33,211 nt of DNA. It comes from Patescibacteria group bacterium. Lineage in GTDB: Bacteria; Patescibacteriota; Patescibacteriia; 2-12-FULL-60-25. A program made the translations under genes and the position numbers. Every line of letters starts with the position of its first letter. The stretch's first letter is position 1. The notes beneath the pieces are model-generated. The model was not told where the DNA came from and ran no database searches. It worked only from the letters and a program-made list of their open reading frames with translations. Positions 1 to 33,211 of this stretch are shown here, piece after piece. The stretch spans positions 1 through 33,211 of the forward strand of contig JAGOTP010000013.1 of NCBI GenBank assembly GCA_018061755.1, read 5' to 3'.

Positions 1-108
1 ACACGCGATAATGGCCGCCAAATCGTGTCGTTCGAAACTCACTACGGACATACGAACAGTATTTTCCACATGACCCGCTACGCTCTACGTGCCTTCTACG
101 GAGAATAG
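1..108 (+). CDS. C-terminal end of an unknown protein (partial)
   Basis: An open frame enters from the left edge in frame 1 and ends at the TAG at 106-108. It gives the last 35 residues of a protein, ending in a segment rich in aromatic and basic residues (...RYALRAFYGE). I do not recognise a family from so short a tail. It lies 20 bases before radA on the same strand, so the two may be co-transcribed. The call as coding rests only on the open frame running from the edge and the tight spacing to radA. Confidence 0.5.
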   Translation, partial: TRDNGRQIVSFETHYGHTNSIFHMTRYALRAFYGE

Positions 109-128
109 CTAGATGCTAAGGTAGGTTC

Positions 129-1535
129 ATGCCTAAAACCAAAGCCGTTCCTTTGTTTCTGTGTAAGAAATGTGATGCCCAACTCTTGAAATGGTCTGGG
201 CAATGTCCTGAATGTCAGGCCTGGGGAACCGTCCAAGCACTCGGCGAGGGTGTTGCTGTTTCTACTGCCTCTGTCGCTCGTCGAACCATTCCGGGCAAAG
301 CGATTGCCACAAGTCCCTTCACTTCCCTCGAAACCGCCAACAACGACCAACGACTCACTCCAACCATCCCCTTCTGGCAACGCCTACTTTCAGGTGGCTT
401 TGTCCCCGGTTCGGTGACGCTCTTAGGCGGTGAGCCTGGTATCGGTAAATCGACTCTTCTTGCTCAGCTCGCGCTCGATCTAGCCAATGCAGGCAAAGCA
501 ATCCTCTACGTCACAGGCGAAGAGTCGCCCAGCCAAGTTTCTCGTCGTTTGAGTCGACTCCAACCACCGCCAGGGACTCTACCCGAGCGTCTTCATTTCT
601 TGGACGCCAATGACGCCGCCAGTATCGCCGCCACCATTGCCCATGCGCATCCAGATCTCACGATCGTCGATTCCATTCAAAGTCTGCGAGCTGGAGAAGT
701 TGCGGGTGAACCTGGCAACCCCACTCAGATGAAAGCAGCAGCCGCTTTCATTCATGAACAAGCCAAAGCCCACAATTGTGCCGTCATCTTAGTCGGCCAA
801 GTCACAAAAGACGGCGACTTAGCTGGACCGCGTCTCCTTGAGCATTTGGTTGATACCGTCCTCATGATGGAGGGTGATCGCGCCCAGATGTCGCGTATTC
901 TGCGTCCCACGAAGCATCGCTTTGGAAGCACAGAGGAAAGCGTTTTTCTTGAAATGGACGAGCAGGGTTTGCGCGAGATTCCTGATGCTAGTGCTGTTTT
1001 CTTGGCTGATCGACCACGCGGCGTGCCTGGCACCATCGCTGGTTCGTTTATCCATGGCGCCCGTCCCCTATTTGTTGAAATTCAAAGTTTGGTCAGCCCT
1101 GCTGGCTATGCCACACCCATGCGCCGGGTCAGCGGTCTCGATGCCAACCGCTTGAACTTAATCCTGGCCGTCTTGGCCCGTCGCTGCGGACTTGGGTTTG
1201 GTGATCAGGATGTCTTCGCAAACCTAGTCGGTGGCCTCGGTTCGAATGATCCATCCCTTGATTTGCCAATAGCCCTCGCGCTTGCTTCAGCCAAACAAGA
1301 TATCGCGATACCGGCTACCTGCGCCGCTTGGGGTGAAGTTGGCTTGGCTGGCGAACTGCGTGCTGTTCCGAATGGGAAACTTCGTTTCAAAGAAGCCGCT
1401 CGTCTCGGTTTTACTATCATCATCGTCCCTGCCCATTTCCGCCCCGAAGAAGAAACAGAAGCCAAACAAAGCAATCTAAAGATCCTCCGTTGTAAAACCT
1501 TGAAAGAAGCTGTGGAAGAATTAAGAAAATGGTGA
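129..1535 (+). CDS. radA: DNA repair protein RadA (Sms)
   Basis: RadA is a RecA-like ATPase that drives branch migration of recombination intermediates in the cytoplasm. The 468-residue product has the family's usual length and domain order. An N-terminal zinc finger has Cys12, Cys15, Cys26 and Cys29. The ATPase has a Walker A at residues 101-109 (GEPGIGKST) and a RadA-specific motif near residue 260 that reads KHRFG instead of the usual KNRFG. The C-terminal Lon-protease-like domain keeps the typical GEVGLAGELR stretch. The ATG at 129 has AAGG about seven bases upstream and sits just after the preceding unknown gene. The stop is TGA directly after a TGG tryptophan codon, which supports the standard code. 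The Asn-to-His change in the KNRFG motif is conservative and may be lineage-typical. Confidence 0.97.
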   Translation: MPKTKAVPLFLCKKCDAQLLKWSGQCPECQAWGTVQALGEGVAVSTASVARRTIPGKAIATSPFTSLETANNDQRLTPTIPFWQRLLSGGFVPGSVTLLGGEPGIGKSTLLAQLALDLANAGKAILYVTGEESPSQVSRRLSRLQPPPGTLPERLHFLDANDAASIAATIAHAHPDLTIVDSIQSLRAGEVAGEPGNPTQMKAAAAFIHEQAKAHNCAVILVGQVTKDGDLAGPRLLEHLVDTVLMMEGDRAQMSRILRPTKHRFGSTEESVFLEMDEQGLREIPDASAVFLADRPRGVPGTIAGSFIHGARPLFVEIQSLVSPAGYATPMRRVSGLDANRLNLILAVLARRCGLGFGDQDVFANLVGGLGSNDPSLDLPIALALASAKQDIAIPATCAAWGEVGLAGELRAVPNGKLRFKEAARLGFTIIIVPAHFRPEEETEAKQSNLKILRCKTLKEAVEELRKW

Positions 1536-1551
1536 TTGCTCAAAATTTAAG

Positions 1552-1586
1552 CGCCGGCGAGCACACAGAGGCTGTGCTCGCCGGCG
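1552..1586. terminator. Long GC-rich hairpin after radA
   Basis: A 14-bp perfect inverted repeat (1552-1565 with 1573-1586) has a 7-base loop and starts 16 bases after the radA stop. On the + strand it is followed by GAAAGAG, not a T run. On the - strand it is followed by GCTTAAATTTT, which is a weak U tract. It could stop transcription from either side or protect the radA mRNA 3' end. Confidence 0.55.
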
Positions 1587-1826
1587 GAAAGAGAATGCTC
1601 GTTGCTTTTTACCGCCTTGGCGAAGACGACGAGCGAACGATGGGAGGACGTCCTTGAGAGAACAGGCGGGCTACGAGCCCGAGGGATAGTGGGCCACGAC
1701 CATCCCTTACGCCTTTCTTTTGTCGCGTAGGTGGCAGACTGATCCCGGGGGCCAACCACAGCCCATTGTCGACGCCACCGAGGCAGAGCACTTTGCCTAG
1801 AATTTGCGCTCTTTCTCAGCAACGAG

Positions 1827-1851
1827 GCGTGCATGGCCATGCACGCTTTTT
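1827..1851 (+). terminator. Palindrome plus T-run, intrinsic terminator
   Basis: The 20-base palindrome at 1827-1846 folds into an 8-bp stem with a GGCC tetraloop and is followed directly by five T residues on the + strand. This is the shape of an intrinsic terminator. It lies almost 300 bases past the radA stop, so it more likely ends an RNA transcribed from within the spacer, or long radA read-through. Confidence 0.55.
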
Positions 1852-2091
1852 CCAGGACGGAGGGACTGACGCGCGGCTTTTGCCAGATCTGTTGCGTCTC
1901 CAGTACGCAGCACAGCAGCAGCCACCACGCGCTCGCCCATCCTCTGACGAGCGTCTCGGCGTTTGTCATGCTGTCCCCTTTCCCTTTGGGGGTGTGGGTA
2001 GGGAAATCTGGCGAGGGTCGCGTCTAACCCCACAGCCAGGGCCATCCTAAAGAGATCGGGCTATCTTTGCAACATCCTTCAAAACAACGAT

Positions 2092-4179
2092 TTATTCCAG
2101 ATGTGTCGTATCCTGCATTTTCTCAATCTGCTCCTTCCAACGCGGAAAACGTTTTAAACTTCGATCTTCGTATAAAATCGCGTCTACCAACTCGCGAATC
2201 CGGGGCAAAAAAGCCAAATCTTCGTAGGTTGCCGCCTTAAATCCACTACCTTCTCCGCTCTGCTCAGTTCCAAGCAATGAGCCTGCTCCGCGCCGTTTCA
2301 AATCCTCATCCGCCAAAACAAATCCGTCTTGCGTCTTCTCCAGCAAATGCAGGCGCCCAGCCGCCTCTTCGTCCAGACTATCCGTCAACAAAAAACACTG
2401 ACTTTGCAACGCCGAACGCCCAACACGTCCACGTAGCTGATGCAGCTGAGCCAGTCCAAAACGCTCAGCCGCCTCAATCAAGATGACGGTCGCCTGCGGC
2501 ACATCAACACCAACCTCAATCACAGACGTTGCGACAAGGACATCCAACTCCCCCGCTGCAAATTTTTTCATCGCCGATTCTTTATCTTCCGGCTTCTGTT
2601 TGCCATGAACTAATCCGATCCGCAGACCCGCCAGAGGCCCGGTTTCCAATCGTTTTGCCTCTTCAGCCGCTGAAGCGACCTGTAACGTCTCAGATGGATC
2701 AATCAAAGGACAGACAACGTACGCTCGCTCACCTCGAGCCGCCGCTTGTCGTACGGCTCGATAAGCTTCATTTCGAGCCTCGCCTAAACAAACACGTGTC
2801 ACAATCGGCAATCTTCCTGCCGGCTTCTGCTTCAAGAACGAGAGTTCGACATCGCCATACAACATGAGTGCTAACGAACGTGGTATCGGCGTCGCCGTCA
2901 TCGACAAAAAATGGGGTAGCTTGCCATCACGATCCTGCGCTTTAGACAACCGCTCACGCTGAGCGACTCCAAACCGATGCTGCTCATCCACAATCGCCAA
3001 TCCCAAATCTTCCGGCAACCGGTCTTGCCCATACAAAAGCGCATGCGTTCCGACCAAGACAACCGGTCCAGCCGCATACAATTCCGGTAATTCCTTCCAC
3101 TTGATCGCTCGCTCTTCCCGATCAAACGCCCAAGTCTGTTCGGTTCGCGTCAGCAAGACCAGAGGGATGTGCCAGGCGGCAAACAAACGTTTGAGCGTTG
3201 CGGCATGCTGTTTCGCTAAGAGATCCGTTGGGGCAAGCAGCGCTGTTGATCGACCTGCCCGCTGACAGAGCGCCGCTAAAAAAGCGGCGACCGCTGTCTT
3301 CCCAGAGCCAACATCCCCCTGCAACAAACGTCGCATCGGTTCCGGACGCTCCAAATCCTTCACCGCCGCCCAAACGGCTTTTCGCTGATCATCCGTTAAC
3401 TGGAATGGCATGTCTGCTGCAAAACGCTTGGCAAAAGTCTCATCAAAGGGAATAGCCGGAGCAGGCGTCCGCACCTCTCCGACTCGCATTTGTGTCAGAG
3501 CAAGCTGATAGACCAACAACTCTTCAAACGCCAAGCGTCGGCGCCCACCTGCGATCTCTTGCATCGTCTGTGGCGCATGAATGATACGTAGTGCCTCCGT
3601 CCACACGCTCAACCCCTCCGCCTGACAGACACGATCCCCCTCTTCCTCACCACGCCAATCCACCCCCTCGTGCAAAATCGCTTCAACCACTCGACGATAG
3701 GCTTTTTGAGCAATTGATTCCGTTAGACGATAGACGGGTAATATCTTCCCAGACACAACTTCCGGTCCATCGGCCGACTCCCAAGCTGGGTTACGAAAAT
3801 GCAACCCGAACTGTGGATCTCGCACTGGTGCCGCCGCCAAACGCAACCGTCGACCCACTTTCCAATCCTTCAAAAGCCACGGTTGATTGAAAAAATCACA
3901 ACGTGCCGTAGCCGTTCCATCCGTCACGCGCGCTTGAATGACGGTAAAGCCTCGTCGACCCGTCGGTCGCCGCGCAGCCGACACCACCTCGATCTCAAAG
4001 GTCGCCGCCTCCCCCTCCTTCGCGTCACGCAACGTCGATCGTCGTGAATAGTCTTCATAACGTCGGGGTGGGGTCAACAAGACATCCTCAACCGTCAGGA
4101 TATGCAAAAGCTGGAACGCATTCGCAACAGAACGCGTCACTCCAGGAATCTTCTCCACAGGCAGCTTTCGCTCCAACAT
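2092..4179 (-). CDS. recG: ATP-dependent DNA helicase RecG
   Basis: RecG remodels stalled replication forks and Holliday junctions. The product is about 695 residues, normal for the family. The N-terminal part holds the helix-hairpin region (KIPGVT), PRRYED and the OB-fold wedge. The helicase core has Walker A GDVGSGKTA, DEQH box VDEQHRFG, motif III SMTATPIPRS, and motifs V/VI with VIEVGVDVPQ and QLRGRVGRS. The C-terminal RecG-specific segment (RRGAGSLLGTEQSG) is present. I chose the ATG at 4179 because it puts the family's conserved N terminus at the usual distance. An upstream GTG at 4215 would add 12 residues and has GAGGAG 13 bases before it, so the start is not certain. The gene is convergent with radA and divergent from the gene at 4238. 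Confidence 0.96.
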   Translation of the reverse strand: MLERKLPVEKIPGVTRSVANAFQLLHILTVEDVLLTPPRRYEDYSRRSTLRDAKEGEAATFEIEVVSAARRPTGRRGFTVIQARVTDGTATARCDFFNQPWLLKDWKVGRRLRLAAAPVRDPQFGLHFRNPAWESADGPEVVSGKILPVYRLTESIAQKAYRRVVEAILHEGVDWRGEEEGDRVCQAEGLSVWTEALRIIHAPQTMQEIAGGRRRLAFEELLVYQLALTQMRVGEVRTPAPAIPFDETFAKRFAADMPFQLTDDQRKAVWAAVKDLERPEPMRRLLQGDVGSGKTAVAAFLAALCQRAGRSTALLAPTDLLAKQHAATLKRLFAAWHIPLVLLTRTEQTWAFDREERAIKWKELPELYAAGPVVLVGTHALLYGQDRLPEDLGLAIVDEQHRFGVAQRERLSKAQDRDGKLPHFLSMTATPIPRSLALMLYGDVELSFLKQKPAGRLPIVTRVCLGEARNEAYRAVRQAAARGERAYVVCPLIDPSETLQVASAAEEAKRLETGPLAGLRIGLVHGKQKPEDKESAMKKFAAGELDVLVATSVIEVGVDVPQATVILIEAAERFGLAQLHQLRGRVGRSALQSQCFLLTDSLDEEAAGRLHLLEKTQDGFVLADEDLKRRGAGSLLGTEQSGEGSGFKAATYEDLAFLPRIRELVDAILYEDRSLKRFPRWKEQIEKMQDTTHLE

Positions 4180-4218
4180 ACTTCTAGCGTACAGAAGTAG
4201 AACGTGCTTTGCCACCTA

Positions 4219-4227
4219 TGCTATACT
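4219..4227 (+). promoter_or_regulatory. Extended -10 promoter TGCTATACT
   Basis: TGCTATACT matches the extended -10 form TGnTATAAT with one mismatch and ends 10 bases before the ATG at 4238. Transcription would begin about four bases before the start codon, giving an almost leaderless mRNA. No Shine-Dalgarno sequence is placed correctly. Confidence 0.5.
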
Positions 4228-4237
4228 TCTCCTCAGT

Positions 4238-4747
4238 ATGGTGACGTACGATCCTTCCGTCGAAGAGATGCTCGTTCAAGGCCAAGACCGCTTTGTTTGG
4301 GAGACCAAGCTCTATCCCACCTATCAACGTGGCCCTCGTTGGTATTTTTTCTTTACGGCCGGTGCCATCCTGCTCGTGTCTTACGCTGTCATCACAAATA
4401 ATTTCCTGTTCGCGTTCTTGATCCTACTCTGTGCCATCATTCTAGTTCTAGCCGGCAATGAAGAGGCTCCAACCGTTTTGGCCCAAGTCGGCGATTTAGG
4501 CGTCGTCTGGGATGGAAAACTCCATTTGTATCGCGATATCATCAACTTTTCCATCATCTATCAGCCTCCGTTTATCAGTACGCTCTACCTTGAAACACGT
4601 TCCCTATCTCAGCCAAGATTGCGGATTTCCCTAGAAGATCAAGACCCAGGCGAAATTCGCGATCATTTACGCAGCTTTTTAAGCGAAAATACCGACTTGC
4701 AAACCGAGCAAGGCTCTGATATTCTTGGGCGGTTGTTGCGAATTTAA
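4238..4747 (+). CDS. Hypothetical two-TM membrane protein
   Basis: The product has 169 residues. After an N-terminal cytosolic stretch of about 34 residues come two adjacent hydrophobic helices (about 35-52 and 54-71). A soluble C-terminal domain of about 95 residues follows, rich in beta-type segments (GKLHLYRDI, STLYLETRS). That layout, two TM helices then a small beta-rich domain, resembles proteins with bacterial PH-like domains, but I cannot assign a family. The gene is divergent from recG with a near-leaderless start, and the tRNA-Arg begins only 23 bases after its stop, so the two may share a transcript ending at 4851-4886. Confidence 0.8.
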   Translation: MVTYDPSVEEMLVQGQDRFVWETKLYPTYQRGPRWYFFFTAGAILLVSYAVITNNFLFAFLILLCAIILVLAGNEEAPTVLAQVGDLGVVWDGKLHLYRDIINFSIIYQPPFISTLYLETRSLSQPRLRISLEDQDPGEIRDHLRSFLSENTDLQTEQGSDILGRLLRI

Positions 4748-4770
4748 GCGCTTATTTTCATCGACATTCT

Positions 4771-4847
4771 GCACCCGTAGCTCAGCTGGATAGAGCGCTT
4801 CCCTGCGAAGGAAGAGGTCATACGTTCGAATCGTATCGGGTGCACCA
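4771..4847 (+). tRNA. tRNA-Arg, anticodon GCG
   Basis: A complete cloverleaf is visible. The acceptor stem is GCACCCG/CGGGTGC, the D-arm is GCTC/GAGC, the anticodon stem CTTCC/GGAAG carries loop CTGCGAA, and the T-arm ATACG/CGTAT carries TTCGAAT. The discriminator is A and CCA is encoded. The loop places GCG at positions 34-36, which reads CGC and CGU arginine codons. A20 in the D-loop, an arginine identity element, is present. Most bacteria use ACG (read as ICG) for this box, so GCG is unusual. Confidence 0.95.
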
Positions 4848-4850
4848 CGG

Positions 4851-4886
4851 AAAACTCAGCCCAACCCGGGCTGAGTTTTCGTTTTT
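4851..4886 (+). terminator. Intrinsic terminator of tRNA-Arg
   Basis: A 12-bp perfect stem (4851-4862 with 4868-4879) with a 5-base loop is followed by CG and five T residues. It starts three bases after the tRNA CCA end. Confidence 0.9.
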
Positions 4887-5008
4887 CCTAGTGGTATGGC
4901 TTATTTTAGCTATTTTATGTCAAAAAATTACCGTGGACAGTCAAAAATCAGGTAAGATATGTCTGCCTACAACGTCTACTACAGTGTCCCCTAAATCTAT
5001 CCTTATCT

Positions 5009-6781
5009 ATGACCCTCACCTCCCTTACACGCAAACTGACGTCTCTGACGACCTTCGGGGTTGTCTTAGGCAGCTTTGGCTTGTTTGTCTCTTCGGTTCA
5101 AGCAGCTCCCCAGCTTACTCCCAGCACCCTTCCTGATGGGTACGTGGGAGCCTATTACGATCAACGAGTTAACCTCGATGCACCGGGCACATTCAGTTGG
5201 TCCATTAGTGCAGGCTCCCTGCCACCAGGTGTTCTACAAGGCTCAGCAACAGAGAGTGCTGACATCCGATTGAGGGGAAGACTAAGCACGGCTGGAACCT
5301 ATACCTTCACCATCCGAGCAGCCACTCTTCCACCTGCGGCCGCCGCAGCTTACACACGCAGCTACACCGTGGTGATTCGTCCCATGGAAATTGAACAATC
5401 GGCTACGCTGCCAACCGCTCGCGTAGGTACCGGCTACTCGATGCCCTTGTCAGTCGCCGGAGGCATAGCTCCTTATGAATGGACCGTACTAAGCGGTGGG
5501 CTTCCAACCGGCATCAGCTTAAATGCAACGACGGGAGCTTTAACAGGAGGCCCAACCGTCAGTGGAAGCTACACGTTTACCATCAATGCAAAAGATGCCA
5601 ATGGACTGAATGCGAATAAACCATTTAGCTTGCTTGTAGAAGCAGTTCCTACAGCTCCTCTTGAGATTCTGAACGGGGAAACGCTTACCAACGGCCGCGT
5701 CAATAACGCCTACAACGTTGATCTTTATGCCACTGGTGGAACAACACCTTATCGCTGGAACCTTTCTCTCGGATCAAACTTGCCACCAGGCTTGACCTTG
5801 ACCACCTCTAACAACCTCGGTCAGTTGCGTGGTACACCAACAGCAGCCGGAACCTACAACTTCTCGGTTAAACTCTTGGATGTAAACGACAACTCGATCA
5901 CCAAAACTTTTAGTTTGACGGTGAATACACCTATTGTCAGTCCTCCGATTATTACTCCAGTTCCTACAATAAACCCACTCGCGATCACAACCACGGTCGG
6001 AGCAAACGGGACAGTCGGTATGGACTACTACACTTCGTTGACCGCAACCGGAGGAACAGCTCCCTATCGCTGGAACTTTGCGAGCGGCACCCTACCACCA
6101 GGTGTCACTCTCTCAAACAATGGTACCTTGAGCGGTCGTCCAACAGCTGCTGGTAGCTACACGGCCTACCTCGAAGTCTTCGATGCAACCAACGCCTACG
6201 TAGGACAAAACTTCACCTTCACGATTGCGTCGGCTCCAAGCACTCCTTCGACACCTACACCTACAACACCAGAACTGACCAATCGCTTGAATAACTTGTC
6301 GCGCATCGGCGTCAGTGTTCACGCACTCGTCAAGCTCCCAGATGATGGCAATCGCTTTACGCAAGTGGACAGTGCCGTCTACTACGTGGGTGGCGATGGT
6401 CGCCGTCATGCGTTCCCGAACGATCGTGTCTTCTCCACGTGGTACTCCGACTTCAACGGCGTACGTGTGGTGAGCCAAAGCGATTTGGCCAGCATCCCAC
6501 TCGGTGCCAACGTGACCTATAAACCAGGCGTTAAATTGGTGAAATTCGCAACGGATCCAAAAGTCTACGCCGTCTCATCCAATCGCGTCTTGCGCTGGGT
6601 CAAAACTGAAGCTGCCGCTCAAGCACTCTATGGCTCAACCTGGAACCGCCAAGTCGATGATGTCTTCGACACCTTCTACGGCGACTACAGCTTCGGCAGC
6701 AACATCGAAACAGTAAGTGATTACAATCGCACCAGTATTCAGGCTTCCGCTCGCTACGTGAGCGACTCCCTGCCTCTCTAA
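5009..6781 (+). CDS. Secreted surface protein with Ig-like (He_PIG) repeats
   Basis: The 590-residue product starts with a signal peptide (hydrophobic core about 16-30, likely cut after VQA near residue 32). It has about four Ig-like repeats of the He_PIG/cadherin-like type, at roughly 35-125, 128-210, 217-307 and 325-405. Each repeat carries the pattern GG-APY-W-...-LPPG-...-G-PT-AGSYTF. After a Ser/Thr/Pro linker (about 408-422) comes a C-terminal module of about 160 residues. Its motifs are VYYVGGDGRRHAFPN, TWYSDFNGV, VKFATDPKVYAV and LRWVKTE, a domain I recall from Patescibacteria surface proteins. The protein is probably exported and used in adhesion or as envelope material. It stands alone between two terminators. 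There is no sortase signal or membrane anchor at the C terminus. Confidence 0.88.
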   Translation: MTLTSLTRKLTSLTTFGVVLGSFGLFVSSVQAAPQLTPSTLPDGYVGAYYDQRVNLDAPGTFSWSISAGSLPPGVLQGSATESADIRLRGRLSTAGTYTFTIRAATLPPAAAAAYTRSYTVVIRPMEIEQSATLPTARVGTGYSMPLSVAGGIAPYEWTVLSGGLPTGISLNATTGALTGGPTVSGSYTFTINAKDANGLNANKPFSLLVEAVPTAPLEILNGETLTNGRVNNAYNVDLYATGGTTPYRWNLSLGSNLPPGLTLTTSNNLGQLRGTPTAAGTYNFSVKLLDVNDNSITKTFSLTVNTPIVSPPIITPVPTINPLAITTTVGANGTVGMDYYTSLTATGGTAPYRWNFASGTLPPGVTLSNNGTLSGRPTAAGSYTAYLEVFDATNAYVGQNFTFTIASAPSTPSTPTPTTPELTNRLNNLSRIGVSVHALVKLPDDGNRFTQVDSAVYYVGGDGRRHAFPNDRVFSTWYSDFNGVRVVSQSDLASIPLGANVTYKPGVKLVKFATDPKVYAVSSNRVLRWVKTEAAAQALYGSTWNRQVDDVFDTFYGDYSFGSNIETVSDYNRTSIQASARYVSDSLPL

Positions 6782-6791
6782 ACAAAAACCG

Positions 6792-6830
6792 AAAACAAAC
6801 AGCGTCCCAATTTGGGACGCTGTTTGTTTT
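6792..6830 (+). terminator. Intrinsic terminator after the Ig-repeat surface gene
   Basis: A 17-bp perfect stem (6792-6808 with 6814-6830) with a 5-base loop lies 11 bases after the stop. The arms begin with A-rich and end with T-rich sequence, so it can act on either strand. Confidence 0.9.
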
Positions 6831-6874
6831 CCTCTAGGAAAGCTCGATCGTGAGATCAAGCCATCAATGGAGGT

Positions 6875-6908
6875 GAGGAGCGCAGCGCGAGTCATCGCGC
6901 GCCTCCTC
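6875..6908 (-). other. GC-rich hairpin downstream of the foreign-looking lipoprotein gene
   Basis: GAGGAG at 6875-6880 pairs with CTCCTC at 6903-6908. Inside, GCGCGA pairs with TCGCGC around a four-base loop, with a small bulge between the two helices. It lies about 45 bases past the stop of the - strand gene that ends at 6955. There is no T run, so a factor-independent terminator is not clear; it may be an mRNA 3'-end stabiliser carried in with that gene. Confidence 0.45.
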
Positions 6909-6954
6909 CGAGCCTCAAGTTAAGGGGTGGTTACTGAAGGTGCGCCCGTGCTGG

Positions 6955-7668
6955 CTACTCGATCGGGTGCCAGGCCGGGAAGTCCGTGGCGAAGCTCACG
7001 GGGTTGGGGTTGGCGTAGTCCGGGCCGTCGTGGTAGATGAGCCCGCCGCCGACGCCCGCGGCGAGCGAGAGGTGCCGTCCCATGCGGAGGGAGGCCTGGG
7101 TCACGCCGTAGCTACCCGTGCCCGTGTCGTAGGCGACGGCGTAGGTCTGGACGTGAACCCTCGGGCCGGAGGCGCCGGAGGTGGTGTGGAAGTAGGCGTT
7201 GACCAGGGGCGGGTCCGGGTCGAAGACGTTCGCGATGACGTCGAGGTACATGATGTCGTTCCCGCCCTGGTCGCGGTAGTTCATCCGGACGGCGCACACG
7301 CCCGAGGTCACGCCGGTGCAGACGTTCTGCCACGCGAGCCAGATGTCGTGCACCCACAGGCGGGTGGTGACAGGGGCGGACCCGATCTCGTAGACGTACG
7401 GCGATTGCCCACGGTCGACGCCGTCGTCGAGGCGGTACATCCGACCGGCGTGCAGGAAGTTGGCGAAGACCGAGATGTCCGGCACGACGTAGTCGCACCG
7501 ACCGCCGTCGGCCCAGCGGCCGACGTCGCAGAGAACATCCGTCTCGCCGGGGGTGCCGACCACCTTGGACACCGAACGCGCCGGCAGAGGCGCGAAGGGG
7601 TCGCTGGCCGTGCAGGCCCCGATAGAGAGGGCGGCGCAGAGCGCCGCCAAACGCATCAACCAATTCAT
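6955..7668 (-). CDS. Putative lipoprotein, GC-rich, probably acquired
   Basis: The 237-residue product starts with a lipoprotein signal peptide: hydrophobic MRLAALCAALSIGAC with the lipobox cysteine at residue 19. The mature part has no family I recognise. It is rich in beta-type segments (YVYEIGSAPVTTRLWVHDI, RVHVQTYAVAYDTG) and has four further cysteines that could form disulphides. I chose the ATG at 7668 because it opens the signal peptide directly and has GGAAG seven bases upstream; a TTG at 7731 is less likely. The third codon positions are strongly G/C, clearly unlike the genes on both sides, and the gene sits alone between terminators. This suggests transfer from a high-GC bacterium, but a chimeric assembly cannot be excluded by eye. 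Confidence 0.75.
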   Translation of the reverse strand: MNWLMRLAALCAALSIGACTASDPFAPLPARSVSKVVGTPGETDVLCDVGRWADGGRCDYVVPDISVFANFLHAGRMYRLDDGVDRGQSPYVYEIGSAPVTTRLWVHDIWLAWQNVCTGVTSGVCAVRMNYRDQGGNDIMYLDVIANVFDPDPPLVNAYFHTTSGASGPRVHVQTYAVAYDTGTGSYGVTQASLRMGRHLSLAAGVGGGLIYHDGPDYANPNPVSFATDFPAWHPIE

Positions 7669-7745
7669 CGCTCGTCTTCCAGTCCAGATTGTTACAGAAG
7701 GGACCGTCCCCAATGTACGCTCCGGAACCAAGGGTCTTTCTAAAG

Positions 7746-7772
7746 AAAAACACCTGATTTCGAAGCGAAATC
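7746..7772 (-). terminator. Terminator for the DUF3095 gene
   Basis: On the - strand a 7-bp stem GATTTCG/CGAAATC with a three-base loop is followed by AGGTGTTTTTC. It lies about 45 bases past the stop of the gene ending at 7815. A second small stem (GGCTA/TAGCC) lies just before it. Confidence 0.55.
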
Positions 7773-7814
7773 GAGGGCTAAATATAGCCTTTTATTGGGT
7801 TTTTGTCAATGTTC

Positions 7815-8990
7815 TTAGCCTTTCAATGCCTTTCTCTTGGTTTTCCACTCTTTGGACGCCTGGGTATATCCCCCATCCTGACCATCCAAGAAATGGATGT
7901 GACGGGCATCATAGCGCTGAACATAGCAGGTCATAACAGAAGCTGGACAAGCAGCGAGTCCAAAAATCAACATTCCAGATTGTTCAAATTTTTCTAGCGC
8001 TTCACGAAAACGCATGCGTTGCTCCATGGTGCCGGAGATAATGGTGAGCAAACTTCCGGCGACATGCAACGTATCCGTCGCGAGCAATAATTCCTCGAGG
8101 TATTTTTGTGGTTGAAAATTTCCAATTCCGATTGATGTCTTGAAAGAAGCGGTGCTCAAACAAGCACGAACGAATTCTTTTACAAAATTCAACGGTGGAC
8201 ACGCTCCCGTCGACAGAAGAGCTTTGCGTTGCAAATTCCTCGCCTCCAAACTTGGTGTGAGATTTTGGGTATTCACTGGATGACGAGTTTGATATTCGCC
8301 ATAGATTTCATCTAAGGCTTCCAAAACTCGTGCGTACACAGATGCTTGAGCGTTCGTGTCTGTGGCATCGATAATGGCACAAACGACTTCTTCTTTGGGT
8401 GATGTCGGTTGAATTTCTTGCCAGCGACACATGAGACCCGTCAGATCGACTTCTGTTGGTTGTTCTTCTTCTGGAAATTGGCTCGTTGCTGGATCTGCCT
8501 TGATCAAGGTGTCTGCCAACGCTAAACCGTCGCCCAAGAACACTGCTTGATCATAGCCAGGAGCAACGGCCCACTTCGCAATACGTAATTGTTTACCTAC
8601 TTTGAGTAACTCGGAAACGGAGACTGAACCGACACGCAAACGTAAGCCATAGGAAACGAAGGTATTCGCTCGAAGTGCCTGCAGAGCTAGAACGATCTCA
8701 TCGCGAACATCCTGAGGAACGAGCAGAGTTGCACCATCACCCCCATAGAAGAAAGCGATCTCGTAGCCACGTGTTTTCGTCACATTCAAGGCTGCTATAA
8801 CACAGCTCGCGGCGACGGTATTCAGGTCACGCCCACGACCTTCATTCACCGCCTGAGTAGACCCTTGGACGTCGGTTACAATCACCGCCCAGCTCGCTGG
8901 AACAGTCTGGAAAAAAGCTTCGTCCGACAAGAGTTGCCGTAAAGCACCATGATAGGCTGGCAAATCTGCGTAAAATCGAGTGCTTTCCAT
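7815..8990 (-). CDS. DUF3095 family protein, class III cyclase-like
   Basis: The 391-residue product matches the DUF3095 layout as I know it: an N-terminal FYADLPAY, then VIVTDVQGSTQAVNEGR, then AFFYGGDGATLLVP near residue 83. The TDVQGST and GGDGA segments resemble the metal- and nucleotide-binding loops of class III adenylate/guanylate cyclases. Members of this family are annotated as adenylate-cyclase-related, but as far as I know the reaction is not established. There is no signal peptide or TM helix, so it is probably cytosolic. The gene follows the terminator at 9012-9043 and is likely transcribed alone. If it is a true cyclase, the window shows no obvious receptor for its product. Confidence 0.85.
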   Translation of the reverse strand: MESTRFYADLPAYHGALRQLLSDEAFFQTVPASWAVIVTDVQGSTQAVNEGRGRDLNTVAASCVIAALNVTKTRGYEIAFFYGGDGATLLVPQDVRDEIVLALQALRANTFVSYGLRLRVGSVSVSELLKVGKQLRIAKWAVAPGYDQAVFLGDGLALADTLIKADPATSQFPEEEQPTEVDLTGLMCRWQEIQPTSPKEEVVCAIIDATDTNAQASVYARVLEALDEIYGEYQTRHPVNTQNLTPSLEARNLQRKALLSTGACPPLNFVKEFVRACLSTASFKTSIGIGNFQPQKYLEELLLATDTLHVAGSLLTIISGTMEQRMRFREALEKFEQSGMLIFGLAACPASVMTCYVQRYDARHIHFLDGQDGGYTQASKEWKTKRKALKG

Positions 8991-9011
8991 AGATCACCAG
9001 CCTACCGTAAA

Positions 9012-9043
9012 CAACAAAAGACGGGAATGCCCGTCTTTTGTTG
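9012..9043 (-). terminator. Intrinsic terminator upstream of the DUF3095 gene
   Basis: A 14-bp perfect stem (9012-9025 with 9030-9043) has a 4-base loop. Read on the - strand it ends in TTTTGTTGTTT. It would end a transcript coming from the small ORF at 9114-9350 and so supports that ORF being expressed. Confidence 0.8.
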
Positions 9044-9113
9044 CGTTCTTTGTTTTATTATTGATATTGATTTTGCTATGTATGTGTATTTTGCTTTTAG
9101 TTTTTATGCTCCA

Positions 9114-9350
9114 CTATTCAGCGCTATACACATTGTTTCCTTCGCGTGATCCTTCGGCACCTCCGTATGAACCAGTAGATTCTGTTCCATTATGATCGGC
9201 TTTGCTGCCCCTTTCTGTCAATCCCGACGGTACACCTTGCTGGTTGTTCTGAGGCTGCTGAGTCGTGTCCGACGGCTGACCATTTGGTTGCGTCTTCTGC
9301 TGCTGGTCACGGTCATCGTTGTTGTTACCTTGCATATTGTTAGGTGTCAT
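9114..9350 (-). CDS. Small Q/N-rich hydrophilic protein
   Basis: The frame encodes 78 residues from the ATG at 9350. They are almost entirely polar: an N-terminal stretch rich in Asn, Gln and Asp (NNMQGNNNDDRDQQQ), a Gln/Pro middle, and a Gly/Ser/Glu tail. There is no hydrophobic core, so it is probably intrinsically disordered. No Shine-Dalgarno sequence is visible before 9350 or the alternative TTG at 9365. The main support is the strong - strand terminator 70 bases after its stop. I do not recognise a family, and it could be a chance frame. Confidence 0.45.
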   Translation of the reverse strand: MTPNNMQGNNNDDRDQQQKTQPNGQPSDTTQQPQNNQQGVPSGLTERGSKADHNGTESTGSYGGAEGSREGNNVYSAE

Positions 9351-9578
9351 ATGGGTTATAGACAAGGGATTAAGGAGAGCCTTAAACCGTCACCAACCAT
9401 CTGTATATGACGATGCGGATACGGATTTAAGCGCTCAGCGAGGCTGTACAGAAAACCGGATCTGACTACGAATCTGGCAACAGTCTGACTGAGTGCTCAA
9501 ACGATTCGTTAGATGGATTATTTTATTTCCTCCTCTTCCTATTCAAGCTAGCTCTCATCTAAAGCCGCGTCAAGGAAG

Positions 9579-9606
9579 TTATCCACAATTACACTATAAT
9601 ATAGTA
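9579..9606. promoter_or_regulatory. DnaA-box-like site, -10 box and AT palindrome
   Basis: TTATCCACA at 9579-9587 is a perfect consensus DnaA box. Eight bases later TATAAT (9595-9600) is a consensus -10, embedded in the 13-base palindrome ACTATA-A-TATAGT (9593-9605). It lies about 40 bases before the + strand gene at 9642 and may be that gene's promoter. No good -35 is seen. The rest of the spacer 9366-9578 holds nothing I can assign. Confidence 0.45.
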
Positions 9607-9641
9607 CAATTGACAGCAGGTGCTCTAAAAAACAAGGCTAG

Positions 9642-10082
9642 ATGGTGTTAGGATTGACCTATATGCCCATCCCCTCTTCTGCGATCAGCGTACCAACTAG
9701 CCTGCGCACTTGGTTCGTCGTACATTTTATTATCGATGCATTGTTTGCTATTCCGCTGTTTATCGCTCCTCACTATGTCTTAGGCATGTTCGGCTGGACC
9801 ACGATTGATCCGGTCGCAGGCCGCTTGGTAGCCTCTGCCTTCTTCGCGATCGGGACGACGTCGCTAATTACAAGAAGAGCAGATGCATCAAGCTACCGCT
9901 CGTTATTGATCCTTAAATTACTCTGGTCAGGGATCGCGCTCCTCGGATTGTTTATCAATATTGCAAACGGTGCGCCCGCATTCGCTTGGATCGCCGTTGG
10001 AGTTTTTGTCGTCTTGTTTATTGTTTGGGCGTATTACTATCGCCAACTTCGATCACAAACAACCGGTTCATTGCACGCGTAA
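9642..10082 (+). CDS. Hypothetical four-TM membrane protein
   Basis: The 146-residue product has four hydrophobic helices, at roughly 24-44, 58-76, 88-106 and 112-132. The loop pattern is PHYVLGMFGWTTIDPVAGRLVASAFFAIG. This recalls small DoxX/DUF4345-like inner-membrane proteins, but the match is by general pattern only. The start could also be the ATG at 9663, which has AGGA nine bases upstream. The last 65 bases overlap, tail to tail, the end of the helicase gene on the other strand. Confidence 0.75.
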   Translation: MVLGLTYMPIPSSAISVPTSLRTWFVVHFIIDALFAIPLFIAPHYVLGMFGWTTIDPVAGRLVASAFFAIGTTSLITRRADASSYRSLLILKLLWSGIALLGLFINIANGAPAFAWIAVGVFVVLFIVWAYYYRQLRSQTTGSLHA

Positions 10083-11865
10083 AAGCCACATAAAGCAAGT
10101 CAAAGCGAACCCGTTGCAATTCTTCGCGCGAATCAGATGAAATGTTGGGAATAACTGGAGTCTGAAGCCAGGTCTGAGGCAAAATAACAGCGACGTCCGA
10201 GAACTCAACGCCTTGAGCCTGCTGGAAGGTAAGGTAACGAATATTTCCCTGAAATGGTTGTTTTCCTTCTTGAATCACACGCAAGGTCTCTTCGTCTGGA
10301 GCCAATATACCGATCAAACGCCCATCAGAAGGAGTCAAAGTCAACCAGGTTGCAAGGATTGAGAACGCTTCTTGAGATTGGTTTACATGTATTTCCTGGA
10401 CGCTCTCTCCGATTTGAGCACGTTCTGGGATAGACACCTTGTAGCCTCGCTGTAAAATATATTCTAATATTTGTCGACTATTGCGATAGACCGTATGGAG
10501 TTGAATGCGCTGATTTTCGAGAAGTTTCTCCCCTACCTCCTCCCAGCTGCGAATCGTTCCAATTCTGGTCTGCTGAGCCAGGTCACCGACATATAATAGC
10601 GCTTTTGTATTTGGGTCAATGCAAGACCGTACAAGCACTATCTGTTGAGGGAGATAGTTCTGAATCTCGTCCAAGACAATCGTTGAGTAGCGTAGGATTT
10701 CTTGCCGTGTCTGTTCCACCAGGCTTCCACGAGCACCACGCACCATCACCTTTCGTTCACGAATCAATAAACTATGACGAGCCTTCCAAGCCAGGAGCAA
10801 AATCGTAAGATCAAAGCGGTCTAGTACTCGTTCAGTTTTTTGCGTTTTCCAAAGAGCGAAAGCTACTTCTGACAACGTTCGTTCATAAAGATTTCCAAGA
10901 TAGCTCCAAATAGACTCCTTTCCAGAATATGAGCGCAATTCTTGATCTAACGTACGGCGTTTTTCGAACTCGTAAAGTTCTTGTAACTCCCGTTTTGCCG
11001 TATGAGTATCTCTAATCGTGACATGGCCAAATGCTGGAAGAATAGATAGCGCCCACTGACTAAACGTTTCGATCACCACATGATGAATCCCGAGAGACGG
11101 CAAAAGCTCGGTGAAGTACTCACGCGATGAGGCATCTTGGACCAGAACGAGCATCGAAGTAGCGGTAAACCGTTCCGCCGTTTCAGGCGACTGGGCAAGA
11201 TAAGCCAATCGATGAAGCGCCAGAGTTGTTTTTCCTGAGCCAGCAGGACCAGATAATAAAAGTGGACCTGTCGCTGGGGCTCGGATGACGCTATCTTGTG
11301 CCTTCTCCATCTGAGCCACGATATCCGTCAGCGCAAACGTCGACTTACGATTACTGAAGTAGTCTTGATAGATCAACGTCCGCTCATATCTCTCGGCCTC
11401 ACTCGACATGAAGAGAATTCGACGTTTTACGATCATGAACTGATCTTTTCGAACCAAGATCGCTGCTTTATGCGTGCCATCAGGGAGACGATACGAGACT
11501 TCTCCAAGTGGTTCATATCGAATGGATGAAACTGGTGAAATCCACGAAAAGATCTGCTCATCCGGTCGTGAGAATTTAGCAAAATAAAACGCTCGTGGTT
11601 GCACTTCTCCAGGAAAGAGCAGGTCACATTGAATGAAATATGGTGATTCCATTAATAAAGCAGCCTGTTCAGAAGCAGCTTCTCGAATGGGGAGCAAGGC
11701 TTGTTGGACCGCTCGATCAGGCGTCGCTGGCTGACGTAATAAGACTCGTAACGCCTCCAGTGTTTGCTCTTCTGTTTCTTTCTTCTGTTCCAGCCGTGCA
11801 CTAATCTCCGCAACATGCGTCTGAGCAATTTGATGGAGAGATCGCTTCTCTTGATCCGTGAGCAT
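10018..11865 (-). CDS. HelD/UvrD-like superfamily 1 helicase
   Basis: The product has 615 residues from the ATG at 11865. The N-terminal 80 residues form a charged, probably coiled-coil segment (ARLEQKKETEEQTLEAL). The ATPase core has Walker A SGPAGSGKTTLALHRLAYL near residue 210, a DEIQN Walker B in place of DEAQD, and a C-terminal motif VI region LLYVAFTRAMNRLFVIEVGD. The helical N terminus followed by GSGKTTLALHR is typical of HelD, which binds RNA polymerase and recycles stalled complexes; typical UvrD lacks that N terminus. The GTG at 11907 would add 14 residues. The gene lies about 80 bases downstream of bcp on the same strand. Its 3' end overlaps the opposite gene by 65 bases. Confidence 0.85.
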   Translation of the reverse strand: MLTDQEKRSLHQIAQTHVAEISARLEQKKETEEQTLEALRVLLRQPATPDRAVQQALLPIREAASEQAALLMESPYFIQCDLLFPGEVQPRAFYFAKFSRPDEQIFSWISPVSSIRYEPLGEVSYRLPDGTHKAAILVRKDQFMIVKRRILFMSSEAERYERTLIYQDYFSNRKSTFALTDIVAQMEKAQDSVIRAPATGPLLLSGPAGSGKTTLALHRLAYLAQSPETAERFTATSMLVLVQDASSREYFTELLPSLGIHHVVIETFSQWALSILPAFGHVTIRDTHTAKRELQELYEFEKRRTLDQELRSYSGKESIWSYLGNLYERTLSEVAFALWKTQKTERVLDRFDLTILLLAWKARHSLLIRERKVMVRGARGSLVEQTRQEILRYSTIVLDEIQNYLPQQIVLVRSCIDPNTKALLYVGDLAQQTRIGTIRSWEEVGEKLLENQRIQLHTVYRNSRQILEYILQRGYKVSIPERAQIGESVQEIHVNQSQEAFSILATWLTLTPSDGRLIGILAPDEETLRVIQEGKQPFQGNIRYLTFQQAQGVEFSDVAVILPQTWLQTPVIPNISSDSREELQRVRFDLLYVAFTRAMNRLFVIEVGDSNTPKQ

Positions 11866-11945
11866 AAATAAAAATGAAATTTCTAGGCTCTCGTAGGCGG
11901 TTTCCACCCTTGGAGAGTCAAGAAAGAGCGCTCACGCATCTTAAG

Positions 11946-12416
11946 CTACTTTTGTAACGTCTTTAGATCATTCAACACTTCATCGGCATGCAATTCCGGT
12001 TTTACGCTCTCGTAGATTTTGGCGATCTTGCCCTTAGGATCAATCAAGAAACTGGTGCGCATTGTTCCCAGATATTCGCGACCCATAAACTTCTTTTTAC
12101 CCCAGACGCCATAGTCTTGCACCATCTTTTTGTCTTCGTCGGCGAGGAGTGTGAATGGTAGCTGGAATTTCTCAGCAAATTTGGCATGGCTTTTGACTGA
12201 ATCGACACTTACGCCAAAGACGGTGGCATCAATTTTTTTGAACTTGGGGAGGTTATCGCGGAAGGCGCAGGCCTCTTTGGTACAACCCGGTGTATCGTCC
12301 TTGGGGTAGAAATAGAGCAGAACCCAGGAACCAGCGTAATCCGAGAGCTTATGTTCCTCTCCGGTTTGATCGTTCAGTTTCCAGGCGGGGGCCTTCTGGC
12401 CTTCAGTGAGTGTCAT
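11946..12416 (-). CDS. bcp: Thioredoxin-dependent thiol peroxidase (Bcp/PrxQ)
   Basis: The enzyme reduces hydrogen peroxide and organic hydroperoxides in the cytosol using thioredoxin. The 156 residues are the usual length. The active-site stretch YPKDDTPGCTKEACAFRD places the peroxidatic cysteine at residue 45 and the resolving cysteine at residue 50, as in the atypical two-Cys Bcp/PrxQ type. The later R in TMRTSFLIDPKGKI is also conserved. It has its own upstream terminator (12452-12485) and may be co-transcribed with the helicase downstream. Confidence 0.96.
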   Translation of the reverse strand: MTLTEGQKAPAWKLNDQTGEEHKLSDYAGSWVLLYFYPKDDTPGCTKEACAFRDNLPKFKKIDATVFGVSVDSVKSHAKFAEKFQLPFTLLADEDKKMVQDYGVWGKKKFMGREYLGTMRTSFLIDPKGKIAKIYESVKPELHADEVLNDLKTLQK

Positions 12417-12451
12417 GGGGTCATGCTAGCAGACTGACTCGAAGCTGAAAA

Positions 12452-12485
12452 CAAACAAGCGGCCCTCATGAGAGCCGCTTGTTTG
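12452..12485 (-). terminator. Terminator of the XRE regulator gene
   Basis: A 12-bp perfect outer stem (12452-12463 with 12474-12485) encloses a small CTC/GAG helix. On the - strand it ends in TTTGTTTTC. It starts 16 bases past the stop of the XRE gene and separates it from bcp. Confidence 0.85.
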
Positions 12486-12500
12486 CGCTACCCTAGTAAA

Positions 12501-12725
12501 CTAGGACAAAAGGTCGTCGATCGTGCAGCCGAAGACGGCGGAGAGTCCGATCAGCGTTTTGGCTGTTGGATTCTTGTTCGCGCCCGATTCGAGCTTGATG
12601 ATCGTGTTGTAATTGACTTTCGCTTCACGTGCCAAGTCATCGCGGGTCAGATCCTTCTCCGTGCGGAGACGTTTGACGGTAGCGGCAACTTTGCCCAGGT
12701 TGTAGCGTTGTTTCTTGGTGGCCAT
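12501..12725 (-). CDS. XRE-family helix-turn-helix regulator
   Basis: The 74-residue product is a single Cro/CI-type DNA-binding domain. The pattern is VAATVKRLRTEKDLTRDDLA, then REAKVNYNTIIKLESGANKN with the recognition helix, then PTAKTLIGLSAVFGCTIDDLL. There is no effector domain, so it is likely a simple repressor or activator. I chose the ATG at 12725 over a TTG six bases upstream. A TATATTAT box ends nine bases before the ATG with no Shine-Dalgarno sequence, so the mRNA is probably leaderless. An 11-base AT motif in this promoter (12735-12745) recurs in two other spacers. Confidence 0.93.
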   Translation of the reverse strand: MATKKQRYNLGKVAATVKRLRTEKDLTRDDLAREAKVNYNTIIKLESGANKNPTAKTLIGLSAVFGCTIDDLLS

Positions 12726-12831
12726 AGGCAAGAAATAATATAGTAGAACGTTAAATCACGTTAGCCAAAATAAAAGGATACGTCAAGATGTGCAAAGGTG
12801 AAATAACAATACCTTATGAATAAAGGCAACG

Positions 12832-12859
12832 AAAAACAGCACCATTTGGTGCTGTTTTT
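12832..12859 (-). terminator. Terminator of tRNA-Ser(GCU)
   Basis: This is an almost perfect 28-base palindrome: 13-bp arms around TT, with A5 and T5 ends. It starts three bases past the tRNA CCA on the - strand. Confidence 0.88.
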
Positions 12860-12862
12860 ACG

Positions 12863-12954
12863 TGGCGGAGAGAGAGGGATTCGAACCCTCGCGGAGCTTT
12901 TGGCTCCCTACAGGTTTAGCAAACCCGCCCCTTCAGCCTCTTGGGTATCTCTCC
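12863..12954 (-). tRNA. tRNA-Ser, anticodon GCU
   Basis: The - strand gives the acceptor stem GGAGAGA/TCTCTCC, discriminator G and an encoded CCA. The anticodon stem encloses loop TTGCTAA with anticodon GCT, reading AGC and AGU. A long variable arm (GGAGC/GCTCC) marks it as a class II serine tRNA, and the T-loop is TTCGAAT. The 92-base length fits. The 29 bases of its 3' end (12863-12891) are nearly identical, in inverted orientation, to those of the tRNA-Ser at 14077-14166. Confidence 0.96.
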
Positions 12955-13001
12955 ACGCGCCGACGATGGTAACAGCTTCGGGAGGGCTAATCAAGGCGCT
13001 T

Positions 13002-13031
13002 TTGACAATTCTGCCCAAAATAAGGTATTAC
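13002..13031 (+). promoter_or_regulatory. Promoter of the tRNA-flanked gene array
   Basis: A perfect -35 TTGACA (13002-13007) is followed by an 18-base spacer and a -10 TATTAC (13026-13031). Transcription would begin near 13038, about 50 bases before the first small gene. This is the clearest -35/-10 pair in the window. Confidence 0.6.
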
Positions 13032-13092
13032 ATGTTGGCTTTCGCCAAAATGACAGGAAAACAACCTGGCGAGGCAAGGGAGCGATGTGACG

Positions 13093-13485
13093 ATGACGAC
13101 AAGAACGGATGCCGCAAGGGATGGCGCAACAACGATGCCCATTCCATCGGCACGGCAGGGGGTCCATCCCAGCCTGATCTTCCCCCTTCTGCTGGGCGAG
13201 CAGCAGGGAGCGGCTGAGGAGGCCGACCTGTTGGTCGTACTCATCGACCGCTGCGCGAAGCACGGCTGGGAGGCGCAGATCCACATCCACGACCTCTGGA
13301 CTCAGCTCTTCCAGTCCGACGATGCGAAAGGGCCGAAGAAGGGGTGGGAGGCGACCGAGGTCGCGACAGGAGCCCTCGTCAGGCTCGCCCTGAAGGGGTA
13401 CGTGGTCATGGTCAAGAGGGACTGGATCATGGTCACGAACCTCGTTCCCGAGCTGCTCCGCTCGATCGAAGCTGCGGCCAGGTAG
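13093..13485 (+). CDS. Small winged-helix-like protein, array gene 1
   Basis: The 130-residue product has no family I recognise. The first 20 residues are polar. From about residue 40 it shows helix DLLVVLIDRCAKHG, helix IHDLWTQLFQ, a charged loop (SDDAKGPKKG), then helix EVATGALVRLALKGYV. A beta-turn VMVKRDWIMV and a last helix follow. This helix-helix-recognition helix-wing order is what a small winged-helix DNA-binding domain looks like; that is inference from pattern only. GGGAG lies ten bases before the ATG at 13093; a GTG at 13087 is the other possible start. It is the first gene after the strong promoter, and its stop is followed 26 bases later by the first 45-base hairpin repeat. Codon use is clearly more G/C-rich than in neighbouring genes. 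Confidence 0.7.
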   Translation: MTTRTDAARDGATTMPIPSARQGVHPSLIFPLLLGEQQGAAEEADLLVVLIDRCAKHGWEAQIHIHDLWTQLFQSDDAKGPKKGWEATEVATGALVRLALKGYVVMVKRDWIMVTNLVPELLRSIEAAAR

Positions 13486-13511
13486 GAGCACACCTAGAGC
13501 AAGAGAAGACA

Positions 13512-13556
13512 CTCTTCCCCACCCCCAGCGCCCAGGAGAACGCCGGGGGTGGAACT
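13512..13556 (+). repeat. 45-base hairpin repeat, copy 1
   Basis: This copy matches 13847-13891 with only two C/T differences over 45 bases. The core is an inverted repeat CCACCCCC/GGGGGTGG (8 bp) enclosing GCG/CGC around a CCCAGGAGAA-type loop. Nothing resembling a T run follows, so it is not a standard terminator. It lies between array genes 1 and 2. Confidence 0.85.
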
Positions 13557-13574
13557 AAATCTGTGGAGCAGAGC

Positions 13575-13829
13575 ATGGCGAATGAAACCCACGAAGAACA
13601 CCGGGTGCTGAACATCATCGAGACGATGAGGGGACATGATCGACAGAAGAATCGCTTCGAGCTTGCAGAGCTCGAGCGACGATGGAAACTGCGCCAGATG
13701 GGCAGTCACCCCGAGTTCAACCTCCCGGATGGACTCACAGATCCAGCTACCATGTACAAGGCGATCCTTCGTCTGGTCGCGAGAGGACGGCTGAAAGCAG
13801 GGACCGACGACACGGTGCAGCTCTGCTGA
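13575..13829 (+). CDS. Small winged-helix-like protein, array gene 2
   Basis: The 84-residue product has no recognised family. Its layout repeats that of array gene 1: helix HRVLNIIETMRGHDRQ, helix RFELAELERRWKLRQMG, a loop with SHPEFNLPDG, helix PATMYKAILRLVARGRL, and a short final strand (DDTVQLC). The segment ILRLVARGRL aligns by eye with LVRLALKGYV of gene 1, suggesting the same fold. The ATG at 13575 has GGAG six bases upstream, whereas longer in-frame starts would run back through the repeat and gene 1. The stop is TGA. The second 45-base repeat begins 18 bases after it. Confidence 0.7.
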   Translation: MANETHEEHRVLNIIETMRGHDRQKNRFELAELERRWKLRQMGSHPEFNLPDGLTDPATMYKAILRLVARGRLKAGTDDTVQLC

Positions 13830-13846
13830 ACACGAAGGCAACAACC

Positions 13847-13891
13847 CTCTTCCCCACCCCCAGCGTCCAGGAGAACGCCGGGGGTGGAATT
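13847..13891 (+). repeat. 45-base hairpin repeat, copy 2
   Basis: This is the second copy of the repeat at 13512-13556, with two C/T changes, one in the loop and one at the 3' end. The stem bases are unchanged. It follows array gene 2 at a similar spacing. The same gene-then-hairpin order twice in a row suggests a modular array. Confidence 0.85.
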
Positions 13892-13949
13892 CGTTTTCAA
13901 ACCGGCCAACATCATCCTCGACAAATCCCCTCAAATTCTCTATCCTTGC

Positions 13950-14045
13950 GCGGTCTGCCATAGGCATTTTGCTGTGAGACAGTCCGTCTTGCGAAGCAAA
14001 GCGCAGGCATGGCGCAGACCGCAGTGAGTCCGTGAGCACACGGAC
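13950..14045. other. Structured spacer before tRNA-Ser(UGA)
   Basis: GCGGTCTG (13950-13957) pairs with CAGACCGC (14015-14022). The helix continues with CCAT/ATGG after a two-base bulge, closing a 73-base element with a small inner TTGC/GCAA hairpin. Directly after it GTCCGTG/CACGGAC forms a second hairpin (14028-14045) with loop AGCA. No T run follows. It may be an RNA element or the remains of another array module; the strand is not clear. Confidence 0.4.
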
Positions 14046-14076
14046 GAACGGATGGTCAGCGCCATAAGCCGAGCAC

Positions 14077-14167
<91 letters not shown>

Positions 14168-14168
14168 A

Positions 14169-14205
14169 CAAAATCACTGTTCAAACGAGCAGTGATTTTG
14201 CTTTT
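14169..14205 (+). terminator. Terminator of tRNA-Ser(UGA)
   Basis: An 11-bp stem (14169-14179 with 14190-14200) has a 10-base loop and is followed by CTTTTC. It begins three bases after the tRNA CCA. Its symmetric A/T ends let it act on both strands. Confidence 0.85.
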
Positions 14206-14250
14206 CAAAAAAGAAGCAGGCCATCCGCATAGCGACGGATGGCCCAGACT

Positions 14251-14709
14251 TCAAAAGAGCTTTTCGTAGTAGATCGTCTCGAACCCACCAAGGATACCCC
14301 GTCGGGTTTCTTTAAATCCGTTCTTCTCATAAAGGCGTCGTGCGGAAACAAGCTGGATCGTCGTGTCGAGAACGAGCTTATCGAAGCCAAGCTCCCTAGC
14401 TCGATGCGTCAGTCTATCGAGCAGCGTCTGTCCAATGCCCTGACCCCAATAAGAAGGTAAAACCCGCATACGCTTAATTTCTCCGCAAGCCTTGTCTACA
14501 CGACGCAATGCACCCATGCCAATAACGCGCTTCTCATGCGTAACAACGAGGAAATCACCTTCCTTCAAGTACGTTTCTTCAATGTTGAACAAGTCGGTAT
14601 CCCATTCTCCACTCAAGACATCCGAGACAACAGCCTTGAGAGCAGTAACATGCAGATCAAAAACAGCTTCACGGTCAGCCATATTATAACGACGAATCTC
14701 GAGTTCCAT
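14251..14709 (-). CDS. GNAT family N-acetyltransferase
   Basis: The 152-residue product carries the GNAT acetyl-CoA-binding signature around residues 88-104: IKRMRVLPSYWGQGIGQTLL, with the Q-G-x-G loop. The C-terminal helix-strand LVSARRLYEKNGFKE is also typical. The substrate cannot be told from sequence. The start at 14709 is firm because AAAGGAGG, the best Shine-Dalgarno sequence in the window, lies six bases upstream; a longer frame to 14760 would run through it. It is a single-gene unit convergent with the tRNA-Ser. Confidence 0.94.
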   Translation of the reverse strand: MELEIRRYNMADREAVFDLHVTALKAVVSDVLSGEWDTDLFNIEETYLKEGDFLVVTHEKRVIGMGALRRVDKACGEIKRMRVLPSYWGQGIGQTLLDRLTHRARELGFDKLVLDTTIQLVSARRLYEKNGFKETRRGILGGFETIYYEKLF

Positions 14710-15035
14710 CGTAGCCTCCTTTGATTGTGTGAGAGACGATTTAAAGAGCGAACGCAGCAAAAAGGCAAGCTAAACAAAGCTTGACCAGGTATTGAAAAAA
14801 CCGACGAGTAACATAATATTTCAAGATTAGCAGAGCCTAGCGAAAAACACAATTTTGCTCCGTCTCATGCGCCTCGAAAGCGCCTGGATTTTAACCCCTG
14901 AAAAAGCGCTTGAGTTACATGTTTCCCTGGCTGCTTAACTCGACTAGCTCGCCCGCAAAAATGTATTTGTGCACGCTTTTCAAAAAAGAGTTCTTCTATT
15001 CTATGTAGGCGTAACGCTGTTTTCAAAATATATCA
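14710..15035. other. 326-base spacer, nothing assigned
   Basis: Apart from the Shine-Dalgarno sequence and likely promoter of the acetyltransferase gene at its left end, I see no gene or RNA here. There are two loose AAAGCGC-type words and an AT-rich stretch near 14980-15035, but no paired structure worth calling. Confidence 0.5.
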
Positions 15036-15066
15036 AGAAGACTTGCCTATCATGGGCAAGTCTTCT
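15036..15066 (-). terminator. Terminator of the TapB-like lipoprotein gene
   Basis: A 12-bp perfect stem (15036-15047 with 15055-15066) has a 7-base loop. On the - strand it is followed by TGATATATTTT. It lies 15 bases past the stop at 15081. Confidence 0.8.
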
Positions 15067-15080
15067 CTGTGACGATGTCT

Positions 15081-15875
15081 TTAGCGCGATGTACCCACTT
15101 CCGTCGCCTCCATAGTTACCGCTCCCCCGAGCGTACCTTGTACAGATTTCACCATTCCTTTTCCCTTTACCCACCATTCCACCCCGCTAGAGATCGTATT
15201 CCCATTAAAATCTGTACTACTGATAATCCTCATAGCCTCAAAACGCCCTGCAGGAACCGTGACCGTTTCTTTTTCGACCGCAGCTCGCCGGATCGCTACC
15301 TCCATCTTCACTACTCCCGCACGCTTATCCAAGACATCGGGGCGTCCGCGCGGGGTCAGCTTGATGGTATATTTCGCATCCCACTCCTGACCCGCGGAGA
15401 TACGTGCAGGCATGAACTGCCCCTCAGAAGATAGTGTTTCGATGTCCGCGCCACGCGCCATGGCTCCGTCTGCTTCTGTCAAAGAAATGGCGTCCGCGAA
15501 TCCTTTTGCCACTAAGGATCCATTTTCACATTTGTACTCTAGGGTTATCTCTAGAGGAGGTACCCCGGGGCGACTAATCGAATTCTTCACAACCGCCTTA
15601 CTCGCCGTCGCTTCCAGCACGTTCACGCGGGAGGTGTTACTTCCACCCGTCCCTCCCTGCGTTCGATACGCGATGGTGTATCCCGCCCTAAGCGGATAGT
15701 ACTCGTTTCCACAAGCGCTTACTTCTGCTTCAGGAGCAGGTTCAACAGGCGTTTCTGAACCAAACGGATACTCCGGTGTCGGCTCAGGGGTACGGGCACG
15801 ACTACGGCAACCAGCCCCCATCAATACAACGAGCGCAAGGAAGGAAACGAGAGATAACAAAGGTTTTTTAGTCAT
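15081..15875 (-). CDS. Lipoprotein with TapB/DUF3108-like domain
   Basis: The 264-residue product begins with a lipoprotein signal (LLSLVSFLALVVLMGAGC, lipobox Cys23) and a Pro/Glu-rich spacer up to about residue 52. The globular domain opens with CGNEYYPLRAGYTIAYRT and ends with EWWVKGKGMVKSVQG. Both are typical of the beta-barrel-like TapB/DUF3108 fold found in periplasmic or surface lipoproteins. The central VTVPAGRFEAMRI is another hallmark of that fold. Function is unknown. An extended -10 (15895-15903) lies about 20 bases before the ATG, and no Shine-Dalgarno sequence is seen. Confidence 0.85.
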   Translation of the reverse strand: MTKKPLLSLVSFLALVVLMGAGCRSRARTPEPTPEYPFGSETPVEPAPEAEVSACGNEYYPLRAGYTIAYRTQGGTGGSNTSRVNVLEATASKAVVKNSISRPGVPPLEITLEYKCENGSLVAKGFADAISLTEADGAMARGADIETLSSEGQFMPARISAGQEWDAKYTIKLTPRGRPDVLDKRAGVVKMEVAIRRAAVEKETVTVPAGRFEAMRIISSTDFNGNTISSGVEWWVKGKGMVKSVQGTLGGAVTMEATEVGTSR

Positions 15876-15894
15876 AAAATGGGATGTTACACGA

Positions 15895-15903
15895 ATTGTA
15901 TCA
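15895..15903 (-). promoter_or_regulatory. Extended -10 promoter TGATACAAT
   Basis: On the - strand TGATACAAT fits TGnTATAAT with one mismatch and lies 19 bases before the ATG at 15875. It implies a 5' leader of about 13 bases without a ribosome binding site. Confidence 0.5.
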
Positions 15904-15979
15904 CCCTTTTCTTAATTACCATATTCGCTCAGCAGCAAGAACATCTGTACACCTGTTCTTTTTCCTGGTTCTTTTGTCA

Positions 15980-16009
15980 TTGACGCACAGCACTTTACTC
16001 CGTTACGAT
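15980..16009 (+). promoter_or_regulatory. Promoter of the VOC protein gene
   Basis: TTGACG (15980-15985) and TACGAT (16004-16009) are separated by 18 bases. The start codon at 16020 follows ten bases after the -10, so the mRNA would be nearly leaderless. Confidence 0.45.
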
Positions 16010-16019
16010 CACACCTGAT

Positions 16020-16451
16020 ATGCCGACCATCAACCCTTACATCAACTTCAACGGAAATGCCGAGGAAGCCTTTACCTTTTACAAATCCGTGTTTGGTGGA
16101 GAGTTTGGAAAGATTATTCGCTTCAAAGACATGGCAAGCCCTGAATTCCCTGTACCGGAAAACGAGGCAAATAAAATAGTGCGGATTGTTTTGCCGATTG
16201 GGAAAAATGTGTTCATCGCAAATGACGTTCCCGAAAGCATGGGGCGAGTAAACGAACAGGAAAACCGTTCAAAAATAGCCGTCATCGCAGACAGTCGTGA
16301 AGAAGCCGACAGATTATTTAACGGACTTTCCGCAGGTGGAAGTGTTGAGATGCCTATCATGGACAGTCCTTGGGGTTCGTATTTTGGAATGTTCAGAGAC
16401 AAATTTGGGATTGAATGGACCGTGGAGTTCGATTCACAAAAAAATTCCTAA
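16020..16451 (+). CDS. VOC family protein (PhnB-like glyoxalase fold)
   Basis: The 143-residue product starts INPYINFNGNAEEAFTFYKSVFGGE, the standard opening of PhnB-like vicinal-oxygen-chelate proteins. It ends with MDSPWGSYFGMFRDKFGIEWTV, the matching closing motif. The fold is two beta-alpha-beta-beta-beta units. Many PhnB-like members have no known substrate, so none is assigned. The reductase gene follows 27 bases later on the same strand, so they likely form one transcript. Confidence 0.93.
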   Translation: MPTINPYINFNGNAEEAFTFYKSVFGGEFGKIIRFKDMASPEFPVPENEANKIVRIVLPIGKNVFIANDVPESMGRVNEQENRSKIAVIADSREEADRLFNGLSAGGSVEMPIMDSPWGSYFGMFRDKFGIEWTVEFDSQKNS

Positions 16452-16478
16452 GATTGAGCGCGGTCCCACCCGTCTATT

Positions 16479-17033
16479 ATGAGAAGACTCGTCATGTGGA
16501 ACGTCGTGACGCTCGACGGTTGCTTCGAAGGAGAAAAGCCATGGGATCTGTCTTTCCATACAGTCGTCTGGGGGCCGGAGTTGGAAGCGTTGAGTCTCGA
16601 ACAGTTGCGAGAAGCCGACATGCTTGTCTTTGGCGAACACACCTACAAAGGCATGGCTGAATACTGGCCGACCGCGGAAGCAGAAGGAGAAGTCACTCCG
16701 CTCATGAATACTATCGCCAAGGTGGTCTGTTCTTCCTCACGAGAAACAGCTGACTGGAACAACACGACGATTATTCGTGATGCAGTCTCTGAATTGAGGC
16801 AGCTCAAAGAACAGGGTGACAAGCCGATGTACCTCTTTGGAAGCGGAAAGCTTGCCCAGTCTCTCATGAATGCCGGACTGATTGATGAAATTCGCTTGTG
16901 CGTTGCGCCAATTATCTTAGGCAAGGGCCGTCGATTGTTCAGCGACGAGAATATGACGCACAATCTCAAACTACTTGAATCTCGATCGCTGCAGAATGGT
17001 GGTGTGATTCTGAGGTATGAGGTAAATGGATAA
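16479..17033 (+). CDS. Dihydrofolate reductase family protein (RibD C-terminal type)
   Basis: The 184 residues form a RibD_C/DHFR-like fold: an N-terminal strand MRRLVMWNVVTLDGCFEG, then ADMLVFGEHTYKGMAEYW, then PMYLFGSGKLAQSLMNAGLIDEIRLCVAPIILGKGRRLF. These match the YyaP/YwjB type of NADPH-binding reductases. The physiological substrate is unknown; a folate or riboflavin role is not implied by context. It is probably co-transcribed with the VOC gene. Its stop is 10 bases from the stop of the opposite DUF3592 gene. Confidence 0.92.
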   Translation: MRRLVMWNVVTLDGCFEGEKPWDLSFHTVVWGPELEALSLEQLREADMLVFGEHTYKGMAEYWPTAEAEGEVTPLMNTIAKVVCSSSRETADWNNTTIIRDAVSELRQLKEQGDKPMYLFGSGKLAQSLMNAGLIDEIRLCVAPIILGKGRRLFSDENMTHNLKLLESRSLQNGGVILRYEVNG

Positions 17034-17043
17034 TTCGTCCATT

Positions 17044-17664
17044 CTACTTCCCATTTTTACCACTCTTATTCTTTTTCTGTGAGTAAAATTCCGTTCTCAC
17101 TTTGAAGCTCAGTTCAGGATGTCTCCCTTCGAACCATTTCTTCCATCGAAATAAGAGATACATTAAAACACCAGTAATCAAAACGGAAAGCAAGAAATGA
17201 TGGATTTTGGCAGGAAAATCGAAGAAGCTCTTTGAAGGGTCATTCGGATTTACCCAAACGAGGGTCGCTTCGCCAACCTTATATGGAGTCGCCTCTTGAA
17301 GAAAAAACAAACTGGAGCCTTGTGAGAAACTACTACCGTTATAGGTCTGCCCGTTATAGGCGTAGCTGTAACTATATTTATAACCCGATATACGTCTTGA
17401 ACGATTAGGAAATAACTGCTGCTTCCCAGCCACTTTAGACAGCTTAACTACGTCAGTCCTATAATCTTTATCGACACTTTGTAGTGAAGCAGGAACACGA
17501 ATCCAACCTTCTTTTTCATGTATATAAGTATCGTGAACACGACCACTGGTTATAACTACGACACTCAAAATATTGATAAAAATGATTCCACAGAAAATTT
17601 GGAATATCCAGAACCACTTTCTTGTTTTCCGTAACTTATCGCCCAATTCTTGATCAGGGTTCAT
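17044..17664 (-). CDS. DUF3592 family membrane protein
   Basis: The 206-residue product has an N-terminal TM helix (about 18-40), an extracytoplasmic beta-rich domain with YKYSYSYAYNGQTYNGSSF and VGEATLVWVNPNDPSKSF, and a second TM helix (about 152-170). A basic C-terminal tail follows. The (Y)-x-NG-x-x-Y...Y-x-x-G-...-V-x-x-NP-x-x-P pattern is the DUF3592 signature. The role is unknown. A TACAGT box lies about nine bases before the ATG, again without a Shine-Dalgarno sequence. Confidence 0.85.
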   Translation of the reverse strand: MNPDQELGDKLRKTRKWFWIFQIFCGIIFINILSVVVITSGRVHDTYIHEKEGWIRVPASLQSVDKDYRTDVVKLSKVAGKQQLFPNRSRRISGYKYSYSYAYNGQTYNGSSFSQGSSLFFLQEATPYKVGEATLVWVNPNDPSKSFFDFPAKIHHFLLSVLITGVLMYLLFRWKKWFEGRHPELSFKVRTEFYSQKKNKSGKNGK

Positions 17665-17770
17665 AAAAAGAACTGTATGATGGGGATTTTAGCACAATTG
17701 ATAACCGTTGTCTTATATTACGACGATGTCAGAACGATTCGAGTGGTGCGTTTTTATGATTATTACCACA

Positions 17771-17779
17771 TGCTATGCT
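17771..17779 (+). promoter_or_regulatory. Extended -10 promoter TGCTATGCT
   Basis: TGCTATGCT lies 15 bases before the ATG at 17795. Transcription would begin about eight bases before the start codon. No Shine-Dalgarno sequence is visible. Confidence 0.45.
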
Positions 17780-17794
17780 CTCCCCTATCAAACT

Positions 17795-18703
17795 ATGAAC
17801 ATTCTGATTGTGACCGGTGGAAATTCCTCAGAACGCGAGATCTCGTTTATGTCTTCTACCAACGTAAAACACGTGTTAGAAGCGAATAAGCATAGCGTTG
17901 AACTGTTTGATTTCCGGGAAGGATATGAAGCGCTCGCCAAAGCACTCGATCGTGCGGATATTTGTTTTCCCGTCATGCATGGCAAGGAAGGCGAAGATGG
18001 AACATTATATCGATATCTAGAGTCGTCGGGAAAGCCATTTGTCGGATCTGATTCGGCGGGTGCAAAAATTGCTTGCGATAAGATTCTTTTCAAAAGCTAT
18101 TGTGATGAACAAGGCATTGCTACGGCAGCTTGGTCTGTCATCACTGCACAAGAGGACATTCGTAAATTCGGTTTTCCCTGTGTCTTAAAGGCAGCAAATG
18201 GTGGCTCCTCACACGAAGTTGCTCTCTTGTTTCACGAACATGACCTCGAAAGTGAGAAGGTAAAGACAATCCTTAGTCTGACAGACCATTTTTTCATTGA
18301 AAGATATCTGCAAGGGATCGAAGTAACCGTTGGAGTACTTATTGACACTCCTCTTCCGGTCATCGAAATCACTCCGCCGCAGGACGGATGGTTCGATTAC
18401 GAACATAAATATTCTGGGAAAAGCCAAGAGATCGCCTTCGCTCCGTCACTTTCGGAACCGGTTCAGAAACGGGCGCAAGAAATAGCTTTAAAGATTCATC
18501 GGGACTTAGGGTTAAAAAGCTTCTCTCGCACTGACATGATCGTTGTGGACAACATTCCCTATGTTCTCGAAGTAAATACACCCGCCGGAGTCGGACTGAC
18601 ACCTCAGAGCTTATTTCCAAAAGCAACGGCAGCTGCAGGTATTTCTTTTGAGGAATTTGTAGATACAATTATCCATGCTGCTTTGCCAAAAACCATCATT
18701 TAG
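17795..18703 (+). CDS. D-alanine--D-alanine ligase-like ATP-grasp protein
   Basis: The 302-residue product has the Ddl layout. The N-terminal glycine loop is VTGGNSSEREISFMSS. FPVMHGKEGEDGTLYRYLE matches the Ddl F-x-hydrophobic-HG-x-x-GEDG motif, and the ATP-grasp lid VLKAANGGSSHEVAL is present. The metal-binding end reads EVNTPAGVGLTPQSLFPKA. The last motif differs from the usual NT-x-PG-M/L-T by extra residues, so the substrate may not be D-alanine. If it is a true ligase it makes the dipeptide for peptidoglycan. I start at the ATG at 17795, which opens the glycine-loop strand directly. The 3' end overlaps the DedA gene by eight bases tail to tail. Confidence 0.85.
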   Translation: MNILIVTGGNSSEREISFMSSTNVKHVLEANKHSVELFDFREGYEALAKALDRADICFPVMHGKEGEDGTLYRYLESSGKPFVGSDSAGAKIACDKILFKSYCDEQGIATAAWSVITAQEDIRKFGFPCVLKAANGGSSHEVALLFHEHDLESEKVKTILSLTDHFFIERYLQGIEVTVGVLIDTPLPVIEITPPQDGWFDYEHKYSGKSQEIAFAPSLSEPVQKRAQEIALKIHRDLGLKSFSRTDMIVVDNIPYVLEVNTPAGVGLTPQSLFPKATAAAGISFEEFVDTIIHAALPKTII

Positions 18704-19364
18704 AATCAGACGGAGTAGACGAATCTTTAAACAACGTTCGGCGCTTGTAATAAAGCCCCGCGAGGAGAGCAACGAGGACTAAGACAATCACGATCTGGAT
18801 GATAGACTCCCCTTTTTGAATTCCTCGGATCAACCCTTTGTAACCCTCCAAACCAGCATATCCAAGATACAGGTAGATAAAATTGCGCACGATATTTCCC
18901 AAGAAGGTTGAGGTAAGGAAGGTGGGGAGATCGAGCTTGATCGCTCCACAGACGAACGAAACGGGCGCACTCGGGACAAGCGGTACAGCCCGCGCCGCAA
19001 AAAGCACAAAGTTATCCTGCCAGCCTTTTTTCAATCTTTGGCCAATCTGCTCTACTTGCGCATGTGTGACACCGATATATTTGCCAAATTTTTTCATAAC
19101 GACATCTTCCATCTTGTCAGCGATGACATAGATCAACCAGGTAGCCGCTGTTTTTCCGATAGAACCTAGGACAGCTAGCAGAAAGAGATACGCGATCCCC
19201 TCATACTTGATCTGGGCTAACGAACCGGCCAGGCTCATGACCACGGGAGAAGGAATGGGCGTGATGATTTCCTCAACAACTGATCCAATCACAACGAACG
19301 CCTCCAGAGGAACGACACTGGCCATGGACTGTAGGAATTCGATAACAGCGTTGAAGAAAGACAT
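18696..19364 (-). CDS. DedA family membrane protein (VTT domain)
   Basis: The 222-residue product has the SNARE-associated/VTT layout. A re-entrant hydrophobic segment (FVVIGSVVEEIITPIPSPVVM) with acidic residues and the conserved PIPSP comes first, then three or more TM helices. The family motif FAARAVPLVPSAPVSFVCGA holds the essential arginine in the F-x-x-R-x-x-P pattern. DedA proteins scavenge lipid carriers such as undecaprenyl phosphate or phosphatidylethanolamine. The start could lie farther out, up to 19469, but the ATG at 19364 gives the usual length. Confidence 0.93.
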   Translation of the reverse strand: MSFFNAVIEFLQSMASVVPLEAFVVIGSVVEEIITPIPSPVVMSLAGSLAQIKYEGIAYLFLLAVLGSIGKTAATWLIYVIADKMEDVVMKKFGKYIGVTHAQVEQIGQRLKKGWQDNFVLFAARAVPLVPSAPVSFVCGAIKLDLPTFLTSTFLGNIVRNFIYLYLGYAGLEGYKGLIRGIQKGESIIQIVIVLVLVALLAGLYYKRRTLFKDSSTPSDSK

Positions 19365-19476
19365 AGAGCTGCCTAGCAGCATAAACGTATAACCGTCTTT
19401 ACGCGATAGGGCAAGAATAGGATATCGCATCATGTTAGGATGATGGAGTATACTAGAAAAAGTCTGCACTATCCTT

Positions 19477-20313
19477 ATGGAAACATATAAAACCGCTATC
19501 GAATCACAACCGAGGCTGAGTATTTCTGAAAGAAAGGAGATTCTAGCTCCTGCTCATTTTGTGAGTGTTTTTCATGAAACCAGGACGAGTTCTTTACCCG
19601 GCATCGATAAAGATGGCTTAAAGGTTCATTCAGACATCAAGCATATTGGAGGCGCAGAGGGAATGATGAGGCGTAATGAACTGATTGATACATTTCGACC
19701 AGCGGCTGTGAGTGCCAAAGGCCTTAGCCGGAATAATATCTATGGATATCCATTTTTAGAGCATGGAAATGGTTTTCTTGGAGCAAATCAGCGTTTTATA
19801 AAGAGAGACGTAGAAACAATACGCGATGATTTTAAGCGAAAACAAGAACGTACTCCCGACATCCTGGAAAAACTACACGTCACAACATTCGATGAATACC
19901 TGGGGAAAATAACGGCGTCAGAATATTTGAAATCACAGTATCCTGGAGAAATACTCGAGATGAAAGTGGATCCCAAGCAGGCCTTTGTTGGTGATTTGGA
20001 GTATATTACAAAGATTGAAGACAGCAGAAGTCATGGTATGTCAGAAGACGAAGCGGTCGAATATCAAGCAAAAGAATACTGGAAACACCTGGTCTCACTC
20101 GAAGAGTTTCTCAAATGGTACAAAAAGCCCGAATGGGCAGAAGACGGACAGAGTATCAAAGATCCAGAGACGTACAAAGACGGTGCCCCGTTCGGAACGA
20201 TGGGCTTTTATCTGATCAAAGGAGCTCCGGATCATCTTCCTCGTCAGATTGATCAGCCAGAGATATTGATCCCTCAAGACATCCCGCAAGAATATATTAA
20301 GTTAGTTCAGTAG
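19477..20313 (+). CDS. Unknown protein, possible ADP-ribosyltransferase-like N terminus
   Basis: The 278-residue soluble product belongs to no family I can name. Residues 32-48 read FHETRTSSLPGIDKDGL. This is close to the H-x-T...NL-x-x-I-x-x-x-GL pattern near the NAD-binding site in ART-fold proteins such as DarT or RNA 2'-phosphotransferase. Later stretches include ILEMKVDPKQAFVGDLEY (about residues 160-177). No second or third ART catalytic motif is clear, so this is only a suggestion. A TATACT box lies 23 bases before the ATG without a Shine-Dalgarno sequence. It is a single-gene unit ending at the 20342-20379 hairpin and divergent from the DedA gene. Confidence 0.75.
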   Translation: METYKTAIESQPRLSISERKEILAPAHFVSVFHETRTSSLPGIDKDGLKVHSDIKHIGGAEGMMRRNELIDTFRPAAVSAKGLSRNNIYGYPFLEHGNGFLGANQRFIKRDVETIRDDFKRKQERTPDILEKLHVTTFDEYLGKITASEYLKSQYPGEILEMKVDPKQAFVGDLEYITKIEDSRSHGMSEDEAVEYQAKEYWKHLVSLEEFLKWYKKPEWAEDGQSIKDPETYKDGAPFGTMGFYLIKGAPDHLPRQIDQPEILIPQDIPQEYIKLVQ

Positions 20314-20341
20314 CTTATACTCGTTGTTCACTACTACGTAA

Positions 20342-20379
20342 GACCGCCTTTACGCGAGAGGATATGCGTAAAGGCGGTC
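20342..20379 (+). terminator. Hairpin between two convergent genes
   Basis: A 14-bp perfect stem (20342-20355 with 20366-20379) has a 10-base loop and lies between convergent genes ending at 20313 and 20399. There is no clean T run on either side, so termination may be weak or bidirectional. Confidence 0.65.
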
Positions 20380-20398
20380 AGAAGCAGATCTTCGACGA

Positions 20399-21046
20399 TC
20401 AGGGGGTCCATCCGCTGTGATCGATCAGCGTCACGGTAAACGCACGGGGACTGGTATCCGATAGCGCCTCGCGAATACAAAACCGCCAGCTATTGCTATG
20501 CGTTCCATTACGGGTATCCCCGACTCCATACCAATCAACCTCGTGGCGCTTCAGGGTTCGGTACCAGCTATAGAAGCCCTGCATATCCTTCGGAGTCGGT
20601 GTGCCGATGAATACGATGCGGAAACGGGCACGCATCCCCTTGGTCTCCGTCACGAACTCGAAATGTTTCCTCATGGTGAAGATCCCGGTTACCGCCGTAT
20701 CGAACCAGATCCAGACCCGCTGAGGCCCATTCGAGTGCAGGAGGTAATAGCCCTGATGGTCCTTCTTGAGGAGGAAGAGCAGCTCCTCCGGATGAGGCGC
20801 TGGTACGTACTTATATGACCTGACCAGGAGGCTGAGGGCCAGGTACAATAGAAAAAAACCAGCGATCAGCGGACGGTGGCTCACGGGCACATCCAACTCA
20901 TGGCAGGTGAAACGCCAGTTGAAATAGACAACCGCCAAACCACCAAAGAGCAACGAAATCGGCCCATACCACAGCTTCCACCTATCACGCTCGACCTGGG
21001 TAGAACGAAGCCATGGCAGATCATCGAAGATCGGTGGCCAGTTCAT
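20399..21046 (-). CDS. Hypothetical two-TM membrane protein
   Basis: The 215-residue product has two TM helices (about 28-44 and 60-78) and a soluble C-terminal domain of about 135 residues. That domain is rich in aromatic residues (WIWFDTAVTG, FYSWYRTLKRHEVDWYGVG). I know no family for it. AAGGAG lies nine bases before the ATG at 21046, so the start is good and, unlike many neighbours, has a ribosome binding site. It is a single-gene unit. Confidence 0.8.
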   Translation of the reverse strand: MNWPPIFDDLPWLRSTQVERDRWKLWYGPISLLFGGLAVVYFNWRFTCHELDVPVSHRPLIAGFFLLYLALSLLVRSYKYVPAPHPEELLFLLKKDHQGYYLLHSNGPQRVWIWFDTAVTGIFTMRKHFEFVTETKGMRARFRIVFIGTPTPKDMQGFYSWYRTLKRHEVDWYGVGDTRNGTHSNSWRFCIREALSDTSPRAFTVTLIDHSGWTP

Positions 21047-21170
21047 GACGAATTCTCCTTCCCGCCTTCAGGAGCGCCGTGTGCACTCGTGTCAGCAAAC
21101 GAAAGAGTGTCTGGAAGAGAGATAAAAGTCAAACGAAGCTGTACAGGCGAGAACGCTTGTTATATAGAAG

Positions 21171-21689
21171 ATGTATATGGAAACATTGAGAATCATACGT
21201 GATATTGATCTTGGATTACACACAACTGAACCAGCTGCTTGGCGCAAACGTTTAGCGGGTCGAGCGGTTGTTTTTGATAGCAATAATCAGATCGCCTTGC
21301 TTCATGTGACTCGTCGAGACTATCACAAATTGCCCGGTGGAGGGGTGGAACAAGGGGAAGATATTCAAACAGCCCTGCGACGAGAAGCTCTAGAGGAGAT
21401 TGGTTGCTCCATTACAGACCTCAAAGAGCTAGGGATCATTGAGGAATATCGCAATGATTTTTCACAGCATCAAACGTCCCATTGCTTTGTCGCACGCGTA
21501 GCAGGAGAAAAAGGATCACCTCAGTTCACACAAGAAGAACAAGAAGATGGATTCCAGATTGTTTGGTTATCTTTAGAAAAGGCTATCGAACAGCTAGAAA
21601 CAGAACGAACAGATCTAGAAGCTTACGAAGGGAAATTTATGAATGCTCGGGATCTAACTTTTTTGCTGGCAGCTCAGCAAAAACTGTAA
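21171..21689 (+). CDS. Nudix hydrolase
   Basis: The 172-residue product contains the full Nudix box G-x5-E-x7-RE-U-x-EE-x-G-x-U at residues about 57-80 (GGVEQGEDIQTALRREALEE...). The enzyme would hydrolyse a nucleoside diphosphate linked to another moiety; the substrate cannot be read from the box. The flanking AVVFDSNNQIALLHV strand and the C-terminal IVWLSLEKA are family-typical. The start may be the ATG at 21171 or at 21177. The PAP2_C gene follows 60 bases later on the same strand. Confidence 0.95.
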   Translation: MYMETLRIIRDIDLGLHTTEPAAWRKRLAGRAVVFDSNNQIALLHVTRRDYHKLPGGGVEQGEDIQTALRREALEEIGCSITDLKELGIIEEYRNDFSQHQTSHCFVARVAGEKGSPQFTQEEQEDGFQIVWLSLEKAIEQLETERTDLEAYEGKFMNARDLTFLLAAQQKL

Positions 21690-21737
21690 CAAGAGCTTGG
21701 TAAATCGTCATCTGCACCTAAACCGGTCGTTTTGACG

Positions 21738-21743
21738 TACAAT
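21738..21743 (+). promoter_or_regulatory. -10 box TACAAT, leaderless start
   Basis: TACAAT ends six bases before the ATG at 21750, placing the expected transcription start at or next to that ATG. No Shine-Dalgarno sequence is present. Confidence 0.4.
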
Positions 21744-21749
21744 GACTAT

Positions 21750-22493
21750 ATGGAATTGATCCAGCGTGTTTTGTATACCTACCGAAAGATGCATCTGCAC
21801 CAGCAGTTCTATAAACAGCTGTTCCTTGGAATAGGAATCTTGCTGGTTAGTTTCGTGGCGAATTACGGTGCAAATCTCTATGCCAGTCAACGTGAAGGGA
21901 ATGTCGTAAATGACATGATTTTGGATTTGCTGCCGGTGGTGAATTTGGATTACATCTATTTAGAAGGATTCCTAGTTTTCATTGTCTTTATCGTCATCTT
22001 AGGCCTCTATCGACCAAATCGCCTTCCCTTCATGTTAAAGACCATCGGCCTTTTCATTCTTATCCGCTCGTTTTTCATTACACTGACCCATCTTTCACTC
22101 CCTCTGCCGGGCCTTGAGGCTCTCAAATACGCTCCAACCGGCAGCATGGTGCAGAAATTTAGCTCCGGCAACGATCTGTTCTTCTCAGGCCATACCGGCC
22201 TCCCCTTTCTCATTTCCCTGATTTTTTGGAAAGATAAACTACTGCGTTACATTTTTCTTGGGATGTCTATCTTCTTTGGCATCGCCGTGTTATTTGCTCA
22301 TGTGCACTACTCGATCGACGTCTTTGCCGCCTTCTTCATAACTTACGCCATCTACCAGCTAGCTGTTTGGCTGTTCACGAAGGATCATCGCTTGTTCCAC
22401 TTGGTTCAGCGGGAGGTAAGTAAGCTAGCGCTGCGCGGAAAGAAGCGTGGCCAGCTCGCCGAGACATCCGATCAACCGACATCACATTCTTGA
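21750..22493 (+). CDS. PAP2_C family membrane phosphatase (sphingomyelin-synthase-like)
   Basis: The 247-residue protein has about six TM helices (roughly 20-45, 65-85, 92-115, 145-163, 168-188 and 192-210). Between them are FSSGNDLFFSGHTGLPFL and AHVHYSIDVFAAFFITY. The SGHT histidine and the H-Y-S-I-D pair give the H-H-D triad of the PAP2_C branch, which includes sphingomyelin synthase-like enzymes. It probably cleaves or transfers a phosphate or phospho-head group on a lipid at the outer membrane face. The basic C-terminal tail overlaps, tail to tail, 119 bases of the M48-ABC1 gene. Patescibacteria usually cannot make their own lipids, so lipid remodelling is a plausible role. Confidence 0.87.
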   Translation: MELIQRVLYTYRKMHLHQQFYKQLFLGIGILLVSFVANYGANLYASQREGNVVNDMILDLLPVVNLDYIYLEGFLVFIVFIVILGLYRPNRLPFMLKTIGLFILIRSFFITLTHLSLPLPGLEALKYAPTGSMVQKFSSGNDLFFSGHTGLPFLISLIFWKDKLLRYIFLGMSIFFGIAVLFAHVHYSIDVFAAFFITYAIYQLAVWLFTKDHRLFHLVQREVSKLALRGKKRGQLAETSDQPTSHS

Positions 22494-25400
22494 AGAGCAG
22501 GGTCAGCTTGAGCGGGACTTCGACACCAACCGCCCGAAGACGCGCCATGACTTGGCGAAGACTGGTTCTGTCGTTCTGTTCCAAAAGGCCGGCCAGAGAT
22601 GTCCAAAAATCCTCGTCTTGCTTAGAGGCGGCAAGATCGTGAGCAAAATAGGTACGTAAATGACGAATACGATCTTCTGTCGACTCTCCGTCTTGCGTCA
22701 AACCCAAGACCAAAGCCTGATCTTTTGCATCTAATTCAAGATAATAAGAGCGATCGATCATAGCGACCGAGTCCTGACCGCCTCGCTGAAACAAAAGATA
22801 GTTTCCCGGATGAACGTCCGAATGCATGACCCCATCGACCAACTGATGCGCGAACTTTTTTGCTATCACAGCCATGGCTTGAGGCAAATCTTCTTGACCA
22901 GGATCAGCGAATCGTCGATTCACTGTCACGCCATCGACCACTTGCTCTTCAAGTTTTATATGCTTATTGGCCTTGGCACCTCCTGGAACGACAAACGATT
23001 CCGGAATAGACAGGCTGTAGCGGACACCGGGAATACGGAAGCCGTCATGTGTCTCTCTGAAGGCAGGGTCGAGTTCGGCGTAGCGCGTATCGTTCACGTC
23101 TGCCTGAATCCAAGCCGAAATATCCTGCAAAGCCAGCTTAGCTGGGAGATAACGATCGGGATTCCGCTCGACTAAAGCGTCGGCCACTTTTTCCAGTGAC
23201 CTTTCGATCGTCGTCGAAACGAATTCAGCGTTGGGAGCGAGTACCTTCAAGGCGACACGAATTGGGTCAGGACGAGACGGGTGCAGTACGTCGGCATCAT
23301 ACGCAGACATCAAGGAACCACCACCCAGGCGACGACCAAAGCGCACGATTTGTAAGCCAGGCGCTCGCTTGCGGGCTGTTTGTTCAGCGGTGAGTTTTGA
23401 CTGACCACGAACATTGTCGTTGGCATTTAAAAAGGCTTCTTCCAATTCAGGCGGCAAGTCTTCGACATACTGACCCAAGACTTGAAGTAAACGGACTCCA
23501 TCCGCGCCTAAAGATTCGGCGATACGCACGATCATCGTCTCCAATCTAGGGAGTGCAGCGGTCACTTGATCGGGCTTCTTGTCATACGATATACCGAGCG
23601 TGCGCAAATGGCGACGATAAGCGTGATCAGATGGGGCAAAAAACTCATCATCTTTACGCGAGGTAGCTCCTTGCATGACCATGACTGTAGCCAGTGTCTT
23701 TTTGACGGTATATTTATTTGTATATAGTGGAGAGAGGATATCTTCCCAAGCAGTTGGCGTCGACGGCGTGCGCAGGATGCGTTCCTGTAAGAAAGGGGCG
23801 ATTGCAAAAAACAACACATCCGTTTCCACTACTTCGGCTACTACGTCGAGGACTTCTTTTACGGTCTCTAGAAGCTCCGGTGGCGAGTGACGTGCATCAA
23901 CGGCAGAATCCAAAAGATAGGCAAACAGGCGTTTGCGGTCAGCCTTCGTATGCAAAAGACCTTGCTCACCAATCAAGAGTTTGCGCACGAGCCCATGACG
24001 CACTAGATCATCCGCATGCTCAAGAGATCCAAGAAAAGCATCTGTTTGCAAAACAGCGACTTCATCTTGTCGATCAGGTTTCTGATTGAATACTTCATCG
24101 CGCAAGACCTGAAAGATATCTGTTTTTAGCTCTTTATCCGAAATGTTATAGCTATATAACATCTTGAGTAAACCAAGCGAATCTTTCCGTTTTTCAAGTC
24201 GCTCGAGCAAGGCATAGATGCCCACAGACTCTGATGACAGATCCTGCTCTAAGCGACGAACTAAGATATTTCGTACGGCCGCAATCTGGTCCGGCTGGTC
24301 TACTCGCTCGTCCAAGAAACGGGAGCGAAGATCTGGTAAGGCAACTGGACGGACATGTGGATTTTGGTAGAGCAGATCAATCCCCTCCTGTACCGTGGCT
24401 CCAGGGCGATCCAATTCAAGCCTGACAAGCTGCTCCACAACCCGTGCTCGTAGCAACGGATCCTTCATACGACTCGTCAAACTCAACAAAATGGCACGAT
24501 CTTCTGACCTGGTCAGATCGGTCACACATTCCTCGATAATTGTACCTACAAACTGATCATGCTCACTATCTAACGCTCCGAAGGCGATGAGATTTCCTAC
24601 CGGCAGGAATGATCGACGACGGAATACCAACTCATCCAGTCTGCGTAGTTGATCCAAAACCTCTTTCTGTTTTGAAGGGAGCGGAATAGTTCCTACAGCA
24701 TTCGCCAAAGCGTCTTGGGCGCATTTGAGAAAATTTAGAACCGGATCATGCTCTATTCGTTTTTCAAGAATACTGTCCTGTTTCACTTCGTTTCTCTGTT
24801 GAGCATCGGTGTCAGACACAACTTCAAAGAGCTTCAAAGCGGCTGTATATGACACGGGGCTATCCTTCACCAACGCATCGAGGAACCTTGTGTCTGTGAG
24901 TATTCTTGAAACAACGCTGCCGGGAGCCTGGAGCGAACAACGCACTAGCTCAAACTTGGCCTCTTCACGATCTGCTGGGAGCCAAGCAACTTGATCTCCA
25001 GCATTCAAGAGATAGGTAAAAGCCAGAACGTAGATCTTTGTGAAATCCGCTGGTAGGTCAATTCGTACTTGAGGCTCAGACGCCCTAAGCTCATCCTGAA
25101 GCCTATTCAAGGCTTCGCAAAACTGACTGAAGGCATCAGGTGTCTGAAAAACCGTTTTAAATGATAGCTCATCAAGTAGCATGTCATAGAATACGCGGTT
25201 TGTCCTCTCTTCCGGATTAGTTGGATGAGAGCATGCAACCTTGAATACATGCTTCGTCCAATCTGATCTTTCGGCGATGTCAGACAAGTCTCTGCTACGA
25301 AGGAAAAGTGTATCGTGAATTGTTTCAGCGGAAACGGATGAATTGCCAACTGTACCGTCGGGGAGAGTAAATACACGCGAAGACTCATGAGCAAAAATGG

Positions 25401-27084
25401 CCGAGTCTGCGAAATATCCGAACAGCGGAACTGGCGCACCTCTCAAGATAGGGTGCGTAGATTGATAGAGCAGAGCACACAACGCGTCTTCCAAATTACC
25501 ACCCAATATTGCGCCCATCTCACTTGCTTGATCTGCAGTAAACTCTTCTTTGAAAGCTCCCTTTTTATAGTAATGCTGCCGCTGAATGGCATGATGAATT
25601 CGTGCAGGCTGTGGCGGGAGTCCACTTGAACGCAACAAGTCTTGTAAACGCAAAACTGCTCGAACCACAGGAACAGCCGTATCTTTTGTCTTAATATTTA
25701 CCAATAATTCATCCAAAATGGTATCCGAAACAACAAAGCCAGCGGCTCCAGTCAAGGAATGTTCACGCATGAGCACTCCCGCTTGCTCAAGGAAAGGCGT
25801 TGAACCAGCAAGATATTGATCGACATCGAATGCTCCATTCTCTTCATAGAGACTGGCTTCATTCGCCGTGCGGAGAACTGCTCCGATAAAGTTAGACACA
25901 CCCATTCCATTCGGCAAACAAACGCCTAATCCTTCAAACGTTTCCGGCACAAGAATCTGTCGCACCTCTTCCAGCTCAGCCTCCGTTTCAACACTCGCTA
26001 ACCCATCAAGAACCGCTTGGAAAGGGCCATCTTCTATCTCAACCTCTCTGACTTCTGCTATTGATTCCAGTAAGACACGGAGCAGAACATCTTGTTGAAG
26101 CTTGCTCAGGTCGGGCGATCTTTCCTCAACCCTCTGTCTGAGCAACTCAATACCTACTTCATACCCTTCACCTACCACTGGGACGATCTGTTCCTCAACA
26201 GGTTCCGACAACTCTTTTTTCTCCTCTTCTTCTTTTTGACGATCTATTGGCAGACCGTTTACGGCAACACGATCGTCTTTTCGCCACTTACGTAAACAAA
26301 CCAAGAGCTCAAGCGTCGTTTTGTCGGCGAGCAATCGTTCAGCCTCTTCCCGTTCGCAATCACCTGAATCTGGAAACCGGGGAGGAAGCTCGGCTGCAGC
26401 AAAAGCTCGTGTTTCAGCACTCAGTGGCGTCCTCGTTTCAAAATCAGATTCGAAATCATAGGCCTGAGTAGCCAGTCCGGCATTCACGATACGCTCGATT
26501 TCCTTGCCATGCACAACACCAGATTCAGTCTGTCCAGATTGGATACGCCAAGCCTCGAACTTCTGCATGAGCGTACGCAAAGCCGCCGGATGAGTTCCCG
26601 CTTCATCACCTTCGATAATTCCGCCGATATCCGCTTCCCACTCACCAAAGCGTTTTTTTCCAAATAACTCCAATGTTTTCCCCATCGTCTTCTGACCTGT
26701 ACGCAATTCTTCTTGGAGAAGCGTAAATTCTTGGATGTGTCGCCGACGATGGTGAGCAAGCTCATGAGCCAGCACCACTCGCAACTCCTGGGTATCTACA
26801 AGACGCAACAGACCACGATTCACGACAATCGTTCCATTTGGCAAGACAAAGGCATTTGGACTATCTGCATCAAGACTGATCCTGACCTGCGTTTCGTGAG
26901 ATCCTGGAAGAGCGGTTAAGAGGTTTTGAGCTTCTTGTGTAACAGGATGATGGTCGGGCAACAGGCCGAACTCGGCGGCATACAACGCCTCTGCCGCACG
27001 GGCTTGGCGGATAAGATCCGGACGAAAAGGCGGGCGCTCTCGAGGCGCTTTCCGTTCTACAGACACTGGTTGTTCAACGGACAT
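22375..27084 (-). CDS. M48 metalloprotease fused to ABC1/UbiB-like kinase
   Basis: The 1569-residue protein joins three parts. Residues about 20-180 are an M48 zinc peptidase: AHELAHHRRRH gives HExxH (His107, Glu108, His111), and GEWEADIGG gives the third ligand Glu148. Residues about 290-1240 are long helical segments that look like a HEAT/ARM-type scaffold. From about 1245 comes an ABC1/UbiB-type kinase: glycine loop LGGGSLMSAYDAD, Lys1280 in VALKVL, catalytic Asp1423 and Asn1428 in HSDVHPGNYLL, and a metal-binding MID with Asp1444. There is no signal peptide or TM helix, so it is likely cytosolic, unlike most M48 proteases. An extended -10 (27100-27108) lies 15 bases before the ATG. The 3' end overlaps the PAP2_C gene by 119 bases. 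The ABC1 KxGQ signature was not found. Confidence 0.88.
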   Translation of the reverse strand: MSVEQPVSVERKAPRERPPFRPDLIRQARAAEALYAAEFGLLPDHHPVTQEAQNLLTALPGSHETQVRISLDADSPNAFVLPNGTIVVNRGLLRLVDTQELRVVLAHELAHHRRRHIQEFTLLQEELRTGQKTMGKTLELFGKKRFGEWEADIGGIIEGDEAGTHPAALRTLMQKFEAWRIQSGQTESGVVHGKEIERIVNAGLATQAYDFESDFETRTPLSAETRAFAAAELPPRFPDSGDCEREEAERLLADKTTLELLVCLRKWRKDDRVAVNGLPIDRQKEEEEKKELSEPVEEQIVPVVGEGYEVGIELLRQRVEERSPDLSKLQQDVLLRVLLESIAEVREVEIEDGPFQAVLDGLASVETEAELEEVRQILVPETFEGLGVCLPNGMGVSNFIGAVLRTANEASLYEENGAFDVDQYLAGSTPFLEQAGVLMREHSLTGAAGFVVSDTILDELLVNIKTKDTAVPVVRAVLRLQDLLRSSGLPPQPARIHHAIQRQHYYKKGAFKEEFTADQASEMGAILGGNLEDALCALLYQSTHPILRGAPVPLFGYFADSAIFAHESSRVFTLPDGTVGNSSVSAETIHDTLFLRSRDLSDIAERSDWTKHVFKVACSHPTNPEERTNRVFYDMLLDELSFKTVFQTPDAFSQFCEALNRLQDELRASEPQVRIDLPADFTKIYVLAFTYLLNAGDQVAWLPADREEAKFELVRCSLQAPGSVVSRILTDTRFLDALVKDSPVSYTAALKLFEVVSDTDAQQRNEVKQDSILEKRIEHDPVLNFLKCAQDALANAVGTIPLPSKQKEVLDQLRRLDELVFRRRSFLPVGNLIAFGALDSEHDQFVGTIIEECVTDLTRSEDRAILLSLTSRMKDPLLRARVVEQLVRLELDRPGATVQEGIDLLYQNPHVRPVALPDLRSRFLDERVDQPDQIAAVRNILVRRLEQDLSSESVGIYALLERLEKRKDSLGLLKMLYSYNISDKELKTDIFQVLRDEVFNQKPDRQDEVAVLQTDAFLGSLEHADDLVRHGLVRKLLIGEQGLLHTKADRKRLFAYLLDSAVDARHSPPELLETVKEVLDVVAEVVETDVLFFAIAPFLQERILRTPSTPTAWEDILSPLYTNKYTVKKTLATVMVMQGATSRKDDEFFAPSDHAYRRHLRTLGISYDKKPDQVTAALPRLETMIVRIAESLGADGVRLLQVLGQYVEDLPPELEEAFLNANDNVRGQSKLTAEQTARKRAPGLQIVRFGRRLGGGSLMSAYDADVLHPSRPDPIRVALKVLAPNAEFVSTTIERSLEKVADALVERNPDRYLPAKLALQDISAWIQADVNDTRYAELDPAFRETHDGFRIPGVRYSLSIPESFVVPGGAKANKHIKLEEQVVDGVTVNRRFADPGQEDLPQAMAVIAKKFAHQLVDGVMHSDVHPGNYLLFQRGGQDSVAMIDRSYYLELDAKDQALVLGLTQDGESTEDRIRHLRTYFAHDLAASKQDEDFWTSLAGLLEQNDRTSLRQVMARLRAVGVEVPLKLTLLFKNVMSVDRMSRRAGHASFRAALAYLPPAEPSGTSDDPS

Positions 27085-27099
27085 AGCAAAGACGAGAAA

Positions 27100-27108
27100 A
27101 GTATAACA
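27100..27108 (-). promoter_or_regulatory. Extended -10 promoter TGTTATACT
   Basis: On the - strand TGTTATACT lies 15 bases before the ATG at 27084, placing the transcript start about eight bases before the codon. There is no Shine-Dalgarno sequence. It follows the terminator at 27131-27162, so the gene has its own promoter. Confidence 0.5.
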
Positions 27109-27130
27109 AACGATCAGCCATTTTGGATAC

Positions 27131-27162
27131 GAAACAGCTCACCAAGTTTGGTGAGCTGTTTC
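27131..27162 (-). terminator. Terminator of the large surface protein gene
   Basis: A 13-bp perfect stem (27131-27143 with 27150-27162) has a 6-base loop that can close further. It lies 27 bases past the stop at 27189. The arms are symmetric, so it can work on both strands. Confidence 0.8.
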
Positions 27163-27188
27163 TGGCTCGAGAGCGACGGCGCCCACGA

Positions 27189-30100
27189 TTAAGGCAACAA
27201 GTAGCCCATCACGCGTACGACTGACCACTGGAATGGAGTTTGTGGAGTCGTGCGGAAGACGCGACGGAAATCGGTAATACCTTGTCGTTCATCTGCGAGA
27301 TTACGTGGGAAGCGTAGGCGATACATGAGTGTATTCCAGGCCAAATTCTCGGTTTGATTTTGGAAGTTAGGAGCATGACCAAACAGGGTGCGGAAGGTGA
27401 CCAGAGCGCGAGGAACCATAGATCGTTCGTAGGCCAGACTGCGGGTGCGAGGAATTTCACCGCGGGCAATACGCTCCAAGTCATCAACCGGGATGTCTGT
27501 TCGACGCATCGTTTCCTGAGCATCGCGTAGGACAGCGGCACGTTCACCAGCGCCCAAGGCACGAGAGGTTGGATCCGTTCCCTGTTCCAGGAAGTTTTCC
27601 AAGCGTTCGGCTTGTGTCAGCGTTGAAACGGGCGAAGAAGTCGCTGGATCAGCTACAACCGTAGTTGGATTCGTAATAGGTGTGCTCACGGGGTTGGTCG
27701 TAACAGGCGTAGTTGGCGCATTGAAGAAGACTTGGATGCCGCCACCTCCCCCACCGCCACCAACAGCTCCACCGCCTCCGCCAGTGGTAACGGTTGTCGC
27801 GCAGGCAGTCGTCGTGACTGTACTCGCCGAAGAAGTAGCCGCCTCCGTTCCGGACAGGTTACGAGCAACAGCGACAAACGCGTAGCTCGTTCCACAATTT
27901 AGGTTGGAGACTGTTGGCGTGGCCCAAGTGGAGGACGTTTGCCAAACGGATGTCGTGGTAGCAACCCCAGCAGCATCAAGATAGGCACTCAAGGTTGAGC
28001 TGTAGATGGCGTACTGAACTGACGTGGCATTCCCATTCGTGTCAAGCGTGACAGACAACGAAGTACGAGACAAAGCCGACAAACTTGGTGCGCCCGCGGC
28101 GGCGGCTGGCAAGACGAATTGAGATGAAGTGGCGTAGTAAGACGTGCCATTGAGGTTCACAGCCGCTACACGGAATTCGTAGGTTTCACCTGGGGTGAGA
28201 CTGGTAATAGCCGTGGACGTTGCCTCCGTCACGCTCGACACTGTTCCGGGATAAGTCTGACCAGTAAGTGGTCGGCGATAGTCGACTGAGAATGATTCTT
28301 CGTCATCAGAGTTATCCGTCCAGAGGAAGGTGGCGCCCGTCGTAGTCAGGCTGGTACTAGTAGCAGCCGAAGGAGCTGTTGACGTCCCAGAGCTCAACAA
28401 GACCAACGTGACGAGTTGATTGCGGGAAGACAAGCTCACAGATGTAGAAGAAGCACTCCGATTGGTCGCAACAGCTGCGAACGAATAAGGATTGTAACCT
28501 CCGTTCGTCAACGCTGAACTGACGGAGGTAATCGTGTGTGCCGGCAAGCTCAGATAAGAAGTGTACCCACTGTCATCGGTCGTACCAAGCGCCGTCTCAT
28601 TTGGAATAAGACTGGTAGATGTGGCTGAAGCTCCAGAAATACCAGAACCGCCAGAACTCCGAGTCAAGACGCGTGCTTTATACTTCACCAAGAAACCACC
28701 ACGAGGTAACTCGACCGAGCTGGAAGCACGAGTGAAGCTAACGTTATCAATGGTGTTGGTAGCACTAGCAGTAGACTGAAGATCGTAGTAGGTACTGCTT
28801 TGAATGACGCTGTCTGAAACAGTGCTACTCGCGGTTGTACCGGTAAACAGAACTCCAACCGCGTTAGCCGTCGACGTTACGCCCGAAATCGTCCAACCAG
28901 AGGCATTCGCCAAACGCACACCCGCATACAAAGGCAGATCATCATCGAGCACAGGCGGCGTTGTGACACTACCCAACAATGTCGCCCCAGCCGAAGCCAC
29001 TGCCGCACTATTATAAGTATAGACACCAGCTGATGGAGTAAATACGTCTTCGATAAAACTGTCGACCGACAGTGGAATTTCAAGGGCGCAAATTCCTGTT
29101 AACGTCATACCGCTGCTAGCATATTCATCCGGAACCAACATGGTTAGCTTTGATCCAAAGACATCAATCAAGGCAACATTGAGTGACCCCGTTCCATTAG
29201 ATGTGTAGTCCGTGATATCAAAGTTATCACTAGTAACTGGACTAAGACCACACGATGCGCTGGTTAGTAGCAGCATTGTTTCTGGATCAATATCCACGGG
29301 AACAACTGCATCATCATAGTCTGAGCCACCGAAGGAATATAACAATTTCGTCACATCATAGGTACGTGAACCACTCCCCCCACCGGTCACACGAACTTCA
29401 CTCAAGGTCGACGTACTGATATTTGAGAAACGAACGGCATCCGCACCAGAAGCGGCAGTAATAATGGTTGAATTTCCGGCACCCGTAATCGAAATACTAC
29501 TCGTGGCGTAGGTCGAGGAGACGGAAAAGCCTGTGTATGATCCAGCCGCCAAGGTTACCGTATCACCAGAACGAATAAATTGATTGATATCCCCTGTCGA
29601 AGTCGCATCAACCGTCGAATAATCGATTGTACCACTATCGTCTAAGCTGATGGTTGAACGACGAGCATCCGTTGTAGCTCCGATGTCCCGCGTTCCATCC
29701 GCGTCCAAATAGTTGCTAAAAGCAGCTGTCTGTAGATCATTCGTCTGATCTACATCAAGGACCTTCAAAAAAGGATAGGCTGTACGTGAATTCGCACCAC
29801 TCACATTCGTCGCCGACACACCAATTACTCGTTTTACGACCATATCGAACCCATAGGCACCGTTCCAATCATTGGATTGAACGAAATAGTTGCTAGAAGA
29901 TAAACTGTACTCGATGGCAGACCTGAGAGCCGTTGTCGAAGCAGCGTTGTACAATAAGTTATAGGCAGCCGTAATTTCGATCAGAATATCGGCACGGTTG
30001 GCCGTCGAAGCAACAGCCACCGGTACGCCGTTAGAGCAGTTCCCTCGCTGACGAATCGTATTATGCGAAATCGTCGTCGTAGTGTTCCAAGGACCCGTGG

Positions 30101-30968
30101 TCGAACCAGTAACCTTTATACCGTTACAGGCAGCCGTAGACGAAGGAGTATCGATAAAGTTACCACCGATGTAGTTTGTCCCGCTGGCATAACTGAACAA
30201 AGAAGCAGTCAACGAATCAGAGGTGAACTCGACTGGATAATTGATAGTATTCGTGGCGAACGTAATATTCCAACCATCCAAGGTCACCAAACGCGTCGCG
30301 CTCCCTCCTGTGGCGGAACGATTAGCAAACGTGTTACCTGAGATGACCAGCTGGCTAGAACTAGCATGTAGAGCGAATATACCCGTATTTTGACCACTCA
30401 CCATGCGACCATAGAACGTATTGTTCTGAATCGTTCCGTTCGTCGTTGTAGCATTTATGGTAAACAAGTTGATGTTTGTATTGTTTAAAACTGTGAAGTC
30501 TTGAGCACCGTAAGCGAAACTGATCGTACTAGTAACCGTGGTCGAAAAGGTGTTATCGACAATGCGGATCCCACGTGGCGGATTCTCACCCAAATCTGCG
30601 GTAAAGATCTGAACGTTACCCAAGGTACAGCCTTGAATGGTTGAGCTGGTTGAAAGGTTGATTATGTTGTTTCCAGTCGGACTCGTCTGACCAATCGTCG
30701 CTCCGCCGGTACAGGTCAGGGTCGAACTTACGCTTGGGAATGAAATGGCAAATGATTCCGCCGCAGCGCTGTAGGGACTCCCGCCGCCACCCTGAACCTG
30801 GTAGATATCTCCCTCGGCTGGAGCATCCCCCATAGCCGCCGAGATGGTCGTGTAATCACAACCTGAGGCACAAATGGTCTTGGTTGCCGCTTGAACGCCA
30901 GTTGTCGCGATCAAGGCAGCGCAACTTATGATCAAACAAAGAGCTATTTTGAGGAACGGTCGAGGCAT
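27189..30968 (-). CDS. Large secreted beta-helix/Fn3 surface protein
   Basis: The 1259-residue product begins with a signal peptide (FLKIALCLIISCAALIATTG, cleavage near VQAA at about residue 28). Residues about 45-600 hold repeated short Asn/Thr/Ser-rich turns (VQIFTAD, FTVLNNTNINLF, GTIQNNTFYG) typical of a right-handed parallel beta-helix. A fibronectin type III unit follows near residues 850-960 (TTTGATFLWTDNSDDEESF ... GETYEFRVAAVNLNGTSYY). A second, weaker one follows it. A glycine run starts at 1063, and a charged helical C-terminal domain covers about 1117-1259 (FRTLFGHAPNFQNQTENLAW ... DFRRVFRTTPQTP). I chose the ATG at 30968 because it opens the signal peptide. It is likely surface-exposed and may bind polysaccharide or host cells. 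Confidence 0.88.
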   Translation of the reverse strand: MPRPFLKIALCLIISCAALIATTGVQAATKTICASGCDYTTISAAMGDAPAEGDIYQVQGGGGSPYSAAAESFAISFPSVSSTLTCTGGATIGQTSPTGNNIINLSTSSTIQGCTLGNVQIFTADLGENPPRGIRIVDNTFSTTVTSTISFAYGAQDFTVLNNTNINLFTINATTTNGTIQNNTFYGRMVSGQNTGIFALHASSSQLVISGNTFANRSATGGSATRLVTLDGWNITFATNTINYPVEFTSDSLTASLFSYASGTNYIGGNFIDTPSSTAACNGIKVTGSTTGPWNTTTTISHNTIRQRGNCSNGVPVAVASTANRADILIEITAAYNLLYNAASTTALRSAIEYSLSSSNYFVQSNDWNGAYGFDMVVKRVIGVSATNVSGANSRTAYPFLKVLDVDQTNDLQTAAFSNYLDADGTRDIGATTDARRSTISLDDSGTIDYSTVDATSTGDINQFIRSGDTVTLAAGSYTGFSVSSTYATSSISITGAGNSTIITAASGADAVRFSNISTSTLSEVRVTGGGSGSRTYDVTKLLYSFGGSDYDDAVVPVDIDPETMLLLTSASCGLSPVTSDNFDITDYTSNGTGSLNVALIDVFGSKLTMLVPDEYASSGMTLTGICALEIPLSVDSFIEDVFTPSAGVYTYNSAAVASAGATLLGSVTTPPVLDDDLPLYAGVRLANASGWTISGVTSTANAVGVLFTGTTASSTVSDSVIQSSTYYDLQSTASATNTIDNVSFTRASSSVELPRGGFLVKYKARVLTRSSGGSGISGASATSTSLIPNETALGTTDDSGYTSYLSLPAHTITSVSSALTNGGYNPYSFAAVATNRSASSTSVSLSSRNQLVTLVLLSSGTSTAPSAATSTSLTTTGATFLWTDNSDDEESFSVDYRRPLTGQTYPGTVSSVTEATSTAITSLTPGETYEFRVAAVNLNGTSYYATSSQFVLPAAAAGAPSLSALSRTSLSVTLDTNGNATSVQYAIYSSTLSAYLDAAGVATTTSVWQTSSTWATPTVSNLNCGTSYAFVAVARNLSGTEAATSSASTVTTTACATTVTTGGGGGAVGGGGGGGGIQVFFNAPTTPVTTNPVSTPITNPTTVVADPATSSPVSTLTQAERLENFLEQGTDPTSRALGAGERAAVLRDAQETMRRTDIPVDDLERIARGEIPRTRSLAYERSMVPRALVTFRTLFGHAPNFQNQTENLAWNTLMYRLRFPRNLADERQGITDFRRVFRTTPQTPFQWSVVRVMGYLLP

Positions 30969-31004
30969 AAAGAAGCAAAGGAATAAGTATCTATATCGAG
31001 GTGA

Positions 31005-31013
31005 AGTATACCA
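31005..31013 (-). promoter_or_regulatory. Extended -10 promoter TGGTATACT
   Basis: On the - strand TGGTATACT lies 36 bases before the ATG at 30968, just past the comF stop. It gives the surface protein gene a promoter separate from the upstream comF and VirB4 genes. No Shine-Dalgarno sequence follows in the leader. Confidence 0.45.
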
Positions 31014-31027
31014 CACGTACCAAACAA

Positions 31028-31705
31028 TTAAGCACTACCCTGGCTCGCTGCAAACACCAAGCCATGCACACTCCCCGCCCCAGCTGTTTTCAGTACTTTG
31101 GCTGCTTCTTGCATGGTCGCGCCAGTGGTATAGACATCGTCGATCAAGAGAATATCCTGACCTTGAACATCGGCATTACAAGTCAGAGCTCCCTGAATAT
31201 TCCCCGCCCGTGCCTCTGCTCCACGTAAACGAGCATTGGCTTCGGTAGTACGAGTTCTTTCAAGCGCTACCTTGAGAGGAACGTCTGGAAATAAGCTCGT
31301 CTGCACCTGTTTCGCCAATTCGAAAGCATGATCGATCCCTCGGACTCGTTTTCGTTCCGGATCCATCGGCAAAGACACGAGCAAAGATGGCGCCTCCCAG
31401 AGCAATCTAGGGAATGCCACCTGGAATTTTCTTAGAAGCGCTCCACCTACCTCATCCACCAAACACAACGCTCGCTGATATTTAAGCGAGCGCAAATACT
31501 TGCCAACGACCGGATTTTGATAGACAGAAATCGCCAATAACGAATCGAGACTTCCATTTTCTGAAGGCAGTTCAACTGCCCCAATCAATGGAATATTCTC
31601 AAGACACTCCTCACACAACCAAACACCTGCCTTCCCACATTCAATACAGGCCGGTGGAAAAATACCGTCTAAAATAGCATCACACACCGCGGCTACTCCG
31701 CCCAT
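31028..31705 (-). CDS. comF: ComF family protein (phosphoribosyltransferase fold)
   Basis: The 225-residue product has an N-terminal zinc-ribbon-like pair of CxxC motifs (CIECG and CEEC) and a C-terminal PRTase domain with the PRPP-loop DILLIDDVYTTGATMQEAA. ComF is needed for DNA transformation in competent bacteria and is thought to act inside the cell on incoming single-stranded DNA. Its start overlaps the preceding gene by 13 bases, so they are translated from one transcript. The ATG at 31705 is preferred over a TTG at 31726. Confidence 0.93.
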   Translation of the reverse strand: MGGVAAVCDAILDGIFPPACIECGKAGVWLCEECLENIPLIGAVELPSENGSLDSLLAISVYQNPVVGKYLRSLKYQRALCLVDEVGGALLRKFQVAFPRLLWEAPSLLVSLPMDPERKRVRGIDHAFELAKQVQTSLFPDVPLKVALERTRTTEANARLRGAEARAGNIQGALTCNADVQGQDILLIDDVYTTGATMQEAAKVLKTAGAGSVHGLVFAASQGSA

Positions 31706-32304
31706 TGAATACGGGAGACCAACCAAGCCGTACCGACTTTTTGAAAGGTAATTTCGGCTTTCGGATAGGTCGTGACAGGCGCTGCATCCCCCGCTTCGGT
31801 CACAACTTGCGTCTCAACCTGGATCGTTACTTCTGGCTGTGTCCGAATGGGCGTTTGCGAAGTGATGCGCGAGGCCAAGCCACGAGCCGTCTGTCCCCAA
31901 ACACCAGAACGGATCGGATAGGCCTGAATGAGACGAGTGCGTTCTTGACCAAAGAACGTTCGAACACCTTGCGTCGCTTCTAATCCAGCTTCACGCAACC
32001 CAGCAAAATCATCGCTGTTCGAATAGGAACCGGCACGTGAAGCAAAGTCTTGCGCCATGCGACGTAACTTGTCCTCTAGACGTTTTGACTCAATCAACCC
32101 TGGATCCACCGGACCCGTGGTCTGTGGGGTTGGCTGAGCTGGCAGAGGTTCGGTATTCGGTGCTTGCCCTTCTGGATAGGCTGGCGGCTGGTTGACTGGA
32201 CCCGTGTCACGATTGAGCGACGGCCAGAGCAACCACAGGACAACTCCAACGATAACCAAGATTCCAAAGATGATGAGGAGGATGGCAGTAGTGCGACGTT
32301 GCAT
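31693..32304 (-). CDS. Membrane-anchored protein beside VirB4
   Basis: The 203-residue product has one N-terminal TM helix (about 8-29), a Pro/Gln-rich linker (about 32-66), a helical stretch (KRLEDKLRRMAQDFASRAGS) and a C-terminal beta-rich domain (VTIQVETQVVTEAG, AEITFQKVGTAWLVSRIQW). The linker-helix-strand layout after one TM resembles bitopic assembly proteins such as VirB8 or NTF2-like domains, but I cannot assign it. It lies 14 bases after the VirB4 stop and overlaps comF, so a shared operon is likely. Confidence 0.8.
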   Translation of the reverse strand: MQRRTTAILLIIFGILVIVGVVLWLLWPSLNRDTGPVNQPPAYPEGQAPNTEPLPAQPTPQTTGPVDPGLIESKRLEDKLRRMAQDFASRAGSYSNSDDFAGLREAGLEATQGVRTFFGQERTRLIQAYPIRSGVWGQTARGLASRITSQTPIRTQPEVTIQVETQVVTEAGDAAPVTTYPKAEITFQKVGTAWLVSRIQWAE

Positions 32305-32318
32305 AGAATAATACTATA

Positions 32319-33211
32319 TTATTTACCTCTGGTTTGTTCCGCGAAATCTTTCTTAGCTTGCTCGATCTTGAGCAACTGCTCTGGGTTGGTCGTGACAATC
32401 TGATCTTCCGTGTACGAAGCCACAACTTGAATAGCCGCGTGCTTGGCCCCCGCAAAGAAAATCCCCTCCCCTACCCCCGATTCAAGCAAGAGATATTTCT
32501 CCGACTGCGTCAGCAAGAAGGTACGTGCTACCAAATCAATCGAGGCTGGTGACTGTTTCAGGAGCAACTGCATCGAACTGTTCGTAACGATCGCTTGGCC
32601 GTACGGTGAAGTTAAGAAGTCATTCACGTCTTGCGTGATGGTCGTGATGCCCAAATAGTATTTGCGGCAACGTTTGACGAGCGCAAAAATAAACTTGGCA
32701 GAATCTTCAGACTGCATCAACCACCAGGCTTCATCGATCACAAGCATGCGCTTCTTGCGTTCCGAGCGAACCACGTTCCAGATGTAGTTCACGATGGTAT
32801 AGATCGCCATCGGACGCAGCTCATCTTCCAAATCACGCACAGAGAAAACCACCAGCTGGTTATTCATCTGCACGGTCGTTGGCGAGTTCAAGAGACCCGA
32901 AAATGTGCCTTCCGTGAACTTACGCAATTTAACGATCAGATCGGTCGTACCTTCCATGCCTTCCAAAATGTCCTGGAAATCTTGCATGATTGGCGGTTCG
33001 ACCTTGCTCAGATCCGCACCAGGCACAATGTCTTTCTTGGCGTAGGTTTCAAGTAAGGCACGATCGAGAATCGAATCTTCCTGTGGCGTGAGCTTGCCCA
33101 ACATCAAGCGCAACAAACCTTTGATTGTGATGACAGCACTCCGAATAATATCTTCGGCCGTGGTCGTTTCACCGCTGGGTCGTGGCAAATCGAACGGATT
33201 GATTTTGGAAC
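32319..33211 (-). CDS. VirB4/TraC-type ATPase, C-terminal part (partial)
   Basis: The frame runs off the right edge, so the N terminus and Walker A are outside the window. The visible 297 residues start SKINPFDLPRP. They contain Walker B as KRMLVIDEAWWLM and the downstream GITTITQDVNDFL stretch typical of VirB4/TraC conjugation and secretion ATPases. VirB4 powers assembly or DNA transfer in type IV secretion systems. In Patescibacteria such genes are common and thought to serve secretion or pilus-like machinery. The N terminus lies to the right, so partners of the system would be expected beyond 33211. Confidence 0.92.
   Translation of the reverse strand, partial: SKINPFDLPRPSGETTTAEDIIRSAVITIKGLLRLMLGKLTPQEDSILDRALLETYAKKDIVPGADLSKVEPPIMQDFQDILEGMEGTTDLIVKLRKFTEGTFSGLLNSPTTVQMNNQLVVFSVRDLEDELRPMAIYTIVNYIWNVVRSERKKRMLVIDEAWWLMQSEDSAKFIFALVKRCRKYYLGITTITQDVNDFLTSPYGQAIVTNSSMQLLLKQSPASIDLVARTFLLTQSEKYLLLESGVGEGIFFAGAKHAAIQVVASYTEDQIVTTNPEQLLKIEQAKKDFAEQTRGK

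Follow-up and report, generated by a model that had tools for sequence, protein, structure and literature searches.

The 33,211-nt stretch of Patescibacteria DNA analysed here (contig JAGOTP010000013.1; the window) carries a gene in which an M48 protease domain, a long helical middle and a kinase-like domain of the UbiB/ABC1 type are joined in one reading frame (Table 1). The fusion is real, and it defines a rare, long-conserved family of the Patescibacteria class that holds Candidatus Uhrbacteria. The combination is a new architecture made of parts already known. A published description of an M48-UbiB fusion was looked for and none was found in the literature searched, the coverage of which is incomplete; to that extent the result agrees with the preliminary description of this DNA, made from the sequence alone, which knew of no such report.

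UbiB-family kinases are present in most bacterial groups and in all eukaryotes, and to our knowledge both their substrate and their activity are unsettled. The fusion family supplies natural variants at the Ala-rich loop, the KxGQ motif and the αC Glu, carried on soluble proteins that have no membrane segment. These positions are either brakes on COQ8, as shown by mutagenesis, or partners of such positions. The fusion would also put an M48 protease within reach of direct ATP control. At 4.7 kb the gene is a heavy investment for genomes of ~1 Mb, and it has been kept, though rare.

Table 1. Features of the fusion gene in window coordinates (nt), with residue numbers of the encoded protein P0001
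Feature	Position	Strand	Basis
M48 protease - helical middle - UbiB/ABC1-like kinase fusion gene	22375..27084	minus	Single ORF; PF01435 and PF03109; four full-length homologues
M48 protease domain, residues ~22-205	26470..27021	minus	PF01435; PDB profile matches 3c37 and BepA; Foldseek match BepA
HExxH zinc motif HELAH, residues 107-111	26752..26766	minus	H107, E108 and H111 invariant in 5/5
Glu148, third zinc ligand (ExxAD, 148-152)	26641..26643	minus	Invariant in 5/5; aligns with R..E..AD of 3c37
HGx4R, residues 192-198, variant of the M48 HPx4R plug	26491..26511	minus	H192, G193 and R198 invariant in 5/5
Helical middle, residues ~206-1180	23545..26469	minus	AlphaFold2 all-helical at low pLDDT; no Pfam match
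UbiB/ABC1-like kinase with UbiB-type N-terminal extension, residues ~1181-1569	22378..23544	minus	PF03109, TIGR01982, hhalign, Foldseek
RxLQ (1198-1201) at the UbiB KxGQ position	23482..23493	minus	R1198, L1200 and Q1201 invariant in 5/5; aligned to K-F-G-Q
GGGS (1254-1257) where UbiB has its Ala-rich AAAS loop	23314..23325	minus	Invariant in 5/5
β3 Lys1280	23245..23247	minus	Lys in 3/5, Arg in 2/5 homologues
Tyr1335 at the αC Glu position	23080..23082	minus	Phe in the other four; mapped by alignment
Catalytic loop D1423-x-H-x-G-N1428	22801..22818	minus	D, H, G and N invariant in 5/5
D1444-R1445, DRx replacing DFG	22750..22755	minus	Invariant in 5/5

The fusion gene and its family

The P0001 frame begins with ATG, encodes 1569 residues and has no internal stop. 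GC content by codon position is even along the whole frame, and this uniformity gives no sign of a join. The preliminary description, which had the coordinates of the gene right and left its minus strand unstated, named a frameshift or an assembly join between two genes as the finding that would count against the fusion. Such an artefact was ruled out by the presence of five full-length copies in four genomes, by congruent trees for the separate segments and by the uniform codon-position GC, and its probability is negligible.

The five members range from 1458 to 1569 aa, and two of them are encoded in the genome of the window, which comprises 1.15 Mb in 37 contigs. The paralogue in this genome, on contig C3, has 1496 aa (L007:5479-9969, minus strand) and scores 21.9 bits for M48 and 55 bits for ABC1 (over cut-off). 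A search of 41 genomes at the level of the family to which the window's genome belongs yielded a copy of 1458 aa in Candidatus Uhrbacteria (JAIOPK010000006.1, genome G027); the one TGA noted there ends the frame, the match having run as far as this stop codon, and does not interrupt it. Two further copies of 1470 and 1476 aa came from 381 genomes drawn from the class and belong to genomes G080 and G373, which represent two other families. The distribution is very patchy, with four fusion genomes among the 381 sampled in the class, yet the rare fusion spans three families of that class. No additional fusion was contributed by 380 genomes drawn from the phylum, nor by searches of the families or orders of the member genomes. 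A pattern scan of GTDB genome contigs returned the Uhrbacteria copy only, fewer copies than the HMM searches gave, so that such a scan under-reports the family.

Both PF01435 and PF03109 are matched in all five members, the outcome of a profile search that the preliminary description had proposed. Together with the intact frame, the paralogue and the copies in three more genomes, these matches confirm its placement of an M48 protease and an ABC1/UbiB-like kinase in a single 1569-residue protein. Trees of the four segments (M48, two pieces of the middle, and kinase) gave one and the same unrooted topology, ((C3 paralogue, G027), (G080, G373), P0001), so that the parts have travelled together since before the lineages split. 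As the C3 paralogue pairs with the other Uhrbacteria copy, P0001 appears to be a separate line in this unrooted tree. Pairs of members are 23-37% identical over the M48 domain, 24-46% identical over the kinase and 12-21% identical over residues 206-860 of the middle.

The M48 domain and the helical middle

In P0001, PF01435 matches residues 53-124 with 56.9 bits against a cut-off of 20.3 (E=3.1e-15). Profile comparison with solved structures puts 3c37 and BepA closest, and a fold search with the N-terminal model ranks BepA first. The residues H107, E108, H111, E148, A151 and D152 are invariant across the five members, and the earlier view that the M48 site, with its HExxH and Glu148, is complete was upheld. 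An active-site plug with the motif HPx4R has been described for M48 proteases, and in BepA the His of this plug gives the zinc a fourth ligand, while activity requires the plug to move (PMC7950410). The fusion proteins retain the His and Arg at the HPx4R spacing as invariant residues, with the Pro replaced by an invariant Gly in 5/5 members. Read from the sequence, the M48 active site of P0001 is intact and is accompanied by a variant of the plug motif. The invariance of HExxH, Glu148, Asp152 and HGx4R, compared with the low identity of the middle given above, argues for selection on protease activity.

The domain resembles BepA and other soluble M48 proteases (3c37, LoiP and YcaL) in its HExxH motif, its Glu as third ligand and the His-x5-Arg spacing at its plug position. 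BepA also carries a helical body, of TPR type, after its protease, as the fusion does. However, BepA is a periplasmic protein of ~490 aa with an HPx4R plug, whereas the fusion has no signal peptide and has HGx4R; its helical part alone extends over ~950 aa without a TPR match and is followed by the kinase-like domain. The genome of the window also encodes HtpX (G000:C6, beside a lemA-like gene), an M48 protease like the fusion but an ordinary membrane protein of 299 aa.

The middle, ~950 residues, is all-helical in the AlphaFold2 models, as the preliminary description had it, but the prediction is one of low confidence, with pLDDT mostly <50. AlphaFold2 was run on both halves of the protein and gave usable models for two regions only: the M48 core (~41-110), with pLDDT of 67-83 in blocks of ten residues, and a large part of the kinase (~1231-1560), with 53-89. 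Pfam recognized no known domain in the middle, a self-profile comparison for internal repeats of the TPR or HEAT kind was not significant (E about 0.1), and no mutual similarity was detected between the N-terminal and C-terminal halves. An α-solenoid that would hold substrates is a plausible reading of this region.

A divergent UbiB-like kinase domain

PF03109 matches residues 1273-1458 of P0001 (E=0.0019), but the score of 17.8 bits falls short of the 22.9 cut-off. TIGR01982 (UbiB) matches all five members, P0001 lying far below its equivalog cut-off. Comparison with the stand-alone UbiB proteins of the class by hhalign gave 98.8% (E=1e-16, 340 columns), and the eleven best PDB fold matches obtained with Foldseek are all UbiB-family structures (Rv3197, COQ8A/ADCK3 and MSMEG_1954), led by Rv3197 and COQ8A. 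The ABC1 assignment is secured by the score of the paralogue, the Pfam and TIGR01982 matches in five members, hhalign and Foldseek.

Contrary to the M48 site, the kinase site is not complete, although the preliminary description had judged it so. The UbiB hallmarks that were checked, the equivalences of which rest on two alignments, are altered in every member: KxGQ has become RxLQ, AAAS has become GGGS, the αC Glu is Tyr or Phe, and DFG is DRx (DR[STN] across the members). Asp1423, His1425, Gly1427, Asn1428 and Asp1444 are invariant in 5/5. Among the catalytic residues, conservation throughout is limited to three: the Asp of HxD, the Asn and the Asp at the DFG position. The residue numbers given earlier for Glu148, Lys1280, Asp1423, Asn1428 and Asp1444 were all right. 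Loss of key residues in close relatives had been named as a further point that would speak against the fusion; the fusion stands, but some residues are indeed lost, as Arg replaces Lys1280 in the G080 and G373 copies and the αC Glu position is aromatic in every member.

The domain shares the kinase-like fold, the N-terminal extension, the HxDxHxGN loop and the DFG-position Asp with UbiB, COQ8 (ADCK3) and Rv3197 (MABP-1), and differs from them in RxLQ, GGGS, the aromatic αC residue and DRx. In contrast to UbiB and COQ8, the fusion has no C-terminal membrane segment and is joined to a protease. The stand-alone ABC1/UbiB proteins of the class (among them L032, L034 and L035) have a domain of the same superfamily, and each of their genes adjoins a gene that reads as lgt. 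These proteins of ~560-590 aa are canonical at KFGQ, A[AS]AS and DFG/DLG, have a hydrophobic C-terminal segment and have no protease. By its motifs, the kinase-like domain of the fusion is a divergent UbiB subtype with retained HxD, Asn and Asp residues.

Both the Ala-rich loop and the KxGQ extension restrain the activity of ADCK3, and a single Ala-to-Gly change in the loop turns a preference for ADP into one for ATP and permits autophosphorylation, which A339G and A197G confer on COQ8A and Coq8, respectively (PMC4718504; PMC7263595). Since the fusion has a Gly-rich loop in place of the Ala-rich one and a modified KxGQ, its handling of ATP should differ from that of quinone-associated UbiB proteins. 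The domain probably binds ATP. The replacement of the αC Glu in 5/5 and of the β3 Lys by Arg in 2/5 implies that phosphoryl transfer may be weak or absent, and transfer may differ between the members with Lys and those with Arg.

These substitutions, together with the change from DFG to DRx, would suit a pseudokinase or an ATPase whose role is confined to folding, scaffolding or nucleotide sensing, in which case the protein would be a large M48 protease with a body that binds substrate, resembling a cytosolic BepA. The full invariance of the M48 residues and the position of 3c37 and BepA as the closest solved M48 relatives point the same way. However, the HxD Asp, the metal-binding Asn and Asp and the Gly-rich loop are invariant although the copies have diverged very far, a pattern seldom seen in a dead domain, and a change of the αC Glu to Phe is known in the kinase-like CAK-chloro and HSK2, where it was described as a functional replacement (PMC1821047). 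A pseudokinase or ATPase of this kind is a possible but doubtful explanation.

The same invariant HxD, Asn and DFG-position Asp, the Gly-rich loop and the autophosphorylation of the A339G and A197G variants would instead be consistent with an active protein kinase that works in sequence with the protease on one substrate held by the middle, for example by phosphorylating it before it is cut. Against this stand the aromatic αC position and the Arg for Lys in two members, as well as the literature on UbiB, Coq8 and COQ8A, for none of which protein-kinase activity in trans has been demonstrated (PMC7263595). Such successive action on a shared substrate is rather unlikely.

Proposed coupling of the domains, cellular location and gene context

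The likeliest reading of the fusion, which we put forward tentatively, is a soluble M48 protease gated by nucleotide or by phosphorylation. The M48 domain would rest in a plugged state, as BepA does, while the helical scaffold would bind a substrate or partner. Nucleotide binding, hydrolysis or phosphoryl transfer in the kinase-like domain could then shift the scaffold, and this movement could release the plug, giving an ATP- or phosphorylation-gated protease. In favour of gating are the invariant residues of the protease and of the HxD, Asn, Asp and GGGS positions, the segments that have travelled together, and the fold matches to BepA, with its M48 domain and helical TPR body, and to Rv3197 and COQ8A. 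The need for the plug of BepA to move and the effect of Gly in the ADCK3 Ala-rich loop, both cited above, argue in the same direction. The reading is weakened by the replaced αC Glu, the Arg at β3 in two members and the Gly in place of the plug Pro in all five. It is further weakened by the low confidence at which the middle is modelled, which makes a protease-kinase contact hypothetical, and by the lack of a conserved neighbour that would name a substrate. A stronger version, in which a UbiB-family kinase without the inhibitory Ala-rich loop is a true protein kinase and controls the M48 domain of the same chain through phosphorylation or ATP turnover, is unlikely; it would amount to a single-chain, kinase-gated cytosolic metalloprotease, which has not been described in bacteria as far as the literature searched shows.

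The fusion protein is soluble and presumably cytosolic. In agreement with the preliminary description, P0001 has no signal peptide, and neither it nor the other members have a convincing transmembrane segment: its highest 19-residue Kyte-Doolittle mean is 1.79, and those of the four homologues are ≤1.54, compared with 2.71 for the C-terminal segment of the stand-alone UbiB protein L032. In the window, a gene for a secreted β-helix/fn3 protein lies 104 nt upstream of the fusion gene, and a few genes away, also upstream, is one for a TraG/VirB4-type ATPase. The immediate neighbours of the C3 paralogue are recJ and an RNase H gene, one on each side, at distances of 9 and 14 nt. The five loci were compared and share no conserved neighbour, and the differing neighbours point to no substrate.

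The patchy distribution, the deeply diverged middle, the large multidomain build and the TraG/VirB4-type ATPase gene could together suggest a protein for host interaction or conflict, exported or injected by presumably host-attached cells, whose protease and kinase attack host targets. But a signal peptide is lacking, the loci read have no secretion gene in common, and the C3 paralogue has recJ and the RNase H gene for neighbours. PADLOC defence models gave matches at noise level only, and no match was found in viral contigs or in phage and plasmid collections, which also leaves a phage or plasmid origin without a trace there. We consider a role of this kind very unlikely.

Kinship to UbiB and COQ8 raises a role in membrane lipid or isoprenoid metabolism, in which the kinase-like domain would regulate isoprenoid enzymes or mobilize lipids and the protease would clear damaged enzymes. 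The Uhrbacteria copy is preceded by a DAGK-like gene with which it shares 4 nt, and on the far side of that gene is one for a bactofilin. A search for UbiA in the genome of the window gave a single UbiA-family gene, in a carotenoid operon with GGPP synthase, phytoene synthase and phytoene desaturase-like genes. However, the fusion lacks the hallmark motifs of UbiB and its C-terminal membrane segment, no positional link with isoprenoid genes was seen, and the DAGK match does not reach its Pfam cut-off. This role appears highly improbable. The tie to quinone biology in the preliminary description is likewise not supported, given the altered UbiB motifs and, from the search for UbiA, the position of its sole homologue among carotenoid genes. 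No stand-alone canonical ABC1 gene was found above threshold in the genome of the window, whose other ABC1 match belongs to an ordinary serine/threonine kinase encoded on contig C33. Among the remaining loci, the G080 copy adjoins a DUF218-like gene.

Stand-alone UbiB-like genes and apparent lgt genes

In three genomes of the class other than that of the window, a canonical stand-alone UbiB-like gene, an ABC1-family gene with no protease part, adjoins an apparent lgt gene, for prolipoprotein diacylglyceryl transferase. This recurring adjacency may be a hint to the role of UbiB in these bacteria.

Features in the window (bare coordinates), in its genome (G000; contigs C26, C33) and in other genomes of the class (L032, L034, L035)
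Feature	Location	Remarks
UbiB-like gene and apparent lgt	L032:3824-6373	
UbiB-like gene and apparent lgt	L034:5699-8255	
UbiB-like gene and apparent lgt	L035:3239-5715	
Ordinary serine/threonine kinase	L002 (G000:C33:13889-14110)	C-terminal TM segment
GGPP synthase, phytoene synthase, phytoene desaturase-like and UbiA-family genes	L045:324-4708 (G000:C26)	Operon-like; names from sequence reading except UbiA
278-aa protein	19477-20313	Close to fusion gene
1275-aa protein	27189-31016	Upstream of fusion gene, same strand
DUF3095 protein	7815-8990	Full-length; PF11294, 317 bits

Other loci of the genome

The operon-like set on C26 points to apparent carotenoid synthesis, and its UbiA-family member is possibly of the lycopene elongase type. 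The kinase on C33 reads as if from a bacterium with a larger genome; this contig may be a contaminant.

Window genes near the fusion gene

Neither the 278-aa protein, whose gene lies close to that of the protease-kinase fusion, nor 20399-21046 gave a Pfam match. The 1275-aa protein has a signal-peptide-like start, with beta-helix-like and fibronectin type III stretches.
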